The notes below the pieces were generated by a model. The model had not been told where the DNA came from. It made no database searches and was given only the letters and a program-made list of their open reading frames with translations. A stretch of DNA of 64,000 nt from a bacterium HR11 (lineage in GTDB: Bacteria > Acidobacteriota > HRBIN11), in assembly GCA_002898535.1 (NCBI GenBank), contig BEHN01000008.1:1-64000 (forward strand), in the 5' to 3' direction. The translations under genes and the position numbers were made by a program. Position 1 is the first letter of the stretch. Each line of letters starts with the position of its first letter. Below are positions 1-64,000 of this stretch, one piece after another.

Positions 1-1
1 G

Positions 2-145
2 GCCGGGCGGCTTCTTCATGGGGAGAAAGCCGTCCTGCGTCTGACCGAAAAAGGTTGGGTCGTGGAGGCCGACCCCGGGGGCGTGGTCGCCTCGCAAGGC
101 CTCCCGACGAGGCCGAAATCCAAACCTTCCACGGTCCGGGAATAA
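2..145 (+). CDS. C-terminal fragment of an unidentified protein
   Basis: An open frame enters from the left edge and ends at TAA 143-145, giving the last 47 residues of a protein that starts outside the window. The tail reads LRLTEKGWVVEADPGGVV and ends in a short basic stretch. The G-x-x-V-x-x-D-P-G-G-V pattern loosely recalls the mobile swivelling domain of PEP-utilising enzymes, but this is too short to name a family. It lies 54 bp upstream of the next gene on the same strand, so co-transcription is likely. Codon choice matches the neighbours. Confidence 0.4.
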   Translation, partial: AGRLLHGEKAVLRLTEKGWVVEADPGGVVASQGLPTRPKSKPSTVRE

Positions 146-199
146 AAGACCATGGAAGGTGGAACGGTTAGATCGGCCTTGGCCCTGGGGCGTCTTCGA

Positions 200-604
200 A
201 TGTCGCGTTCCCGGTTTGAGCGCTTGGTGCAGGAAGCGTTGGACGGACTGCCCGAGGAGATCCGTCTGCACTTGGCAGACGTAGCCGTCGTCGTCAAGGC
301 TCGGCCGGGTCGGGAGGTCCGGGGGGTCCCGGGCGGGCGGACCCTGCTCGGTCTTTACGTCGGTACGCCCCGGACCGAGCGATCGGTCTTCCATGCCTGG
401 TCTTACCCCGACACGATCTACATTTATCAGCGCAATATCGAGGCCATCTGTCAGACCCCCGATGAGGTCCGGCACCAAGTTCGTCTCACGGTCCTCCACG
501 AGGTCGGCCACTACCTGGGTCTTTCCGAGGACCAACTCCAGGCGCTTGAGGAAGCGTTAGAGGCCATCCGAGACGAGGAGGCCCCTGAATCGCCTGGGGC
601 ATAG
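200..604 (+). CDS. Small zincin-like metallopeptidase family protein
   Basis: A 134-residue protein of the minimal zincin family (PF06262/DUF1025 type). The zinc site HEVGHYLG is at about residues 100-107 and matches HExxHxxG; the following acidic run (SEDQLQALEEALE) fits the family's short C-terminus. The N-terminus, MSRSRFERLVQEALDGLP, matches the usual start of these proteins, so I chose ATG 200 over the upstream in-frame ATG 152, which has no ribosome-binding site. The substrate is unknown in this family; it is cytoplasmic, with no signal peptide. Upstream is the 3' end of another gene; downstream is a repeat-filled gap. Confidence 0.75.
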   Translation: MSRSRFERLVQEALDGLPEEIRLHLADVAVVVKARPGREVRGVPGGRTLLGLYVGTPRTERSVFHAWSYPDTIYIYQRNIEAICQTPDEVRHQVRLTVLHEVGHYLGLSEDQLQALEEALEAIRDEEAPESPGA

Positions 605-736
605 GGGTCGGGGGCAGGGGAAAAGCCTGATCCCTGATACCCAACACCCGGCGGATAGACACCCGGCCGGGAGGGATGTAACCTTAAGGTCAAGACCGTC
701 CGGTTCGGTGGGCTCCGATAGAGACGGGCTCGTGGG

Positions 737-807
737 CAGAGCCGTTCGGCGTGGGAGAATGACGTCGGGTCGGCCTTTCCCATCACCCGGGAAGCACGAT
801 GCTTCAA
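737..807 (+). repeat. 73-bp dispersed repeat, copy 1 (plus orientation)
   Basis: Begins CAGAGCCGTTCGG and ends near GCACGATGCTTCAAG. It shares the order CAGAGCCGTTCGG, then CGTCGG, then CCTTTCCC, then CCCGGGAAGCACGA, then TTCAA with the copies at 24241, 49838 and 56777. Confidence 0.75.
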
Positions 808-835
808 GAAGGTCCCGGTGAGATGAGCCCGTGGC

Positions 836-945
836 CCCTATGGGCTCATGGGTCATGGGACCATGAGCTATCAGCCATGAGCTATGAGCCATGCGCTGAT
901 ATGAGCCATGAGCCATGAGCTGATATGCGCCATGAGTTGGGGGTC
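836..945. repeat. ATGAGCY heptamer array with inverted arms
   Basis: Tandem 7-bp units of consensus ATGAGCY, with GGGCTCATGGGTCATGG on the left running opposite to CCATGAGCTATGAGCC on the right, so the block can fold on itself. There are no spacers and no open frame. The same unit recurs at 10848-10876 and 53873-53948. Confidence 0.8.
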
Positions 946-1008
946 TATCGGCCCACCTGCCCATCTGCCCAAGATAATGGCTTGTCACGAGATCGGAGTC
1001 GGCCTCGG

Positions 1009-2277
1009 ATGGAATCGGGTCCCGTCATCCGGAAGGGTTTCCAGTTGAAGAAGCAGGTCCTGCCGGTCCTTCAGCAGGACTATGCGAGTGCCCTGATCGA
1101 CTGGTTTCGGGCTCATGACTTCGAGGCCCAGGTCGGGCAGACCCGTATCGTGCTGGCCCGGGAGTTCGGTTTTTGCTATGGCGTCGACCGGGCGATTCAG
1201 TACGCTTACGAGACACGGGCCCGATTTCCAGACCGCCGGGTCTTCCTGACGGGGGAGATCATCCACAATCCCTTTGTGAACCGACGGCTTCAGGAGAGCG
1301 GTATCGAGTTCCTGCCCCGTACGCCGGACGGTCGGAAGGACTACTCTGTCGTTCAACCGGGGGACGTCGTGATCCTACCGGCCTTTGGGGTCCCCGTCGA
1401 GGAGATGGAGGCCTTGCAGGCCCGGGGTTGCATCGTCGTCGACACGACCTGCGGGTCGGTCATGAACGTGTGGAAGAGCGTCCGCCAGTACGCCCGGGAT
1501 GGCTTCACGTCCGTTATCCACGGGAAGTACTGGCACGAAGAGACCCGAGCGACGGCGTCCCAGGCGCTGGCCGCCGGCGGGGCTTACCTGATCGTCCTGA
1601 ACCGTCCGGAGGCCCTGCAGGTAGCCGATTTTATCCGCCACGGGGGCGACCCGGCAGTGTTTCTGCGGGTCTTCGCCCAGGCCGTCTCGCCGGGCTTCGA
1701 CCCGACGGTCCACCTGGCCCGCATCGGGCTGGCGAACCAGACGACGATGCTGATGAACGAGTCTTTGGAGATCCAAGAGATCCTTCGGCAGGCGATGATC
1801 GACCGTTACGGCGTCGACCGCCTGGCGGAGCACTTCCGGGCCTTTGACACCATCTGTTCGGCGACCCAGGACCGCCAGGACGCCGTCCTGGCGCTCTTAC
1901 AAAGGGACGATATCGACTTGATGATCGTTATCGGGGGCTTCAACAGTAGCAATACGGGAAGCCTCCTCCACCTGTGTCAGCAGAAGGTCCCAAGCTTTCA
2001 CATCGAGGGGGTCCAGGACCTCATCTCGGCGGACCGAATTCGCCACAAACCATACATGCAGGCACCCGTTTATACGGACGGCTGGCTTCCGTCCGGTCCC
2101 CTGACCATCGGTCTCACGGCCGGGGCCTCGACGCCGAACAGTGTCGTCGCTGAGGTCGTCCTACGTCTCCTGGAGCTTCGGGGCGAGCCCTGGCCGGACG
2201 CACCCTGGACCGAGGACCTGCGGACGATCTTTCAAGCTTCGGCAGATAGGCAGTTGGGCCGATGGGCAGATGGTTGA
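1009..2277 (+). CDS. ispH: 4-hydroxy-3-methylbut-2-enyl diphosphate reductase (long form)
   Basis: Last enzyme of the MEP isoprenoid pathway: reduces HMBPP to IPP and DMAPP with a [4Fe-4S] cluster. The three cluster cysteines are visible in FGFCYGVDRA, VVDTTCGSVMN and DTICSATQDRQ; GEIIHNPFVNRRL and GGFNSSNTGSL are further family motifs. At 422 residues it is about 100 longer than the E. coli type and resembles the cyanobacterial/plant long form. ATG 1009 was preferred to the ATG at 925, which lies in the heptamer array. The last residues (RQLGRWADG) are encoded by GGCAGRTN octamers, so the natural C-terminus has probably been replaced by repeat sequence. Confidence 0.93.
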   Translation: MESGPVIRKGFQLKKQVLPVLQQDYASALIDWFRAHDFEAQVGQTRIVLAREFGFCYGVDRAIQYAYETRARFPDRRVFLTGEIIHNPFVNRRLQESGIEFLPRTPDGRKDYSVVQPGDVVILPAFGVPVEEMEALQARGCIVVDTTCGSVMNVWKSVRQYARDGFTSVIHGKYWHEETRATASQALAAGGAYLIVLNRPEALQVADFIRHGGDPAVFLRVFAQAVSPGFDPTVHLARIGLANQTTMLMNESLEIQEILRQAMIDRYGVDRLAEHFRAFDTICSATQDRQDAVLALLQRDDIDLMIVIGGFNSSNTGSLLHLCQQKVPSFHIEGVQDLISADRIRHKPYMQAPVYTDGWLPSGPLTIGLTAGASTPNSVVAEVVLRLLELRGEPWPDAPWTEDLRTIFQASADRQLGRWADG

Positions 2278-2327
2278 AAAAGCCCTGGGGCGCTCCTTGC
2301 CCACCCTACCTGCCCATCTGCCAGATG
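2237..2327. repeat. Octamer palindrome overlapping the ispH 3' end
   Basis: Left arm GGCAGATAGGCAGTTGGG (from about 2242) and right arm ACCTGCCCATCTGCCAGATG are inverted tandem GGCAGRTN units separated by about 40 bp. The left arm is inside ispH codons, the right arm in the spacer. The hairpin could act as an mRNA 3' structure. Confidence 0.7.
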
Positions 2328-2400
2328 TTTGAAAAATCGTGCTTCCCGAGCGCTGGAAAGGGCTGTTCCGATGCCATTCTCACGAGCCGAACAGTTCTGT
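2328..2400 (-). repeat. 73-bp dispersed repeat, copy 2 (minus orientation)
   Basis: Starts TTTGAAAAATCGTGCTTCCCG and ends near CGAACAGTTCTG, the reverse complement of the copy-1 order. It ends 17 bp before the next ATG. Confidence 0.8.
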
Positions 2401-2417
2401 CAGGAGGAGATAGCCCG

Positions 2418-3212
2418 ATGTCGTCGCATCCGACGCCGGAAGGCGGTGGGGCAGAGGCGTATCAGCAGAAGATGAACGAGGGGGCTTACGCCGAGGCCCG
2501 GATGCTCATCGAGCGGCAAATCGCCGGCGGCCCTGCCCATGAAGACCTGCGGGACGCCTATGCTGAGGTCCTATGGCGTACCGGCGAGCCGGAGCGGGCC
2601 GTCCAGATGTACTTAGAGATGGCCCGGGAGGCGGTCCGGCAGGAGGCCTATACCCGGGCCATCGGGTTCCTGAAGAAGGCCCACGCCATCGACCCGACGA
2701 ATGCGGCCGTCCCGGCCTTGCTGACGGAGCTTTCCAAGCAGGCCCTGGGCGTCGCCCTGACGCCCGAGGCCCTGAGCCGCTGTAGCCTGTTTGAGTTGCT
2801 GGATGAGAATTCCTTCCGCATCCTGAGCCAGGCGGCCGTCTGGCGTCTCTACATGCCGGGCCAGGTCATCTTGAAGGCGGGGACCCCGTCGGACCAACGG
2901 CTGTTCGTCTTGCTTCGGGGGGTGGCCGAGGTCCTCTATGAGGGTGAGACCGAGCCCATCCCCGTCGGCCATCTTCAGGCAGGGGACATCTTTGGAGAGG
3001 TCGGCCTTCTGACCTTACGGCCTCGGAGTGCCACAGTCGTCGCCCGCAGTCGGACCGACGTCTTGGAGATCCCGGCCGGGGCGATGAGCCAGATCCTGAC
3101 CCAACGCCCGGAAGTTCGGGACATGCTGATGCAGTTATACCAGGTCCGGCTGGAAAAGACGCTCAAGGCCGTGAAGGCGGCCGCTCGGGGCCAGCGGCGG
3201 AAGGGAGCGTAA
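2418..3212 (+). CDS. TPR / cyclic-nucleotide-binding domain protein
   Basis: 264 residues. The N-terminal half is helical and TPR-like (AYAEARMLIERQIAGG, then EDLRDAYAEVLWRTG). The C-terminal part (about residues 120-250) is a cNMP-binding beta-roll with MPGQVILKAGTPSDQRLFVL, then HLQAGDIFGEVGLL and RSATVVARS, which matches the phosphate-binding cassette pattern FGE-x-x-L-x(n)-RSAT. It has no HTH domain, so it is not a Crp-type regulator; probably a cytoplasmic sensor or scaffold. AGGAGATAGCCC precedes ATG 2418 at good spacing. It lies 57 bp before def on the same strand. Confidence 0.8.
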   Translation: MSSHPTPEGGGAEAYQQKMNEGAYAEARMLIERQIAGGPAHEDLRDAYAEVLWRTGEPERAVQMYLEMAREAVRQEAYTRAIGFLKKAHAIDPTNAAVPALLTELSKQALGVALTPEALSRCSLFELLDENSFRILSQAAVWRLYMPGQVILKAGTPSDQRLFVLLRGVAEVLYEGETEPIPVGHLQAGDIFGEVGLLTLRPRSATVVARSRTDVLEIPAGAMSQILTQRPEVRDMLMQLYQVRLEKTLKAVKAAARGQRRKGA

Positions 3213-3269
3213 GCGTCCCGCCTGGGGGCCGCTGGCCCGCGGATCCCGGGAATGAGGAGGGGAATCTCA

Positions 3270-3794
3270 ATGGCCATCCTAAAGATCCTGAAGTATGGGG
3301 ACCCGCGTTTACAACAGCCGGCCGAGCCGGTCACCGAGATCACCGACGAGATTCACCGGATCGTGCAAGACATGCTGGAGACGATGTACTATGCCAACGG
3401 CATCGGCTTGGCCGCCAATCAAGTGGGAATCTTGAAGCGGATCTGCGTCATCGACCTGCACCACGGACAGAAGCCCGATGAGGTCCTCGTGATCCTGAAC
3501 CCGACGGTCATCGAGGAAGAAGGCGAGGTTCGAGAGGAGGAAGGCTGTCTCAGCTTTCCGGGTCTATACGCACCCGTGTATCGTCCCCGGCGAGTCCGCT
3601 TACGGGGGCAGACCCTGACGGGGGAGTGGCGAGAATGGGAGGGGGAGGGCCTCCTGGCCCGGGCCTTTTCCCATGAGACCGACCACCTGAACGGGAAGCT
3701 GATCATCGACCGGATGTCTCCCTTCACGCGGGCCTCGTTTCTCCGGCGGGTCGCCAAGCGTCAGCGGCACGGGGAGTGGGAGGCGTCGTCGTGA
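3270..3794 (+). CDS. def: Peptide deformylase
   Basis: Removes the formyl group from nascent N-terminal methionine. All three signature motifs are present: GIGLAANQVG, EEGCLSFP (metal-ligand Cys) and SHETDHLNG (the HExxH metal site; the usual QHEIDH reads SHETDH). At 174 residues the length is normal. ATG 3270 is preceded by GAGGAGG at 3254-3260; the earlier in-frame ATG 3252 would put that Shine-Dalgarno inside the gene. The stop overlaps the GTG start of the next gene (GTGA), so the two are translationally coupled. Confidence 0.95.
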   Translation: MAILKILKYGDPRLQQPAEPVTEITDEIHRIVQDMLETMYYANGIGLAANQVGILKRICVIDLHHGQKPDEVLVILNPTVIEEEGEVREEEGCLSFPGLYAPVYRPRRVRLRGQTLTGEWREWEGEGLLARAFSHETDHLNGKLIIDRMSPFTRASFLRRVAKRQRHGEWEASS

Positions 3795-4735
3795 CGAATG
3801 CTTTTGCCAGTACGGCTGTTCAGGTCTTTCGATGGACGCAGAGGAACTGGCCGTGGATCCTCCTGTACTGGCTGGCCGTCGCCGGAGCGGCCTGGCTCGT
3901 CGGGACCCCCCTGACGCAGAGCCTGGACGCATACTTCCGGCAACGGCCGGCGGCGGCCGAGCTGTATCCGGGACCACGGGTTTTTTACCTGCGGGAGTGG
4001 CTTCGCCAGCCCGATTTTTCCGCCGCATGGGACGCCTTCACGTCCCTGGCCGTGGGCGTCGGATTCCTCCTGTGGGTCGTCCATCTCCTGACCAGTAGCG
4101 GCTGGCTTGTCCTGGTGGGGGTCCGGGGCCTCCGACGACATCCGATCGGGACAGGCCTTCTGCTGGGGACCCGCACGCTGGGCCGCCAGATTCAGGCGTG
4201 GCCCCTGTGGTTCCTTACCTGGATAGGTGTCGCCGTGGGAGGCTTCCTGGCGTGGCGGGGTCTTCTGGCCCTCCTCGTCCGGACGCACCGGGACGGATGG
4301 GTCGTCCCGGCGTTTTACGGGGGCCTGACCGTCGCCGTCCTGGGCCTATGGGTCGCCGGGTTTCACTGGGACCTGACACGGGTCCTGGCCATGCAGACCG
4401 TCCGGAAGCCGGGGCTTTCGGCCTGGCGGGCTATACGCACGGCTCTGGGGCGGTGGGACACGGCCCTGGGGCTGGTCGTCGTGTATGCCCTCGTCCCCCT
4501 GGGTACCGTCTCGGCCCTGGCTCTTGTCCATAAGCTCTGGATGGCCTTGCATCCGGCGACGGCCGTCGCCCTCGGGTGGCTGACCTTTGCGGCCGGGCTG
4601 TGGGCCCGGCTGTGGAGCCGTCTCGCCTATTATGCGCACCTGAGCCTCGTCTTTACGGACGCCTCGGCCCTCGTCGAAGCGATTCGACCGGTCCCGGCGG
4701 AGGCCGTCCCGGCGGCGAGCCCGGAGACCCCGTAA
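3791..4735 (+). CDS. Six-helix integral membrane protein, function unknown
   Basis: 314 residues with about six hydrophobic segments, including WILLYWLAVAGAAWLVG, AFTSLAVGVGFLLWVVHLL, WFLTWIGVAVGGFLAWRG and LVVVYALVPLGTVSALAL. The C-terminus is a short Pro/Ala-rich cytoplasmic tail. GTG 3791 has GGGAGTGGGAGG just upstream and overlaps the def stop; ATG 3776 is the alternative. The arrangement (amphipathic turn, helices, large loops) resembles glycerophosphoryl-type uncharacterised membrane proteins, but I cannot name a family. Confidence 0.7.
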   Translation: MTNAFASTAVQVFRWTQRNWPWILLYWLAVAGAAWLVGTPLTQSLDAYFRQRPAAAELYPGPRVFYLREWLRQPDFSAAWDAFTSLAVGVGFLLWVVHLLTSSGWLVLVGVRGLRRHPIGTGLLLGTRTLGRQIQAWPLWFLTWIGVAVGGFLAWRGLLALLVRTHRDGWVVPAFYGGLTVAVLGLWVAGFHWDLTRVLAMQTVRKPGLSAWRAIRTALGRWDTALGLVVVYALVPLGTVSALALVHKLWMALHPATAVALGWLTFAAGLWARLWSRLAYYAHLSLVFTDASALVEAIRPVPAEAVPAASPETP

Positions 4736-4820
4736 CCGGGAAGGGACGGAGTCGCCGAGGCTCTATGGACCTCATGAGACCCGTTATTCTTCATGTCATT
4801 ACCTGCTGGGGAGGCTTGGG

Positions 4821-5312
4821 ATGGATGACCGAAGACTTCGGGCCGACCTCGTCGAACTGCTCCGGGGCGGGAGCGCCCACGTCCCGCCGGCCCAGGCCCT
4901 GGCCGACTTACCGCCCGCCCTCCGCACGCGGCGTCTGCCCGGGGAGCTCCGCTCGATTTGGGAGATCTTAGAACACATGCGCATCGCCCAGGAAGACATC
5001 CTGCGCTACATGCAGGACCCGGCCTGGGTGTCGCCGCCCTGGCCGGAGGGTTACTGGCCGACCGAAGTCCCCGAGGCCCTGCCCGACGCCGTCTGGGAGG
5101 CGACGGTCCGTCAATTCCTGGCCGACCTGGAGGCCGTCGTCCAGATCGTACAGGACCCTGCGCTGGACCTGACGGCCCCGATCCCGCATGCGCAGGAGCA
5201 TACCTACCTGCGGGAAGTCCTTCTGGTGGCGGACCATAACGCCTACCACCTCGGCCAGGTCGTGGCGATCCGACGGATCCTGGGCGCTTGGCCGCCGGAG
5301 GCGGGCGGGTAG
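4821..5312 (+). CDS. DinB-like four-helix metal-binding protein
   Basis: 163 residues of the DinB/YfiT-like superfamily, a four-helix bundle with a three-histidine metal site. Likely ligands are His in SIWEILEHMRIAQ and the pair in VADHNAYHLGQVVAIRR, a very typical DinB C-terminal helix. Such proteins are thiol-dependent transferases or stress proteins; the substrate cannot be read from sequence. ATG 4821 follows GGGGAGGCTTGGG. Same-strand genes on both sides suggest an operon with the small membrane proteins. Confidence 0.8.
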   Translation: MDDRRLRADLVELLRGGSAHVPPAQALADLPPALRTRRLPGELRSIWEILEHMRIAQEDILRYMQDPAWVSPPWPEGYWPTEVPEALPDAVWEATVRQFLADLEAVVQIVQDPALDLTAPIPHAQEHTYLREVLLVADHNAYHLGQVVAIRRILGAWPPEAGG

Positions 5313-5394
5313 CCGACGGGAACCCGCTCTCTGGGACGAGCGGGACCTGGATCGGGACGGCCCGGCCGCACGGCCGAACTCCGGAGGCGTCTCC

Positions 5395-5841
5395 ATGCAA
5401 CGCCGGCTGTGGGTCCTGTGGACGAGCTTTCTCCTCGGAATGGTCACGACGTCCGTCATCGTCCTGGGGGTCTTTCCCCGCATCATGAAGAATCCGATCC
5501 GTCCTCCGGAGGACCTCTTCCTGCGCTGGATTCGGTGGGGCTTCGTCGGCCTGGTCCTGGGGGCATGGCTTCTGGGGATATGGGCCGTCCAGAAGGCCCG
5601 GCGGATCGGCTCGGCGGCCGGGCCCTCGGAGGCCCCGGCGGCGTCCGAGTCCCCGACCGTCGTCTGGGCCCTCGCCGGCTGGTCGGCCCTGGAGGGCGGC
5701 GTCATCGTAGCCTTGATATACTGGCTATTGACTCAGGACTGGGGGAATACCCTGCCGGCGCTCTTGATCCACGGCCTGACCTTTCTGTGGTCGAATCCCC
5801 TATATATCGTCGGTCAGTCGTCTGGGGTGCCCCCTTCATAG
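5395..5841 (+). CDS. Small membrane protein, four hydrophobic segments
   Basis: 148 residues: VLWTSFLLGMVTTSVIVLGV, then WGFVGLVLGAWLLGIWAVQ, an Ala/Pro-rich loop, then ALEGGVIVALIYWLLT and PALLIHGLTFLWSNPLYI. ATG 5395 is preceded by GGAGGCG. No family recognised. It follows the DinB-like gene by 82 bp and precedes the amidohydrolase by 101 bp on the same strand. Confidence 0.65.
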   Translation: MQRRLWVLWTSFLLGMVTTSVIVLGVFPRIMKNPIRPPEDLFLRWIRWGFVGLVLGAWLLGIWAVQKARRIGSAAGPSEAPAASESPTVVWALAGWSALEGGVIVALIYWLLTQDWGNTLPALLIHGLTFLWSNPLYIVGQSSGVPPS

Positions 5842-5942
5842 ATGGGAGGTCCCAACACCTGACACCGGAGGCCGAGGCCCTGGAAATGCAGGGTTCGAAG
5901 GTAGCCTGTTGGTTATACTCCTCACCCTTACGAGGTCGACGG

Positions 5943-7250
5943 ATGACCCGGTTCGTTATCGGGATGGCGTTTTTACTTGGGATCGGCCTGGGCATCGCCG
6001 GGGGCGCCGGGCCGGCGGCCTCGCCGGACGCGGCGACGCTCCAGGCCGTCGCCGCGAAGGCGCAGGCCCTGGAGGCTCGCCTCATCGAGACCCGCCGTCA
6101 CCTGCACATGTATCCCGAGCTGAGCAATCGGGAATTCGAGACCTCGAAGTTCATCGCCGAGCGTCTCCGGGCCTTGGGTCTCGACGAGGTCCGGACGGGC
6201 GTGGCCAAGACGGGCGTCGTCGGGATTCTGCGGGGCAACCGGCCGGGTCCGGTCGTGGCCGTCCGGGCCGACATGGACGCTCTACCTGTCGAGGAGACCA
6301 TCGACGTACCGTACAAGTCTCGAAATCCGGGCGTCAAGCACGCCTGCGGGCATGACGTCCACATGACGGTCGCCCTCGGGACGGCGGAAGTCCTCGTGCA
6401 GTGGAAGCGGGAGGGCCGCCCCCTGCCGGGGACCGTCGTTTTCATCTTCCAGCCCGCCGAGGAAGGCCCCCCGCCCGGCGAGGAGGGCGGCGCTTCCCTG
6501 ATGATCCGGGAGGGGGTCCTGGACCAGCCCAGGGTCCAGGCCATCTTCGGCCTTCACTCGGCGCCCTTTCTGCCAGTCGGCACGGTCGCTTACACGGAGG
6601 GTCCCATCCTGGCCAGCGCCGACCGCTTCGAGGTCATCGTCCACGGCAAGCAGACCCACGGGGCCTATCCCCATCAGGGCATCGACCCTATCTACGTCGG
6701 TTCTCAGGTCGTCGTCAACCTCCAGGCCATCTTGAGCCGCCAGCTGGACCCCCGGGAGCCGGCCGTCGTCTCCGTCGGCGTCTTCCAGGCCGGCAATCGG
6801 TTCAACATCATCCCGGGGGATGCCCGTCTGGAGGGCACGGTCCGGACCCTGAATGAGGAGACGCGACGGCGGATTCCCGTCCTCATGGAGCAGATCATCC
6901 GGGGGATCACGGAGGCTTACGGGGCGACGTATGAGTTCCGCTATGAGGCCATGACGCCCGTGACGGTCAACGATGCGGCCCTGGCGCGGGCCATGGTCCC
7001 GGCCCTCCAGAAGCTCCTGGGGGCGGACCGGGTCATCCGGACCGAAGCCCAGATGGGCGCCGAGGACTTTGGATTCTACGCTCAGCAAATCCCGGGCTTT
7101 TACTTTTGGCTCGGCGTTCGGGCCCCGGAGGACCCGACGGTCCGGATGCTCCACACGCCGGAGTTCGACGCCGACGAGCGGAGCATCGGCGTCGGCGTCC
7201 GGGCCATGACGACTCTCGTCCTGCACTACCTTGGGCAAGCTGGCAAATAA
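5943..7250 (+). CDS. Secreted M20 family amidohydrolase (IAA-amino-acid / hippurate hydrolase-like)
   Basis: 435 residues. An N-terminal signal peptide (MTRFVIGMAFLLGIGLGIAGG) predicts export. The catalytic domain has the M20D dinuclear metal motifs: RRHLHMYPELS, AVRADMDALPV, HACGHDVHM, FQPAEEG and ALFG-like FGLHSAPFLP, with AQMGAEDFGFY near the C-terminus. Such enzymes hydrolyse N-acyl amino acids or small dipeptides. A TATACT at 5914-5919 could be a -10 element but I see no matching -35. The gene is followed by a 129-bp gap and a convergent gene. Confidence 0.88.
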   Translation: MTRFVIGMAFLLGIGLGIAGGAGPAASPDAATLQAVAAKAQALEARLIETRRHLHMYPELSNREFETSKFIAERLRALGLDEVRTGVAKTGVVGILRGNRPGPVVAVRADMDALPVEETIDVPYKSRNPGVKHACGHDVHMTVALGTAEVLVQWKREGRPLPGTVVFIFQPAEEGPPPGEEGGASLMIREGVLDQPRVQAIFGLHSAPFLPVGTVAYTEGPILASADRFEVIVHGKQTHGAYPHQGIDPIYVGSQVVVNLQAILSRQLDPREPAVVSVGVFQAGNRFNIIPGDARLEGTVRTLNEETRRRIPVLMEQIIRGITEAYGATYEFRYEAMTPVTVNDAALARAMVPALQKLLGADRVIRTEAQMGAEDFGFYAQQIPGFYFWLGVRAPEDPTVRMLHTPEFDADERSIGVGVRAMTTLVLHYLGQAGK

Positions 7251-7379
7251 GCAGACCGAGGGAGGCTCTCGTTTCCGGTGGGCCGGTCTCTCGGGCCGTG
7301 GGACTCGGCACCCGGGACCGACGCTGGCCGCCCATTCGCCACCTGCCCAAGGCCGCAGACGTGTCGCCGCTCCGTCGTC

Positions 7380-7670
7380 TTACTCCTGGACTTCCTTGAC
7401 GTCCTTGACTTCGTAGCCCAGGTCGGCCAGGACTTTCTTGACCTGGTCCAGCGAGGTCTTCGAGTCGTCCAGCTTGAGCTGAACGACTTTCTTCTCCCAG
7501 TCCGTCTGAACGTCCGAGACGCCCTCGACCTTCTTGAGGGCTTTCTGGATGTTGGCGGCACACTTCTCACAGGAAATGCCCTTGACGGTCAGGCTGTAGC
7601 CCTTGACGGCCGCCAGGGCCGTGCCGCCGATGAACAGGAGGGTAAAGAGCACGGCAATACCCTTTCGCAT
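7380..7670 (-). CDS. Exported heavy-metal-associated (HMA) domain protein
   Basis: 96 residues: a signal peptide (MRKGIAVLFTLLFIGGTALA) followed by one HMA/MerP-like domain. The metal motif is GISCEKCAANI (CxxC), and VEGVSDVQTDWEKKVV and LADLGYEV complete the ferredoxin-like fold. It is likely a periplasmic metal carrier, MerP- or CopZ-like; metal identity cannot be read. ATG at 7670-7668 has GAGG upstream. The AT-rich stretch TATAATAC at 7701-7708 between this gene and the divergent PEBP gene probably contains their promoters. No metal-transport ATPase is nearby. Confidence 0.82.
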   Translation of the reverse strand: MRKGIAVLFTLLFIGGTALAAVKGYSLTVKGISCEKCAANIQKALKKVEGVSDVQTDWEKKVVQLKLDDSKTSLDQVKKVLADLGYEVKDVKEVQE

Positions 7671-7798
7671 CGGGAACCTCCGGTCGGTGAAGTGAGGGAG
7701 TATAATACTACGCCGTCCCATAGACCGTTACAAGAAGCCGGTCCCGGCGGGGCGCCCGATTTCGCTATCGGCTCCCGGGACCTGGCGGGGGAGTCACC

Positions 7799-8260
7799 AT
7801 GCGTTTGTCCAGCCGTTCCTTTCAGGACCAGCAGGCCATCCCGGCCCGCTACACGTGCGACGGGGCCGACGCGTCGCCCCATCTGACGTGGTCCGAAGCG
7901 CCGGCCGGTACGCAGAGCTTCGTCCTCATCATGGACGACCCCGACGCGCCCGTCGGCACGTTCACGCACTGGGTCGTCTACGACATCCCGGCCCATCAGA
8001 CCGAGCTCCCGGAGGCCTTCCCGAAGCAGGCCGACGTCGGGGGCATCAAGCAGGGCGTCAACGACTTCCGCCGGGTCGGCTACGGGGGCCCCTGCCCGCC
8101 GCGGGGCCACGGCCGGCATCGGTACTTCTTCAAGCTGTACGCCCTGGACGTCCCGACGCTGGGACTCCCGGGCGGTGCTCGACGGGCGGAAGTCGAGGCC
8201 CGCATGCGGGGCCACGTGCTGGCCGAGGCCCAGTGCATGGGGACCTACGAGCGGCGGTAG
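7799..8260 (+). CDS. YbhB/YbcL family PEBP-like protein
   Basis: 153 residues covering the whole bacterial phosphatidylethanolamine-binding / Raf-kinase-inhibitor-like fold. Signature blocks are YTCDGADASPHLTW, VLIMDDPDAPVGTFTHWVVY, GYGGPCPPRGHGRHRYFFK and the C-terminal helix. There is no signal peptide, so it is cytoplasmic like E. coli YbhB. The cellular role of this family is unsettled. ATG 7799 follows GGCGGGGGAG. It ends 2 bp before the GTG of the FAD oxidoreductase. Confidence 0.9.
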   Translation: MRLSSRSFQDQQAIPARYTCDGADASPHLTWSEAPAGTQSFVLIMDDPDAPVGTFTHWVVYDIPAHQTELPEAFPKQADVGGIKQGVNDFRRVGYGGPCPPRGHGRHRYFFKLYALDVPTLGLPGGARRAEVEARMRGHVLAEAQCMGTYERR

Positions 8261-8262
8261 CC

Positions 8263-9408
8263 GTGCGGTCGGGAGAGACCTGGGACGTCGTCGTCATCGG
8301 GGGCGGCCCGGCAGGGGCGACGGCGGCGGCCCGACTGGCGCAGGCGGGCCTTTCGGTCGCCGTCCTGGAAAGGCATGTGCACCCGCAACCCAAGGTGTGC
8401 GGCGAGTTCCTGTCGCCGGAATGCGCCGTCGCCCTGGACCTCCTCGGAGCCGGCGAAGCGTTTCGTCGTCTGCCGGCCGTGCCGATCCAAACCGTCGGCC
8501 TCTACGGGGGCGGCCGGGCCGTCGAGGCTCCCCTGGACCCGCCAGCCTGGGGCTTGAGCCGCTTCGTATTCGACGATTGGCTCCTCCGGTGGGCGGCCCT
8601 CTGCGGGGCTCAAGTCTTCGAGGGGTACGAGGCGACGGCCGTCTCCCGGGTGGGCGACGGCTTCTGCGTCCGGGCTCGGCAGGTCCAGGACCTCACGGCG
8701 GTCGAGTTCCAAGCTCGCTTTGTCGCAGGTGCCTTCGGCGTCAAGTCCGGAGCCGTCGTCCCTTTGGCCGGTCTGGACCCGCCGGGCCGGCGAAAAAGCG
8801 GCTTCATCGCCTTCAGCGTTCACCTTCGATGTCCAGCCGTCGATCGCCGGGTCGAGCTGTACTTCTTCGAGCACGGCTACGTCGGCCTGGGGAGCGTCGA
8901 GGCCGGGCGGGTCAACCTGGGCGGGCTGGTGGAGCCGGCATTCTTCCGGCACCTGGGCGGAAAGTTCATGACCCTTCTTGAATATCTGGCCGGTCGGAAC
9001 CGGGCGTTCCGGGAACGGTTGGACGGGGCCTCCGACTGGACGCCCTTTCGGGCGACGGTCCACCCGGGGTTCGGGTTCGGACGGCGGGCCTGGAACGGCG
9101 TGGCCCTGATCGGAGACCGGGCCGGTTGCGTCCATCCCTTCTCGGGGGACGGCATCGGGATGGCCCTACAGAGCGCCCTTCTGTGGGCCGAGTGTGTGAC
9201 TGAGGCCTGGACAGACTGGCTCCATCCCGAGGCCGTCCTCGAACGGTATGACCGTCGGTGGCGGCAGGCCTTTGCCGCCCGGCTTCGGACGACTTGGTGG
9301 CTGGATTGGCTTCGGCGGCGGCCTGGGGGGCTCTCGATAACGCTCGGCCTCATAGGGCGGTATCCTTCCCTCCTGGCGTGGATTTACCGACGGACCCGGG
9401 GTCTCTGA
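8263..9408 (+). CDS. FAD-dependent oxidoreductase (FixC / geranylgeranyl-reductase-like superfamily)
   Basis: 381 residues. N-terminal dinucleotide fold DVVVIGGGPAGATAAARLA, then KVCGEFLSPE, and the second FAD motif IGDRAGCVHPFSGDGIGMAL near residue 285. This architecture is shared by geranylgeranyl reductases, FixC and flavin monooxygenases of lipid or quinone pathways. The canonical GGR substrate motif with YxWxFP was not found, so no specific reaction is claimed. GTG 8263 lies 2 bp after the previous stop and a ketosynthase gene begins 44 bp downstream, which suggests an acyl-chain substrate. Confidence 0.78.
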   Translation: MRSGETWDVVVIGGGPAGATAAARLAQAGLSVAVLERHVHPQPKVCGEFLSPECAVALDLLGAGEAFRRLPAVPIQTVGLYGGGRAVEAPLDPPAWGLSRFVFDDWLLRWAALCGAQVFEGYEATAVSRVGDGFCVRARQVQDLTAVEFQARFVAGAFGVKSGAVVPLAGLDPPGRRKSGFIAFSVHLRCPAVDRRVELYFFEHGYVGLGSVEAGRVNLGGLVEPAFFRHLGGKFMTLLEYLAGRNRAFRERLDGASDWTPFRATVHPGFGFGRRAWNGVALIGDRAGCVHPFSGDGIGMALQSALLWAECVTEAWTDWLHPEAVLERYDRRWRQAFAARLRTTWWLDWLRRRPGGLSITLGLIGRYPSLLAWIYRRTRGL

Positions 9409-9452
9409 ACGGTGGGATGGCGTGACGACATGACGAAGCAAAGGGCTCAGGT

Positions 9453-10709
9453 ATGCCCAGGGTCGCCGTAACCGGTTTTGGCTGTGTCACGCCCTTCGGG
9501 ATCGGCGTGGAGGCCTTCGCTCGGGGACTCGCCGAGGGTCGGAGCGCCACCCGCCGGCTGACCCTATTCGAGCCGGACGAGTCCATCACCTGCACGGTCG
9601 TCGCCGAGGTCCCGGACTTTCGGCCGGAGGACTTCATCGAGTCCCGCGCCGACCGGGAGCGCCTCGGACGGGTCGTACCGATGTTATGGCTGGCCGTCGA
9701 GGAGGCCCTGGCGATGGCTGGCCTGGACCCCCGGCGGATGAGCTTGGCCGAGCGGCAGGCGGTCGACGTCGTCCTTGGGTCGGCCGGCGGGGGCATCGAG
9801 TTCGCCGAGCGGCAGTACCGGCTGTACTTTGCGGGTCAGCGGCGTCGGACCAGCGTGTACGCCATCCCGGCCTCTATCGTCGGGATGCTGGCCAGCGAGG
9901 TGTCCATCCGGTTTGGCTTTCGCGGGATGAGCCACGTCGTCTCCAACGGGTGCACCAGCTCGACGGACGCCATCGGCTACGCCTACCAGCTCATCCGGTA
10001 CGGACGGAGCCAGGTCGTCGTCACGGGCGGCGCAGACGCCTGCATCACGCCGGCCATCCTGACGGGGTACTGCCAGATGCGGGCCGTGCCGACGGGGTTC
10101 AACGACTGTCCCGAACGGGCGTCTCGGCCCTTCGACCGGGCGCGGGACGGCTTCGTCCTCGGCGAGGGCGCCTGGGTATTGATCTTGGAAGACTATGACC
10201 GGGCCGTCGCCCGGGGCGTCCGGCCCGTCGCCGAGGTCATCGGCTACGGCTCGACGTGCGACGCTTACCACCGGGTCCAGATCCAACCCGACGGAGTCGA
10301 GGTCGCCCGGGCCATCCGCCAGGCCCTGGCGGACGCCGGGGTCGGCCCGGAGGCCGTCGACTACGTGAACCTGCACGGGACCTCGACGAAGCTGAACGAC
10401 GCCCTGGAGACGAAGGCCCTGAAGCTCGCCCTGGGGCCCCGGGCCTACGAGATCCCGATGAGCGCCACGAAGTCCCTGATCGGCCACCCTCAGGGGGCTT
10501 CGGGAGCGGCCGGCGTCGTCGCCACGCTCATCTGCATGCAGAAGGACTTCATCCATCCGACGATCAATTACGAGTTTCCGGACCCGGCGTGCGACCTGAA
10601 CTACGTGCCGAATCGGGCGATCCCGGCCCGGGTCCGCGTGGCCCTATGCAATTGCATCAGCTTCGGGTCCAAAAACTCGGCCCTCGTCCTGCGGACGGTT
10701 GATATGTGA
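9453..10709 (+). CDS. FabF-type beta-ketoacyl-ACP synthase
   Basis: 418 residues of the KAS II fold. The Cys-His-His triad is visible as C167 (SNGCTSSTD in place of the usual ACATG), H308 (HGTSTKLND) and H345 (LIGHPQGASGA). The nucleophile context differs from housekeeping FabF, so this may be a specialised paralog acting with the upstream flavoprotein. Start ATG 9453 is preceded by AAAGGGCTCAGG. It is the last gene before the tnpB-carrying insertion, whose left target duplication begins 16 bp after the stop. Confidence 0.85.
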   Translation: MPRVAVTGFGCVTPFGIGVEAFARGLAEGRSATRRLTLFEPDESITCTVVAEVPDFRPEDFIESRADRERLGRVVPMLWLAVEEALAMAGLDPRRMSLAERQAVDVVLGSAGGGIEFAERQYRLYFAGQRRRTSVYAIPASIVGMLASEVSIRFGFRGMSHVVSNGCTSSTDAIGYAYQLIRYGRSQVVVTGGADACITPAILTGYCQMRAVPTGFNDCPERASRPFDRARDGFVLGEGAWVLILEDYDRAVARGVRPVAEVIGYGSTCDAYHRVQIQPDGVEVARAIRQALADAGVGPEAVDYVNLHGTSTKLNDALETKALKLALGPRAYEIPMSATKSLIGHPQGASGAAGVVATLICMQKDFIHPTINYEFPDPACDLNYVPNRAIPARVRVALCNCISFGSKNSALVLRTVDM

Positions 10710-10725
10710 AGCGGTGTTGGGTATT

Positions 10726-10730
10726 GGGTC
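10726..10730 (+). repeat. Left target-site duplication GGGTC
   Basis: GGGTC immediately precedes the left terminal inverted repeat and is repeated exactly after the right one at 12257-12261. The target itself is a GGTGTTG/GGTATTG heptamer stretch. Confidence 0.75.
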
Positions 10731-10747
10731 TAGGAGTTACGCAGTTG
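10731..10747 (+). repeat. Left terminal inverted repeat
   Basis: TAGGAGTTACGCAGTTG, one mismatch to the reverse complement of 12240-12256. Confidence 0.78.
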
Positions 10748-10778
10748 GGATGAGTTCCATCGATGGGCTGAGCCTCCC

Positions 10779-10876
10779 GCATGTCGGCGGATGGCGAGTA
10801 GCGGATGGCGAATGGCGAGTAGCGAGTAGCGAATGGCGAATGGCCATGAGCCATGAGCTATGACCCATGAGCTAAG
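10779..10876. repeat. GRRTRGC and ATGAGCY heptamer arrays inside the insertion
   Basis: About eight tandem GRRTRGC units (GGATGGC, GAGTAGC, GAATGGC variants) run directly into ATGAGCY units. There is no inverted partner here, unlike most arrays in the window. Confidence 0.78.
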
Positions 10877-10899
10877 CCGGTCTCCAAGCGGTCGGACTC

Positions 10900-10928
10900 T
10901 TGACCAGACGGTGAAAGACGGGTAAAAT
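10900..10928 (+). promoter_or_regulatory. Sigma-70-type promoter for the tnpB-like gene
   Basis: TTGACC (10900-10905), 17-bp spacer, TAAAAT (10923-10928). It sits 27 bp before the GTG start, with GGAGG at 10942-10946 as ribosome-binding site. Confidence 0.7.
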
Positions 10929-10954
10929 GTTACCGGCCGTCGGAGGTCCCCGTC

Positions 10955-12250
10955 GTGACGACCCTGAGCCTGAAGTTCCGGTTTTCGCCGGTCCCCGAGG
11001 TGGACCGCCTGCTCGAAAAGTGCGGGGCGATGGTCCGGGCGGCCGTCGCCTGGGCCCTGGAGAACGGCAAGACGGCGACCCACACGATAGTCCAGGCGCT
11101 CTATCCGTCCTTCCGGGCTCGCTTTCCGGACCTTCATTCGACGTGGGCCCAGAAGTCGGCCCGGACGGCGGCGGCCGTCGTCCATGCCTTCCGGCGGCGG
11201 CGGCGCCGGGGGCGGGAAGGGAAAGACAAGCCCGAGGTCCGGAGGACCTGGGTCTATGTCGATAAGAGCGTCTTTCGGTGGGCGTGGGACGGGACGGAGC
11301 TGACCGTCCGCATCGCCGTCCGGCCCCACGATGGGGACCCCATCGTCCTGCGGTTCCGGCCTCACGGGAAGTACCGGAGACTCGTCGAGGCATGGGCGCG
11401 GGGCGAGTGCGTGGCCGGGGAGCCGACCCTCAGCCGGACGACCCTCATCATCCCCCTGAAGTTCCCGACCCTCCCCGTCTACGAGCCGGGGGAGGTATAC
11501 GGCATCGACAGTAACGAGCGGAGCCTGGACGGCTACGGACTCGACGGCACGGCCTGGACGGTGGACACGTCGTGGGCGGCCGAGAAGAACGCCGAGCACG
11601 ACCGGCGGGTCCGGCGGGGCACCCGGGGCAAGCAGAATCCGAGGGCGAAGAAGAAGATCGCCGAAAAGCATGGCCGGAGGCGACATAACCGAACCCGGGA
11701 ATTCTGGCATATTGTGGCATGCGCCTTCGTCTGGATGGCCCTGAGCGCAAGCGGGGCCCTGGTCCTGGAGAGGCTCCGGGGGCTGAAGGAGCGGGTCGCC
11801 GCGTCCCTGCCCAAGCGGCTCCGGCGGCGGCTTCTGAATCACTGGAGCATCCGGACGTTTCACGCCATCCTCCGACACAAGGCCCGGGTCTACGGGGTCC
11901 CCCTCCTGGAGGTGAACCTGAGGGGCACGAGCTCGACCTGCCCGGTATGCGGGGCGGGCCTAAGGGGGCGGGAAGAGCTCGTGTGTCCCCGGTGTGGCCT
12001 GGAGGGGAACCGCCACATCCTGGCGGCCTGGAACATTGCCCTGCGGGGCCGGGCGAGACTCCCCCTCGGGGGGACGGGCCGGTCCGAGGAGGGCCGAGAC
12101 CTCTTCGGGCGGCTCCAGTCGCCCCGATGGGGGCAGGGGGTCATGGGCGCTCCCGGTCGCCCCCTTCCTGTCCGGGTCGGGCTGGACGGCCGACGCCCGG
12201 GTCGGCGGCCGGCCGCCCGGACACAGGGGGAAGCGCAGGCAACTGCGTAA
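10955..12250 (+). CDS. tnpB: TnpB-like RNA-guided nuclease homolog with degenerate RuvC motif III
   Basis: 431 residues with the TnpB layout: a basic N-terminal half, RuvC I at YGIDSNERS (D185), RuvC II at LVLERLRGL (E272), a zinc ribbon C329-P-V-C332 and C344-P-R-C347, then RuvC III. Motif III reads GNRHILAAWNIA where the family normally has DRDxNAAxNI, so N352 and H354 replace both aspartates. A roughly 60-residue Gly/Arg-rich tail follows. Start is GTG 10955 with GGAGG and its own promoter. There is no tnpA partner. It may be a nuclease-dead or decaying TnpB, or a clade with different motif III; the reading frame is intact. Confidence 0.85.
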   Translation: MTTLSLKFRFSPVPEVDRLLEKCGAMVRAAVAWALENGKTATHTIVQALYPSFRARFPDLHSTWAQKSARTAAAVVHAFRRRRRRGREGKDKPEVRRTWVYVDKSVFRWAWDGTELTVRIAVRPHDGDPIVLRFRPHGKYRRLVEAWARGECVAGEPTLSRTTLIIPLKFPTLPVYEPGEVYGIDSNERSLDGYGLDGTAWTVDTSWAAEKNAEHDRRVRRGTRGKQNPRAKKKIAEKHGRRRHNRTREFWHIVACAFVWMALSASGALVLERLRGLKERVAASLPKRLRRRLLNHWSIRTFHAILRHKARVYGVPLLEVNLRGTSSTCPVCGAGLRGREELVCPRCGLEGNRHILAAWNIALRGRARLPLGGTGRSEEGRDLFGRLQSPRWGQGVMGAPGRPLPVRVGLDGRRPGRRPAARTQGEAQATA

Positions 12251-12256
12251 GTCCTA
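12240..12256 (+). repeat. Right terminal inverted repeat
   Basis: CAACTGCGTAAGTCCTA; the tnpB-like stop codon TAA (12248-12250) is inside it. GGGTC follows at 12257-12261. Confidence 0.78.
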
Positions 12257-12317
12257 GGGTCTTTATCTGCAGGTCCGTTCGGCTCAGACGAAGGGGCCAT
12301 GCCTGACTCGCCGCGCG

Positions 12318-12818
12318 CTACTCGCCCGCTCGGCCGGCCTGGGGCCCCCAGAGCCGATGCATGTAAGCGTCCAGGCTTTCCAATTGTTCCTGAATTTCAG
12401 TCCGGACGTAAGGGCTGACCCAGGCGGCCAATCGGGCCAGGGGATGAGCGGCTTTCAGCTCATAGCAGATCCGGGTCCCCTCGGGCACGTCTTCCAGGGC
12501 TTGCAACTCCCAACGGCCTTCGAAGCTGTCAAAGCTCCCCCGAACCTGGACGAATTCGATGCGCTCAGGCTCGACCCACCGGACTTCCAAGTCGACGGCC
12601 AGCGTGAGTCCCAGAAATCGGCCGACCTGCCGGACGTGCATGCGTGAAGGGTTCCGGTCCAGGACGACCGATTCGTCCAAGCGGGGCAACCAGGCGGGCA
12701 TCCGCTCGAAGTCCATCAGGACCGAGAAGACCTGAAGCCGGGGCCAAGGGACTCTCCAGCAGGCCTGGACTTCGATACGGGGACCCTGGAGACGGACGTC
12801 AAAGAGATCCCAACGCAT
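12318..12818 (-). CDS. SRPBCC (START/COQ10-like) domain protein
   Basis: 166 residues forming one helix-grip domain: RVPWPRLQVFSVLMDFERMP, then WLPRLDESVVLDRN, FEGRWELQAL, and a long C-terminal helix ending EQLESLDAYMHRLW. Such domains bind hydrophobic ligands or coenzyme Q intermediates; the ligand is unknown. I chose the ATG at 12818-12816 (MRWDLFDV), which has GTGAGGCG upstream; an upstream ATG at 12860 would add 14 atypical residues. It is convergent with the insertion and divergent from nuoL. Confidence 0.75.
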   Translation of the reverse strand: MRWDLFDVRLQGPRIEVQACWRVPWPRLQVFSVLMDFERMPAWLPRLDESVVLDRNPSRMHVRQVGRFLGLTLAVDLEVRWVEPERIEFVQVRGSFDSFEGRWELQALEDVPEGTRICYELKAAHPLARLAAWVSPYVRTEIQEQLESLDAYMHRLWGPQAGRAGE

Positions 12819-13078
12819 TTTGCGCCTCACCCCGAGCCAAACCCTGCAAGGTAGGAGCATTCTAAGGAGGAAGGGGCTCGAATGCCAAGTTCGGGACGAT
12901 GAGACGGGCCGTCATCATGGGCCGGTCGGGGAGGGGTCGTGAAAAATGGGGTCGGTCGGAACGTGGGCCGTTATACCGATATCTCCGAAGTAGAACGCCA
13001 TCGGGCGACGGCGGCGCCGGCTTCCCGCCGCCCCGTCGGCCCATCGGCCTACCCGCCGCCCGCCGAAACTCCCCAAAC

Positions 13079-13107
13079 TTGACAGGGGGGTATCGCTTTG
13101 GTAGGGT
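13079..13107 (+). promoter_or_regulatory. Sigma-70-type promoter upstream of nuoL
   Basis: Perfect TTGACA (13079-13084), 17-bp spacer, TAGGGT (13102-13107), which matches 4 of 6 -10 positions. It points toward nuoL. Confidence 0.6.
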
Positions 13108-13193
13108 AGGGCCTTCTCTGCCGACTCTTCCGATATCTCAACCGAGCGGTTTACCTCGACGAAAGGGGCCTGGGTGCCGGTCGTGATTACTAC

Positions 13194-13250
13194 CCCAGGT
13201 TACGGATTACAGGATACAAGATGCAGGATGGGAATGGCGGATGGGGTCCG
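13194..13250 (+). repeat. GGATACR-type heptamer array
   Basis: Tandem 7-bp units GGATTAC, AGGATAC, AAGATGC, AGGATGG, then GAATGGC and GGATGGG, showing gradual drift from one heptamer type to another. Confidence 0.7.
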
Positions 13251-13345
13251 AGCCCCGCTCGCCCAAGAGCAGGGTTGCCATTCCAACGTGACGGCGGGAC
13301 GGGGGTTGAAGAGAAGCCGTCGCTCGGGCGGAAGGAGTCGGGCCG

Positions 13346-13383
13346 AACGCCGTGACGTCGTGACGCCGTCACGCCGTCACGAA
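13346..13383. repeat. GTGACGNC octamer palindrome
   Basis: CCGTGACGTCGTGACG followed by CCGTCACGCCGTCACG: two direct octamers face two inverted ones with almost no loop. Confidence 0.7.
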
Positions 13384-13506
13384 CGCCAAAAACACGGCCG
13401 ACCGGTCGTCACGACTCTGGGCTCCACGCCCTTCGCCCTTTTCTAATGTCCGGAGGGCGTCACCGTCCCGCGTGACGTCTGGGCGTTATCCCGAGGGAAT
13501 ACGACG

Positions 13507-15588
13507 ATGACGACACCGTTCTGGTATGTCGGCTTGATCCCCTTACTGCCGGGCCTGGGCGCCTTCGTCAATGGAGTCTTCGGACGACGGTTTTCCAAGC
13601 GGGTCGTCCACACGATCGCCTGTGGGACGACGCTGGCGTCGTGCCTCCTGGCCTTCGTCTTGCTCGTCCACTTCGTTCAGTATCCGCCCGAGGCGCGGCA
13701 CTTCACGGTGACCTATTACGACTGGCTGAACGTCGGGCCGGTGCGCCTCCCGACGGGTGAGAGCGCCCGTCTCCACGTGCCCGTCGAGCTGTTGATCGAC
13801 CCCCTGTCGGTCGTGATGGCCCTGGTCGTGACCTTCGTCGGGTTCCTCATTCACGTGTACTCGACGGGCTACATGTGGGAAGACCCGGACTACGCCCGGT
13901 ACTTTTCGTACCTGAACCTCTTCATGTTTGCCATGCTGACGCTGGCCCTGAGCAGTAGCTTCCTCCTGCTGTTTGTCGGCTGGGAGGGCGTCGGCCTGTG
14001 CTCGTACCTCCTGATCGGCTTCTGGGCGGACCGCACGTCGGCGGCCAACGCCGGCAAGAAGGCCTTCCTCGTGAACCGTATCGGGGACCTGGGCTTTTTG
14101 ATCGGCATGATGCTGGTGTTTCTCCAGTTCGGGAGCCTTCGGTTTGACGACGTCTTTGCCCAGGTCGTCAGCGGGGTCTATCGGGTGAACGACCCCATCC
14201 TGGTCGCCATCGGCCTCTTCCTGCTGATGGGCGTGACGGGCAAGTCGGCCCAGATTCCGTTGTATGTGTGGCTTCCCGATGCGATGGAGGGGCCGACGCC
14301 TGTAAGCGCCCTGATCCACGCCGCCACGATGGTGACGGCCGGCGTGTACCTGATCGTGCGGTGCAACCCCCTGTATCAGATGGCGCCGGACGCCCTCGGG
14401 GTCGTCGCCCTCATCGGGGCCGTGACGGCCCTGTTTGCGGCGACCATCGGGACGGCCCAGTACGACATCAAGCGGGTCCTGGCTTACTCGACGGTCTCCC
14501 AGTTGGGGTACATGGTCCTGGCGGCCGGCGTCGGGGCCTTCTCGGCGGCCATCTTCCATCTGGTCACGCACGCCTTCTTCAAGGCCCTCTTGTTCTTAGG
14601 GGCTGGGAGCGTCATCCACGCCCTCCATCATCAGCAGGACATGCGTCACATGGGCGGCCTGCGAAAGTACCTGCCGACGACCTTCTGGACGATGACGATG
14701 GGCGTCCTGGCCATCGCCGGCATGCCCCTCTTTTCGGGCTTCTTCAGCAAGGACGAAATCCTCCTGCAGGCCTTCGTGAGCCCATACAGCCGACCCGTCC
14801 TGTGGGGCCTCGGGACGGTCACGGCGGGGTTGACGGCCTTTTACATGTTCCGGCTGTGGTTCCTGACGTTTTTCGGGCCGGAACGGATGGACGAGCATAC
14901 CCGTCATCACATTCATGAGTCGCCGCCCAACATGACCGTGCCGCTTCGGATCCTGGCCGTCCTGTCGGTCGTCGGCGGTCTGGTTGGCCTGCCGGCGGCG
15001 TGGTTCCACATACCGGTCCTCGGGACCTTGCTCCGGCCCCTGGAGGCGATCCAGATCCACCATTTCCTGGAGCCTTCCATCTGGAAGGTCCCGGCGGCCC
15101 ACGGGACGGCCCATGCGCCCAGCCTGGGGCTGGAGTCGCTCCTGATGCTGGCTTCGGTCGGGGCCGGCCTGCTCGGGTTCTTGGTCGCCTACGTCCTGTA
15201 CCATCGGCGGCCTGAACTCCCCGACCGGGTGGCGGCCGCTTCAGAACCGCTGTACACCCTGGTGGCCAACAAATACTATGTGGACGAGATTTACGACGCC
15301 CTGGTCGTGCGGCCCCTCCTGGGTCTGGCGAATCTCCTGGCGTGGTTGGACGTGCACATCGTCGACGGCATCGTCAACGGCACGGCCTGGCTGACCCGGA
15401 CGGTGGCGGACCTCTCGGGCCGGGCCGACTTTTACGGCGTGGACGGCCTTGTCAACGGCGTCGCCGAGGGCGTCCGCCAGGTCGGCGGGGCCCTCCGGCG
15501 GGCGCACACGGGCCTGGCCCAGCAGTACGTCTTCGGGGCCATCGTCCTGGCCCTGTTTCTGCTGTTGTTTTACATGCTGGTGTTTTGA
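13507..15588 (+). CDS. nuoL: NADH-quinone oxidoreductase subunit L
   Basis: 693 residues, the antiporter-like proton-translocating subunit of complex I. Typical blocks are FVGWEGVGLCSYLLIGFW, KSAQIPLYVWLPDAMEGPTP, VSALIHAATMVTAGVYL and STVSQLGYMVLAAG. The long C-terminal lateral helix and final transmembrane segment (YVFGAIVLALFLLLFYML) are present, so it is full length. nuoM follows, but 424 bp of inverted octamer arrays separate them. nuoA-K and nuoN are not in the window. The TTGACA promoter at 13079 probably drives it. Confidence 0.95.
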   Translation: MTTPFWYVGLIPLLPGLGAFVNGVFGRRFSKRVVHTIACGTTLASCLLAFVLLVHFVQYPPEARHFTVTYYDWLNVGPVRLPTGESARLHVPVELLIDPLSVVMALVVTFVGFLIHVYSTGYMWEDPDYARYFSYLNLFMFAMLTLALSSSFLLLFVGWEGVGLCSYLLIGFWADRTSAANAGKKAFLVNRIGDLGFLIGMMLVFLQFGSLRFDDVFAQVVSGVYRVNDPILVAIGLFLLMGVTGKSAQIPLYVWLPDAMEGPTPVSALIHAATMVTAGVYLIVRCNPLYQMAPDALGVVALIGAVTALFAATIGTAQYDIKRVLAYSTVSQLGYMVLAAGVGAFSAAIFHLVTHAFFKALLFLGAGSVIHALHHQQDMRHMGGLRKYLPTTFWTMTMGVLAIAGMPLFSGFFSKDEILLQAFVSPYSRPVLWGLGTVTAGLTAFYMFRLWFLTFFGPERMDEHTRHHIHESPPNMTVPLRILAVLSVVGGLVGLPAAWFHIPVLGTLLRPLEAIQIHHFLEPSIWKVPAAHGTAHAPSLGLESLLMLASVGAGLLGFLVAYVLYHRRPELPDRVAAASEPLYTLVANKYYVDEIYDALVVRPLLGLANLLAWLDVHIVDGIVNGTAWLTRTVADLSGRADFYGVDGLVNGVAEGVRQVGGALRRAHTGLAQQYVFGAIVLALFLLLFYMLVF

Positions 15589-15691
15589 GACGGGAATTCG
15601 GGAGTTCGGCAGATAGGCAGGTCGGCAGATAGGCAGGTGGGCAGGTCGGCAGATAGGGAAGTAGGGGATCGGTCCCGACGTCCGGCCTTCC

Positions 15692-15788
15692 CCCGGATGA
15701 GCCGACCGGCCCGTGAGCGTCCCCGTCGGTGGCCTGCCCCGGCGTCGCCAGCGACGGCGGCCATAGGGGCGGCTCGGCGGGTCGCCCC
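15692..15788 (+). repeat. 97-bp core of type 1 element, copy A
   Basis: Begins CCCGGATGAGCCGACCGGCC and ends GGGTCGCCCC. It differs from the copy at 20809-20905 at only two positions (T for C after CCGGCCCG and after CCGTCGG). Confidence 0.85.
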
Positions 15789-15844
15789 ATGCACATCGAG
15801 TTATTCGTATAGACGCCAGCCTAACGGCTGGCGCTGGGATCGAT

Positions 15845-15870
15845 GGACACCGGCATGACGGCCGGTGTCC
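15845..15870. repeat. Perfect 10-bp hairpin in element A
   Basis: GGACACCGGC and GCCGGTGTCC around a 6-bp loop. No T-tract follows, so intrinsic termination is not supported. Confidence 0.6.
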
Positions 15871-16012
15871 GGGGATAGACGCCCGTCGCCCGACCGGCCC
15901 ATCGACCGACTGCCCATCTGCCCACCTGCCCATCTGCCCATCTGCCAACCTGCCCACCTGCCGACCTGCCGAATGCCCGAATTCCCGAACTCCCGCACCG
16001 TGGGAGGCGCGG

Positions 16013-17611
16013 ATGGAGTACACGCTGGTCTATGCCCGAGATACCGTCGGTTTTCCGATTCTGTCGGTCATCTGTTTTCTTCCCGTCCTGGGCGCCCTGA
16101 TCCTGTTGTTTGTAAAGGGCGAGCGGGCGATCAAGCTGGTCGCCAACGCCTTTGCCATCGCCACGTTCCTGGTCTCCCTCCGGCTCGTCCCGGCCTTTGA
16201 CAGCGGGGCCCTCAAGATGCAGTTCGTCGAGAAGGTCCCCTGGGTCCCGTCCCTGGGGATCCAGTACTTCATGGGCATCGACGGCCTCAGCCTGCTTCTG
16301 GTCCTGCTGACGACCCTGCTGAGCGCCATCTCGGTCCTGTGCTCGTGGTACTCGATCACGCATCGGGTCAAGGAGTACTACATCTTCCTGTTGATCCTGG
16401 AAACGGGCATGCTGGGGGTCTTCACGTCGCTGGACTTCATCCTGTTCTACGTGTTCTGGGAGGTCATGCTCGTCCCGATGTACTTCCTCATCGGCATCTG
16501 GGGGAGCGACCGGAAGCTGTACTCGGCCATCAAGTTCTTCCTGTACACGCTGTTTGGGAGCGTCCTGATGCTGTTGGGGATCATCGCCCTGCACTATTAC
16601 TACTACACGATGACGGGGGAACGGACGTTCGACGTCCTGAAGTTCCATCAGTTGGCCCTGCCGGAATACCTGCAGGACTGGATCTTCCTGGCCTTCTTCC
16701 TGGGGTTTGCCATCAAGGTCCCGATGTTCCCGTTCCACACGTGGCTTCCGGATGCTCACACAGACGCCCCGACGGCCGGGAGCGTCATCCTGGCGGGGAT
16801 CCTCTTGAAGATGGGGACGTACGGGTTCCTACGTTTTAGTCTGCCGATCCTGCCCGACGCGACCCGGACGTTCCTGCCGTGGATGATCGGCCTGTCGATC
16901 ATCGCCATCATTTACGGGGCCCTGGTCGCCATGATGCAGAGGGACTGGAAGCGTCTGATCGCTTACTCGAGCGTCAGCCACATGGGCTTTGTGACGTTGG
17001 GCATCTTCGCCCTCAATGCGCCGGGCCTATCGGGGGCGACCCTCCAGATGATTAACCACGGGATCAGTACGGGCGCCTTGTTCCTGATCGTCGGCTTCAT
17101 TTACGACCGACGCCACACACGGTTGATTTCCGAATATGGGGGTCTCTACCGGGTCATGCCGGCCTATGCGGCCATCTTTGGGATCATCGCCATGTCGTCC
17201 ATCGGCGTGCCGGGTCTGAACGGCTTCATGGGGGAATTCCCCATCCTGCAGGGGGCCCTGAAGGAGGACTTCTGGTGGGGCTTTGCGGCCGGCTGGGGCA
17301 TCGTCCTGGGGGCCGGCTATATGCTGTGGCTGTATCAACGGGTGATCTTCGGGCCGGTCACGAAGCCCGAGAACGAGAACCTACCGGACCTGCGGTGGAA
17401 CGAGTTTCTGAGCCTCCTGCCCCTGGTCCTCCTGGCCTTTCAGGTCGGCATCTATCCGAAGCCTTACTTCCGGTGGATGGAAAAGCCCATCGAGTATATC
17501 CTTTACAAGGTCCGACCTCAGGAGCTGACGGGGGTTCCCCGGTCCCTCCCGGCCGTCGTCCCGGCCCGGACCGGAGAGTCCGTCTCCCACGAGGCACCGG
17601 CGGCCCGGTAA
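16013..17611 (+). CDS. nuoM: NADH-quinone oxidoreductase subunit M
   Basis: 532 residues, antiporter-like membrane subunit of complex I. Diagnostic blocks are YFMGIDGLSLLLVLLTTLL, FYVFWEVMLVPMYFLIGIWG (with the conserved pumping Glu), PMFPFHTWLPDAHTDAPTAG and LIAYSSVSHMGFVTLGIF. Length is normal, with a short hydrophilic tail after the last helix. ATG 16013 has GGGAGG upstream. It is followed within 52 bp by an ATP synthase cluster, not by nuoN. Confidence 0.95.
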   Translation: MEYTLVYARDTVGFPILSVICFLPVLGALILLFVKGERAIKLVANAFAIATFLVSLRLVPAFDSGALKMQFVEKVPWVPSLGIQYFMGIDGLSLLLVLLTTLLSAISVLCSWYSITHRVKEYYIFLLILETGMLGVFTSLDFILFYVFWEVMLVPMYFLIGIWGSDRKLYSAIKFFLYTLFGSVLMLLGIIALHYYYYTMTGERTFDVLKFHQLALPEYLQDWIFLAFFLGFAIKVPMFPFHTWLPDAHTDAPTAGSVILAGILLKMGTYGFLRFSLPILPDATRTFLPWMIGLSIIAIIYGALVAMMQRDWKRLIAYSSVSHMGFVTLGIFALNAPGLSGATLQMINHGISTGALFLIVGFIYDRRHTRLISEYGGLYRVMPAYAAIFGIIAMSSIGVPGLNGFMGEFPILQGALKEDFWWGFAAGWGIVLGAGYMLWLYQRVIFGPVTKPENENLPDLRWNEFLSLLPLVLLAFQVGIYPKPYFRWMEKPIEYILYKVRPQELTGVPRSLPAVVPARTGESVSHEAPAAR

Positions 17612-17663
17612 CGGGTCCGACGACCGTCTTGGGGCGGACGGGAGCCCCGGAGGTCTGTCGGAC

Positions 17664-17924
17664 ATGAAGCCGGGTCCGGTCACCCCTCTGCCGCCCCGCC
17701 GGGGTCCCCGCTGGAAAGACGCCCGGGAATACGGCGAGTGGGTCCAAATCGCCCTGATGTTTCCGTCGTCCATCGCCGTCGGCCTGGCCATCGGGTACGG
17801 CTTGGACCGGTGGTGGAAGACGACGCCCGTGTTTACGCTGGTGATGGCCCTGCTGGGGGTCGTGGCCGGTTTCTATAACTTTTATAGAGCCTACACGCGG
17901 TGGGAGCGGCGCCGGCGGCCGTGA
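17664..17924 (+). CDS. AtpZ/AtpI-type ATP synthase accessory membrane protein
   Basis: 86 residues. After a Pro/Arg-rich N-terminus come two transmembrane helices, IALMFPSSIAVGLAIGYGLD and VFTLVMALLGVVAGFYNFYR, joined by RWWKTTP. This is the compact two-helix layout of the AtpZ family (PF09527), encoded in front of F0 genes and thought to aid c-ring assembly or Mg2+ handling. Position before atpB and atpE agrees with this. Confidence 0.78.
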   Translation: MKPGPVTPLPPRRGPRWKDAREYGEWVQIALMFPSSIAVGLAIGYGLDRWWKTTPVFTLVMALLGVVAGFYNFYRAYTRWERRRRP

Positions 17925-18025
17925 GCGTCGAGTGATGGCGTGATGAGGCCCTGAGGGAAAGGCCGGCCCTGTCCCGCCGTCACGATATTCCCGAAACTGG
18001 GACCCGGGACCCTGATGGGAGCCAC

Positions 18026-18352
18026 ATGCATACGCTGGTCAGCGCCGCCTGGGGCGTCTTGCTGGCCCATTACAGCTGGGTCCTGCTCATCGCCACGACG
18101 ACCCAGGCCGTCGATGCCGTCTTGCAGAGGGGCCGGGCGCGGGGGCTTCGGGGGTGGGTCTTTTGGACGATGGCCAAGTGGGGCCTGTACGGCCTGTGGA
18201 TTTGGTTGGGCCTCGTCGGTGGGAAGTTGTCCGGCCTCGGGATCGTCATCGGATTCTTCATCGGGTGGGTCGGGATGGCCGTTCAGTTTGTCCGCCGGCG
18301 GACGGGACCCGTGGGAGAAGGGCAGTCGGCAGGTCGGCAGATGGGCAGATAG
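18026..18352 (+). CDS. AtpI-like small membrane protein
   Basis: 108 residues with three or four hydrophobic segments: WGVLLAHYSWVLLIATTTQ, KWGLYGLWIWLGLVGG and GLGIVIGFFIGWVGMAVQFV. The position between atpZ and atpB and the paired-helix layout suggest ATP synthase subunit I, but the match is by context more than motif. The last residues (EGQSAGRQMGR) are translated GGCAGRTN octamers, so the array has supplied its stop codon. Confidence 0.55.
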   Translation: MHTLVSAAWGVLLAHYSWVLLIATTTQAVDAVLQRGRARGLRGWVFWTMAKWGLYGLWIWLGLVGGKLSGLGIVIGFFIGWVGMAVQFVRRRTGPVGEGQSAGRQMGR

Positions 18353-18413
18353 ACAGATGGACAAGTCGGGATAATCATTACATCATCACTTCGTCACTCT
18401 GTCACTACGTCAC
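18324..18413. repeat. GGCAGRTN and GTGAYGRA octamer arrays between atpI-like gene and atpB
   Basis: GGCAGRTN units (18324-18365) overlap the upstream stop; inverted GTGAYGRA units (TCATCACT, TCGTCACT, CTGTCACT, ACGTCACT) follow at 18381-18413, ending 13 bp before the atpB ribosome-binding site. Confidence 0.78.
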
Positions 18414-18439
18414 TCTTGACAACCTGGAGGCGTGCCACG

Positions 18440-19159
18440 ATGGAGCACCTGGAAGTACCGCCGTGGATCGCCGTGCAGTTCCACCATCTCCTCCAGAAGC
18501 TGGGCATTTCGATGTCCGAGCGGGACGCCATCGCCCTGACGATGGTCCTGATCTTGGTCGTCGCCGTGTCCGTGCTGTTCAGTCTGTATCGGAATCGCTA
18601 TCGGATCGTGCCGACGCCGGTCCAGCAGGTCCTGGAGGGCTACTACGAGTTCATCCGGGGCCTCTGCGTGGACATGATCGGGGAGGAGCGGGGCGAGCGG
18701 TACGTGCCCGTCATCGGCACGGTCGGCCTTTTCATCCTGCTGGCCAACCTCATGGGCCTGATTCCGGGCCTGGCCTCGCCGACCAGCAACCTGAACGTGA
18801 CGGCCGGGGCGGCCATCTTCGTGTTCCTGTACTACCACCTGGAAGGCATCCGGACCCACGGTCTGCTGGGCTACATCCGGCACTTCATGGGGCCCGTCTG
18901 GTGGCTGGCCTGGCTGTTCCTGCCCGTCGAGATCATCAGCCACCTGGCCCGGGTCCTGAGCCTGTCGGTCCGTCTGTTCGGGAACATCTTCGGGGAGGAC
19001 ACCGTCATCCTGATCCTGTTCATGTTTATCTTCCCGATCATCGCTCCCCTGCCGGTCATGGTCTTGGCGATCATCACGAGCTTCGTGCAGGCGCTGGTGT
19101 TCGTGATGCTTTCGGTCAGCTACATCGCCGGGGCCGTCGCCGGCGAGGAGCATCACTGA
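18440..19159 (+). CDS. atpB: F0F1 ATP synthase subunit a
   Basis: 239 residues, the F0 stator subunit that forms the ion half-channels. The essential arginine is R178 in LSLSVRLFGNIFGED; LANLMGLIPGLASPTSNLNV is the other hallmark, and the C-terminal helix is complete (FVQALVFVMLSVSYIAGA). GGAGG at 18426-18430 precedes ATG 18440. It is separated from atpE by 353 bp of inverted arrays, unusual for these usually adjacent genes. Confidence 0.95.
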   Translation: MEHLEVPPWIAVQFHHLLQKLGISMSERDAIALTMVLILVVAVSVLFSLYRNRYRIVPTPVQQVLEGYYEFIRGLCVDMIGEERGERYVPVIGTVGLFILLANLMGLIPGLASPTSNLNVTAGAAIFVFLYYHLEGIRTHGLLGYIRHFMGPVWWLAWLFLPVEIISHLARVLSLSVRLFGNIFGEDTVILILFMFIFPIIAPLPVMVLAIITSFVQALVFVMLSVSYIAGAVAGEEHH

Positions 19160-19512
19160 AAGTGATGGAGTGACTGGAGTGACGGAGTAGGACCCGTCTC
19201 ATCCATCCGACGGGACCGGGATCGGACCCTCGATATCCGACCCCAGACCCCAGACCGAGGACCATAGACCACGGACCATGGACCCCGGGACCCAAGCCGG
19301 CCTATGGTCTGGGGTCGATGGTCCATGGTCTATGGTCAGATTTATGAGATCGCTTGCAACGGAGTGACGAAGTGGTGAAAGGGACGGAGTGATGAAAGGG
19401 ACCGGGTAAGGGAGTCGATTTCTTCGGGTTCTCTATTTTGGAAACCCTTTTTTGACTCCATCACTCCGTCACTTCATCACTTCGTCACTTTTCTTCAAGG
19501 AGGGAATCGACG
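19160..19512. other. Nested inverted arrays (type 2 element, copy C) between atpB and atpE
   Basis: Outer arms are GTGAYGRA octamers (19162-19190 and, inverted, 19454-19492). Inside the left arm are a 44-bp head (19198-19241) and RGACCAT heptamers (19241-19287), then a short GC-rich loop with CCCAAGCCGG, then inverted heptamers (19302-19338). Further direct GTGAYGRA units lie at 19360-19415. No gene is present. AAGGAGGG at 19497-19504 is the atpE ribosome-binding site. Confidence 0.8.
19198..19241 (+). repeat. 44-bp head module of type 2 element, copy C
   Basis: Begins CTCATCCATCCGACGGGACC and ends CGATATCCGAC. It is 42/44 identical to the reverse complement of 50052-50095. Confidence 0.82.
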
Positions 19513-19863
19513 ATGCGCAAGTGGCTGGCTACGACGTTGACGCTGTGGATCGTGGCAGGCGGCGCGGCGCTGGCCGCCGAGCCCGGGAGTGCGGCCGGCG
19601 GCGACGGCCTGCGGGCCTTCACGTGGCTGGTCGTGACGGCCGGATTCGCCCTGGCCATCGCCGCCTCCATCGGGGCCATCTCGCAGTCCCGGGCCTTGGT
19701 CTCGGCCTGCGAGGGCATTTCCCGGAATCCCGGCTCGGCGGACGCCATCCGGGGCTTGCTGATCCTGGGGTTGGCGTTTATCGAGTCGCTGGTGATTTAC
19801 GTCCTGCTCATCGACTTCATCCTGCTCTTTGCCACCATCGGGCGGATCCCCCTGGGGGGTTAA
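19513..19863 (+). CDS. atpE: F0F1 ATP synthase subunit c with cleavable-looking N-terminus
   Basis: 116 residues, longer than the usual 75-90 because of an N-terminal signal-like segment (LTLWIVAGGAALAAEP). The hairpin follows: helix 1 with ASIGAISQSR, polar loop ISRNPGSADAI, helix 2 with GLAFIESLVIYVLL. The ion-carrying residue is E91. Q58, E91, S92 and Y96 align with residues that form the Na+ site in sodium-type c-rings, though the usual Thr after Ser is Leu. No other ATP synthase genes follow; purQ is convergent. Confidence 0.9.
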   Translation: MRKWLATTLTLWIVAGGAALAAEPGSAAGGDGLRAFTWLVVTAGFALAIAASIGAISQSRALVSACEGISRNPGSADAIRGLLILGLAFIESLVIYVLLIDFILLFATIGRIPLGG

Positions 19864-19874
19864 GCCCGGCTCGA

Positions 19875-19896
19875 GGGCACGGCCACGGCCGTGCCC
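19875..19896. terminator. Perfect 10-bp hairpin between atpE and purQ
   Basis: GGGCACGGCC, 2-bp spacer, GGCCGTGCCC. It sits between convergent genes and could terminate both transcripts, but no T-tract follows on either strand. Confidence 0.5.
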
Positions 19897-19913
19897 CCCG
19901 TCACGACATTTCC

Positions 19914-20639
19914 TCAAGCCACGGCCCGGGCCGCCGTCTGACGCTCCAGGTACGTCACGATGGATTCAAAAACCCATCGCCCGTCGGTACTCCCCAAGAC
20001 GGCTTCGGAGGCCCGCTCCGGATGAGGCATCATCCCCAGGATGCGGCCCGTCTCGTCCATCAGCCCGGCGATGGCCCCGCGGCTCCCGTTCGGGTTCGCC
20101 GACGGCCGGACCCGACCGGACGGGTCGCAGTACTGGAAGACGACCTGGCCGTTCTGACGGATGCGCCGCAGGGTTCGGGCCGGTGCAAAGTACTGGCCCT
20201 CATAGTGGGCGATGGGCACCCGCAGGACCCGGCCCGGGGGGACGGCACACGTAAAGGGCGTGTCGTACCGCAGGGGCTTGATGTAGACGTCGTCACAGAT
20301 GAAGGCCAGTCCCTTATTCGGAAGCATCGCCCCCGGCAAGAGGCCGGCCTCCAGGAGGATCTGAAAGCCGTTGCAGATGCCCAAGACGATCCCGCCCCGG
20401 GCGACGAAGTCCGGGACGGCCTGTACGACGGGACTGAAGCGGGCCATCGCCCCCGTCCGCAGATAGTCCCCATAAGAGAACCCGCCCGGCAGGATCAGGA
20501 CGTCCAGGCCCGTGAGGTCCGTGTCCTGATGCCACACGAAGTCGGCTGTCTGTCCGAGGACATGACGGACGACGTGATAGGCATCGTAGTCGCAATTGCT
20601 TCCGGGGAAGACCACGACGCCGAAGTGGAATCGACCCAT
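19914..20639 (-). CDS. purQ: Phosphoribosylformylglycinamidine synthase subunit I (PurQ)
   Basis: 241 residues of class I glutamine amidotransferase, supplying ammonia for FGAM synthesis in purine biosynthesis. Visible motifs are VVFPGSNCDYDAYH, ILPGGFSYGDYLRTGA, the nucleophile GICNGFQIL, and MMPHPERASE with the catalytic His/Glu. It begins MGRFHFGVVVFPG at 20639. purS and purL are not in the window. A TTGCCG-N17-TATCAT promoter-like sequence at the end of element B lies 28 bp upstream. Confidence 0.94.
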   Translation of the reverse strand: MGRFHFGVVVFPGSNCDYDAYHVVRHVLGQTADFVWHQDTDLTGLDVLILPGGFSYGDYLRTGAMARFSPVVQAVPDFVARGGIVLGICNGFQILLEAGLLPGAMLPNKGLAFICDDVYIKPLRYDTPFTCAVPPGRVLRVPIAHYEGQYFAPARTLRRIRQNGQVVFQYCDPSGRVRPSANPNGSRGAIAGLMDETGRILGMMPHPERASEAVLGSTDGRWVFESIVTYLERQTAARAVA

Positions 20640-20666
20640 GGCCCGACCTCCGGCCGTTGACGGTAT

Positions 20667-20695
20667 ATGATAGGGGGCATTCGGGGATTCGGCAA
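20667..20695 (-). promoter_or_regulatory. Outward promoter-like sequence toward purQ
   Basis: On the minus strand TTGCCG (20695-20690), 17-bp spacer, TATCAT (20672-20667). The -35 hexamer is inside the octamer array. The -10 matches 5 of 6 positions. Confidence 0.5.
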
Positions 20696-20808
20696 TTCGG
20701 GCATTCGAGGGTTCGGCAGATAGGCAGGTCGGCAGATAGGCAGGTGGGCAGGTCGGCAGATAGGGAAGTAGGGGGTCGGTCCCGACGTCCGACATCACGC
20801 CGGCGTCT

Positions 20809-20905
20809 CCCGGATGAGCCGACCGGCCCGCGAGCGTCCCCGTCGGCGGCCTGCCCCGGCGTCGCCAGCGACGGCGGCCATAGGGGCGGCTCGGCGGGTC
20901 GCCCC
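20809..20905 (+). repeat. 97-bp core of type 1 element, copy B
   Basis: 95/97 identical to 15692-15788. Upstream both copies also share GTCGG/ATCGG then GTCCCGACGTCCG before diverging (7 versus 17 bp). Confidence 0.85.
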
Positions 20906-21000
20906 TGCGTGGGACGACCCCGGGGGTCATTCTTACCTTACTACTTCCCGACCTGCCCACCTGCCGACCTGCCCATCTGCCGAACTCCCGAACTCCCGGA

Positions 21001-21029
21001 TTGCCGAACTCCCGAACCGCCGGTATCAT
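21001..21029 (+). promoter_or_regulatory. Outward promoter-like sequence toward ugd
   Basis: TTGCCG (21001-21006), 17-bp spacer, TATCAT (21024-21029), identical hexamers and spacing to the opposite end of the element. It lies 31 bp before the ugd ATG. Confidence 0.55.
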
Positions 21030-21060
21030 AACTGCCCTATCCACGCCACGGGAGGGCGTC

Positions 21061-22398
21061 ATGCGGATCGGGGTCATCGGCGCCGGCTACGTCGGTCTCG
21101 TGACGGCCGCCGTATTTGCCGACCTCGGGAACGACGTCGTCGGCTACGACAAGGACGAGGCCCGCATCGCCATGCTCCAGCGGTCCGAGCTTCCGTTCTA
21201 TGAACCGGGCCTCGAGGAAATGGTCCGCCGGAATCAGGCCGAGGGCCGGCTCCGATTCACGACGGACGTCGCCGAGATGGTCGACTTCGCACGGGTCATC
21301 TTCATCGCCGTGGGGACGCCGCCGGACGCCACGGGCGACACGGACCTCCGGCAGGTCGAGGAGGCGGCCCGGGCCATCGCCCGGCACATGAAGGACTATA
21401 AAGTCATCGTCAACAAGAGCACGGTCCCCGTCGGGACGGGCGACCTCGTGCGGCAGATCATCGAGACCCACCAGGTACATCGGGTCCCCTTCGACGTCGT
21501 CTCGAATCCCGAATTTCTGCGAGAAGGCTCGGCTGTCCAGGACATGCTGAACCCGGACCGGATCGTCATCGGGGCGCCCTCTCAACAAGTCGCCATGACC
21601 GTCATGGAGCTGTACGCCCCCCTGGGCCGGCCGATCCTGGTGACCGACATCGCCACGGCCGAGATCATCAAGTACGCCTCGAACGCCTTCCTGGCGATGA
21701 AGATTTCGTTCATCAATACCATCGCCGACCTGTGCGAGATGACGGGGGCCGACGTCGAGATGGTCGCCCGGGGCATCGGGATGGACCACCGGATCGGGCC
21801 GCACTTCCTGGGGGCCGGCCTGGGCTACGGGGGCTCGTGCTTCCCCAAGGACGTCTTGGCCCTGATTCATACGGCCCGTCGGTACGGCGTGGACGCCTCC
21901 ATCTTCGAGGCCACGGACCGCATCAACCGAAGCCGCGTCGAGCGCTTTGTCCGGAAGATGGAGACCGTCCTGGAGGGCCTGGCCGGCAAGACCATCGGCG
22001 TCCTGGGCCTCTCGTTTAAGCCCGACACCGACGACCTCCGGGAGGCCCGGTCGCTGGAGCTCATCCGGCGTCTCCTGGACGCCGGCACCCGTGTGCAGGT
22101 CTATGACCCCGTGGCCATGCCCCGGGTCCGGCCGATCCTGGGGGACTCGGTCGTGTACGGCCGCAGTGCCTACGAGGCGGCTGAGGGCGCCCACGCCCTG
22201 GCCATCGTCACGGAGTGGCGGGAGTTCCGCCAGATCGACCTCGAGCGGGTCCGGAGCCTGATGCGCCAGCCTTACATCTTTGACGGCCGGAACATCTACA
22301 ATCCGGAACGGATGGCCCGGCTGGGCTTTTACTACTACGGCGTCGGCCGGCGGTTCATCCCGCCGAATCAGGGATCTGGGCTCAGGGGTTCCGGATAA
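21061..22398 (+). CDS. ugd: UDP-glucose 6-dehydrogenase
   Basis: 445 residues; oxidises UDP-glucose to UDP-glucuronate with NAD+. Motifs: [20 protein letters not shown] (NAD fold), [23 protein letters not shown], the catalytic Cys in [12 protein letters not shown] and [16 protein letters not shown] in the UDP-binding domain. ATG 21061 follows GGGAGGGCGTC. The next gene is UDP-glucuronate decarboxylase, so the two together should make UDP-xylose for surface polysaccharide. Confidence 0.95.
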
Positions 22399-22469
22399 AG
22401 GCCTGGCCGATAGGCGTTCGGTCGTTGGGATGTCCTGATCCCTATCCCATTCTTATCGAGGTCCCACCG

Positions 22470-23414
22470 ATGGATGGACCGGTCGCCCTCGTGACGGGCG
22501 GGGCCGGCTTTATCGGCTCCCACCTGTGCGAATACCTGCTGAAGCAGGGGCACTTTGTCATCGCCATGGACAATCTCCTGACGGGGGACGTGCGGAATAT
22601 CGCCCATCTGTACAATCAGCCCTTTCTCTTCATCCATCACGACGTGACGAACTACATCTACGTCGACCGGCCCGTGGCGTTCGTCTACCACCTGGCGAGT
22701 CCGGCGAGTCCGAAGGACTATCAGGTCTATCCGATTCAGACCCTGAAGGTCGGGGCCCTGGGGACGCACAAGGCGTTGGGCCTGGCCTTAAAGCATCGGG
22801 CCCGTTTTCTGCTGGCCTCGACGTCGGAGGTGTACGGGGACCCGCAGGTCCATCCCCAGACGGAGGACTACTGGGGGAACGTGAATCCCATCGGGCCCCG
22901 GGGGGTGTACGACGAGGCGAAGCGGTTTGCCGAGGCCCTGACGATGGCCTACCACCGGGTCCACGGGGTAGACACTAAGATAGCAAGAATATTCAATACT
23001 TATGGCCCCCGGATGCGGATGGACGACGGCCGGGCCATCCCGACCTTCATCGTCCAGGCCCTCCGGGGCGAACCCCTGACCGTCTACGGCGACGGCTCCC
23101 AGACCCGGTCCTTCTGCTACATCTCCGACATGGTCGAGGGCCTCTATCGCCTCATGACGTCGGACTACCATCTCCCCGTGAACCTGGGGAATCCCCAGGA
23201 GATGACGGTCCTCGAGTTGGCCGAGCTCATCCTTCGTCTGACGGGCTCCCGGAGCCGCATCGAGTTCCGGCCTCTCCCGCAAGACGACCCCCGGGTCCGT
23301 CAGCCCGACATCACGCGGGCCAAGACCGTCCTGGGATGGGAGCCGCGGGTCCCCTTGGAAGAGGGCCTGAAGGAGACGATCGCCGACTTCCGTCGGCGTT
23401 TGGGCTTGGGATGA
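22470..23414 (+). CDS. UDP-glucuronate decarboxylase / NAD-dependent epimerase family
   Basis: 314 residues of the extended SDR fold. [16 protein letters not shown] binds [18 protein letters not shown] contains the YxxxK catalytic pair, and [20 protein letters not shown] and [16 protein letters not shown] are typical of UDP-xylose synthases. The product, UDP-xylose from UDP-glucuronate, is supported by the ugd gene 71 bp upstream; dTDP-glucose dehydratase activity is less likely. The TGA overlaps the next ATG (ATGA). Confidence 0.88.
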
Positions 23415-24235
23415 GGGCGCGGCCCCAAGTCTGGCGATGGGTCGTCCTGGGCCTCAGCGTCCTCGCGGGCCTGGGGCTTCTGCTGGTATGGCTCCTGCGC
23501 CGACAGGACCGCCTCCGAGTGGTGCCCCGTTCGGAAGAGCTACCTTCCCGACTGGCGGCCGTCGCTGAACGGGAAGCGGCCGTGTTCGGGGTCGGTTGGA
23601 TTCATGACCCGACGGCCTTGCTCGACATCGCCGCCCGGACGGCGGGGCTTCGGCTGGAGCCGCCGACACTCGGTCTGGTCATCGGATACTTGGCTACAGA
23701 CGCCGTGCTGTTCGGCCTCCGGGAGCCCCGTCTGGACCGGGGCTGGACGGTCGTCGCCTTCCTGCGAGCCTCGCCGGCGATGACCCAGGTCCTCCCCTGG
23801 GTCCGACGCCATCTGCCCCCAGCCTGGCAGTGGCAAGACCGGCCCGCCGCCCCCGGGTGCGCCGACGCCTTCGAGCTGACGGACGTGACGGCCAAGCTCC
23901 CGTGGCGTCTGACGGGCCAGTTCTGTGGGGGGTACCTGATCGTCGGCGAGGCCGGGTCAGACTTGGGCGAGCGGCTCTGGCACGACTTGCAATCGGAGGC
24001 CGCCGGAGACGCACTCACGCCAACCTCGAAAAACGCCCGACCGGTCGCCTCCTCGCCGGCGGCCGTCCTATGGCTCCGGCCAGACCGATGGCCGGAAACC
24101 CTCCGAGAAGCACTTCCACCTGAAGTCCAGGCGTGGATCGCCGCGCAAGTCCCGACCGGTCAGTGGGTTACGTTGACCGTCGACGGGAGTACCGACTGGC
24201 TGGAGGTGCGGCTCATCTTACCGAGGGGGCCATGA
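23411..24235 (+). CDS. Membrane-anchored protein of unknown function
   Basis: 274 residues. One N-terminal transmembrane helix ([20 protein letters not shown]) followed by basic residues and a soluble domain of about 235 residues rich in Trp and Pro. No motif recognised. Its ATGA overlap with the UDP-xylose gene implies coupled translation and a possible link to the same polysaccharide pathway. A hairpin-plus-T-run terminator follows about 110 bp downstream. Confidence 0.65.
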
Positions 24236-24240
24236 CGCAT

Positions 24241-24313
24241 AGCAGAGCCGTTCGGTTCATGAGAACGGCGTCGGAACGACCTTTCCCACCGCCCGGGAAG
24301 CACGGTTTTTCAA
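24241..24313 (+). repeat. 73-bp dispersed repeat, copy 3 (plus orientation)
   Basis: Begins AGCAGAGCCGTTCGGTTC and ends CACGGTTTTTCAAAG, close to the copies at 49838 and 56777. Confidence 0.82.
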
Positions 24314-24343
24314 AGGGACGGAGTGACGACGAAGTAACCAGGC

Positions 24344-24364
24344 CGGCCGATGGGCCGTCTTTTT
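24344..24364 (+). terminator. Intrinsic terminator after the UDP-sugar operon
   Basis: CGGCC, loop GATG, GGCCG, then TCTTTTT. The same hairpin and a shorter T-run recur at 56876-56895 after nrdJ, immediately behind another copy of the 73-bp repeat. Confidence 0.6.
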
Positions 24365-24371
24365 ATCCAAG

Positions 24372-24391
24372 CCCCGCTCGTCAGAGCGGGG
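24372..24391. repeat. CCCCGCTC hairpin, copy 1
   Basis: CCCCGCTC and GAGCGGGG around a 4-bp loop; identical stems at 56903, 57286 and 57320 and a near-identical one at 59495. Confidence 0.75.
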
Positions 24392-24459
24392 TCGCGGCCA
24401 TCCGGCCGTCGGGGAAGTGACGGGCCCCGGCCTTGGGCCGATGGGCCGGTCGGCCGTTC

Positions 24460-24500
24460 GGGAAGGCTGTTCGGCGGCCGACGTAAAAGACAAAGGGCCC
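24460..24500 (+). repeat. Fragment of the 130-bp dispersed family
   Basis: GGGAAGGCTGTTCGGCGGCCG then ACGTAAAAGACAA, matching the first part of 54307-54437. Confidence 0.6.
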
Positions 24501-24540
24501 AGCGCCGAGTCGGGATATCGTGGAGCGGGGGAGACCCACG

Positions 24541-24615
24541 TGGAGGAGGCGGGCGGATTCGAACCGCCGAATGAGGGCTTTGCAGGCCCCTGCCTTACCG
24601 CTTGGCGACGCCTCC
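24541..24615 (-). tRNA. tRNA-Cys (GCA)
   Basis: On the minus strand the acceptor GGAGGCG pairs with CGCCTCC, followed by T and an encoded CCA. The anticodon loop CTGCAAA gives GCA, and the T-loop TTCGAAT is standard. 75 nt with CCA. It is 5 bp downstream of tRNA-Gly and probably shares its transcript. Confidence 0.93.
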
Positions 24616-24620
24616 TCGCT

Positions 24621-24695
24621 TGGAGCGGGAAACGGGATTCGAACCCGCGACCTTCTGCATGGCAAGCAGACGCTCTTCCTCTGAGCTATTCCCGC
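24621..24695 (-). tRNA. tRNA-Gly (GCC)
   Basis: Acceptor GCGGGAA pairs with TTCCCGC, anticodon loop TTGCCAT gives GCC, T-loop TTCGAAT, CCA encoded. First of the two-tRNA unit. Confidence 0.93.
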
Positions 24696-24722
24696 CCACT
24701 TCACGAAGGGGGATTCACTCTA

Positions 24723-24752
24723 ATCATAATGCCCGCCCCCGGAGGCCGTCAA
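24723..24752 (-). promoter_or_regulatory. Promoter of the tRNA-Gly/tRNA-Cys unit
   Basis: Minus strand TTGACG (24752-24747), 18-bp spacer, TATGAT (24728-24723), 28 bp upstream of the mature tRNA-Gly 5' end. Both hexamers match 5 of 6. Confidence 0.65.
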
Positions 24753-24902
24753 GCACGATACCCCCCTACGGGATGCAGGATAGTCCCATGGCCGAATTCT
24801 CGAACTGCCCGGTGGCCGGATGGCCGGACAGCCCAGTCCGGTGGATTTTCCAAATGGGGAAATCTAACATCTCTGTGGACGTCCGGTCCCTGGCGGTGGG
24901 CC

Positions 24903-25343
24903 GTGTGGAAGCATGACTTACGGGACACGCTTCGAGCCCTTTACGACCGGCTCAACCGGATTTTGGAAGAGGCCCTGCTTCGAGGGCCGGAGAGTCTGGC
25001 CCTCGACCCCGACATGGAGTCCCGGTGGGAACCCCCGGTCGACCTCTATGAGACGCCGGAGGGTTACGTGATCGAGGCTGAAATTGCCGGCGTGGACCGG
25101 GCGGCCCTGGAGGTCCGGGTCAAGGGCCACCAGGTCTGGATTCGGGGGACCCGCCGCCTGGCGCCGGTTCAAGAAGGGCAGGAATACTATCGAATCGAGA
25201 TCCCGACCGGGCCGTTTGCCCGCTGTGTGCCCCTACCTGAGGCGGCCGACCCCGACCGGCTGGAGGCCACGTACCGGGACGGCCTCCTCATCATCCGGGT
25301 CCCCCGGCGGTCGACGGCCCCTCGGGAAGTCCCCATCGAGTAG
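24903..25343 (+). CDS. Hsp20 / alpha-crystallin family small heat-shock protein
   Basis: 146 residues. The alpha-crystallin domain begins PPVDLYETPEGYVIEAEIAG and runs through VRVKGHQVWIRGTRR to TYRDGLLIIRVPRR, the classic GxLxIxxP-like end. It is an ATP-independent holdase chaperone. I chose GTG 24903 (VWKHDLRDTL) as start; no in-frame ATG occurs before the domain. It lies 17 bp before queE on the same strand. Confidence 0.88.
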   Translation: MWKHDLRDTLRALYDRLNRILEEALLRGPESLALDPDMESRWEPPVDLYETPEGYVIEAEIAGVDRAALEVRVKGHQVWIRGTRRLAPVQEGQEYYRIEIPTGPFARCVPLPEAADPDRLEATYRDGLLIIRVPRRSTAPREVPIE

Positions 25344-25360
25344 CGGATGGCATGTAGACC

Positions 25361-26095
25361 ATGCGTCTCGGGTATCTGCAAGTCACGGAGATTTTCTACT
25401 CGATCCAGGGGGAGTCCACCTGGATGGGCTTGCCCTGTATCTTTATCCGCCTGACGGGGTGCCACCTGCGGTGCGTGTATTGTGATAGCGAACACGCTTT
25501 TTACGGTGGCGTCCCGATGAGCTACGACGAAATCCTCGAGGCCATCCGGCGGTATCCCTGCCGGACGGTCGAGATCACGGGGGGCGAGCCCCTTTTGCAG
25601 AAGAACGTCATCCCCCTGATGGAGCTTTTACTCCGTCAGGGGTATCGGGTCCTGCTGGAGACGAGCGGGGCCTTGTCGATCGAAGACGTCCCGCCGCCGG
25701 TCATTAAGGTCGTGGACGTTAAGTGTCCGGACAGCGGGGCCTTTCCGACTTTTTACTTTCCCAACTTCCGGTGGCTGGCCCCCTGGGATCAACTCAAGTT
25801 TGTCATCCGCTCGTGGCGGGACTTTGCCTGGGCCGTCGATTTCGTCCGGGAGATGGACCTCATCGGGCGGTGGGAGGTCCTCTTTTCGCCCGCCCATGAG
25901 GAGTTCCCCGCCAAGGCCCTGGCCCGGGCCATCCTGGCGACGGGTCTCCCGATCCGTCTGCAGGTCCAGCTTCACAAGTACATTCACCTGGCCGAGGACG
26001 AACGGATGGACCCGGCCGTGTGGGATGTGTTACGATCCCGAGGGGTGGTGAGGGAACCTATCTCGGATACCCGGGACCCGGTACCGGGGACCTAA
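25361..26095 (+). CDS. queE: 7-carboxy-7-deazaguanine synthase (QueE)
   Basis: 244 residues, a radical-SAM enzyme making CDG from carboxy-tetrahydropterin in queuosine/preQ0 synthesis. EIFYSIQGESTWMGLPCIFI is the family N-terminus; GCHLRCVYCDSEH carries the CxxxCxxC cluster motif and VEITGGEPLLQ the SAM site. queD lies 5.3 kb away at 31376; queC and queF are not in the window. Confidence 0.92.
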   Translation: MRLGYLQVTEIFYSIQGESTWMGLPCIFIRLTGCHLRCVYCDSEHAFYGGVPMSYDEILEAIRRYPCRTVEITGGEPLLQKNVIPLMELLLRQGYRVLLETSGALSIEDVPPPVIKVVDVKCPDSGAFPTFYFPNFRWLAPWDQLKFVIRSWRDFAWAVDFVREMDLIGRWEVLFSPAHEEFPAKALARAILATGLPIRLQVQLHKYIHLAEDERMDPAVWDVLRSRGVVREPISDTRDPVPGT

Positions 26096-26110
26096 TCGGA
26101 AGGACCGGTC

Positions 26111-26704
26111 ATGGAGGGTCGGCGCTTTTGCCCGAGTTGCGGTGAGGACGTCGTCGTTTACGAGGTCGAGGTCGAGCGGGGTCGCCAACGGGGTCGGGAG
26201 GTCCGGTGTGCCTACTGCGGCTTTTCCCTCGACTGGGTTCCCCCGGCGTCCCTGGCCCGGGGGGGCACGCTCATCATTGCCGACGACACGGCGACCCTGG
26301 CCGAGATGGTGAAAGACTATTTCCAAGGCCGGGGTCTCTTTGACCGCATCCTGGTCGCTCGTCACGGTGGTCAGTTTTTGGAGGCGGCCGTCCGGTGCTT
26401 ACAGAGTCAGCAGGCGATTCGGTTGGCCATCGTGGACGTGCGGATGCCCATCCTGACCGGGACGCAGGCGGCCGTGGCGTTTCGTTGGGTCGAGCAGGCC
26501 TTTGGGCAGACCCTGCGGGCGCCGCTCATCTTCCTATCGGCCCTGCGGGTCGACGAGAATCTTCAGCGGGTGATGGAGTACTGCGCCCCGGCCCATTACG
26601 TCAACAAGTCCACGGAGGGCCCGCCGGAGGCTCTCCTGGACCGGCTCTACCAGGTCGCCGTCCATCTGATCAGTCAGCCTCCGACTGAGGTCCGTCCCCT
26701 ATGA
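26111..26704 (+). CDS. Zinc-ribbon plus receiver-domain protein
   Basis: 197 residues. An N-terminal ribbon has C7-P-S-C10 and C33-A-Y-C36. From residue 53 a CheY-like receiver follows: acidic D58/D59 in LIIADDTATL, phosphoacceptor D109 in AIVDVRMP, a Ser in IFLSALRV and Lys in HYVNKSTE. There is no DNA-binding output domain and no kinase nearby. Many delta-proteobacterial and acidobacterial genomes have single-domain receivers, but the ribbon in front is unusual. Its stop overlaps the next ATG (ATGA). Confidence 0.75.
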   Translation: MEGRRFCPSCGEDVVVYEVEVERGRQRGREVRCAYCGFSLDWVPPASLARGGTLIIADDTATLAEMVKDYFQGRGLFDRILVARHGGQFLEAAVRCLQSQQAIRLAIVDVRMPILTGTQAAVAFRWVEQAFGQTLRAPLIFLSALRVDENLQRVMEYCAPAHYVNKSTEGPPEALLDRLYQVAVHLISQPPTEVRPL

Positions 26705-27435
26705 AGAGTGCTCGTCGGCCTATCATCGGCATCCTGCCGGACGTCGATACGGCCGAGGCCCTGTGCCGTCTTCGGCTGACTTACGTACGGGCCCTCCTGG
26801 AAGCCGGGGCGGCCCCGGTCGTCCTGACGTTCATCCCGGCGGCGGACGTCCGGCGGCAAGTCGCCGAACTCCTGGACGGTCTTCTCCTGACGGGGAGTCA
26901 CAGCGATGTCGACCCCCGACGCTACGGGGAGTCGCCCCAGGCGGGCCTGGGTCCGCTGTCGCCCCTGCGGGAACAGCAGGACTGGGCCTGGTTGGAGACG
27001 GCCTTCGAGCGGGGCCTGCCGGTCCTGGGGATTTGTTACGGCTGTCAGGTCCTGAACGTGTTCCTGGGCGGCTCCCTCTATCAGGACATCCCGTCTCAGG
27101 TCCCGGGGGCCGTGCCCCACGACCCGGAGACGCCGCCGACCCAGCCAGCCCACGAGGTCCGCCTGAGCGAGGATTCCGTGCTCTATCGGTGGATCGGTCG
27201 CCCCCGGCTGATGGTCAACAGCAGTCATCACCAGGGTATTAAGGCCCTGAGTCCCCGCGTGCGGCCGGCGGCGTGGTCCCCGGACGGTCTCGTCGAGGCC
27301 TTCGAGGGGACCGACCCGGACCCTCCGGTCTGGGGCATTCAGTGGCACCCCGAATGGATGGTCGGGAACGATGCGGCGGCCCGGGCCGTCTTCGAGATGT
27401 TCGTCGAGGCCTGCCGTCAGCGGAAGGGACAGTAG
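26701..27435 (+). CDS. Class I glutamine amidotransferase-like gamma-glutamyl hydrolase (peptidase C26)
   Basis: 244 residues of the PuuD-like family. DGLLLTGSHSDVDPRRYGE precedes the nucleophile elbow GICYGCQVLNVFLGG, and SSHHQGIK and GIQWHPEWM supply the catalytic His/Glu. Such enzymes hydrolyse gamma-glutamyl-GABA or related compounds. It is translationally coupled (ATGA) to the receiver protein, which hints at a shared, uncharacterised process. Confidence 0.85.
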   Translation: MKSARRPIIGILPDVDTAEALCRLRLTYVRALLEAGAAPVVLTFIPAADVRRQVAELLDGLLLTGSHSDVDPRRYGESPQAGLGPLSPLREQQDWAWLETAFERGLPVLGICYGCQVLNVFLGGSLYQDIPSQVPGAVPHDPETPPTQPAHEVRLSEDSVLYRWIGRPRLMVNSSHHQGIKALSPRVRPAAWSPDGLVEAFEGTDPDPPVWGIQWHPEWMVGNDAAARAVFEMFVEACRQRKGQ

Positions 27436-27440
27436 TACGG

Positions 27441-27512
27441 TGTCGGGTGCTGGGGTCTCCAAGCCCCTGAAGACCTGACACCCCATACCCAGGACCTCAC
27501 ACCGAATCTTCA
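27441..27512. repeat. GGTGTCR heptamer palindrome
   Basis: GGTGTCGGGTGCTGGGGTC faces inverted units ending GACCTCACACC. Unit consensus GGTGTCR, also seen as fragments near 10716, 31338 and 50217. Confidence 0.65.
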
Positions 27513-27521
27513 AAGCGGGTC

Positions 27522-28493
27522 ATGCCGGAACTGCGAGTCGCCCCGTGGACGTCCCAGGTCTTGCAGTGGACTCGGCGCCCCGGCTGGGGGTCGGCCTTAT
27601 GGGAATTAGCGCGGCCCTTTACGCTGATCGCCCCAGCTCTGGGCTTCCTGTCCGGGGGACTGACGGCTCTGGGCGCCCGGCCGCCCCAGCCCCTGGACTG
27701 GGCCCACCTCCGGTTCATCCTCCTCGGGAGTCTGATGGCGGCTGTCCTCAATGCGGGGTCGAATGTCCTCAATCAGGTCTACGACCTGGACATCGACCGG
27801 ATCAATAAGCCCCACCGACCCCTGCCGTCCGGCCGGGTCCCCCTGGGCGTGGCGAAGGTCTACGCCGGGGTCTTGCTGGCCGTGGGTCTCGTCCTGGCCT
27901 GGTGGGTCCAGCCCCTGGGGCGGCCCGAGTGCTTTATCTTAGCGGTCGCCGCCGTCGGGATGACGTGGATGTACTCGGCCCCGCCCTTTCGGACGAAGCG
28001 GTTCGGGATCTGGGCGAACGTGACCATCGCCATCCCCCGAGGATGGCTCCTCAAGGTCGCCGGCTGGTCCTCGGCGAAGACCATTTGGGGCTGGGAGCCC
28101 TGGTACATCGGGACCATCTTTGGGCTGTTCCTGCTGGGCGCCACCAGTACGAAGGACTTTGCCGACATCGAGGGCGACCGGGCGTACGGTTGTCGGACCC
28201 TGCCGGTCCGGTACGGCGTCCGCCGAGCGGCCCAGATCATCAGCCCCTTTTTTATCGTCCCCTTCCTGCTAATCCCCGTGGGCGTCCGGGCCGGCATCCT
28301 GACTGGAAATGCTCACCTGTTAGACGCCTTGAGTGTCGTGCTGGTCGCTTACGGGACTTACGTCGTATACCTCATGCTCCGGCGGCCCGACGAGCTGGCG
28401 ACGGATGCGAATCACATCTCGTGGACCCACATGTACATCATGATGTTCGTCGCCCAGGTCGGGTTTGCCGTCGCCTACCTGGTCCACGGATGA
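27522..28493 (+). CDS. UbiA family prenyltransferase
   Basis: 323 residues with about eight transmembrane helices. The two Asp-rich motifs are NVLNQVYDLDIDRINKPHRP and KDFADIEGDRAYGCRTLPV, which bind Mg2+-prenyl diphosphate. The second motif form DxxDxEGDR is typical of chlorophyll synthase and digeranylgeranylglyceryl-phosphate synthase-like members, but quinone or haem prenylation cannot be excluded. No pathway partner is adjacent. Confidence 0.82.
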   Translation: MPELRVAPWTSQVLQWTRRPGWGSALWELARPFTLIAPALGFLSGGLTALGARPPQPLDWAHLRFILLGSLMAAVLNAGSNVLNQVYDLDIDRINKPHRPLPSGRVPLGVAKVYAGVLLAVGLVLAWWVQPLGRPECFILAVAAVGMTWMYSAPPFRTKRFGIWANVTIAIPRGWLLKVAGWSSAKTIWGWEPWYIGTIFGLFLLGATSTKDFADIEGDRAYGCRTLPVRYGVRRAAQIISPFFIVPFLLIPVGVRAGILTGNAHLLDALSVVLVAYGTYVVYLMLRRPDELATDANHISWTHMYIMMFVAQVGFAVAYLVHG

Positions 28494-28499
28494 TAGCCG

Positions 28500-28556
28500 A
28501 ACGGTATGGCGAATAGCGGATGAGGGGACCCCGTGGGCTACTCGCTGTTCGTCCAT
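28500..28556. repeat. GRRTRGC heptamer palindrome
   Basis: TATGGCGAATAGCGGATGAG on the left is matched in inverted orientation by CTACTCGCTGTTCGTCCATTG on the right, separated by about 12 bp. Confidence 0.65.
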
Positions 28557-28621
28557 TGCCCGAGCGATAGGAAAGGCCGCTCAGGTCTGCATCCTTCCGA
28601 GCTGAACGGATTGGATAGGCC

Positions 28622-30394
28622 ATGGGTCTCATAACCGGCATTCAGGGGTGGCTCCCGGTCGGAGTCGTCCACGGCCTGGGGTGGCTGGTCCTGGGTCTAC
28701 TCCTCTGGCGAAGTCCGACTTGGGTCGGCCGGGTCGCCGGTGGGAGCTTGGCCCTCCTGTGGGCCGCCGGCATGGACGGGGCGGTCGACCCGACGGCCGT
28801 TTGGGTCGCCATCGGGCTGGCCGCTTACTTCATACCGGCCGGTCCAGTCCGTTGGGTCGGTGCGTTCCTGACGCCCCTCCCCTTTTTTGCCGTTTGGCTT
28901 CTGGATACCCTCGGGCGGGAGGTCGCGGCCCGGGGTAACCGCTCTTTGGAAGGGACGCCGACCCGAAAAGTCCCCTATCTTCGACGTCTTTTGCACGGGC
29001 TTCGGGGAAGGGGGGAGGTCGTCGGGGCCAGGTCCCAAATTCCGGCGAATTTCACCGGTACCTGGCACCCAGTATCTGGAACCTTCCGATGGCTCGGATG
29101 GGTCGGGCTAAGCTTGGGCGGGGCCCTCGTGGCCCTGCGTGTCGGGGGAGTCGGACCGGCCGTCCCGGCAGGCGTCGGCGCCTTCATCGCCGCCGGGATC
29201 GCTCGGCGGGTGTGGGGGACTGACGTCCTCCGGCCCGTCGTCCTGGGCTCTCTCATCTTAGTCGTCCTCCGATGGGTCGACGCCGGGCGGGCCACCGGGT
29301 ACATGGCCACTTGGCTGGCCTGGTGCATGGGTTGGGTCGTACCCTCGTGGCTGTATGGGGCCTGGCAGGGCTGGCCGTGGGAAAGTCGGCGCCGGGCGAT
29401 TTTCTGGATGACCGTCTTAGCCGCCTTGGGGTGGGCCTGGGTCGGGTACTGGCGGGGGAACCTATGTCCCTCGACAGAGACGGTCCGCCTGTCCTCGGAG
29501 GAGTGGGTCCCTCGGGCGTGGTACGGCCTGCAGGTCTTGCCGGTCGAGACCTGGCGAGCCGGTCCGGCGGGCCAAGTCGGTCTTACGGGTCAGCCGAGGC
29601 TGGCCGGGGCACCCCTGCCCGGAAGGACGTGCTGGTCGGTCCCCTGGACGCCTGGGCAGGCCCTTTCGACGGTCTGGGAGGTGTTTCGTCAGAAGCCCTG
29701 TGACCCGGCGGCCATGTGGGCCATCGACTTTCAGGTCGTCACACCAGTCGGGGTCCAGATGGGGACATCCCGGCAGGTCCCGGTCTGCGTGTGGCCCCTG
29801 ATGAACCGGGTCCGATGGGCCTTCACGGCGGCCTTCCCGACGGATTTGACGACCGCGGCTCGTGAAATCCGGATTTGTAGCGGGACCGACGTGACTCCGG
29901 CCGGTGAACCCTTGGAAGCCCGCCTGATCGAGATCCGGCCCATCCCGCCTCTGCTCGTCGTGGAGCGCCTGCGGGTTTACCGCCTTGGGCCTCACCGTTA
30001 CGGACTCGACGTGTCCCTTCGGAATCCCGGACCCCGGCGGTTTTGGGGCCACGTGCTGGTGGGGCTCGTGTCGGCCGACGCCGGCCGAGCGTCCTTCCGG
30101 TGGCTCGGCGTTGAGCGGTTCCCGGCGACGATCGGGCCCGGCGACCGGATACGCCGGCGCGTCGAGGTCACGACGGTCCGCTTCTGCGGCTTCCCCAAGG
30201 CGGGCATCCAGGTCGTCGAGACCGAACGGGGGCGCCGGGGCTTTGCCTGGGCGTGGCTCAGCCCACCTGCCGAGACCGCACGAGGGTCTCTTCGGCCGGC
30301 GGGACTTCTAATGTGCGGGCCCAGCCCTCCGGCGAGTGCACCGAAACCGTTACGACCGGCGGACCCGGCGTCTTGTCCGCATAGCGGGCCGTGA
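28622..30394 (+). CDS. Large membrane protein with C-terminal soluble domain, function unknown
   Basis: 590 residues. Roughly eight or nine hydrophobic segments occupy residues 10-285, and about 300 residues of beta-rich soluble sequence follow. No family recognised. An internal stretch near residues 120-160 (FTGTWHPVSGTF) is encoded by DNA resembling the GGTGTCR heptamers, so an array may have entered the gene. The 3' end overlaps the convergent sulfurtransferase gene by 137 bp; the real end could be damaged or extended. Confidence 0.55.
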   Translation: MGLITGIQGWLPVGVVHGLGWLVLGLLLWRSPTWVGRVAGGSLALLWAAGMDGAVDPTAVWVAIGLAAYFIPAGPVRWVGAFLTPLPFFAVWLLDTLGREVAARGNRSLEGTPTRKVPYLRRLLHGLRGRGEVVGARSQIPANFTGTWHPVSGTFRWLGWVGLSLGGALVALRVGGVGPAVPAGVGAFIAAGIARRVWGTDVLRPVVLGSLILVVLRWVDAGRATGYMATWLAWCMGWVVPSWLYGAWQGWPWESRRRAIFWMTVLAALGWAWVGYWRGNLCPSTETVRLSSEEWVPRAWYGLQVLPVETWRAGPAGQVGLTGQPRLAGAPLPGRTCWSVPWTPGQALSTVWEVFRQKPCDPAAMWAIDFQVVTPVGVQMGTSRQVPVCVWPLMNRVRWAFTAAFPTDLTTAAREIRICSGTDVTPAGEPLEARLIEIRPIPPLLVVERLRVYRLGPHRYGLDVSLRNPGPRRFWGHVLVGLVSADAGRASFRWLGVERFPATIGPGDRIRRRVEVTTVRFCGFPKAGIQVVETERGRRGFAWAWLSPPAETARGSLRPAGLLMCGPSPPASAPKPLRPADPASCPHSGP

Positions 30395-31304
30395 TACGAG
30401 CCGCCACGATGAGGTCTTCGTCGGTCCGGACCTCCCCGTCCAGGATGGCCAGCGGCCCCTTCACCCCGACGGGCTGAAGCTGGATGCGGTCCGGAAACCG
30501 CAGACGTAAGAAGTTATTCTCTGCTTCTTCCCGGCCGACGACCAGCTTGAGGCCGTCGTGGATGCGGAAGTGACGGCCGACTTTCAGGAGCAGGATGTCC
30601 CGGAGGTCCATCGTCTCCGTCGGACGGTGGAGGAGATAGTCCTGAAGGCGCTTGGCGAAATTCGGGTCGACCAGGACGCAACACCCGCCGGCCGGCTGGG
30701 GGTAGTCGACGATGCCGTACTTTTCGGCCAGGGCCATCTGGACCTTCCGGCTCCGACCCCGGATGCCCAGGAGCTTCTCCCGGTCGACCCAGCCCATTTT
30801 TTCGGGGATCGTGGGCGGCAGGAGTTTGGCCGACAGGGGCCGCAGGAGGAGGCCCTCGAGGCCGGCCTCCCGCTCGACCGTCTGGAGGGCCCGGAAGTGC
30901 TGGGACATCGGCCGCTGGTCGAGGACCTCCCCCGTGAAGACGAACTGGGCGTCATACTCGGCCATCAGGTCCCGGGCCTTGCGGAGCATGAAGATGCGGC
31001 AGTCCAGGCAGGGGTTCATGGCCGACCCATAGCCGTACTTGGGCTGGAGGAGGACCTTCTGGAAGTACTCCTGGGAGATATCGATGACCTCGACGGGGAT
31101 GTCGAGGTTCGCGCCGGCCCGAAGGGCGTCATGGGACAAGTCCTTCCCCTGGTCCTTCCGACGCCGGATGACCCGCCGGTGGTCGTTCAGGCAGAACCCC
31201 GTGCTGAAGTGGACGGCGATGACGTCCACGCCCTGGTCTTTCAAAAGCCGGCAGGCCAGGGTGCTATCCAAACCGCCCGATAAAAGTCCGATGGCTCGCA
31301 CCAT
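30258..31304 (-). CDS. ThiI/MnmA-like PP-loop tRNA sulfurtransferase
   Basis: 348 residues. The ATP pyrophosphatase P-loop is GLLSGGLDSTLACRLL; cysteine motifs NPCLDCRIFML and PAGGCCVL recall the catalytic pair of MnmA and ThiI. Conserved LLRPLSAKLLPPTIPE and GIRGRSRKVQM follow. The C-terminal third looks like an NFACT-R-type RNA-binding domain. It lacks a THUMP domain, so it is not classical ThiI, and it is not QueC. It probably thiolates tRNA. ATG at 31304 leaves 71 bp to queD on the same strand. Confidence 0.78.
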   Translation of the reverse strand: MVRAIGLLSGGLDSTLACRLLKDQGVDVIAVHFSTGFCLNDHRRVIRRRKDQGKDLSHDALRAGANLDIPVEVIDISQEYFQKVLLQPKYGYGSAMNPCLDCRIFMLRKARDLMAEYDAQFVFTGEVLDQRPMSQHFRALQTVEREAGLEGLLLRPLSAKLLPPTIPEKMGWVDREKLLGIRGRSRKVQMALAEKYGIVDYPQPAGGCCVLVDPNFAKRLQDYLLHRPTETMDLRDILLLKVGRHFRIHDGLKLVVGREEAENNFLRLRFPDRIQLQPVGVKGPLAILDGEVRTDEDLIVAARITARYADKTPGPPVVTVSVHSPEGWARTLEVPPAEETLVRSRQVG

Positions 31305-31375
31305 GGCCGATATGGGGATTCGGGATTCGGTGTCAGGTGTCGGGAGTCTCGACGACCCGACCCCGGGGACCGCGC

Positions 31376-31723
31376 CTAAGACAGGTCGTCCGGGGCGTTC
31401 AGTTCGGCCCACTGGCCGTGGCCCTCCCACACCCGCAGGGTGAAAGGAAAGTCCAGGACCTGCGTCAAATCCTGGGCCAGTCGAAGGCAGATGTTCTCGA
31501 CCGAGGGGTACTCCAGGACTTCATTCCACGACCGATGGTCATACAGACGAAGGACTTCTCGAAGCTTCTTCTTGAGGTCCCCAAAGTCGATGATCATCCC
31601 ACCGTCCGGGCGGCCCTGGATGACGAGTTCTACACGGTACGTGTGGCCATGCAGGCGACCGCACTTCGGATGGCCCGGCAGGAAGTGAGCCGAGTCGATG
31701 TACTCGATGATACCAAGGCGCAT
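31376..31723 (-). CDS. queD: 6-carboxy-5,6,7,8-tetrahydropterin synthase (QueD)
   Basis: 115 residues. Zinc ligands are His in IDSAHFLPGHP and the pair in GRLHGHTYRVEL; the catalytic Cys is in HPKCGRLHGH. GGMIIDFGDLKKKL and EYPSVENICLRLA complete the family pattern. It makes CPH4 from dihydroneopterin triphosphate, the substrate of QueE. ATG 31723 is preceded by GCGAGG. It probably forms a unit with the downstream sulfurtransferase. Confidence 0.92.
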   Translation of the reverse strand: MRLGIIEYIDSAHFLPGHPKCGRLHGHTYRVELVIQGRPDGGMIIDFGDLKKKLREVLRLYDHRSWNEVLEYPSVENICLRLAQDLTQVLDFPFTLRVWEGHGQWAELNAPDDLS

Positions 31724-31821
31724 TTTGTAAACCTCGCGTCGTCCGACACCACCCCCCGACGGTCGTCTAAAAGTAGGCATCCGGTCTCGCCGTGTCAAGC
31801 ATGCCTCGGGGCAGGCCGTGG

Positions 31822-31988
31822 GCTCCAGACTGTAGACCATAGACCGTGGACCATGGACTTCAGAGAAGCCTTGGAAAGCCCATTCGCTTCACCCTGGGAT
31901 GAGGAAACCCAGAGGACCCGGAACCCCTCAGGGCCCCCCTCAGGTCCACCCTTCATAGTCCATGGTCTATGGTCTATGGTCTGCAGTC
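31822..31988. repeat. RGACCAT heptamer palindrome with 100-bp loop
   Basis: Left arm AGACCATAGACCGTGGACC (from 31834) and right arm GGTCTATGGTCTATGGTC (to about 31981) are inverted heptamer arrays. The loop has no similarity I could see to the type 2 head module. Confidence 0.75.
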
Positions 31989-32000
31989 AGCCTGGGGGCG

Positions 32001-32030
32001 TTGCGCTGAAACCGGGAAGTTCCATAGAAT
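32001..32030 (+). promoter_or_regulatory. Promoter of cysS
   Basis: TTGCGC (32001-32006), 18-bp spacer, TAGAAT (32025-32030), 48 bp before the ATG. Confidence 0.5.
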
Positions 32031-32078
32031 GAGGGGCGCCATCATCGGTCCGAAATTGCGTCCTACGGAGCTCCGGCG

Positions 32079-33512
32079 ATGCGGCTGTACAACACGATGT
32101 CCCGCACGGTCGAGCCCCTTCAGACGCAGGAGCCCGGCGTCGTGCGGATGTACACGTGCGGCCCGACCGTCTACGACCGGGCCCACATCGGGAACTTCCG
32201 GACGTTCCTCTGCGAGGACCTCCTGCGGCGGTACCTCAAGTACCGGGGCTACCGGGTCATCCAGGTCATGAACATCACGGACGTCGACGACAAGACGATT
32301 CGGGGGGCCCAACAGGCGGGCCTGAGCCTCCGCGCTTACACGGACCGCTACATCCAGGCCTTCTTCGAAGACTACGACGCCCTCCGCCTCGAGCGGGTCG
32401 AGTACTACCCCCGGGCGACAGACCACATCCCCCAGATGGTCGCCCTGATCCAGCGGCTCGCCGAGAAGGGCCACGCTTACGAAAGCCAGGGCTCCTGGTA
32501 CTTTCGCATCGCCTCCTTCCCGGCGTACGGCCGGCTCTCCCGCTTGGACGCCCGGGCCATCATCGAGGGCTTTCGGGTCGAGACCGATGAGTACACGAAA
32601 GAGGACGTCCGGGACTTCGCCCTGTGGAAGGCCGCCAAGCCGGGTGAGCCCTTTTGGGAAACGCCCCTGGGGCCCGGCCGACCCGGCTGGCACATCGAGT
32701 GCTCGGCCATGTCGATGCACTACCTCGGCGAGACGCTGGACCTCCACGGCGGCGGCGTCGACCTCATCTTTCCCCATCATGAAAACGAAATCGCCCAGAG
32801 CGAAGCCGCCACGGGGAAGACCTTCGTCCGGCACTGGTTCCACTGCGAGCACCTCATCGTCGAGGGTCAGAAGATGTCCAAGTCCCTGGGCAACGTCCTG
32901 ACGGTCCGCCAGCTCCTGGACGAGGGCGTCGACCCCCTGGCCCTGCGGTACCTGTTGATGTCGGTCCACTACCGGAAGCCCCTGAACTTCACGCGGGAGT
33001 CCCTGCGGGCGGCCCACGAGGCGGTCCAGCGCCTTCACAGCGTCCGCCGCCGTCTCGAGACGGAGCCCCATCGGACCGACGACCGGGTCGACGTCGAGGC
33101 CCACCTGGCCGGCCTGACGCAGGCCTTCGAGACGTCCCTGGACGACGACCTCGGCATCGCCGAGGCCCTGGGCGCCCTGTTTCAGGCCGTCCGCCAGTGG
33201 AACGTCTGGCTCGACCGGGACGAGATCGGCCGCCCCGGCGCCCGGCGGGTCCTGGACTGGCTCGAGCGCATCGACGCCGTCCTGGGCATCGTCTACGTGC
33301 CGGAGGCCCAGATCGACGAGGAGATCGAGCGACTCATCCAGCTCCGCCACGAGGCCCGTCTACGCCGGGACTTCGCCACGGCCGACCGTATCCGGGAAAA
33401 CCTCCGGCAACGGGGCATCATCCTGGAAGACACCCGGACGGGCACCCGATGGCGGCGGCTGACGCCGGCCGAGATGGCCGTCGCCGACGGCTCGAGCCCC
33501 CGAGAGTCATGA
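32079..33512 (+). CDS. cysS: Cysteinyl-tRNA synthetase
   Basis: 477 residues, class I synthetase charging tRNA-Cys (the tRNA gene is at 24541). YTCGPTVYDRAHIGNFRTFL contains the zinc Cys and HIGN signature; HIECSAMSMHYLG, FPHHENEIAQSEA and KMSKSLGN are present. The C-terminal anticodon-binding helices look complete. Its TGA overlaps the ATG of tyrA. Confidence 0.95.
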   Translation: MRLYNTMSRTVEPLQTQEPGVVRMYTCGPTVYDRAHIGNFRTFLCEDLLRRYLKYRGYRVIQVMNITDVDDKTIRGAQQAGLSLRAYTDRYIQAFFEDYDALRLERVEYYPRATDHIPQMVALIQRLAEKGHAYESQGSWYFRIASFPAYGRLSRLDARAIIEGFRVETDEYTKEDVRDFALWKAAKPGEPFWETPLGPGRPGWHIECSAMSMHYLGETLDLHGGGVDLIFPHHENEIAQSEAATGKTFVRHWFHCEHLIVEGQKMSKSLGNVLTVRQLLDEGVDPLALRYLLMSVHYRKPLNFTRESLRAAHEAVQRLHSVRRRLETEPHRTDDRVDVEAHLAGLTQAFETSLDDDLGIAEALGALFQAVRQWNVWLDRDEIGRPGARRVLDWLERIDAVLGIVYVPEAQIDEEIERLIQLRHEARLRRDFATADRIRENLRQRGIILEDTRTGTRWRRLTPAEMAVADGSSPRES

Positions 33513-34675
33513 AGTCCGCCGACCGTCTACAGCGTTTCCGTCGGCAACTGGAGCGGATCGACCGCCGGATTCTCGACTGGCTCCAGCGGCGCTTCCATGT
33601 CCTGGAAGACCTGACCGAGTACAAACGGGCCGCGAACCTTCCAATCTTCCAGCCCGAACGGGAGCAGACTTACCGGGCGGCGATCCGCGCCCGCCTGCCG
33701 GCCGAGTACCGGGACCCCATCGACGCCGTCTTTGCGGCCATCATGCGGGAAGCTCGGCAGTTCGAGGAGCGGGTGCTCGTCCGGGGCATGACCCGGCCGA
33801 CGGAGGGGCCCTCGGTCGGCGAGTTTCCCTTCCGGCGGGTCGTCGTCGTCGGCCTGGGCCTGATCGGGGGCTCCATCGTCCGGGCCCTGCGGTCATACGC
33901 GCCCCGGAGCTGGATCGCCGGCGTCGACCGGGACGAGGCCGCCCGAGCCCAGGCCCGGCCTTACTTGGACGAGGTCGGAGCGGACGGGACGGCCTGGCTT
34001 TCGGACGTGGACCTCGTCGTCCTGGCCCTGCCGGTCCGTTCCATCGTGACGTGGCTGGAGACCTACGGCTCGCACGTGGCCCGCGGCTTGGTCCTGGACG
34101 TCGGAAGCGTCAAGACCGTCATCTGCGAGACGGGCTGGCGGACCGTCCGGTCCCCGGCCGTCTTCGTCGGGGGCCACCCGATGGCCGGGGCCGAGACGCC
34201 GGGATTCGCCGCCAGCCGGACGGACCTGTTTGTGGACCGGCCGTTCTTTCTATGCGTGCCGCCCGGGATGGAGGACGCCCAGGCGCTTCGCGACGACCTG
34301 GAGGCCCTGCTCCTGGCTCTCGGCGCCCGACCCCTCTACGTGACTCCGGCGGCCCATGACCGCCTCGTGACGTTCACCAGCCACATCTATCAGCTGGTCG
34401 CCAGCGCCCTGGCGGCATGGGTCTATGAAATGGCCTTGCAAGAGGACCTGGACCTCCGCCAGGGGGCCGGCCCGGGGATGTACTCGATGACGCGCCTGGC
34501 CGGAAGCTCTTACGAGCTGTGGCGGGACATCCTGACGATGAATCCCCAGGCCGTCGAGGCGTTTTCGGCCTGGGTCGAATGGCTTCACCGGCAAGGCCCG
34601 CCGTATGATTGGGAGGCCCTGTTCCGCCGGGCCCGCCAGGTCTATGAGGCCCTGTACGGGAGTCGGGGGGAATGA
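33509..34675 (+). CDS. tyrA: Fused chorismate mutase / prephenate dehydrogenase
   Basis: 388 residues. Residues 1-90 form an AroQ-type chorismate mutase (RRQLERIDRRILDWLQRR, then EYKRAANLPIFQPERE). From about residue 108 comes the dehydrogenase with VVVVGLGLIGGSIVRAL, LDVGSVKTVI, GGHPMAGAETPGF and SHIYQLVASALA. It converts chorismate through prephenate to hydroxyphenylpyruvate for tyrosine. No ACT domain follows. ATGA overlap with cysS. Confidence 0.92.
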   Translation: MKSADRLQRFRRQLERIDRRILDWLQRRFHVLEDLTEYKRAANLPIFQPEREQTYRAAIRARLPAEYRDPIDAVFAAIMREARQFEERVLVRGMTRPTEGPSVGEFPFRRVVVVGLGLIGGSIVRALRSYAPRSWIAGVDRDEAARAQARPYLDEVGADGTAWLSDVDLVVLALPVRSIVTWLETYGSHVARGLVLDVGSVKTVICETGWRTVRSPAVFVGGHPMAGAETPGFAASRTDLFVDRPFFLCVPPGMEDAQALRDDLEALLLALGARPLYVTPAAHDRLVTFTSHIYQLVASALAAWVYEMALQEDLDLRQGAGPGMYSMTRLAGSSYELWRDILTMNPQAVEAFSAWVEWLHRQGPPYDWEALFRRARQVYEALYGSRGE

Positions 34676-34680
34676 GTTCG

Positions 34681-34745
34681 GCCATTCGGGAATCCGGCAG
34701 TGCGGGAACGTGGCTGTCCCGTATCTCGCATCCCGCATCCCACCC
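34681..34745. repeat. GGGARTTC octamer and GGATACG heptamer remnants
   Basis: TTCGGCCATTCGGGAATCC followed by inverted GGGATGCG-type heptamers between tyrA and kdsB. Confidence 0.55.
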
Positions 34746-34763
34746 AGTGGATGAACCGGTACG

Positions 34764-35555
34764 ATGAGCGTCCTGGCCGTTATCCCGGCCCGTTACGGCT
34801 CGACCCGCCTGGAAGGCAAGCCCCTGGCCGAAATCGCCGGCCGCCCGATGATCTACCACGTCTACCGCCGGGTCCGAAGCGCCCGGTCCATCGAGCAGGT
34901 CATCGTGGCGACCGACGACGAGCGCATCCGCCAGGCCGTCGAGGCCTTCGGCGGTCGGGCCGTCCTGACCGCGCCGGACCATCCTTCGGGGACCGACCGG
35001 GTCGCCGAGGTCGCCCGGCTCCTGCCTTACGACATCATCGTCAACGTCCAGGCCGACGAGCCCCTCGTCCGCCCGGCCATGCTCGACCAACTCGTCGAGG
35101 CGATGGAGGCCGACCCGGCCTGCCCGATGGCGACCCTCGCCTGCGTCTTAGACGACCTGGACGAGCTGGACGACCCCAACGTCGTGAAGGTCGTCGTGCG
35201 GCCCGACGGGTACGCCCTTTACTTCTCCCGGTCGCCGATTCCCTTCCCGATGCACGCCAACCCGATGCACGCCCGGACCGTCCGGGAAATCGTCAGCTAC
35301 CGAAACGAGCTGATCCACCAGTTTTACAAGCACATCGGTATCTATGCCTACCGCCGGGACTTCCTGATCCGGTTCACCCAGTGGGAGCCGACGCCCCTGG
35401 AACGCATCGAGCGTCTCGAACAGCTCCGGGCCCTCGAGCACGGCGCCCCCATTCGCGTCGTCCTCACGCCCTACTCGACCATCGGCGTCGATACGCCGGC
35501 CGACCTCGAACGGGTCCGCCGCCTCTTTGAGACCCTCCCCGATGAAGAGGCATGA
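34764..35555 (+). CDS. kdsB: 3-deoxy-manno-octulosonate cytidylyltransferase
   Basis: 263 residues; activates KDO as CMP-KDO for lipopolysaccharide inner core. Motifs: VIPARYGSTRLEGKPLAEI, VATDDERI, HPSGTDRVAEV, NVQADEPLV and YFSRSPIPFP. C-terminal residues PLERIERLEQLRALEHG and VDTPADLERV are typical. It is good evidence for an LPS-bearing outer membrane. No other KDO gene is adjacent. Confidence 0.95.
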   Translation: MSVLAVIPARYGSTRLEGKPLAEIAGRPMIYHVYRRVRSARSIEQVIVATDDERIRQAVEAFGGRAVLTAPDHPSGTDRVAEVARLLPYDIIVNVQADEPLVRPAMLDQLVEAMEADPACPMATLACVLDDLDELDDPNVVKVVVRPDGYALYFSRSPIPFPMHANPMHARTVREIVSYRNELIHQFYKHIGIYAYRRDFLIRFTQWEPTPLERIERLEQLRALEHGAPIRVVLTPYSTIGVDTPADLERVRRLFETLPDEEA

Positions 35556-35558
35556 TAA

Positions 35559-36259
<701 letters not shown>

Positions 36260-36274
36260 ACGTAGGGTGCCTCC

Positions 36275-36305
36275 TGTTCGCTATTCGCCACTTGCTATCC
36301 CGTAT
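36275..36305. repeat. Inverted GRRTRGC/GGATACG heptamers
   Basis: CTGTTCGCTATTCGCCACTT and TGCTATCCCGTATC are consecutive 7-bp units in inverted orientation. Confidence 0.6.
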
Positions 36306-36306
36306 C

Positions 36307-36379
36307 TTTGAAAAATCGCGCTTCCCGGGCGGTGGGAAAGGTTGATTTGACACTACTTTCACGAACCGAAGGGCTCTCT
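36307..36379 (-). repeat. 73-bp dispersed repeat, copy 4 (minus orientation)
   Basis: Starts TTTGAAAAATCGCGCTTCCC and ends CGAACCGAAGGGCTCT. Confidence 0.8.
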
Positions 36380-36413
36380 GTCGAGAGAGCGGATTCTACT
36401 CAGAGGCAGTCGG

Positions 36414-38708
36414 ATGGAGCGGGTCCTCGAGCGTTTCCGTCGGGAGTTCCGGAGCGGCCTCGTGTGGATTCAGCACCTGCCGGCCCGGGAGGCCGTCTGG
36501 GCGGACTTCCCGCCGGACCTGGACGTCCGGCTCCGGCGGGTCCTGGAGGCGCAGGGGATCCGGCGGCTGTATGCCCACCAGGCCGAGGCCTGGCGGGCTG
36601 TCCGGGAAGGCCGGTCCGTCGTCATCGTCACGCCGACGGCCTCCGGGAAGACGCTCTGCTACAACCTGCCGGTCCTTCAGCGGATCCTTGAAAAGCCCCG
36701 GGCCCGGGCGATGTACCTGTTCCCGACGAAGGCCCTCGCCCAGGACCAGAAGGCCATCCTTCGGACGATGACCCAGGCCTTCGCCCCCGACTTAGAGATT
36801 CAGACCTACGACGGCGACACGCCCGAGGACCTGCGGGCCGTCATCCGGGAACGGGGCCAGATCGTCCTGACGAATCCCGACATGCTCCATACGGGCATCC
36901 TGCCCCATCACGTCAAGTGGGCGAAGCTATTTGAGAACCTCGAGTACGTCGTCATTGACGAGCTTCACGCTTACCGGGGCGTCTTCGGGAGTCACGTGGC
37001 CTTGGTCCTCCGGCGGCTCCAGCGGGTCTGTGAGTTCTACGGGTCCCGGCCTGTCTTCGTCACGACGTCGGCGACCATCGCCAACCCCGTCGAGCACGCC
37101 GAGCGTCTCCTCGGCGTCCCCGTCGTCTGCATCGACCGAAGCGGGGCACCCCAGGGCGAGCGCTACTTTGTCCTGTACAACCCGCCCGTCGTCGACCCGG
37201 CCCTCGGCCTCCGGCGGTCCTTCATCCAAGAGGCCTGCCGCATCGCCGAGTTCTTGATCCGGCACGACCTGCAGACCATCGTCTTCGCCCCGTCCCGGCT
37301 GTACACGGAGATCGCCCTGCGCTACCTCCAGGAGCGGCTCGCCCAGCGGCCCGACCAGCGAGACCGCGTGCGGGGCTACCGGGGCGGCTACCTGCCCCGG
37401 ACCCGCCGGGCCATCGAGATGGCCCTTCGAGCCGGCGAGGTCCTCGGCGTCGTCAGCACCAATGCCCTCGAACTGGGCGTCGACATCGGGTCCCTGGACG
37501 CCTCCGTCCTGGCCTCCTATCCAGGGACGATGGCCAGCGTCTGGCAGCAGGCCGGTCGCGCCGGCCGTCGGGACCGGCCGGCTTTGCATGTATTCGTCGC
37601 CAGCAGTCGGGCCATCGACCAGTACCTCGTCACGCATCCCGACTACTTCTTCGGGCGGACGCCCGAGCAGGCCCTCATCGACCCCTGGAACCTGTTCATC
37701 TTCCTGGACCACCTGAAGTGTGCCGCCTTCGAGCTGGCCTTCCAGGACGACGAGACCTTCGCCGGCCAGGCCGTCGCCGAGTGGATGGAGCTCCTCGAGG
37801 AGGACGGCTGGGTCCATCGGGTCGGCCGCCGGTGGCACTGGATCGGGAGTTCCTTCCCGGCCGACGCCGTCAGCCTCCGGACCGTCACGTCGGACAACTT
37901 CGTCGTCGTAGACACGTCGGGCAAGCCCCGGGTCATCGCCGAGGTCGATTTCTCGAGCGCCCTGACGAGCATTCACCCGAAGGCCATCTACCTGTGCGAG
38001 GGCCAGACCTACTACGTCGACGAACTGGACTTTCAGGGTCGGAAGGCCTACGTCCGGCCCGTTCAGGTCGACTACTTCACGGACGCCATCCGGTACACCC
38101 ACGTGGACGTCCTGGACGTCCTCGATGAACGGACCGGTCGGGGCTGGCGCCTGGCCCACGGCGAGGTCAAGGTCCAGGAGCAGGTCGTCGGCTTCAAGAA
38201 GATCAAGTTCGGGACCCACGAGAACGTCGGGAGCGGGGAGCTGAGCCTGCCGGAGTACCAGATGCACACGGCGGCCTTCTGGCTGTCCTTTGAGCGGCCC
38301 TACTACGAGGCGTGGTCGCCCGACGCCGCCGTCCGGACGTCGGTCCTCCACGGCCTGGCCTATCTGCTCCACCAGATGGCGCCCCTCATCCTGATGGCCG
38401 ACGTCCGGGACCTGGCGACGGCGGCCTCGGAGCACGAGCCAAGCGCTGACGAGGTCCGGTCGGCCTTTGCGCCCCGGATTTACATCTACGAGGTTTACCC
38501 GGGCGGGGTCGGCCTGGCGCTGAATCTATTTCGGCGTGCCGAAGAGCTTTTCCGGCTGGCCCGAGACGTCGTCGAGCAGTGCGCCTGTGCGGCCGGGTGC
38601 CCGTCCTGCATCGGTCCCCGACCGGCCGTCGGGGCCGACGTCAAACGGCTCGTCCGGGCCGTCCTGGAGGGGCTGACGGCGGCCCCAACAGGGGCAGGAA
38701 TTTTGTGA
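36414..38708 (+). CDS. DEAD/DEAH-box helicase with C-terminal DUF1998 (MrfA-like)
   Basis: 764 residues. Walker A VTPTASGKT (residues 72-80), DEAH-type box DELHAYRGVFGSH, TSATIANP (motif III) and the second RecA domain with QAGRAGRRDRP (motif VI). The C-terminal DUF1998/MZB part has CACAAGCPSCIGP, the four-cysteine cluster of MrfA, a 3'-5' DNA helicase of mitomycin-type damage repair in Bacillus. Length and motif order fit MrfA/YprA. No nuclease partner (MrfB) is visible. Confidence 0.9.
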   Translation: MERVLERFRREFRSGLVWIQHLPAREAVWADFPPDLDVRLRRVLEAQGIRRLYAHQAEAWRAVREGRSVVIVTPTASGKTLCYNLPVLQRILEKPRARAMYLFPTKALAQDQKAILRTMTQAFAPDLEIQTYDGDTPEDLRAVIRERGQIVLTNPDMLHTGILPHHVKWAKLFENLEYVVIDELHAYRGVFGSHVALVLRRLQRVCEFYGSRPVFVTTSATIANPVEHAERLLGVPVVCIDRSGAPQGERYFVLYNPPVVDPALGLRRSFIQEACRIAEFLIRHDLQTIVFAPSRLYTEIALRYLQERLAQRPDQRDRVRGYRGGYLPRTRRAIEMALRAGEVLGVVSTNALELGVDIGSLDASVLASYPGTMASVWQQAGRAGRRDRPALHVFVASSRAIDQYLVTHPDYFFGRTPEQALIDPWNLFIFLDHLKCAAFELAFQDDETFAGQAVAEWMELLEEDGWVHRVGRRWHWIGSSFPADAVSLRTVTSDNFVVVDTSGKPRVIAEVDFSSALTSIHPKAIYLCEGQTYYVDELDFQGRKAYVRPVQVDYFTDAIRYTHVDVLDVLDERTGRGWRLAHGEVKVQEQVVGFKKIKFGTHENVGSGELSLPEYQMHTAAFWLSFERPYYEAWSPDAAVRTSVLHGLAYLLHQMAPLILMADVRDLATAASEHEPSADEVRSAFAPRIYIYEVYPGGVGLALNLFRRAEELFRLARDVVEQCACAAGCPSCIGPRPAVGADVKRLVRAVLEGLTAAPTGAGIL

Positions 38709-38733
38709 CCAGGCGCCTTCCGATCGCCTTCCT

Positions 38734-39849
38734 TTACAACCGCGCGGCGACCTCGTGGCGGCGCCAGTAGACGTTCAGGACGAGGCCGACCGAGCTCAGG
38801 CAAAACAGCAGGAAGGACCCCCCGTAGCTGACGAGGGGGAGCGGTAGGCCCGTCACGGGGAACCACCCGATGACCATCCCGGCATTGACCCCGAAGTGAA
38901 AGGTCCAGAAAGCCAGGACCAGGGCGATGATCATCTGGCCCGCCGGGTCGGGCGTCCGTCCGGCCAGGGTGAACCATCGGGCGAACAGGGCCATAAAGAG
39001 TAAGAACACGAGGACGATGCCGACGAAGCCCCACTCCTCCCCGAAGGAGGCCAGGACGAAGTCCGTATGCCGCGCAGGTACAAACCCCAGCTGGGCCTGT
39101 GACCCCTGGCGGAATCCCTTGCCCCAAAAGCCCCCGGAGCCAAGGGCGATCTTGGACTGAAGGACCTGATAGCCGGTCCCCCGGGGGTCGATGGCCTCGG
39201 ACTTCAAGAAGGTCACGACGCGGGCCTTCTGGTAGGGCTTCAACATGGACCACCCGACAGATACGGCCATCAGGCCGACCAGGCCCAGGACGAGCCAGTA
39301 TCGCAGGGGCATTCGAAGCAGAAACCACGTCACGGCCAGGGGGAAGAGAAACGTGAAGGCCGTCCCGAAGTCGGGCTGGAGGAGGATCAAGCCGACGGGG
39401 AGGGCGGCGACGGCCGAGGTCACGACGAGGTCGCGGAGGCGGAAGACGTGGCTACGGAGCCGTTCGGCGTGGCGACCCCCGTAAATGCGGGCCCACATCA
39501 GGATGACGGCCAGCTTGGCCACTTCCGAGGGCTGGAGTCGAAGGGGCCCGGTGGTCAGCCAGCTCTTGGACCCGGAGACGGTATGGCCCACGACCAGCGT
39601 CCCGACGAGCAGGGCCATTGAGCCGACATAGAGCGTCGGCGCCCAGGCCAGCCACTTTTCGTAGGATATCAGCCCAAAGGCGGTGCTGGCGAGGAGGCCC
39701 AGGCCGATGGCCAGGAGCTGACGGTATACGTACCGACCGCCCCGGGTATCGACGGTCGTGCTGTAGATCGTCGCCAGGCCGATGGCCAACAGGAGGACGA
39801 CGATCAGCCACGTGACGGGGTCAAAATCCATCCACCGAGAGAGCCGCAT
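38734..39849 (-). CDS. rodA: Rod-shape SEDS glycosyltransferase RodA
   Basis: 371 residues, about ten transmembrane helices, SEDS family peptidoglycan polymerase of the elongasome. LRLQPSEVAKLAVILMWARI, FGTAFTFLFPLAVTWFLL, SQAQLGFVPARHTDFVLASF and LPLVSYGGSFLLFCLSSVG are diagnostic (the Asp of HTDF is catalytic). The start at 39849 overlaps the mrdA end by 29 bp, the expected partner order. Confidence 0.95.
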   Translation of the reverse strand: MRLSRWMDFDPVTWLIVVLLLAIGLATIYSTTVDTRGGRYVYRQLLAIGLGLLASTAFGLISYEKWLAWAPTLYVGSMALLVGTLVVGHTVSGSKSWLTTGPLRLQPSEVAKLAVILMWARIYGGRHAERLRSHVFRLRDLVVTSAVAALPVGLILLQPDFGTAFTFLFPLAVTWFLLRMPLRYWLVLGLVGLMAVSVGWSMLKPYQKARVVTFLKSEAIDPRGTGYQVLQSKIALGSGGFWGKGFRQGSQAQLGFVPARHTDFVLASFGEEWGFVGIVLVFLLFMALFARWFTLAGRTPDPAGQMIIALVLAFWTFHFGVNAGMVIGWFPVTGLPLPLVSYGGSFLLFCLSSVGLVLNVYWRRHEVAARL

Positions 39850-41689
39850 GACTCGAACTCCGGGGCAGGCCGGCGGGGGTCGGGGGTCGGGGGAGGGACC
39901 GATAGCGTCGGAAGATCTCCCGGACCCGGGGGGCGGCGACTTCCCCGCCGTAGCCGCTGTGCTCCACGATGAGCGCAAAGGCCATCGGGTCGTCCGGCCA
40001 GTCGACCCAGCCGACGAACCAGGCGTGGGTCTTGTATTTCTCCAAGAGCTCTTTCGGGACCTTCTCGGCGTCGGACAGGAGCTCGACCGTCCCGGTCTTC
40101 CCGCAGATGGGCACGTCCGGGTCCCGGGCGGCCCGGGCCGTCCCGGCCCGGACGACCTCGCAGATGGCCTCGTGGAGAAAGTCCCAGACGGCCTCCGGGG
40201 CCCGAAGTCGATTGATGACCCGGGGTTCCCGGGACAGGACGACCCGGCCGTCGGGACTCTCGATGGCCTGAACGACGTAAGGCTGATACTGGACGCCCCG
40301 ATTCCAGACCATCGCCATCACGTTGGCCTGCTGGAGGGGCGTTGCCAGGAAGGGGCCCTGGCCGACGGCGACGGAGACGGTCTCGCCGGGATACCAGGGC
40401 TCGCGACGGACCTTTTCCTTCCAGAGGGTCGTCGGGACCAGACCGCCCTTCTCGAAGTACAGGTCGATGCCCGTGGGGACGCCGTAACCGAAGGCGGCGG
40501 CGTAGCGGGCGATGGCGTCGATGGGCGCCCGAGCGCCCAGGTGGTAGAAGTACACGTCGCAGGAGTGGACGATGGCCGCATGGAGGTCGACGACGCCGTG
40601 GCCGGATGGCTTCCAACACCGGAACACGTGATTGTACAGCCGGGCATATCCGGGACAGGCGACCGTATGGTCGGGCGTCGTCCATCCTTCCAGGAGGCCC
40701 GCCACGGCCATGACGACCTTGAAGGTACTCCCCGGCGGGTACAGGGCTTGAATCGCCCGATTCTGCAGGGGATGGGCCGGGTCTTCGACCAGACGCTTCC
40801 ACCGTTCGGGCCGGATGTAGGGTACGAACTCATTCGGGTCAAAGGACGGCGTGCTGACCATCGCCCGGACGGCGCCCGTACGGGGGTCCAGGGCCACAAA
40901 GGCGGCCGACACGTCTTGCAGGACCTCGTACGCGATCCGCTGAAGGTCCAGGTCGACCGATAGGACGAGGCGATTGCCGGGCCGAGGCGAACGGCGATAG
41001 TCCCTCAGCTCCTGGACCGGGATGTTCAGGCTGTTGACGACGTAGTAGGCCTGTCCGAACTCGCCCCGAAGGGCCGGCTCGTAGTAGCGTTCGATGCCCG
41101 TCTTGCCGACGATGGCATCGCCCGGATAGTCGGCATAGAGGGGCTGGGCCGGGTCTTCGGGGCCGATCCAGCCGACGTAACCCAGCAGGTGAGCCGTGAT
41201 GGGGCCGTAGGGATACGACCGGCTGGGCCGGGTCTGGAGGACGAGGTCCGGGAATCGCTCCCGGTAAAACTCAAAGCGGGCGATGTCGGCCGTGTTCAGG
41301 GGCCAGTTCAGCCGTTCCGGGTAGTAGGCCGACAGGCGCTGGACCCGGGCCATGAGGCTCGCCTGCTGGGCTTCCGGCCAGCCCAGGACCCGGAAGAGTT
41401 CGGGAAATACCCGGCGGGGGTCGGCTTGCGGCCGACGGGGCTCCCAAACTAAGACCGAGGTGATCCCCGTGTCAGCCAAGACGCGTTCGTGGCGGTCGAC
41501 GATCACGCCCCGCGGCGGATGGAGCCGGACGACCTGGACCCGATTCGAATCGGCCAGCCCCAGGTAATACGAGTGCTGGAGGACCTGGAGGCGCCAGAAG
41601 CCCAGGAGCAAGACCGACATCCCGACCAGGACCCCGGTCCGAAAGTGTCGGAGGGGCCGCTCAAACGGAGTGGGCTGAATAGGCTTCAT
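39821..41689 (-). CDS. mrdA: Penicillin-binding protein 2 (transpeptidase)
   Basis: 622 residues, class B PBP cross-linking lateral-wall peptidoglycan with RodA. One N-terminal membrane anchor (FRTGVLVGMSVLLLGFW), pedestal domain (HPPRGVIVDRHERVLADTG), then transpeptidase: active-site PPGSTFKVVMAV (S321), the SxN-equivalent HSCDVYFYHLG, and CGKTGTVEL. Overlaps mreD upstream and rodA downstream by 29 bp each. Confidence 0.95.
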   Translation of the reverse strand: MKPIQPTPFERPLRHFRTGVLVGMSVLLLGFWRLQVLQHSYYLGLADSNRVQVVRLHPPRGVIVDRHERVLADTGITSVLVWEPRRPQADPRRVFPELFRVLGWPEAQQASLMARVQRLSAYYPERLNWPLNTADIARFEFYRERFPDLVLQTRPSRSYPYGPITAHLLGYVGWIGPEDPAQPLYADYPGDAIVGKTGIERYYEPALRGEFGQAYYVVNSLNIPVQELRDYRRSPRPGNRLVLSVDLDLQRIAYEVLQDVSAAFVALDPRTGAVRAMVSTPSFDPNEFVPYIRPERWKRLVEDPAHPLQNRAIQALYPPGSTFKVVMAVAGLLEGWTTPDHTVACPGYARLYNHVFRCWKPSGHGVVDLHAAIVHSCDVYFYHLGARAPIDAIARYAAAFGYGVPTGIDLYFEKGGLVPTTLWKEKVRREPWYPGETVSVAVGQGPFLATPLQQANVMAMVWNRGVQYQPYVVQAIESPDGRVVLSREPRVINRLRAPEAVWDFLHEAICEVVRAGTARAARDPDVPICGKTGTVELLSDAEKVPKELLEKYKTHAWFVGWVDWPDDPMAFALIVEHSGYGGEVAAPRVREIFRRYRSLPRPPTPAGLPRSSSHAALSVDGF

Positions 41690-42179
41690 AATGCGCCCGC
41701 TCCCACCAGAAAAAGGCCAGCCGGACCCACAGGACGCTGACGGCCCCGTCGATGAGGGTCCATACGGGGTCCAGGCGGAAGGAGAGGCCCAGCAGACGGG
41801 TCAGGAGAAATAGGGACCCATACTGGAAGGCCAGCAGACAACTGAATCCCCCTACGGACCCTACCCAGGTCGGAAAGTTGAACAAGAAACGGAGATATGC
41901 GATCAACAGGGCCTCCGTGCCCCAAACCAGGCCGTAGAGGCCCAGGAGTTGGCCCATCAGGATGTCTTGCGCCAGGCCCCAGGCGGCGCCCAGCCAGAAG
42001 ATCACACCCGGTGCCACCCAGTGAGACTCGAAGACCAGCCAAGGCCGGATCAGGTCCACCTGGAGCCACGGGTGGAATCCCAGGGCCAGGGGGCCCACGC
42101 CGCCGTACCACAGCACACATAAGACCAACGCGACCCATCGAAGGAACGCGGGCCGCCAGACCCAGGCTTTCCATCTCAT
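41661..42179 (-). CDS. mreD: Rod shape-determining protein MreD
   Basis: 172 residues, five or six transmembrane helices (WVALVLCVLWYGGVGPLAL, FWLGAAWGLAQDILMGQLLG, VWGTEALLIAYLRFLF). GLAQDILMGQLLGLYGL is the best-conserved MreD block. ATG 42179 overlaps the mreC stop (ATGA). It links MreB/MreC to the PBP2-RodA pair. Confidence 0.88.
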   Translation of the reverse strand: MRWKAWVWRPAFLRWVALVLCVLWYGGVGPLALGFHPWLQVDLIRPWLVFESHWVAPGVIFWLGAAWGLAQDILMGQLLGLYGLVWGTEALLIAYLRFLFNFPTWVGSVGGFSCLLAFQYGSLFLLTRLLGLSFRLDPVWTLIDGAVSVLWVRLAFFWWERAHYEAYSAHSV

Positions 42180-43015
42180 GGGGGCGTCACTCCCACGACG
42201 TCTACGATCACCCAAGAGACCTGCGAGGGGACCACGGCCGGCCGGACCTCATAGAGGACCTCCCCCGTATCGGACGTACGACTGGCTTCGACCCATCCGA
42301 CCCGTAGACCGGCCGGCAAGACGCCCTCGATGCCGCTTGTGTAGACCGGACTCCCGGGGGGAACGACCGAACCCTGGGGGACATACCGGAGGAGTACGCG
42401 AGATACGTTCCCCTGGCCGTACAGGACGCCCATCGGCCCGTCCGTCCCGACCCGGGCCCCACATCGGAAGAAGGGATGGCTCACGAGACGGACCTGACTC
42501 GTCGTCGAACCGACCGACTCGACATACCCGACCAGGCCGTCCGGCGTCGAGACGGCCGCGTACTGATGGACGCCGTGCCGGCTTCCCCGGTCGATGACGA
42601 TCTGATGCCATCGAATCGCATGGACGTCGGGCAAGACGACCCGGGCCCAGAGGCTCGACGGACGCCGCGCCTGCCACCGTTCATACAGGGGTTTCAGCAG
42701 GGCCATCTCCTGCAAGACCTGCTCGTACTGGCGTTCCATCTGCTGGTACCGGAAGACTTCAGCTCGAAGGCGGCGATTCTCCTCGGCCAACTCGTTCATC
42801 GTCCGCCAGCGGTCCCGCCAGTCCTGGACCTGTCGGTATACACGCTCATACTCGTGGAGCACGGGCGTCCAGACCCACTGTTGGACGAGGAATCCCAGCG
42901 AGATGCCCCGTTGATTCAGGACCTGCACCGATAGCAAAGCCCAGCAGACGGTCGTCCATAAGAGCCACTGCCGGAATAGCCACCGACGGGAAACGATCGG
43001 GCCCAGGTCGGCCAT
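42176..43015 (-). CDS. mreC: Rod shape-determining protein MreC
   Basis: 279 residues. N-terminal membrane helix (WLLWTTVCWALLSVQVL), coiled coil around NELAEENRRLRAEVFRYQQM, then the periplasmic beta domain with VVLPDVHAIRWHQIVIDRGS, YAAVSTPDGLVGYV and VYTSGIEGVLPAGLRVG. ATG 43015 is preferred; the upstream frame runs into octamer repeat. It is separated from mreB by 278 bp of inverted octamers, unusual inside this operon. Confidence 0.92.
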   Translation of the reverse strand: MADLGPIVSRRWLFRQWLLWTTVCWALLSVQVLNQRGISLGFLVQQWVWTPVLHEYERVYRQVQDWRDRWRTMNELAEENRRLRAEVFRYQQMERQYEQVLQEMALLKPLYERWQARRPSSLWARVVLPDVHAIRWHQIVIDRGSRHGVHQYAAVSTPDGLVGYVESVGSTTSQVRLVSHPFFRCGARVGTDGPMGVLYGQGNVSRVLLRYVPQGSVVPPGSPVYTSGIEGVLPAGLRVGWVEASRTSDTGEVLYEVRPAVVPSQVSWVIVDVVGVTPP

Positions 43016-43293
43016 GATGGGTTCCGGGAACTCGGCAGTCCGGGAATTCGGGAACTCGGCCGTTCGGGAACGAGGGCTCCGGCCCGAATCCCCTGAAGCC
43101 CTCACCATCAGGCCGGTGGCCCGAGCCGCGGTGCGCTTCATCACGGCGTCTGGACTCAGCGCTTCCGGGAAAGGCGCCGGACGCCCCGGGGCTTGCTACT
43201 TCGCTCAGGACCGGCGGCACCCCGAGGGGTCACCATCGCCCGTCTATCCCCAGACGGCCGAACTCCCGAATTCCCGGATTCCCGAATCATGGA
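43016..43293. repeat. GGGARTTC octamer arms flanking a core between mreB and mreC
   Basis: Left arm 43021-43070 (GGGAACTCGGCAGTCCGGG and following) and right arm 43255-43288 (GGCCGAACTCCCGAATTCCC) are inverted octamer arrays. The core of about 180 bp between them differs from the 97-bp type 1 core. No gene. Confidence 0.72.
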
Positions 43294-44313
43294 TTACGCC
43301 GTGGTCGCCACCTTCCGAAGGAGTTCCATGTTGTCCAAGATCTTGACGACCCCATAGGCGACCGACAGGAGGGGCTCCTCGGCGACGGTGACGGGCAGGC
43401 CCGTCTCATTCCGGAGTCGGACGTCCAGCTTGTCCAGGAGAGCGCCCCCGCCCGTCAGGACGATCCCCCGGTCGACGATGTCGGCGGCCAGCTCAGGCGG
43501 CGTCCGCTCCAGGGCTTCCCGGACCAGGTCCACGATGGCGCTGACGGTGTCGGCCAAGGCCTCCCGGACCTCCTCGGACCGGATCAGCACGGTCCGGGGG
43601 ATGCCCTCGATCAGACAACGGCCCTTAATCTCCATGCTCTTTTCTTCGTCCTTCGGGGCGGCCGAGCCCAACTGGATCTTGATCTGTTCGGCCGTCCGCT
43701 CCCCGATCAAGAGATTGTACTTGCGCTTGACATACATGATGATGGCCTCGTCCATCTCGTGGCCGGCCACCCGGATGGACTTGCTGTACACGATGCCCGA
43801 CATGGAGATGACGGCCACGTCGGTCGTCCCGCCCCCGATGTCGACGATCATGTTGCCCGAGGGCTCATCGATGGGAAGGCCCGCCCCGATAGCCGCCGCC
43901 ATCGGCTCGTCGACCAGGTAAACCTCGGCGGCGTTGGCATTTAAGGCGGCCTGCCGGACGGCCCGTCGTTCGACCTGCGTGATCCCCGAAGGCACGCCGA
44001 TGACGATGCGGGGTCGCAAAAACCGGTGGTGGTTGACGGCCTGCCGGATGAAGTACTTCAACATCTGCTCCGTCACGTCAAAGTCGGCGATCACGCCATC
44101 CCGCAGGGGCCGGATGACCTCGATATTGACAGGCGTCTTGCCCAGCATCTCTTTCGCCGCTTGGCCGAAGGCCTCGATCTGACCCGTGACCCGATTCCGG
44201 ACGACGATGGACGGCTCGTTCAGGACGATGCCCCGGTTCTTTGCCACGACGACCGTATTCGCCGTCCCCAGGTCGATGCCCAGGTCGTTGAAGAGCCAGC
44301 CGAATAACTTCAT
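43294..44313 (-). CDS. mreB: Rod shape-determining actin homolog MreB
   Basis: 339 residues. DLGIDLGTANTVVVAKNRG (phosphate 1), IVIGVPSGITQVERRAVRQA, VDEPMAAAIGAGLPIDEP, MIVDIGGGTTDVAVISM (phosphate 2) and IVLTGGGALLDKLD (adenosine) are all intact. It forms membrane-associated filaments that guide the elongasome encoded downstream. Confidence 0.97.
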   Translation of the reverse strand: MKLFGWLFNDLGIDLGTANTVVVAKNRGIVLNEPSIVVRNRVTGQIEAFGQAAKEMLGKTPVNIEVIRPLRDGVIADFDVTEQMLKYFIRQAVNHHRFLRPRIVIGVPSGITQVERRAVRQAALNANAAEVYLVDEPMAAAIGAGLPIDEPSGNMIVDIGGGTTDVAVISMSGIVYSKSIRVAGHEMDEAIIMYVKRKYNLLIGERTAEQIKIQLGSAAPKDEEKSMEIKGRCLIEGIPRTVLIRSEEVREALADTVSAIVDLVREALERTPPELAADIVDRGIVLTGGGALLDKLDVRLRNETGLPVTVAEEPLLSVAYGVVKILDNMELLRKVATTA

Positions 44314-44364
44314 CCCCGCACTCCTCCCCTGACACCCTAAAGTTGAATTCGGGTCGGGACGGCG

Positions 44365-45633
44365 TCAAGGCCCGCCGGCGGCCCGCTTCGGGTAGAATTG
44401 GACGTGAATGCCCCGGTCATCGACCAAGACTTCCATCGTCCATTCCTCGATGACGCCCTGGGGACTTTCGATGATGACCGGCTCCCGCGTCAGGCCCTGC
44501 TGACGGACCTGATAGAAGTGGCGAAACTGGCCCGTCGATTGGACCGTCACGGGTTCCCCGGCGATCGTGACCATGCAACTCGGATGCGTCTTTCCCTCCA
44601 GGACGACGAAGGTCGAAAACGTCATCTGCTGACGGGCCTCAAAGGAGCACCGGACGGCGCCGGCCGGACTCAGGCCTTGACCGATCACGAAACTTCGCGT
44701 CTCCGAAAAGTCGCTGGTAAACTTCTGCGCATCGATGGCCCGGACCCGCCAGAAGTACCAGACGCCCGCAAAGCGGTTCGGAATCTGCAGGACGACCGAC
44801 GTCGAACGGGTCACCCGGCGGACGGAGTCCAGCATGTCCTGTCGGGAGGCGACCTCCAGCTCATAGGCGACGGCGTCCGAGACACCCGCCCACTCGAGGG
44901 TCACGTAGGTGCTATCGCCGGCTTGCTGAGCAATCTGCTGTCGCCGGAGGGGTTGCTTCAGGAGGGGCGCGTCTAATAGGCGCTTCTTCTCGATGGGCCC
45001 CTGGCGAACGACCCGGGCGCCCTCCTGCGAACCCACGGCGACCTGTTGCTCGCCGGCCTGGACCAGGGCTTGACCCCGTTGGACCTCGACAAAGGACTCC
45101 TGGACGTCCCCCAAGAACCGAATCCGGGCCGTCGTCTCTGTCTCCAACCGGGCCCGGACGTCGGCACCCGTCGAGACAAGGCCGGGTTGACGGCTGACCT
45201 CGACGACGACGGCACCTTCCTCGACCCGACCGATGCGGCTATGGCGGGTCGGTTGGGAACATTCCAACCGCAAGAGGGTGTCGGGACTGACCCGGAGTCG
45301 AGAACCGTTCGGGCACACGATCTCGGCGACTCCGTTGGAGCCCGTCCGGATCATGTCGCCTTCTTCCAGGGCCATCCGGAAGTCGGCCGGACGGTACACG
45401 TAGTCGTTGACCTTCTTGACTTCGACCCGACCGGACAACTGGATGAAGCTCGCCGTGTCCGCCGAGGGCACCGGGGGGGACGGTGCCGAGGGCCTCTGAA
45501 GGAGGGGGCGGAGCCACACGCGATAGACCGCCCAACCGGCCCCGACCAGCAGGAGAGCCGCTAAGGCGATCACCCAGGTGACGGAGATCGTGTGCCACTC
45601 GATGGCGACCGACGAAGATTTTTTAGCCGTCAT
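44365..45633 (-). CDS. Membrane-anchored FecR-domain protein
   Basis: 422 residues. A single N-terminal transmembrane segment (VIALAALLLVGAGWAVYRV) precedes a Pro-rich linker and a FecR domain (VEVKKVNDYVYRPADFRMAL, EEGDMIRTGSNGVAEI, GSRLRVSPDTLLRLE). The C-terminal half looks like fibronectin/Ig-type beta repeats (TYVTLEWAGVSDAVAYELEV, then RVRAIDAQKF). No sigma factor or TonB receptor is beside it, so it is probably a cell-envelope structural protein rather than a transport regulator. Confidence 0.78.
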   Translation of the reverse strand: MTAKKSSSVAIEWHTISVTWVIALAALLLVGAGWAVYRVWLRPLLQRPSAPSPPVPSADTASFIQLSGRVEVKKVNDYVYRPADFRMALEEGDMIRTGSNGVAEIVCPNGSRLRVSPDTLLRLECSQPTRHSRIGRVEEGAVVVEVSRQPGLVSTGADVRARLETETTARIRFLGDVQESFVEVQRGQALVQAGEQQVAVGSQEGARVVRQGPIEKKRLLDAPLLKQPLRRQQIAQQAGDSTYVTLEWAGVSDAVAYELEVASRQDMLDSVRRVTRSTSVVLQIPNRFAGVWYFWRVRAIDAQKFTSDFSETRSFVIGQGLSPAGAVRCSFEARQQMTFSTFVVLEGKTHPSCMVTIAGEPVTVQSTGQFRHFYQVRQQGLTREPVIIESPQGVIEEWTMEVLVDDRGIHVQFYPKRAAGGP

Positions 45634-45719
45634 CGGTATGATGCTCGGTGTCCGACGCTGGGGGTCGGATTACGTTTTCAGTAGTGTCTGCATCGTAAAT
45701 GCTACGCTGGCATGACGGC

Positions 45720-47357
45720 TCAAGAGGAAACTTCCTTCTTCTTCAGGGCCTGGAGCCGCTGGCTCCACATCTGCCGGGCCTTGGGAATGACCTCCTGCGC
45801 CTTCTTGAACTGGGGGTCAAAGGTCAGAAAATAGCGATACCCTTCGCTCTCCCCCCAGAGTCGTTCGATGAGTTCCCGACGCAGGACCTGTCGGATGACC
45901 TCCCGGTCCCGGCGGAAGGCTGTCTCATCGAAGGGAATCTCCCGCTGACGGAGGAAATCCTGAAAGCGGGTCAGTAGGGCATCGTCGACCTGAAAGTCCG
46001 GGCTGAGCAGTTGCCGTGTCGAACGATGCTGGCGTTCCTCGTCGGCCTTCTCGACCGGCGCGAAGAATCGGGCAAACTCTAAGTAGGGGAGACCGTTGAC
46101 GGGGGCTACCCGACGGTAGAATTCCTGCTCGATAGCTTGCAAGACCTCCGGGTCTCGGAAGCTCTCGACAGCTACGTCCGGCTGGATACCGCCCCCACCG
46201 GTGACGAACCGGCCCAGGTCGGTCTGGAACTGGGGGCGGTCCGGGGAACCCGGGGTTAATGGGGACGACTGGACCTGGGGAAAGCTGTACTCAAAAAAGG
46301 AAGCGTAGGACCGTTGGATCAGGCGGCCCGAGGGCGTATAGTAGCGGGCCGTCGTGATGGCCACAGCCGTGTTAAAGCTGAGGGGATAGAGGGTCTGGAC
46401 CAGACCCTTCCCCCACGTCGTCTCGCCGACGATAAGGCCCCGGTCGTGGTCTTGAATGGCACCGGCGACGATCTCCGAAGCGCTGGCCGTGCCCCGATTC
46501 GTCAGGACGATCAGGGGCAGGGTCTCGTAGGGGTCCTCCTGCTCACTCTTGTATTCGACGACCCGCCCGATGCCCCGACCCCGGACGGTCACGATGGTCA
46601 AGCCCGGTGGCAAAAAGAGGTCGGCGACCCGCACGGCCTCTTCCAGGAGACCCCCCGGGTTGTCCCGCAGGTCCAGGACCAGGCCCTTGAGGCCGGCCTT
46701 CTGGAACTCCTCCAGGTGGGACCGAATTTCCTCGTAGGTCCGCTCGGCAAAGTTACGGACCCGCAGGTATCCGATGCCGTCCGGCGTGACGAAGGCGTTG
46801 ACCACGCTGACCAAGGGGATCTCGTCCCGGACCAGGGTGACCGAGAAGGGGGCCTCATAGCCCTGCCGGACGATCGTCAGACGGACTTCCGTATTCTTGG
46901 GGCCCCGAAGCTTTCGGATGAGGTCGTCCAGAGGTTGGCCCTTCGTGGGCTCTCCGTCGATTTCAGCGATCACGTCCCCGGCTCGCAAGCCGGCCTTAGC
47001 CGCCGGCGTCCCCGGGATCGGCATGATGACCGTCAGGACCCCCTGGATGCTGTTGATACTGACCCCGATCCCGTAAAACGAACCCCTTTGCTCCTCCATC
47101 ATCCGCTGATAGGCCCGTTCGTCCAGAAAGTTCGAGTGGGGGTCCAGGCTCAACAGCATGTCCACGATGGCCCACTTGAGGACGGCGTCGCTACTCCACT
47201 CGCCGCTGTAGTAGGTCTCGATCGTCCGGAGGGCCTCCCCGACGTCCCGGATGACCCGGTCCGTCGGCTTCGACCGATAAGATGCCTGTAAGGCTCCAAA
47301 GGCCAGGGCCGCCGCCAAGAGGAAGCCCACGCTCAAGAAACGGACCCACTGGCGCAT
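45720..47357 (-). CDS. S41 family C-terminal processing peptidase
   Basis: 545 residues. N-terminal membrane/signal segment (FLSVGFLLAAALAFGALQA), PDZ domain (IMPIPGTPAAKAGLRAGDVI) and S41 protease core with GYLRVRNFAE, LVLDLRDNPGGLLEEAV and the Ser-Lys dyad in GTASASEIVAGA and VGETTWGKGLVQT. It cleaves C-terminal tails of periplasmic proteins. A roughly 150-residue C-terminal extension with charged helices is present. ATG 47357 was chosen over one at 47456 in repeat DNA. Confidence 0.92.
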   Translation of the reverse strand: MRQWVRFLSVGFLLAAALAFGALQASYRSKPTDRVIRDVGEALRTIETYYSGEWSSDAVLKWAIVDMLLSLDPHSNFLDERAYQRMMEEQRGSFYGIGVSINSIQGVLTVIMPIPGTPAAKAGLRAGDVIAEIDGEPTKGQPLDDLIRKLRGPKNTEVRLTIVRQGYEAPFSVTLVRDEIPLVSVVNAFVTPDGIGYLRVRNFAERTYEEIRSHLEEFQKAGLKGLVLDLRDNPGGLLEEAVRVADLFLPPGLTIVTVRGRGIGRVVEYKSEQEDPYETLPLIVLTNRGTASASEIVAGAIQDHDRGLIVGETTWGKGLVQTLYPLSFNTAVAITTARYYTPSGRLIQRSYASFFEYSFPQVQSSPLTPGSPDRPQFQTDLGRFVTGGGGIQPDVAVESFRDPEVLQAIEQEFYRRVAPVNGLPYLEFARFFAPVEKADEERQHRSTRQLLSPDFQVDDALLTRFQDFLRQREIPFDETAFRRDREVIRQVLRRELIERLWGESEGYRYFLTFDPQFKKAQEVIPKARQMWSQRLQALKKKEVSS

Positions 47358-47389
47358 AACCGTCCACCCGTTGGAGCAGTCGGGCCCTT

Positions 47390-47490
47390 CGGCCGATGGG
47401 CCGATAGGGAGAGGGCACGCAAAACGTTTGAGCCGATGCCCCGCCTGTGTTCCCATCGGCCTATCGGCCCAATTCCCGAACGCCCGAATT
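47390..47490. repeat. GGCCGATG octamer palindrome
   Basis: GGCCGATGGGCCGATAGGG (47391 on) faces CCCATCGGCCTATCGGCCC (47454 on) and inverted GGGARTTC units. Confidence 0.65.
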
Positions 47491-47493
47491 GCC

Positions 47494-48441
47494 CTACATA
47501 TAATACACGCCCCGCCCCCACGTGCCTATCCACCGGAGGTCGGCCGACTCGACCAGATACCAGTCTTCCGTCCACCGGACCGAACGCACGGGATCCCGCA
47601 CGAAGCGGACGACCGTGACCTCGGGCGGACACCACACCCGCAGGGGCGCCAGGGTGTACCCCAGGCCCCGAGTCGTGTAGACCCATGACCCGTGATGAAC
47701 CGCCAGACCCGAAGCAAACCGCCGATGGACCCGCGTATTATGCCATAGGGGGCGTCCCGGCGACAGACACACCTGCCCGCCGTGGGTGTGACCGGCCAGG
47801 ACCAGACGGACGTCGGCCCGGTCCTGTAAGTGAAGGAGGACGTCCGGGGAATGGGCCAGAAGGACCCAAAAGTCAACCCCCGCCTGGGCTTGCAGGGCCG
47901 ACTGAATCTGGGTCCACTGCGGCCAGGACTTGTGGGGGTCCCGCGTCCCGACGACCCCGATCGCCGACCCGTCCGGGGCTTTCAGGACCGCCGCCGCATC
48001 CTCCAGGAGGGTGACCCCGTAGCCAGCCAAACGCTGGAAGACCAGGAAGGTGTCGTGATTGCCCGGGACGGCCAGGACCGGCACGTCCGGTCGCAGACGC
48101 CGGAGTTCCCTTAAAAATCCGGTGACCCACCGGCCGACGACGTCTCGCCGGTAGTCCGACTGCAGGTCGCCGCCCAGCAGAAACGCCTCGACGTCCTCCC
48201 GGGCCAGCCACCGAAGCCAACCCAATTCCAGGGGATGACCCCGAAAGTGGAGGTCGCTGGCAAAGACGATGCGCCGGTCGGACCAGCCCGGCGGGACGGC
48301 CGGGTCGCGAACGACCAGACGGGTGACGCTCAGCGGGTGGGCGCCCCGCCGGGGGTAGGTGTAGATCGCGAAACGCCGGAGCTCCCGGGACGTCAGCCAG
48401 CGGAGGCGGCCGAAACGGAGCCTGCGACGTCGGGGGGCCAC
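47494..48441 (-). CDS. Calcineurin-like metallophosphoesterase (YkuE/LpxG type)
   Basis: 315 residues. All metal motifs are visible: FASDLHFRGH, LLGGDLQSDY, VPGNHDTF and LAGHTHGGQVCLSPG. Related enzymes include LpxG/LpxH-like UDP-diacylglucosamine hydrolases and cell-wall phosphodiesterases. A basic N-terminus with Arg-rich residues precedes the domain. Start is GTG 48441 with GGAGGAG upstream, inside the last codons of rimO (49-bp overlap). Confidence 0.82.
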   Translation of the reverse strand: MAPRRRRLRFGRLRWLTSRELRRFAIYTYPRRGAHPLSVTRLVVRDPAVPPGWSDRRIVFASDLHFRGHPLELGWLRWLAREDVEAFLLGGDLQSDYRRDVVGRWVTGFLRELRRLRPDVPVLAVPGNHDTFLVFQRLAGYGVTLLEDAAAVLKAPDGSAIGVVGTRDPHKSWPQWTQIQSALQAQAGVDFWVLLAHSPDVLLHLQDRADVRLVLAGHTHGGQVCLSPGRPLWHNTRVHRRFASGLAVHHGSWVYTTRGLGYTLAPLRVWCPPEVTVVRFVRDPVRSVRWTEDWYLVESADLRWIGTWGRGVYYM

Positions 48442-49796
48442 GAAACCGTCTCCTCCTCCAGGTCAGCCCGGTAATCATAGAGTCGCCCGGCCCGAATGTG
48501 AACCGGATACCATCGACCGACGATCAGGGGCCGCCGGGCGATGACCTCCACGTGACCGTCGACCTCCGGGGCTTGGCCGTAGTGACGTCCCCGGTACAGC
48601 CAACGGCCGGCCTCCTGCCGCACGAAGCGGTCTATCACGACCTCGACCCGTCGGCCGACCCAGGCCCGCACCTTCTCGGCCAGGACTTTCTGCTGGAGGG
48701 CCATCAGCGTGCGCCGCCGGCGGGCGGCCACCCGTCGGGGAACCTTCGGCCTCAGGTCATAGGCCGCCGTGCCGTCCTCGTCGGAGTACTCGAACACGCC
48801 GACATGGTCGAAGCGGGCCTCCTCGACGAAGCGGCACAGGTCCTCAAAGTGAGCCTCTGTCTCACCCGGAAAGCCGACGATGAAGGTCGTCCGCAGGACG
48901 ATGTCGGGGACGGCCGCCCGGTAGCGGGCCAGAAGCTCCAAGTACCGCTCCCGGGACCCCCGGCGCTTCATCGCCCGCAGGATGTCCGGATGGCTGTGCT
49001 GAAGGGGCAGGTCCAAGTAGCGGCACAGTTTCGGGAAGTCCCGAAACCGCTCGGGAAAGTCCGGCGGCAGGGTGTCCGGATACAGGTATAGAAGCCGAAT
49101 CCACCGGAGGTCCGCCGGGCCGTGGAGAGCCTCCAGCAAACGGAGCAGGCCGTCCTTCAAGCCGATGTCTAAGCCGTAGTACGTCGTATCCTGGGAGATC
49201 AGGATGAGCTCCCGCACGCCCTGCTCGACCAGCCGGCGGGCTTCCTCGACGATCGAGTCCAGCGAACGGCTCCGATACTTCCCCCGGATGCGAGGAATCG
49301 CGCAGAAACTACACGTATGATTGCACCCCTCGGCGATTTTGAGGTAGGCGTAATGCCGGGGCGTCGTCCGAAGACGGGGGACCTGGAGGTCGTAGACCCA
49401 ACGGGGCCGTTCGGACGACACCCGGTCCCCCCGGTAACGGTCGTCTAAGCAGGCCTCGACGACCCGTTCGACGTCGTCGATCCCGAGCCAGACGTCGACC
49501 TCCGGCAAAGCCTCGGCGAGCTCCCGATGGTACCGCTGAGCCAGACACCCGGCGACGACCAGCTTCCGGCAGGTCCCCGCTTCCTTGTAACGGGCCATCT
49601 CCAGGATCGTGTCGATGCTCTCCTTCTTGGCCGGCTCGATGAAACCGCACGTGTTGACGACCAGGACGTCCGCCTGGGCCGGGTCCGACGTGACCTGCAG
49701 GCCCGCCTGCTGGAGAGCCCCCAGCATGGCCTCCGAATCGACCAGATTCTTGGCACACCCCAGACTGACGAGCCCGACCCGGATGGGACGCTCCAT
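48393..49796 (-). CDS. rimO: Ribosomal protein S12 methylthiotransferase RimO
   Basis: 467 residues. N-terminal UPF0004 domain starts VGLVSLGCAKNLVDSEAMLG with Cys in VVNTCGFIEPAKKE, a further Cys in VVAGCLAQRY, radical SAM CNHTCSFCAIPRIRGKYRSR and a TRAM domain at the C-terminus. RIRGKYRSR and GCAKN favour RimO over MiaB. It begins the minus-strand block that runs through to rodA. Confidence 0.93.
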   Translation of the reverse strand: MERPIRVGLVSLGCAKNLVDSEAMLGALQQAGLQVTSDPAQADVLVVNTCGFIEPAKKESIDTILEMARYKEAGTCRKLVVAGCLAQRYHRELAEALPEVDVWLGIDDVERVVEACLDDRYRGDRVSSERPRWVYDLQVPRLRTTPRHYAYLKIAEGCNHTCSFCAIPRIRGKYRSRSLDSIVEEARRLVEQGVRELILISQDTTYYGLDIGLKDGLLRLLEALHGPADLRWIRLLYLYPDTLPPDFPERFRDFPKLCRYLDLPLQHSHPDILRAMKRRGSRERYLELLARYRAAVPDIVLRTTFIVGFPGETEAHFEDLCRFVEEARFDHVGVFEYSDEDGTAAYDLRPKVPRRVAARRRRTLMALQQKVLAEKVRAWVGRRVEVVIDRFVRQEAGRWLYRGRHYGQAPEVDGHVEVIARRPLIVGRWYPVHIRAGRLYDYRADLEEETVSWPPDVAGSVSAASAG

Positions 49797-49837
49797 CCCT
49801 ATCCCCCGACGCACCGCGTCACGTCCCCTATATTTTA

Positions 49838-49910
49838 GCAGAGCCGTTCGGTTCGTGAGAATGGCGTCGGAACAACCTTGCCCGACGCCCGGGAAGCACG
49901 ATTTTTCAAA
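49838..49910 (+). repeat. 73-bp dispersed repeat, copy 5 (plus orientation)
   Basis: Begins GCAGAGCCGTTCGGTTCGTG and ends CACGATTTTTCAAA, followed by GTGACGGA octamers. Confidence 0.82.
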
Positions 49911-49970
49911 GTGACGGAGTGACGACACGCCATCTCACAAAAGGTGCCTGGAAGCGCTCGCATCCATCCG

Positions 49971-50095
49971 ACCATAGACCCCAGACCATAGACCCCAGAC
50001 CATAGACCGGCTTAGGCCCAGGGGTCTATGGTCCATGGTCTGTGGTCCGTGGTCGGATATCGAGGGTCCGGTCCCGGTCCCGTCGGATTGATGAG
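49971..50095 (-). repeat. Type 2 element, copy D: 44-bp head plus heptamer hairpin
   Basis: Read on the minus strand: head module (50095-50052), RGACCAT heptamers, loop GGCCTAAGCCGG, inverted heptamers (to 49971). Same order as copy C at 19198-19338, in opposite chromosomal orientation. Confidence 0.82.
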
Positions 50096-50252
50096 GCTGG
50101 CTCGATGCAAGGATAATCCCGACCGGCCCGTCGGCCCAAGACCGTGGCTCGTCCCTCCGTCACTTTGAAAAAACCGTCCGCCCCGATCAGAATGGGCGGT
50201 CTCGACGTCCCGATACCGCACACCCGACACCGAATACCGAAAATTCGACCTG

Positions 50253-51371
50253 CTACGGCAGGTCCAGACTCCCGTATGCCTTCGGGTACGTCACGATGCC
50301 CCACGGCAGGCGAAAGCCCTTCAGGACCTTCACGACCTCGTAAGTCGCGGCATCGATGACGTACACGGCGTCGGAACGCCCGCAAGCCAGGAGGATCTTC
50401 GCATCGTCCGGCGTGAACGTGAAGTGCCAGCATCGGGCCCCGACGGGAACCTCCCGTCGGAGCTCCAAGGTCTTCGCATCGTAGACCTGAAGCTTCTGGT
50501 CCCGGGCGGCGGCCACGAATAAGCGATTGCCCGAACGGTCAAAGGCGACGCCATAAGGGCCCCGGCCGACCGGCAGGGTCCGCACGACCTCCAGGTCGGC
50601 GTTCAGGACGATCAAGGTGCTGGAGGCCTCCATCGTCACGACGTAGCCCCGCCCGTCCGGCCAGGGCTTGATCCCCCGGGGCCGGGTCCCATGCGGCGAG
50701 AGGTCCGTCCGCCGGAGCAGACGGCCCGTCGTGACGTCGTACATCGAGACGGCGTCCTCCCCCTCGTTGGTCACGACGAGCCGCTGGCCGTCCGGCGAGA
50801 AGGCGATCCCCTCCGTCTCGACACCCCCCAGGAAGGCCCGACCGATTCTCCAGTCACCGACCTCGATGGCCACGACGCGGGACGGCGGGAGCGCCGCCGG
50901 GCCCGCTTCTCCTTTTTCTTCATGCTCTTCCGAGTTGCCGACCGCTTTCGGGGGTCCGCCCTCGGCGCCGGGCTCGTGAGACGTGAAGACCCACTGCCCG
51001 CCGGGATGGAGCTTCAAGAACTCCGGATTCGTCCCGATGGGGATGCGGGTCACGACTGCCCACGTCCGGGTGTCCAGGACCGACACGTCGGCCGTCTGCT
51101 TGTTGGCCGTCAGGACGTACCGGCCGTCGGCCGTCACGACGAGGCCCCGGGGATTTCCGCCCCCGACGGGAACCTCCCGAACGACCTCCAGACGGGCCAG
51201 GTCGATGACGCTGACGCCGCCCTGCTCGTTGGAGACGTAAGCCACGTTGCGAGGCACGTCCCCAGCCGGGCCGGCGGTCGAACCCGCCCGCTCTTGCAGG
51301 CTTTCACCGAGAGGAAAGCTCCCCAAGCTCACCCCAAGGGTGAGGGCCCAAAGAAGCACCTTCCATGTCAT
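50253..51371 (-). CDS. Exported YncE-like beta-propeller protein
   Basis: 372 residues. Signal peptide (LLWALTLGVSLGSFPLG) followed by about seven YVTN-type blades such as VAYVSNEQGGVSVIDLARL, TADGRYVLTANKQTADVSV and SPDGQRLVVTNEGEDAVSMY. An acidic linker (GNSEEHEEKGEAG) interrupts one blade. It lies 90 bp from a TonB-dependent receptor on the same strand, a pairing reminiscent of E. coli yncE and yncD (pqqU). I took ATG 51371, with GGTGGAG upstream, over GTG 51383. Confidence 0.78.
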   Translation of the reverse strand: MTWKVLLWALTLGVSLGSFPLGESLQERAGSTAGPAGDVPRNVAYVSNEQGGVSVIDLARLEVVREVPVGGGNPRGLVVTADGRYVLTANKQTADVSVLDTRTWAVVTRIPIGTNPEFLKLHPGGQWVFTSHEPGAEGGPPKAVGNSEEHEEKGEAGPAALPPSRVVAIEVGDWRIGRAFLGGVETEGIAFSPDGQRLVVTNEGEDAVSMYDVTTGRLLRRTDLSPHGTRPRGIKPWPDGRGYVVTMEASSTLIVLNADLEVVRTLPVGRGPYGVAFDRSGNRLFVAAARDQKLQVYDAKTLELRREVPVGARCWHFTFTPDDAKILLACGRSDAVYVIDAATYEVVKVLKGFRLPWGIVTYPKAYGSLDLP

Positions 51372-51460
51372 GGTAGACTCCACCTTTTGAGAGGGCGGCT
51401 CGGTTTGGGATTCTCGAACCTCGACCCCGAATTACCCGGGACCTGACACCCAGGGCCATA

Positions 51461-53815
51461 TTACATCTGCACGTGCAGGCCCGCCCGCACGACCCGGGGC
51501 GTCCCCAGGGTGACCAGCCCGTCCGCCGTCCGGCCCGCCTCGACACGGGTGTTCAACAGATTTTCGGCCGACACGTACAGCTCCACGCCCCGGACGATCT
51601 TACGCCGGACGCTGGCGTCCACCAACCAAACGGGCCGGAGCCGCAAGGTGTTCAGGTCGTCCTCGAACCGGCTTGACTCGTACCAGACCTGAACGGCGGC
51701 GATGAAGACCTGGGGATGCTGATACTGAACCCGAAACACGGCCGTATGACTCGGGCCTTGGGCGATTCGCTTGTCGATGAGCTCCGGCGCCAGGCTCTTC
51801 CGAATCCGGGCATCGTTCCAGAGATAGCCCACATGGGTTTGCAAGTATTGGCCGAACCGGAACGTGTTCATCCACTCCAGGCCCACGACCCGCGTCAGGT
51901 CGATATTCCGCCGCTGGCGACAGACGCCGCCGGCCGGGACAAAGCCACACAGGCTGGGCCAGGCCGAACGCTCCAGGACCGTCACGTTCGAGATAACGTC
52001 GTGGACCTGATACCAGAAGGCCGTGACCGAACCCTGCCAGAAGTCGCCGCCCCGCAGGTCCGCCCCCAGCTCCCAGGCTTGCAGGGACTCCGGCTTGAGG
52101 CCCGGATTGGCGGCCGTGACGACGTTCCGGACCTGGAAGGGACGATAGAGCTCGTTGAGCGTCGGCGCCCGGAAGCCTTGACTGAACTGGAATCGCAGGT
52201 CCGCCCAGGGACGAGCCCGCCAGCGGAGGCCCAACGTCGGACTGAAGGCCATACGACGACGGTCCTCATAGCGATCGTCCCGTAAGACGGCATCTGTCGT
52301 GAGGTCCCGCTCGACCCGCGTCCCCCGAAACAGGCCCCAGGCGTCTACCCGGGCCCCGACCTGAACGTACAGGTTCGACACCGGCTGGAACAGACGGTTC
52401 AAGTACAAACCGACAAAGGCCTGCCGGCCTCCAGCGAATCGGCGACGGGTAAACCGGGTCGCGACCCACCGATAGTCCTCCCGGGTTTCTCCCCAAATGT
52501 ACTTGACGTCGAGACCCGCCGACCATTGGGCCCCTGAGGGTTGCGGCCGGGCCCACTGGATATGAAAGCCCCCCATCACGGATGGGACATCATACTGATC
52601 CAGCGAAGGCGTCTCCTGCGTGCGGGTCGAGTTGACCGAGCTGAACGTGCTCCGGAAGGTCTGGGACTGCCAGAACCCCGCGACCTCCCAAAAGTCCCCC
52701 CCAGCCGTGAACCACCGCGTCCCCAGGCTCGTCATCCAGAGGTCCGTCGAGTTCTCCGTATACGGCGTCCCGTTACTTCGTCGTTCCGAGAAGACATTCC
52801 CCGCCCAAAAAAGTTGGCGGCGGCTCGAGACATCCCACGTCACCCGACCCAGTAAGGATCCCATGCGGGAGAAGGCACGAATGTCGATAGGTCCCCGTTG
52901 TTCCGGCAACAAAAGATAATGACCATCCGTCCGAAAGTACCGGCCAGCCATCAGTAGACTCAGGGCCCCATACCGATGACGCCAGGTCGTGTCTGCATCC
53001 ATCGTGCCGAGCTCGCCGCCCTGCAGGTCGACCTGAAATTCCCGAAGCCCGACAGCCTCCGTCCGGAAGTGAAGGGCACCCTCCATCCCCGCGTTACCCC
53101 AGGCGGTCGAGACAGGGCTCTTGATGACCTCGACCTGCCGGAGGGCCGACCGGGGGACCCGGTTCCAGTAAATGCCACCCCCAAAGGAATCATTGATGGG
53201 TACACCGTCCAGGAGGACTAACGCCCGACTGGCACCACTGGGCCATGCTCCCCGAAGTCTCATGCCTTGGGCCGTCGGATGAGAAGCCATCACACCGCTG
53301 GACCGCCGGAAAAGGCTAAAACCCGGCACCTGCCGCAGGCTCTCGACGACCAATAGTTGCGGACTCACCATCAGGTCCGATCGGGAGACGACCTGGACCG
53401 TGGCGGCCAGCTTCTCGGGCGACGTATTCAGACGGCTCGGCGTGACGACGACGACCGCCTCGGCGCCGACATGAAGCGTGACGTCGACCGACGTCGGCAC
53501 ATCCGAACGCACGGCCACGCTTTCGACGACGGCAGGGAGAAAACCCTCCAAGACACACCGCAGACGGTAGCCCTCCCCCGGCGGCAAACCCTCGATCCGA
53601 TAGCGCCCCTGCGCATCCGTCGTGACGACTCGGCGAACCCCCTGCGGACCCGTCAGCTCGACGAGGACACCGGGCAAGGGATGCCCCTCGACGTCCCGCA
53701 CGGTCCCGACGACCGAAGCCGCCGTCTGGCCCCAGGCGGCCAGGGTCGCCCCCAGCCCCAAGATCAGGACCCGAATACCGTAGAGAGAACGAATAGCCCA
53801 ATGATTCTGTGCCAT
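51461..53815 (-). CDS. TonB-dependent receptor with N-terminal carboxypeptidase-regulatory-like domain
   Basis: 784 residues, outer membrane. Signal peptide (GIRVLILGLGATLAAWGQ), CarboxypepD_reg domain (SVVGTVRDVEGHPLPGVLVEL, then YRIEGLPPGEGYRLRC), plug with VVVVTPSRLNTSPEKLAATV and LVLLDGVPINDSFGGGIYW, then a 22-strand-type barrel. The C-terminal VRAGLHVQM is a plausible last strand. The ligand is unknown; the adjacent propeller protein suggests a PQQ- or metallophore-type substrate only by analogy. ATG 53815 has GGGGAGG upstream. Confidence 0.9.
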   Translation of the reverse strand: MAQNHWAIRSLYGIRVLILGLGATLAAWGQTAASVVGTVRDVEGHPLPGVLVELTGPQGVRRVVTTDAQGRYRIEGLPPGEGYRLRCVLEGFLPAVVESVAVRSDVPTSVDVTLHVGAEAVVVVTPSRLNTSPEKLAATVQVVSRSDLMVSPQLLVVESLRQVPGFSLFRRSSGVMASHPTAQGMRLRGAWPSGASRALVLLDGVPINDSFGGGIYWNRVPRSALRQVEVIKSPVSTAWGNAGMEGALHFRTEAVGLREFQVDLQGGELGTMDADTTWRHRYGALSLLMAGRYFRTDGHYLLLPEQRGPIDIRAFSRMGSLLGRVTWDVSSRRQLFWAGNVFSERRSNGTPYTENSTDLWMTSLGTRWFTAGGDFWEVAGFWQSQTFRSTFSSVNSTRTQETPSLDQYDVPSVMGGFHIQWARPQPSGAQWSAGLDVKYIWGETREDYRWVATRFTRRRFAGGRQAFVGLYLNRLFQPVSNLYVQVGARVDAWGLFRGTRVERDLTTDAVLRDDRYEDRRRMAFSPTLGLRWRARPWADLRFQFSQGFRAPTLNELYRPFQVRNVVTAANPGLKPESLQAWELGADLRGGDFWQGSVTAFWYQVHDVISNVTVLERSAWPSLCGFVPAGGVCRQRRNIDLTRVVGLEWMNTFRFGQYLQTHVGYLWNDARIRKSLAPELIDKRIAQGPSHTAVFRVQYQHPQVFIAAVQVWYESSRFEDDLNTLRLRPVWLVDASVRRKIVRGVELYVSAENLLNTRVEAGRTADGLVTLGTPRVVRAGLHVQM

Positions 53816-53872
53816 CTTGGAACCTCCCCGCGTATGATTGTTGGGTGTTCGGGTAGCAGAGCCCGAGCATTG

Positions 53873-53948
53873 GCTCATAGCGGATGACCCACATTGGCTC
53901 ATGGCGGATAGCTCATGGCCTATGAGCTATGACCCATGAGCTATGACC
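53873..53948. repeat. ATGAGCY heptamer palindrome
   Basis: GGCTCATGGCGGATAGCTC is answered by inverted CTATGAGCTATGACCCATG units with almost no loop. Confidence 0.75.
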
Positions 53949-53953
53949 TATAA

Positions 53954-54025
53954 CAGAACCGTTCGGATCGGGAAAATCCCCATGAATTCAGCTTTTCCGA
54001 TACTCTGAGAAGGACGATTTTCAAG
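53954..54025 (+). repeat. 73-bp dispersed repeat, copy 6, diverged
   Basis: Begins CAGAACCGTTCGGATC and ends GGACGATTTTCAAG; the middle is poorly conserved. Confidence 0.55.
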
Positions 54026-54099
54026 CATTCGGCCGATGGGCCGGTCGGCCGTCGGCCGATAGGGCCACGGGACGGGAAAAGCCGTCCCCGAGGCCCCAA

Positions 54100-54140
54100 G
54101 CCCCTCGGGTTCCCGCATCCCGCATCTCGTATCCCGTATC
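54100..54140. repeat. Inverted GGATACG heptamers
   Basis: CCCGCATCCCGCATCTCG and TATCCCGTATCC are consecutive 7-bp units, as at 34719-34745. Confidence 0.65.
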
Positions 54141-54141
54141 C

Positions 54142-54212
54142 TTGAAAAATCGTGCTTCCCGGGCGGTGGGAAAGGTCGATTTGACGCCATTCTCACGGAC
54201 CGAACCGCTCTG
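54142..54212 (-). repeat. 73-bp dispersed repeat, copy 7 (minus orientation)
   Basis: Starts TTGAAAAATCGTGCTTCCCG and ends CGAACCGCTCTG. Confidence 0.82.
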
Positions 54213-54306
54213 ATAAGCCAGAAGCGACGAGCCCCGGCCTTGGACCGATGGACTGGTCGGGAACCCGGCCATTCGGGAGTTCGGTAGTTGGGGAATTCGG
54301 CCATTC

Positions 54307-54437
54307 GGGAAGGCCGTTCAGCGGCCGACGTAGAAGGCAAGAGGGCATGTAGTATTCCAAAGCCCCACATCTCCCTGAAGTTTTCCTGACTCTTCGCCGC
54401 CTCTTGTCGCCGACCGCCGGCGCCGGCCTCCAGGCCT
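54307..54437 (+). repeat. 130-bp dispersed family, copy 1
   Basis: Begins GGGAAGGCCGTTCAGCGGCC and ends GCCGGCCTCCAGGCC. A full inverted copy lies at 57128-57256 and a fragment at 24460-24500. The copies share ACGTAGAAG, CATGTAG and CTCCCTGAAG blocks. Confidence 0.75.
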
Positions 54438-54523
54438 CATCCCCGTCCCGGCCGGCCTCCCCATGCCCGAATTCCCGACCCCCCGAATGGCCAAATTGCC
54501 GAACTCCCGGATGGCCCTTCGCT

Positions 54524-54585
54524 TGAAAAACCGTCCTTCCCGAAGGGTCGGAAAGGCTGAATCCATCCGGGTTTCCATGGTCCAA
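54524..54585 (-). repeat. 73-bp dispersed repeat, copy 8, GAAGGGTCG subtype
   Basis: TTGAAAAACCGTCCTTCCCG then GAAGGGTCGGAAAGG; subtype shared with 57426 and 59533. Confidence 0.72.
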
Positions 54586-54670
54586 ATGGAGATATTTTGC
54601 AAAAGACGTGCCGAACCGTTGAAAGCTTCATCCTACGCGAATCGGTCCGTCTCATTGGGCCTTCAAAAAT

Positions 54671-54704
54671 GGGCGATTTGACCCAATGGGTGATTTGACC
54701 CAAT
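54671..54704 (+). repeat. 17-bp tandem repeat upstream of nrdJ
   Basis: Two adjacent units, GGGCGATTTGACCCAAT and GGGTGATTTGACCCAAT, 16/17 identical. They could be an operator about 165 bp before the nrdJ start; the match to the NrdR box is poor. Confidence 0.5.
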
Positions 54705-54868
54705 CGGAGAGGGGTTCCCGCCGTCCCCCGATGGCGGCCCCGCAGGGGGATAAATATCTTTGAACGAAGCATCGAGCCGGCCAGTTCGGCGGGCAGAGAG
54801 TAAAAGGGCAAATACTCTATGCCCTTCGCCCTTTGCGCTTTGCCTCATTTCTGGGTGAGGACTCCATC

Positions 54869-56713
54869 ATGAAGCTTTCAAGGCTGGACACTTGGACTTT
54901 CGACCAGGCGTGGACCCGGGCCGAAGCCTTTTTCCAGGGGGATGCCCTCCGGGCCGAGGTCTTCCTGTACCGGTACGCCCTCCGGGACCTGGAGGGTCGG
55001 TGGCTCGAGCCGACGCCGGAGTTCATGTGGCGGCGGCTGGCCCGGACGATGGCCCGGGTCGAGAAGGACCGAGCCACGTGGGAAAAAAACTTCCGGGACC
55101 TCTTAGAGGACTTCCGGTTTGTCCCGGGGGGCCGCATCTTATTCGGGGCCAGCAATCCCCGGTCGGCGACCCTGTTCAACTGCTACTTCATCCCGATCCA
55201 AGCTGACTCCATCTATGGGATCACGCGCTGGATGTTCGAGGCGGCCAAGACCTACGGGATGGGCGGCGGAGTCGGCACGAACGCCGACGTCTTACGCCCC
55301 CGGGGGGCCAAGGTCCGGAATGCCGGCCTGGAGAGTTCGGGGTCCGTCAGCTTCATGGAGGTCTTCTCGACCCTGACGGGCGTGATGGGGGCCTCGGGCG
55401 GCCGCCGGGGGGCGCTCATGATCACGCTCCGGGTCGACCACCCGGACGTGCTGGAGTTCATCACGGCGAAGAGTGACCCCGAGCGGCGGCACATCCGGAA
55501 TGCGAACATCTCGGTGCGGGTCTCCGACGCCTTCATGGAGGCGCTGGCCCACGACGGTCGGGTCCGGCTGTGGTTTCAGACGCCGCATGAGACCATCGAG
55601 CGCTTCGTCCCGGCCCGGCAGATTTGGCAGGCCCTCGTCGAATCGGCCTGGGCCTCGGCCGAGCCGGGGGTCTTGTTCTGGGACCAGGTCGTCCGGCGCT
55701 CGACGACGCAGTACAACGGCATGGAGGTCCAGGGCGTGAACGTCTGCGGCGAGGTCCCGATGGAGCCGTACGGGGCCTGCAACCTGGGGAGCATCAACTT
55801 GGCGGCCTTTGTGCGGGCACCCTTCACGGACGGGGCCGACCTCGACTGGGACCGGCTGGCCGAGACGGTCCGTCGGGCCGTCCGATTCCTGGACGACGTC
55901 ATCGACGTCGGGGCGCCGCGGCATCCGCTTCGGGCCCAGCGGCGGGCCTCCGAGCGGTCCCGCCGGGTCGGTCTGGGCATCATGGGTCTGGCCGACTGCA
56001 TGGTCATGCTGAACGTCGTGTACGGGTCGCCCGAGTGCATCCGGTGGGTCGACCGGATCTTGGCCTTCATCAAGGAGGCCGCTTATCAGGCCAGCATCGA
56101 CCTGGCGCGGGAGAAGGGCCCCTTCCCGGCTTTCGACGCCCGGCAACACGAGAAGAGTCCTTACATTCAGGAGCTCCCGGCACCCATCCGGCGGGGCATT
56201 CAGACGTACGGCCTGCGGAACTGTGCCCTCCTGGCCATCGCCCCGACGGGTTCGATCTCGATCCTGGCCGGGACGTCCAGCGGCATCGAGCCGATCTTCG
56301 CCCTTCAGTACCTGCGCCACGTGGCCGGCCAGGCTTACGAAGTCGAGCACCCGCTGGTCCGTCGATATCGGCAGATGTACGGGGCGTCGAGTCCTCTCCC
56401 GCCGGCCTTTGTGGCGGCCCATCAGGTCGACCCCGAGGCCCGGGTCGAGCTTCAGGCCGCCGCCCAGCGGCACGTGGACCAGAGTATCTCGTCGACCGTC
56501 AACCTCCCGGAGGACACGCCGGTCTCGACCGTCGAGCGCCTCTACTGGAAGGCCTGGGAACTCGGCTGTAAGGGCATCACGGTCTTCCGGGAGGGGAGCC
56601 GGGCTTCGGTCGTCGAGCCCCTGCATGAGGAGAGGGGCGTCTACCGGGTCGAGGCGGAGCCGCCTCTCGGCGTCTGCGTCGTCTGCGAGGTCCCGGCCCC
56701 GTCCCGCCGATGA
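54869..56713 (+). CDS. nrdJ: Adenosylcobalamin-dependent (class II) ribonucleotide reductase
   Basis: 614 residues; makes deoxyribonucleotides using B12 and needs no oxygen. Redox Cys105 is in TLFNCYFIP; the active-site N-x-C-x-E is N291-V-C293-G-E295 in VNVCGEVPME; TYGMGGGVGTNAD and APTGSISILAGTSSGIEP bind substrate phosphates. A C-terminal CVVCEV pair would re-reduce the active site. There is no ATP-cone, so overall activity control by dATP is not expected. ATG 54869 follows GGTGAGGA. Confidence 0.93.
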   Translation: MKLSRLDTWTFDQAWTRAEAFFQGDALRAEVFLYRYALRDLEGRWLEPTPEFMWRRLARTMARVEKDRATWEKNFRDLLEDFRFVPGGRILFGASNPRSATLFNCYFIPIQADSIYGITRWMFEAAKTYGMGGGVGTNADVLRPRGAKVRNAGLESSGSVSFMEVFSTLTGVMGASGGRRGALMITLRVDHPDVLEFITAKSDPERRHIRNANISVRVSDAFMEALAHDGRVRLWFQTPHETIERFVPARQIWQALVESAWASAEPGVLFWDQVVRRSTTQYNGMEVQGVNVCGEVPMEPYGACNLGSINLAAFVRAPFTDGADLDWDRLAETVRRAVRFLDDVIDVGAPRHPLRAQRRASERSRRVGLGIMGLADCMVMLNVVYGSPECIRWVDRILAFIKEAAYQASIDLAREKGPFPAFDARQHEKSPYIQELPAPIRRGIQTYGLRNCALLAIAPTGSISILAGTSSGIEPIFALQYLRHVAGQAYEVEHPLVRRYRQMYGASSPLPPAFVAAHQVDPEARVELQAAAQRHVDQSISSTVNLPEDTPVSTVERLYWKAWELGCKGITVFREGSRASVVEPLHEERGVYRVEAEPPLGVCVVCEVPAPSRR

Positions 56714-56776
56714 GCCGCGAGGGAGCGGCCAGCGACAGCATGGCAATTCGATGGTCCCGCACTCAGACACCAGCTA

Positions 56777-56850
56777 TCAGAGCCGTTCGGCCCGTGAGAA
56801 TGGCGTCGGAACCACCTTGCCCATCCCCTGGAAAGTACGATTTTTCAAAG
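56777..56850 (+). repeat. 73-bp dispersed repeat, copy 9 (plus orientation)
   Basis: Begins CAGAGCCGTTCGGCCC and ends GTACGATTTTTCAAAG, followed, as at 24241, by the terminator and CCCCGCTC modules. Confidence 0.82.
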
Positions 56851-56875
56851 GGACGGAGTGACGAAGTAACCCGGC

Positions 56876-56895
56876 CGGCCGATGGGCCGTTCTTT
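56876..56895 (+). terminator. Intrinsic terminator after nrdJ
   Basis: CGGCC, loop GATG, GGCCG, then TTCTTT. Matches the hairpin at 24344. Confidence 0.55.
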
Positions 56896-56902
56896 ATCCC
56901 AG

Positions 56903-56922
56903 CCCCGCTCGTTAGAGCGGGG
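56903..56922. repeat. CCCCGCTC hairpin, copy 2
   Basis: CCCCGCTC / GAGCGGGG with loop GTTA. Confidence 0.75.
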
Positions 56923-56987
56923 TCGGGGCGACTCGGGAGTTCGGGAGTTCGGCAGGTGGGCAGGTGGGCAGGTCGGCAGGTCGGGCA

Positions 56988-57092
56988 TCGGGGCCTGTTG
57001 CAAAACGCACCGCCGAGGCGCAGAGGCCGAGGGTGTTTCTTTGATTTTTCTCGGCGCTCTCGGCGTCTCAGCCGTGGAATGGAGGTTTGGAA
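56988..57092 (-). repeat. CGCNGAGR 8/9-bp array family, copy 1
   Basis: Contains CACCGCCGAGGCGCAGAGG and, inverted, CTCGGCGTCTCAGCCGTGG, ending in TGGAATGGAGGTTTGG. Copies at 57514 and 59332 are in the opposite orientation. Confidence 0.75.
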
Positions 57093-57127
57093 ATACGCTA
57101 TCGGGAGGCCCACCGGGGCGGGGGTGC

Positions 57128-57256
57128 GGCCTGGAGGCCGGCGCCGGCGGTCGGCGACAGGAGGCGGCGGAGAGTCAGGAAAGCTTCAGGGAGACGTGGG
57201 CACTTGGAACGCTACATGCCCCTTGTCTTCTACGTCGGCCGCCGAACGACCTTCCC
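57128..57256 (-). repeat. 130-bp dispersed family, copy 2 (inverted)
   Basis: Begins GCGGCCTGGAGGCCGGCGCC and ends CGAACGACCTTCCC; reverse complement of 54307-54437 with scattered differences. Confidence 0.75.
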
Positions 57257-57285
57257 GAACTCCCGGACGGCCGGATCGCCCCGGA

Positions 57286-57339
57286 CCCCGCTCTTGCGAG
57301 CGGGGCTGGGACAGAATGACCCCGCTCTAACGAGCGGGG
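57286..57339. repeat. CCCCGCTC hairpins, copies 3 and 4
   Basis: Two hairpins at 57286-57305 (loop TTGC) and 57320-57339 (loop TAAC), each followed by GCTGGGA. Confidence 0.75.
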
Positions 57340-57425
57340 CTGGGATGAAAAGGGTCGCCCGGCCCCCCGGCCGACCTGCCGACCTGCCCACCTGCCGAAT
57401 TCCCGAACTCCCGAATGGCCCTTGG

Positions 57426-57498
57426 CTTGAAAAACCGTCCGTCCCGAAGGGTCGAAAAAGCCGAATCCATGCGGGTTTTCACGAAACGAACGACTCTG
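57426..57498 (-). repeat. 73-bp dispersed repeat, copy 10, GAAGGGTCG subtype
   Basis: Starts TTGAAAAACCGTCCGTCCCG and ends CGAACGACTCTG. Confidence 0.78.
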
Positions 57499-57513
57499 TC
57501 ATCATTACAGCGT

Positions 57514-57619
57514 ATTTCAAAATCTCCATTCCACCGCTGAGACGCCGAGAACGCAGAGAAGAATTGAAGAAAAACCCTCGTCCTCCGCGCCTCGGCGGTG
57601 AGTTTTGAAACAGGCCCTA
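57514..57619 (+). repeat. CGCNGAGR 8/9-bp array family, copy 2
   Basis: CTCCATTCCACCGCTGAGAC at the left and GCGCCTCGGCGGTGAG at the right, ending GAAACAGGCCC. Confidence 0.75.
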
Positions 57620-57674
57620 GGAGGCGACGTCTGAAAACCCTTGGAATCAGGTAGGCTATCCGGAGGTCAGCGAT

Positions 57675-59225
57675 ATGAACCCGCGGTGCCCGCTGTGCGA
57701 CCGACGGGCCGAAGGACCCTTACGTCCGCATGTCTTACGGGTGCACGGAGAGGAAGCCCTCCCGAGGGCCATCCTGGCCGATAAAGAGCGGGGTGTCCCC
57801 GACCCCGAGATCGGCGAACGATACGGCATCTCCTTCAATGCTCTCCAGAAAATCATCACTGAAGCTTACGGCGTGAATGTGAGTCAACTTCGGCACCCCC
57901 GGCCGATCCGACGGTGGGCACCGCCCTCCTTTCGGGAAGAGGTCACGACCGTATGGAGCTTCAAACAGCGGGGCGCCTGGGCTACGCATGACGGCCGCTA
58001 CCGAGGAAACTGGTCGCCCTACATCCCCCGTAACCTGATTCTTAAGTATTCCCAGCCTGGAGACGTCGTCTTGGATTACTTCGTCGGTGGAGGGACGACA
58101 GCTGTCGAAGCCAAGCTGTTGGGCCGCCGTTGCATCGCCCGGGACATTAATCCGGCCGCTGTCCAGATGACGTTAGAAAATATCCATTTTTCCCCGCCAC
58201 GTTCGCTGGCTGGGGAGACGGTGTACGAGCCTGAGGTTCGGGTCGGGGACGCCCGGGACCTGTCAGACATCCCCTCTGCCAGCATCGACCTCATTTGCGC
58301 CCACCCTCCTTACGCAGGGATCATCCCCTACAGTCCGAAAATCCCCGGCGACCTGTCGGGCCTCGACGTGCCGGATTTTCTGACAGAAATGCGAAAAGTC
58401 GCTCGGGAAAGCTGGCGGGTTTTGAAGCCCGGCGGGAAGTGCGCCATCCTCATCGGGGACGCTCGGAAGTCCAAGCACGTGATCCCCATCGGCTTTCAGG
58501 TCATCCGGCTATTCTTAGACGCGGGTTTTGTCTTGCACGAGCTGGTGATTAAACGACAGCACAACTGTAAGACGACGGGCTTCTGGTATACCCGGAGCGT
58601 TTGTCACGGCTTCCTCCTGCTGGCCCATGAATACCTACCGGTCTTTGAGAAACCCGTGAGCCGAAGCGTCTCCGGGCCGGAGCTGTCGGAGACACCGGCC
58701 GTTCCTTACCGCCTTGGCTGGAAAGGCGCCCCGGAGACGAGCGAAGGGGCCTTGGAAACGACTACGGTGTGGGTCTTTCCCGGAGACCGGTTAGAATCTG
58801 AAGTACGTCGGAACCTACGAAGACGCTTCGGCGGGCCGGGCCCCTACTTAGAGGTAGAGTACGGCGGGGAGGGGCCTTCGCCGGGCACCGGGATCCCCAC
58901 CAACCTCCTTTTTATCCCTTGGCCGCCGTTCCCGATGACGAAATGGACCTTCCGGCAGTACTGCGCTACGGTCGTTCACCTGGCCCGGCAGGGCCTGACG
59001 TACCTTGCCCCGGGCGGCGTCTTGGCCGTGGAAGCGATGGACTTTCGGGATGGGGAGGACCTGATTCCGGCCGGCCTCCTCTTATACGAGGCCCTGCGGG
59101 CCCAGTGTGCCTGGGCACTCAAGGAGATCGTCATCGTGGTCCCGGAGAGCGGGCCATTCGCCTGGCCCGGGAATCGCTTGGAGATTATTCATAGATATTT
59201 ACTTATCTATATCCTCAGACCATAG
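57675..59225 (+). CDS. DNA methyltransferase with N-terminal zinc finger
   Basis: 516 residues. A C2H2-like finger (C5, C8, H19, H24) and a helix-turn-helix-like segment (EIGERYGISFNALQKII) precede the catalytic part. SAM motif I is VLDYFVGGGTTAVEAKLLG (residues 132-150); motif IV is DLICAHPPYAG (about 205-215), an amino-methylating (N6A or N4C) signature. Motif order I then IV differs from the beta-class enzymes its sequence otherwise resembles. A second PPF motif (FIPWPPFPM) occurs near residue 415. No restriction gene is nearby. GGAGG precedes ATG 57675; the stop lies within a heptamer array. Confidence 0.82.
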   Translation: MNPRCPLCDRRAEGPLRPHVLRVHGEEALPRAILADKERGVPDPEIGERYGISFNALQKIITEAYGVNVSQLRHPRPIRRWAPPSFREEVTTVWSFKQRGAWATHDGRYRGNWSPYIPRNLILKYSQPGDVVLDYFVGGGTTAVEAKLLGRRCIARDINPAAVQMTLENIHFSPPRSLAGETVYEPEVRVGDARDLSDIPSASIDLICAHPPYAGIIPYSPKIPGDLSGLDVPDFLTEMRKVARESWRVLKPGGKCAILIGDARKSKHVIPIGFQVIRLFLDAGFVLHELVIKRQHNCKTTGFWYTRSVCHGFLLLAHEYLPVFEKPVSRSVSGPELSETPAVPYRLGWKGAPETSEGALETTTVWVFPGDRLESEVRRNLRRRFGGPGPYLEVEYGGEGPSPGTGIPTNLLFIPWPPFPMTKWTFRQYCATVVHLARQGLTYLAPGGVLAVEAMDFRDGEDLIPAGLLLYEALRAQCAWALKEIVIVVPESGPFAWPGNRLEIIHRYLLIYILRP

Positions 59226-59260
59226 ACCCCAGACCATAGACCGGCTTGGGCCCAGGGGGT
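59218..59260 (-). repeat. Type 2 element fragment
   Basis: CATAGACCCCAGACCATAG then ACCGGCTTGGGCCCAGGGG, nearly identical to 49978-50022. The head module and the second heptamer arm are missing. It overlaps the stop codon of the methyltransferase gene. Confidence 0.72.
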
Positions 59261-59331
59261 CTCCTCGTCTGGATGGGATGGCTCGTGGAATCCATCTCAA
59301 GTCCCTCCCTGATGGGGAAAGGGCTTTATGA

Positions 59332-59440
59332 GAGCGTGTTTCCAAACCTCCATTCCACCCCTGAGACGCCGAGAACGCAGAGAGAAATCGACGAAAAACC
59401 CTCGGCCTCTGCGCCTCGGCGGTGAGTCTTGAAACAGGCC
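59332..59440 (+). repeat. CGCNGAGR 8/9-bp array family, copy 3
   Basis: CTCCATTCCACCCCTGAGAC at left, CTCTGCGCCTCGGCGGTGAG at right, ending GAAACAGGCCC as in copy 2. Confidence 0.75.
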
Positions 59441-59494
59441 CGAATGCCCGAGTCCCCGAACTCCCGAATTCCCGGACGGCCGGATAGCCCCGGA

Positions 59495-59514
59495 CCCCGC
59501 TCTAACGGGCGGGG
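59495..59514. repeat. CCCCGCTC hairpin, copy 5
   Basis: CCCCGCTC, loop TAAC, GGGCGGGG (one base differs from the other copies). Confidence 0.68.
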
Positions 59515-59532
59515 CTGGGATGAAAACCTTGG

Positions 59533-59596
59533 CTTGAAAGACCGTCCTCCCCGAAGGGTCGAAAAAGCCAAATCCATGCGGGTTTTCACGAGCGGA
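59533..59596 (-). repeat. 73-bp dispersed repeat, copy 11, truncated
   Basis: Starts CTTGAAAGACCGTCCTCCCC and stops after TTTTCACGAGCGGA, 27 bp before the aminotransferase stop. Confidence 0.7.
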
Positions 59597-59622
59597 AGAC
59601 GTCCCGACGCCTCGATGACGGT

Positions 59623-60813
59623 TCACGACTCGGCCGACGACCGATGGGTGCGCAGGTCCCGGGCGGCCTGGCGGATGCGTTCGAGGCCCCTCTGGAGGGT
59701 CTCCATCGAGGCGGCATAGGAAAGCCGCAGGTAGCCCTCGCCGGCCGCCCCAAAGGCCGTCCCCGACAGGGCGGCCACGCCGTACTCTCGCAGGAGCTTC
59801 GTCGCCAGGGCGCTACTCCGCAGGCCCAGGGCCTGCACGTTGGGGAATACGTAGAAGGCCCCCTGGGGCCGATGGCACGTGATGCCCTCGATGCGATTCA
59901 GACCGTCGACGATGAAGTCCCGCCGCTTGCGGAAGGCCTCGACCATCTGACGGACCTCGTCCCGGGGCCCCCGCAGGGCGGCCAGGCCGGCCCACTGGAC
60001 GAAAGTCGCCGTGCACGAGACGCTGTTGATGATCAGACGGATGACGTGAGGTGCCAAAGCGACGGGCAGGACGCCGTATCCCAAGCGCCACCCCGTCATG
60101 GCGAAGGTCTTCGAGAAGCCGTCCAGGAGGATCGTCCGCTCGGCCATCCCCGGGATGGACAGGATGCTCTTGTGGGTCCCCTCGTACAGGATTTCCGAGT
60201 AGATCTCGTCGGCCAGGACGATCAGGTCGTGCCGAAGGGCGAGCTCGGCGATCCCGTGGAGGTCCTCCTCGGTCAGGACGGCGCCCGTCGGGTTGTGGGG
60301 CGAGTTCAGGATGATCATCCGGGTGCGGGGCGTGACGGCGGCCCGGAGCTCGTCCAGGTCCCATCGGAACCCGAGCCGTTCCCGCAGGGGGACCATCACG
60401 GGGACGCCCTCGACAAAGCGGACGACCGACTCATAGATAGGAAAGCCGGGGTCCGGGAGGATGACCTCGTCGCCTTTTTCGATCAGGGCGAGGACCGAAT
60501 AGAAGATGATGGGTTTCGCCCCCGGTGTGACGACGACCTGCTCGGGCGAGACCTCGACCTGTCGGGTGCGGCTCACGTGTTCGGCGATGGCCTCCCGCAG
60601 GTCCGGCAGACCGGCGGCCGGTCCGTAGTGGGTCTGACCCTCCTGCATGGCCCGATGGGCCGCCTCGATGATGAAGTCGGGCGTCGGGAAGTCGGGTTCC
60701 CCGATCTCCAGGTGCACGATGTCTCGGCCCTGGGCTTCCAAGAGACGGGCGGCCGCCAGGACCTCGAAGGCCGTCTCCGTCCCGAGTCGGCTCATCCGTT
60801 CGGCGATGCGCAT
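59623..60813 (-). CDS. Class I/II PLP-dependent aminotransferase (aspartate aminotransferase-like)
   Basis: 396 residues of the subgroup Ib AspAT family. VHLEIGEPDFPTPDFI, THYGPAAGLPDLREAIA, ILNSPHNPTGAVLT, VLADEIYSEI and the PLP lysine in DGFSKTFAMTGWRLGYG are all present; the carboxylate-binding Arg is in GYLRLSYA. Exact amino donor cannot be told. A good promoter (TTGAGA-N17-CATAAT) lies just upstream. Confidence 0.93.
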   Translation of the reverse strand: MRIAERMSRLGTETAFEVLAAARLLEAQGRDIVHLEIGEPDFPTPDFIIEAAHRAMQEGQTHYGPAAGLPDLREAIAEHVSRTRQVEVSPEQVVVTPGAKPIIFYSVLALIEKGDEVILPDPGFPIYESVVRFVEGVPVMVPLRERLGFRWDLDELRAAVTPRTRMIILNSPHNPTGAVLTEEDLHGIAELALRHDLIVLADEIYSEILYEGTHKSILSIPGMAERTILLDGFSKTFAMTGWRLGYGVLPVALAPHVIRLIINSVSCTATFVQWAGLAALRGPRDEVRQMVEAFRKRRDFIVDGLNRIEGITCHRPQGAFYVFPNVQALGLRSSALATKLLREYGVAALSGTAFGAAGEGYLRLSYAASMETLQRGLERIRQAARDLRTHRSSAES

Positions 60814-60860
60814 GACCTCGGCTCCTGGGGGATTTCTCGGACGCGCCAGCGTCGGCGTCC

Positions 60861-60889
60861 ATTATGCACCGAACCCCGGCGGGTCTCAA
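60861..60889 (-). promoter_or_regulatory. Promoter of the aminotransferase gene
   Basis: Minus strand TTGAGA (60889-60884), 17-bp spacer, CATAAT (60866-60861); 48 bp before the start codon, 5 of 6 matches in each hexamer. Confidence 0.65.
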
Positions 60890-60945
60890 ATTCCGGGGCG
60901 GGACCGGCTACAATAGGTCCGACTTCCGCCGGCGGGAGGGTCACG

Positions 60946-62292
60946 ATGGTCGGGCCGCCGAAAGGGGAGCGACCCATCCGGCCGTGGCGAGTCGGGGCGA
61001 CGGTCGTCCTGGCTCTGGTCTTGGGCGTTGCGGGGCTCAGGGCCGAGGGACCGGCGGTCGTCGTAAAGGCGGGCCGGCTCTGGGACGGCCTTCGGGACAC
61101 GCTCCAGACGAACGTCTGGGTCGTCATCCGGGACGGCGTCATCCGGGAAGTCCGGACCGACGGGCGCGTGCCGTCCGATGCGACGGTCCTCGACCTCTCG
61201 GACGCGACGGTCCTGCCGGGTCTCATCGACGGCCATACCCACATCTTCCTCCAGGGCGACCCGACCCTGGCCTCGTATGCCGAGCAAATCCTACAGGAAT
61301 CTATCCCCTACCGGACGATTCGGGCCGTCGTGGCCGCCCGGACGGCCCTGGAGCATGGTTTTACGACCCTCCGGGACCTGGGCACGGAGGGGGCGATGTA
61401 CGCCGACGCCGACGTCAAAAAGGCTATCGAGCGGGGCGTCATCCCGGGCCCCCGGCTGTTCATCTCGACCCGGGCCATCTCGTCGACGGGCACCTATCCC
61501 CTCCTGGGGTATGCCTGGGAACTGAGCCTGCCCAGCGGCGTCGAGGTCGCCGACGGGCCTGAGGCCATCCGTCGGGCCGTGCGGACCCAGGTCGCTCAGG
61601 GCGCCGACTGGATCAAGTTCTACGCCGACCGGTCCTACTTCATCGGGGCCGACGGCCGTCTGCGGTCATGGGTCAACTTCACCGACGAGGAGATGGCCCT
61701 GCTCGTCCGAGAAGCCCACCTCCGGGGCCGAAAGGTCGCCGCCCACGCCATCGGATGGGACGGCATCGACGCCGCCTTGCGAGCCGGCGTCGACTCCATC
61801 GAGCACGGAGATGGCCTGACCGAGGACCTGATGGAACGGATGGTCCGCCAGGGCGTTTACTGGTGCCCGACCCTCACGGTCCTCCTCTATGTGGCCGAGC
61901 CCCGGGCCCGGGAGGGCCGCCCCGTCTATCGGGAGATGATCGCCCTCCAGCGGCAGGCCTTTCGCCAAGCCCTGGCCCGGGGCGTCCGCATCGCCTTCGG
62001 GACGGACGCCGGCGGCTTCCCCTGGAACGAGATCCACCAGGCTCGGGAGTTTGAGCTTATGGTCGAGTACGGCATGACGCCCCTGCAGGCCCTCCGGTCG
62101 GCGACCCGCGTGGCGGCCGAGATGCTGGGCATGGGGTCCGAACTCGGGGCCGTCGCCCCGGGCTATCGGGCCGACCTCATCGCCGTCCCCGGCGACCCCC
62201 TTCGGGACGTGCGGGTCCTCCAGCAGGTGCGGTGGGTCATGAAGGACGGACGGGTCGTGTACGGGACCCCCGAGGCGGGGAAGGGCCGATGA
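60946..62292 (+). CDS. Exported amidohydrolase (imidazolonepropionase / prolidase-like)
   Basis: 448 residues. Signal segment (GATVVLALVLGVAGLRAEG), then the metal-dependent amidohydrolase barrel: PGLIDGHTHIFLQGD (HxH), TLRDLGTEG, the lysine in QGADWIKFYADR, VAAHAIGWDGIDAALRAG, SIEHGDGLTED and FGTDAGGFPWNE (catalytic Asp). It ends with GYRADLIAVPGDPL. Related proteins hydrolyse Xaa-Pro dipeptides or similar amides. ATG 60946 follows GGGAGGG. ATGA overlap with the transporter gene suggests uptake and hydrolysis of a shared substrate. Confidence 0.88.
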   Translation: MVGPPKGERPIRPWRVGATVVLALVLGVAGLRAEGPAVVVKAGRLWDGLRDTLQTNVWVVIRDGVIREVRTDGRVPSDATVLDLSDATVLPGLIDGHTHIFLQGDPTLASYAEQILQESIPYRTIRAVVAARTALEHGFTTLRDLGTEGAMYADADVKKAIERGVIPGPRLFISTRAISSTGTYPLLGYAWELSLPSGVEVADGPEAIRRAVRTQVAQGADWIKFYADRSYFIGADGRLRSWVNFTDEEMALLVREAHLRGRKVAAHAIGWDGIDAALRAGVDSIEHGDGLTEDLMERMVRQGVYWCPTLTVLLYVAEPRAREGRPVYREMIALQRQAFRQALARGVRIAFGTDAGGFPWNEIHQAREFELMVEYGMTPLQALRSATRVAAEMLGMGSELGAVAPGYRADLIAVPGDPLRDVRVLQQVRWVMKDGRVVYGTPEAGKGR

Positions 62293-63503
62293 ACCGCAAG
62301 CTCCCGTGGGTCGCCCTCCTGTACTTTGCCGAGGGCTTCCCCTTCGGGTTCGTCAACGAGGTCCTCCCGGTCGCCCTCCGGCGGGCCGGGTTTCGGCTCG
62401 AAACGATCGGCCTCTTTCATCTGACGGGGTTGGCTTGGACGTATAAGTTCGCCTGGGCGCCCCTGGTCGACCTGTGGGGGCGGCGGAAGTACTGGATCGT
62501 AGGGTGCCAGGCCGGATTGGCCGTCCTGTTCGGCCTCTTCCCCTGGTCGGGCCTGCCCGAGGCCCACGGGGTCCTCTGGGCGACCGTCATCGGGCTGACG
62601 GTCCTGTCGGCCACGCAGGACATCGCCATCGACGCTTACAGCATTCAGCTCCTGGAACCTCGCGAGATGGGCCTGGCGAACGGCGTCCGGGTCACCGCTT
62701 ACCGGGTCGCCCTGATCGTCGCCGGGGGCGTCCTCGTCGTCCTGGCCGGCCGGTGGGGATGGCCCGCCACGAGCGGGGTCGCCGCCGGGCTATTTGCACT
62801 CCTGGCCCTGGTGACCCTGCGGGCGCCAAATCCGTCCGTCTCTCGGGATGAAGGCGCCGGCGACCGGCCGTCGGCCCGGGAACTCCTGACGGGATTCTTT
62901 CAGCGGCCGGGATGGTACGGCGTCCTGGCCTTCATCTTCCTCTTCAAGCTCGGGGACCAGGCGATGAGCCCGATGAAGCGGCCCTTTTTGGTCGACGCCG
63001 GCCTGACGCTGGCCGAGATCGGCTTTCTACAAGGAACGCTCGGCATGCTGATGACCGTCGCGGGGGCCCTCGTCGGCGGCGGGCTCACGTCCCGGTGGGG
63101 CATCTTTGCAAGTCTGTGGCGGCTGGGCCTCCTGCAGGCCCTGTCGAACCTACTTTACGCCTATGCGGCCTGGGACCGCACGCGGGCGTGGGTCGGGACG
63201 GCCATCGTCGTCGAGGAATTCACGGGCGGCATGGGCACGGCGGCGTTCCTGGCCTTCCTGATGGCCGTCTGCGACAAGCGCTACGCGGCGACCCAGTATG
63301 CGCTCCTGTCGGCCCTCTTCGGCCTGCCCCGCACGCTCGTCGCGGCCCTCTCGGGGGTCGGCGCCGCCCGCCTGGGATACGGTCCGTACTTTGCCCTGAC
63401 GTTCCTCCTGGCCTTACCGGCCTTCGCCCTGCTCCCGGTCGTGCGGCCGTGGGTCCCTGAGTCCCAGATGTCGCGTGCCAGGTCCCAGTCAGTGTCCCCA
63501 TAG
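62289..63503 (+). CDS. AmpG-like MFS permease
   Basis: 404 residues, about twelve transmembrane helices. YFAEGFPFGFVNEVLPVALR and LTGLAWTYKFAWAPLVDLWG are AmpG/PAT-family blocks, and SATQDIAIDAYSIQLLEPRE is the typical helix-4/5 loop. AmpG members import anhydromuropeptides or act as acetyl-CoA or sugar permeases. ATG 62289 overlaps the amidohydrolase stop, so the two are translationally coupled. The last few residues (RARSQSVSP) look like decayed repeat. Confidence 0.85.
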   Translation: MNRKLPWVALLYFAEGFPFGFVNEVLPVALRRAGFRLETIGLFHLTGLAWTYKFAWAPLVDLWGRRKYWIVGCQAGLAVLFGLFPWSGLPEAHGVLWATVIGLTVLSATQDIAIDAYSIQLLEPREMGLANGVRVTAYRVALIVAGGVLVVLAGRWGWPATSGVAAGLFALLALVTLRAPNPSVSRDEGAGDRPSARELLTGFFQRPGWYGVLAFIFLFKLGDQAMSPMKRPFLVDAGLTLAEIGFLQGTLGMLMTVAGALVGGGLTSRWGIFASLWRLGLLQALSNLLYAYAAWDRTRAWVGTAIVVEEFTGGMGTAAFLAFLMAVCDKRYAATQYALLSALFGLPRTLVAALSGVGAARLGYGPYFALTFLLALPAFALLPVVRPWVPESQMSRARSQSVSP

Positions 63504-63554
63504 AGCATCGGGTGTCTGGCCGGGACTCGATACGAGACCCGGGACCCTATCCCG

Positions 63555-64000
63555 TCACGGCGGGGACCGCAGGATTTCGGCCGGCCGGAGCCGGGTCGCC
63601 TGCCGGGCCGGGAACCACGCCGAAAGCGTCACGATCCCGGCCGTCACGAGGGCGATCCACAGGGCATCGAGCCACCGAAGCCGAAAGGGCAGGTACGGGA
63701 TGAAGTACACCTCGGCCGGGAGTCGGATGAGATGGTAGCGGTCCAGGACGAAGCTGGCCGCCCCGCCGACGATGAGGCCGGCGACGATGCCCGTCAGCCC
63801 CAGGACGAGGCCCTGATACAGGAACACCCGCTGGACGGCCCGCCCGTCGGCCCCCATCGCCATCATCATGGCGATCCGGCTTCGCTTCTCGTGGACCATC
63901 AGGGCCAGGTGCGTGACGATGTTGAAAGACGCCACGACGACGATCAGCGTGATGGCTACAAAGAGCATCCACTTCTCCAACTGGAGAGCCGCAAAGAGGG
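63555..64000 (-). CDS. C-terminal part of a LolC/LolE-type ABC permease (5' truncated by window edge)
   Basis: At least 147 residues, continuing beyond the right edge. LFAALQLEKWM, then ASFNIVTHLALMVHEKRSRI and MMAMGADGRAVQRVFLYQG match the FtsX-like domain of lipoprotein-releasing permeases; further helices LVLGLTGIVAGLIVGGAAS and ALWIALVTAGIVTLSAWFPA follow, ending in RLRPAEILRSPP. It would extract outer-membrane lipoproteins with a LolD ATPase outside the window. LolC or LolE cannot be decided from this part. Confidence 0.88.
   Translation of the reverse strand, partial: LFAALQLEKWMLFVAITLIVVVASFNIVTHLALMVHEKRSRIAMMMAMGADGRAVQRVFLYQGLVLGLTGIVAGLIVGGAASFVLDRYHLIRLPAEVYFIPYLPFRLRWLDALWIALVTAGIVTLSAWFPARQATRLRPAEILRSPP

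What the first reader, a model, noticed from the sequence alone, without database searches (positions are those of the whole stretch)
10726..12261. tnpB-like gene as sole cargo of a TIR transposon with a 5-bp target duplication
The unit 10731-12256 ends in TAGGAGTTACGCAGTTG and its inverted partner (16/17) and is bracketed by GGGTC direct repeats. IS200/IS605 and IS607 elements, the usual tnpB hosts, have neither long inverted repeats nor such duplications. Here tnpB has its own good promoter (TTGACC-N17-TAAAAT) and ribosome-binding site, and its stop codon is in the right TIR. The target is itself a GGTGTTG heptamer stretch. This looks like tnpB captured by a non-autonomous DDE-type element that needs a transposase in trans.
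Basis: partly seen in the sequence, partly recalled or inferred. Interest (0 to 1): 0.72.

Follow-up and report, generated by a model that had tools for sequence, protein, structure and literature searches.

The report
TnpB gene riding an IS701 transposon
In a hot-spring-type Acidobacteriota genome, a gene for a small RNA-guided, CRISPR-Cas12-like protein (TnpB) sits alone between the ends of a quite different, cut-and-paste transposon (IS701), has spread to at least seven places with that transposon's footprint, and appears to keep its RNA guide aligned to each landing site.

Summary
Window 10731-12256 is a 1,526-bp element with 17-bp inverted ends (16/17) and GGGTC duplications; tnpB is its only gene. 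It is multicopy (7 left ends, 6 right ends here; more in a sister species). Four insertions have paired 5-bp duplications: the window's own and three matched across contig breaks. Relatives carry empty or syntenic sites for three; for the fourth, joining the flanks restores a DUF4258 frame. The ends are those of a known DDE family, IS701 (ISMesi2 group). New: (i) tnpB copies sit just downstream of a T-rich motif (TATT here, GTT/TTT in the sister) on the left flank only, mostly lacking at 12 IS701 insertions without tnpB; a TnpB target motif followed by a guide read from duplication plus right flank would give this. (ii) The last ~140 nt are conserved as RNA rather than codons, fitting a guide-RNA scaffold. 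(iii) The third RuvC acid is His in all three orthologues, so cleavage is uncertain. It parallels eukaryotic Fanzors captured by DDE transposons. I found no earlier bacterial report, but key subscription papers were out of reach.

The parts
10722..10725 (+). TATT on the left flank directly before the duplication; proposed TnpB target-adjacent motif (TAM)
   Evidence: TATT at this position in 4 of 7 left ends of this genome, background 0.0007 per position; present in the orthologous empty site of G001
10726..10730 (+). left copy of the 5-bp target duplication GGGTC
10731..10747 (+). left terminal inverted repeat TAGGAGTTACGCAGTTG, IS701/ISMesi2 type
10786..10874 (+). left arm made of degenerate 7-nt periodic repeats of a kind scattered through the genome
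10900..10928 (+). sigma-70-like promoter TTGACC-N17-TAAAAT
10942..10946 (+). GGAGG ribosome-binding site
   Evidence: sequence
10955..12250 (+). tnpB, GTG start, 431 aa; RuvC residues D185, E272 and H354 in place of the third acid; zinc ribbon C329/C332/C344/C347
12118..12256 (+). proposed guide-RNA (omegaRNA/reRNA) scaffold overlapping the tnpB 3' end; last hairpin GCGCAG-GCAA-CTGCGT uses the TIR as one arm
   Evidence: fold z -3.3; third codon positions as conserved as first and second in the 3' tail; alignment
12240..12256 (-). right terminal inverted repeat TAGGACTTACGCAGTTG; contains the tnpB stop codon
12257..12261 (+). right copy of the duplication GGGTC; would be the first bases of the guide
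12262..12276 (+). right flank; would supply the rest of the guide
   Evidence: inference from TnpB biology

Best explanation
A non-autonomous IS701-family (DDE) transposon whose transposase gene has been replaced by tnpB plus its guide-RNA scaffold. Shown: IS701-type ends, 5-bp (occasionally 6-7) target duplications, many insertions, empty or syntenic sites in relatives, a protein under purifying selection, and RNA-level conservation of the right end. Inferred: an IS701 transposase supplied in trans cuts and pastes the element. Transcription through tnpB into the right flank makes a guide RNA whose guide is the duplication plus right flank. TnpB recognises the unoccupied site, which reads TAM (TATT or similar) - duplication - right flank, and favours keeping or spreading the element at that locus; only insertions next to a TAM gain this benefit, so they prevail. 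Occupied sites are spared because the element separates TAM from target. Whether TnpB cleaves or only binds is open, because its third RuvC acid is His.
For: TIR multicopy; duplications in 4 of 4 pairable insertions of G000 and 4 in G001. Pairings checked: window site empty in G001 and G002, the murA-upstream site empty in both, the recR-upstream site syntenic in G001, and the fourth join restoring a DUF4258 ORF. The same TIRs bound IS701 transposases: ISMesi2 in Allomeiothermus plasmid pMESIL01, 1,092-bp copies, 5-7 bp duplications; transposase NF049921 E=2e-121. TIRs alone look enough for mobility: 425-441 bp derivatives in G001. T-rich left motif: TT at -2,-1 in 9/12 tnpB insertions vs 1/12 IS701 insertions, Fisher p=0.0014; TATT 4/7, p=9e-12 against window background and 2e-9 against AT-rich background; no mirrored AA on the right, 0/8. 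Codon positions: core third position 0.59-0.61 identical vs 0.82-0.83 in the tail. Fold matches Cas12f/TnpB/Fanzor2, Z 19.3/16.9/16.2. A 59% identical TnpB with the same right TIR in a phage contig.
Against: No IS701 or other DDE_Tnp_1 transposase detected in G000, G001 or G002, so mobilisation in trans is not witnessed here. RuvC-III aspartate is His354 in all three orthologues, so target cleavage may be lost. Only 12 tnpB insertion sites, 4 of them without a paired right end; the motif differs between the two species; IS701 itself shows an A/T-rich left flank (W at -2 in 11 of 12), so part of the motif may be transposase preference. No small-RNA or TAM-depletion data.
Confidence: 0.75

Rival explanations
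1. Same transposon, but TnpB is a nuclease-dead, RNA-guided DNA-binding protein (working like TldR or Cas12m2): it binds the empty site or another target to silence or mark it rather than to cut it.
For: D to H at RuvC-III conserved over 59-73% identity with strong purifying selection on the protein (third position 0.46 vs 0.68-0.73 for window-phage); Cas12m2 with a His-Asp-Asp site binds tightly without cutting (PMC10442227). A second multicopy TnpB family in this genome also lacks the acid (Q).
Against: Known gene-drive and retention benefits of TnpB depend on cleavage (PMC11870625); His can sometimes serve in RNase H-like sites; TldR-type proteins are usually fixed at one locus, not multicopy (own knowledge).
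Confidence: 0.35
2. The left T-rich motif is the target preference of the transposase (or a preference for promoter -10 regions), and TnpB plays no part in it.
For: Insertions upstream of murA and recR lie at -10-like sequences; IS701 insertions elsewhere are A/T-rich on the left.
Against: IS701 sites show no T run (1/12); one tnpB insertion with TATT is inside a coding gene (DUF4258); G001 sites (GTT/TTT) are not -10-like; a symmetric pair of TIRs would not be expected to give a one-sided motif.
Confidence: 0.3
3. Ordinary IS200/IS605 or IS607 tnpB-only element; the inverted repeat and GGGTC are coincidental.
For: TnpB-only elements are common and most are assigned to IS200/IS605 (PMC3627910).
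Against: Recurrent TIR and duplications with empty or syntenic sites in relatives; the other tnpB family of this genome does have TIR-less, duplication-less ends and looks different.
Confidence: 0.01
4. TnpB itself is the transposase of this element.
For: No DDE_Tnp_1 or IS701_2 transposase detected in the genus; tnpB is the only gene in the element.
Against: TnpB was dispensable for transposition wherever tested (PMC3627910); the ends are those of a DDE family elsewhere; assemblies are fragmented at repeats, so a multicopy IS could be missing.
Confidence: 0.03

Closest known systems
ISMesi2 (IS701 family, Allomeiothermus silvanus)
   Same: Identical TIRs (left TAGGAGTTACGCAGTTG, right TAGGACTTACGCAGTTG), 5-7 bp duplications, last ORF ending with its stop codon in the right TIR in the same frame (..TA*)
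   Different: Encodes a DDE transposase of 333-343 aa; no tnpB; no T-run at the left flank
IS200/IS605 and IS607 tnpB elements, IS1341-type tnpB-only elements
   Same: TnpB plus guide-RNA scaffold at the right end, guide read from the flank, motif on the left
   Different: Those lack TIRs and target duplications (PMC3627910); here both are present and the mobilising enzyme would be DDE
Fanzor1/Fanzor2* in eukaryotic DDE transposons (e.g. SfAV Fanzor1; Fanzor1 in IS4-like, Mariner, Sola, MuDr elements)
   Same: TnpB homologue captured by a TIR/TSD transposon, sometimes as the only gene, with the guide RNA crossing the TIR (PMC10711439, PMC3627910)
   Different: Bacterial, IS701 donor; RuvC-II Glu in the canonical place; no DPG motif; in SfAV the duplication belongs to the scaffold, here it appears to begin the guide
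Cas12m2 / TldR
   Same: TnpB-like protein with a non-canonical RuvC site
   Different: Mobile multicopy element; substitution is in RuvC-III (DEH), whereas Cas12m2 is HDD

Membership tests
IS701-family transposon (ends) | TIR of the ISMesi2/IS701_2 group | tested here: met
   17-bp identity with ISMesi2 ends
IS701-family transposon (ends) | short target duplication; 4 bp in the 2008 description, 5-7 bp in the ISMesi2 group | tested here: met
   5 bp in four pairs of G000, 5-7 in G001; ISMesi2 5-7; 4 bp in PMC2266710
IS701-family transposon (autonomous) | encodes an IS701 DDE transposase | tested here: not met
   only tnpB inside; no NF049921 or PF01609 match in G000-G002
TnpB family | RuvC plus TNB zinc-ribbon fold of TnpB/Cas12f | tested here: met
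   PF07282 1e-15, NF040570 7e-22 but below its curated cut-off (78 vs 100 bits) while the phage relative passes (103), TIGR01766 above cut-off; fold Z 16.9 to ISDra2 TnpB
TnpB family | D-E-D catalytic triad | tested here: not met
   D185 and E272 present, third residue His354
TnpB family | guide-RNA scaffold overlapping the gene's 3' end | tested here: inconclusive
   codon-position and folding evidence; no expression data; no Rfam match
TnpB family | TAM-dependent RNA-guided cleavage | not testable with these tools
   needs biochemistry
IS200/IS605 | no TIR, no target duplication, Y1 transposase | tested here: not met
   TIR and duplication present; Y1 transposase not searched
IS607 | no TIR, no duplication, serine recombinase, dinucleotide core | tested here: not met
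   the second tnpB family of the genome looks IS607-like instead
Fanzor | DPG motif and Glu six residues before the zinc finger | tested here: not met
   GIDSNE and canonical E272; definition from PMC10711439

The most novel reading that the evidence does not exclude
The first bacterial case of TnpB captured by a DDE transposon in which the RNA-guided function has been re-fitted to cut-and-paste chemistry: the target duplication starts the guide, the TAM sits just outside it, and survival of insertions is filtered by the TAM, with a conserved D-E-H RuvC site that may bind rather than cut.
Probability: 0.45. Interest if true: 0.78.

Novelty: new variant of a known kind. Interest (0 to 1): 0.64.

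Why it matters
Until now TnpB in bacteria has been tied to HUH and serine transposases, and the move to DDE transposons was seen as a eukaryotic (Fanzor) event. A bacterial IS701 example would show that any transposon leaving a predictable junction can use an RNA-guided protein as a retention device. It gives a natural comparison, the same ends with and without tnpB, for asking what TnpB does for a transposon. The conserved D-E-H site tests whether cleavage is required at all.

Tried and rejected
PF13701 (IS1380) and PF01609 searches for the mobilising transposase in the genus: none. C4:80300, a lone TIR-like site: no transposase nearby, judged chance or relic. C14:19616: left-end relic of about 95 bp without a right end. 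Phylum-wide TIR scan: only this genus. More relatives in genome contigs and viral contigs: only the sister genome and one phage contig. Plasmid and phage tblastn: only distant TnpBs at 25-31%. Second tnpB family checked for TIRs: none. Rfam: no match. Direct syn/nonsyn count between copies was spoilt by a frame slip for L009 and not used. No paper in the held library joins IS701 and TnpB; the main TnpB census (Altae-Tran 2023) and Meers 2023 were not found in it. A family not listed by the fold comparison is not thereby excluded.

Full report
What is there. The window lies in a draft genome of 49 contigs and 2.99 Mb. A congener whose tnpB contig matches G001:C293 in length is labelled Acidobacteriota isolate JZ-1, so the window's phylum is inferred from its genus mate. 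The element runs from 10731 to 12256 (1,526 bp). Its ends are TAGGAGTTACGCAGTTG and, inverted, TAGGACTTACGCAGTTG, flanked by GGGTC on both sides. Inside are a left arm of 7-nt periodic repeats, a promoter at 10900-10928 and one gene, tnpB, GTG at 10955 to TAA at 12248-12250, the stop lying inside the right end.

It is a real mobile unit. The 17-mer occurs 14 times in the genome within 2 mismatches and never in the reversed control. Reading outward, seven sites carry the tnpB-side left end and six the right end, most at contig breaks, as expected for a repeat. Matching left flanks to right flanks gives 5-bp duplications for the window (GGGTC), C13/C29 (CTTAG), C18/C15 (ATCGC) and C14/C6 (AATGA). 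I tested the pairings. The window site is uninterrupted in G001:C113 and G002:C36, and the murA-upstream site (C14/C6) in G001:C263 and G002:C40; the recR-upstream site (C13/C29) is syntenic in G001:C350. The C18/C15 flanks joined with one ATCGC restore an 83-aa DUF4258 reading frame. In the sister genome G001 the same ends bound one full tnpB element and several 425-441-bp internally deleted copies; four G001 insertions show duplications of 5, 5, 6 and 7 bp.

Which transposon. A scan of viral contigs for the 17-mer brought in two informative records. One, from Allomeiothermus, encodes a transposase ending in that repeat and matching NCBIfam IS701_2 at 2e-121. The plasmid copies are annotated ISMesi2; complete 1,092-bp copies have left TAGGAG.. 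and right TAGGAC.. ends exactly as in the window copy, duplications of 5-7 bp, and a last codon and stop (GCG TAA) read from the TIR in the same frame as in tnpB. So the element is an IS701-type transposon with its transposase gene replaced by tnpB. G000, G001 and G002 show no match to PF01609, PF13701 or IS701_2. The enzyme must act in trans from an unassembled copy, have been present earlier, or be of an untested family; this is not shown.

The protein. TnpB is recognised by Pfam, TIGR01766 and NCBIfam (below the strict TnpB cut-off for the window copy, above it for the phage relative). An AlphaFold model (mean pLDDT 71, pTM 0.50, shallow alignment) matches Cas12f, ISDra2 TnpB and mimivirus Fanzor2 at Z 19.3, 16.9 and 16.2 over 320-346 residues. 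Orthologues are 73% (G001) and 59% (phage contig L083) identical. All keep D185, E272 and the four zinc cysteines, and all have His354 where aligned relatives have the RuvC-III aspartate. Third codon positions diverge faster than first and second (0.46 against 0.68 and 0.73 for window versus phage), so the protein is under selection.

The guide RNA. In the last 60-70 codons third positions are as conserved as the others between the two species (0.82-0.83 against 0.59-0.61 in the core), which points to selection on RNA. The right end folds better than shuffles (z -3.3, window) and ends in a hairpin GCGCAG-GCAA-CTGCGT whose 3' arm is the inverted repeat. The preceding hairpin is kept with different sequences in the three lineages. 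A transcript through it would carry the duplication and right flank as guide. This is inference; no expression data exist here.

The left motif. The bases directly before the duplication are TATT in four of seven left ends of G000 and TAT-containing in six of seven; in G001 they are GTT or TTT, with one unpaired TTC. TT at -2,-1 holds in 9 of 12 tnpB insertions and 1 of 12 IS701 insertions (p=0.0014). TATT at 4 of 7 has p=9e-12 against the window and 2e-9 against AT-rich positions. The mirrored AA is absent on the right (0 of 8). A one-sided motif is odd for a transposon with symmetric ends but is the arrangement of a TnpB TAM followed by its target. The caution is that IS701 insertions are A/T-rich on the left too, the sample is small, four left ends lack a paired right end, and the two species differ.

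Proposed working. IS701 transposase moves the element; insertion makes the 5-bp duplication; the tnpB transcript reads into the right flank, so each copy's guide describes its own empty site; TnpB recognises TAM plus duplication plus flank, which exists only in unoccupied copies of the locus. In IS200/IS605 elements such recognition leads to cleavage and a gene-drive or retention effect (PMC11870625). Here cleavage is uncertain because of His354, so a binding-only role remains open.

Comparison. Bao and Jurka state that TnpB-only bacterial elements lack TIRs and duplications, and describe Fanzor1 in eukaryotic IS4-like, Mariner, Helitron, Sola and MuDr elements (PMC3627910). Yoon et al. describe Fanzors captured by DDE transposons and the SfAV Fanzor-only element with TIR and TSD (PMC10711439). 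The present element is a bacterial counterpart. IS701 in the 2008 description has 4-bp duplications (PMC2266710), whereas the ISMesi2 group here has 5-7. I rate it a new variant of a known kind. My literature check covers only openly licensed papers.

Noticed in passing
window 861-936, 10786-10874, 15606-15970, 19239-19490, 20713-21023, 49970-50054 and others: Intergenic regions are full of degenerate 7-, 8-, 14-, 16- and 24-nt periodic arrays (e.g. GGCGAAT, CCATGAG, GACCATA, GGCAGATA); one 7-nt type also fills the left arm of the element and matches dozens of places genome-wide.
   Followed up: partly
G000 C24:205-1299, C5:5028-6122, C7, C16, C22, C17, C2, C18, C36 (L049, L154-L162): A second multicopy tnpB element of about 1.53 kb with constant ends (GGGTTGGCAACAGC ... 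GGTGAAACGG), no TIR and no target duplication, IS607-like; its TnpB has Gln where the RuvC-III Asp should be.
   Followed up: partly
L083:9909-11201 (IMG/VR 3300021591): A 59% identical TnpB with the same right TIR in a phage contig; the left TIR seems to have lost its first 12 nt (AGTTGG remains after TTAT-ATATA), and ATATA follows the right TIR.
   Followed up: partly
L086:6509-6580: A 72-bp IS701-type miniature element (two perfect TAGGACTTACGCAGTTG ends) flanked by AACAAC repeats in a phage contig.
   Followed up: no
G001 C11:3238-3662, C70:2222-2647, C72:4792-5232, C90:2670-3108: 425-441-bp deletion derivatives that keep about 100 nt of the left end and about 320 nt of the right end, including the putative guide-RNA scaffold, while the tnpB frame decays.
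   Followed up: partly
G001 C70 and C72 (L065, L066): Two copies share nearly the same left flank but have different right flanks, suggesting recombination between copies or a chimeric assembly.
   Followed up: no
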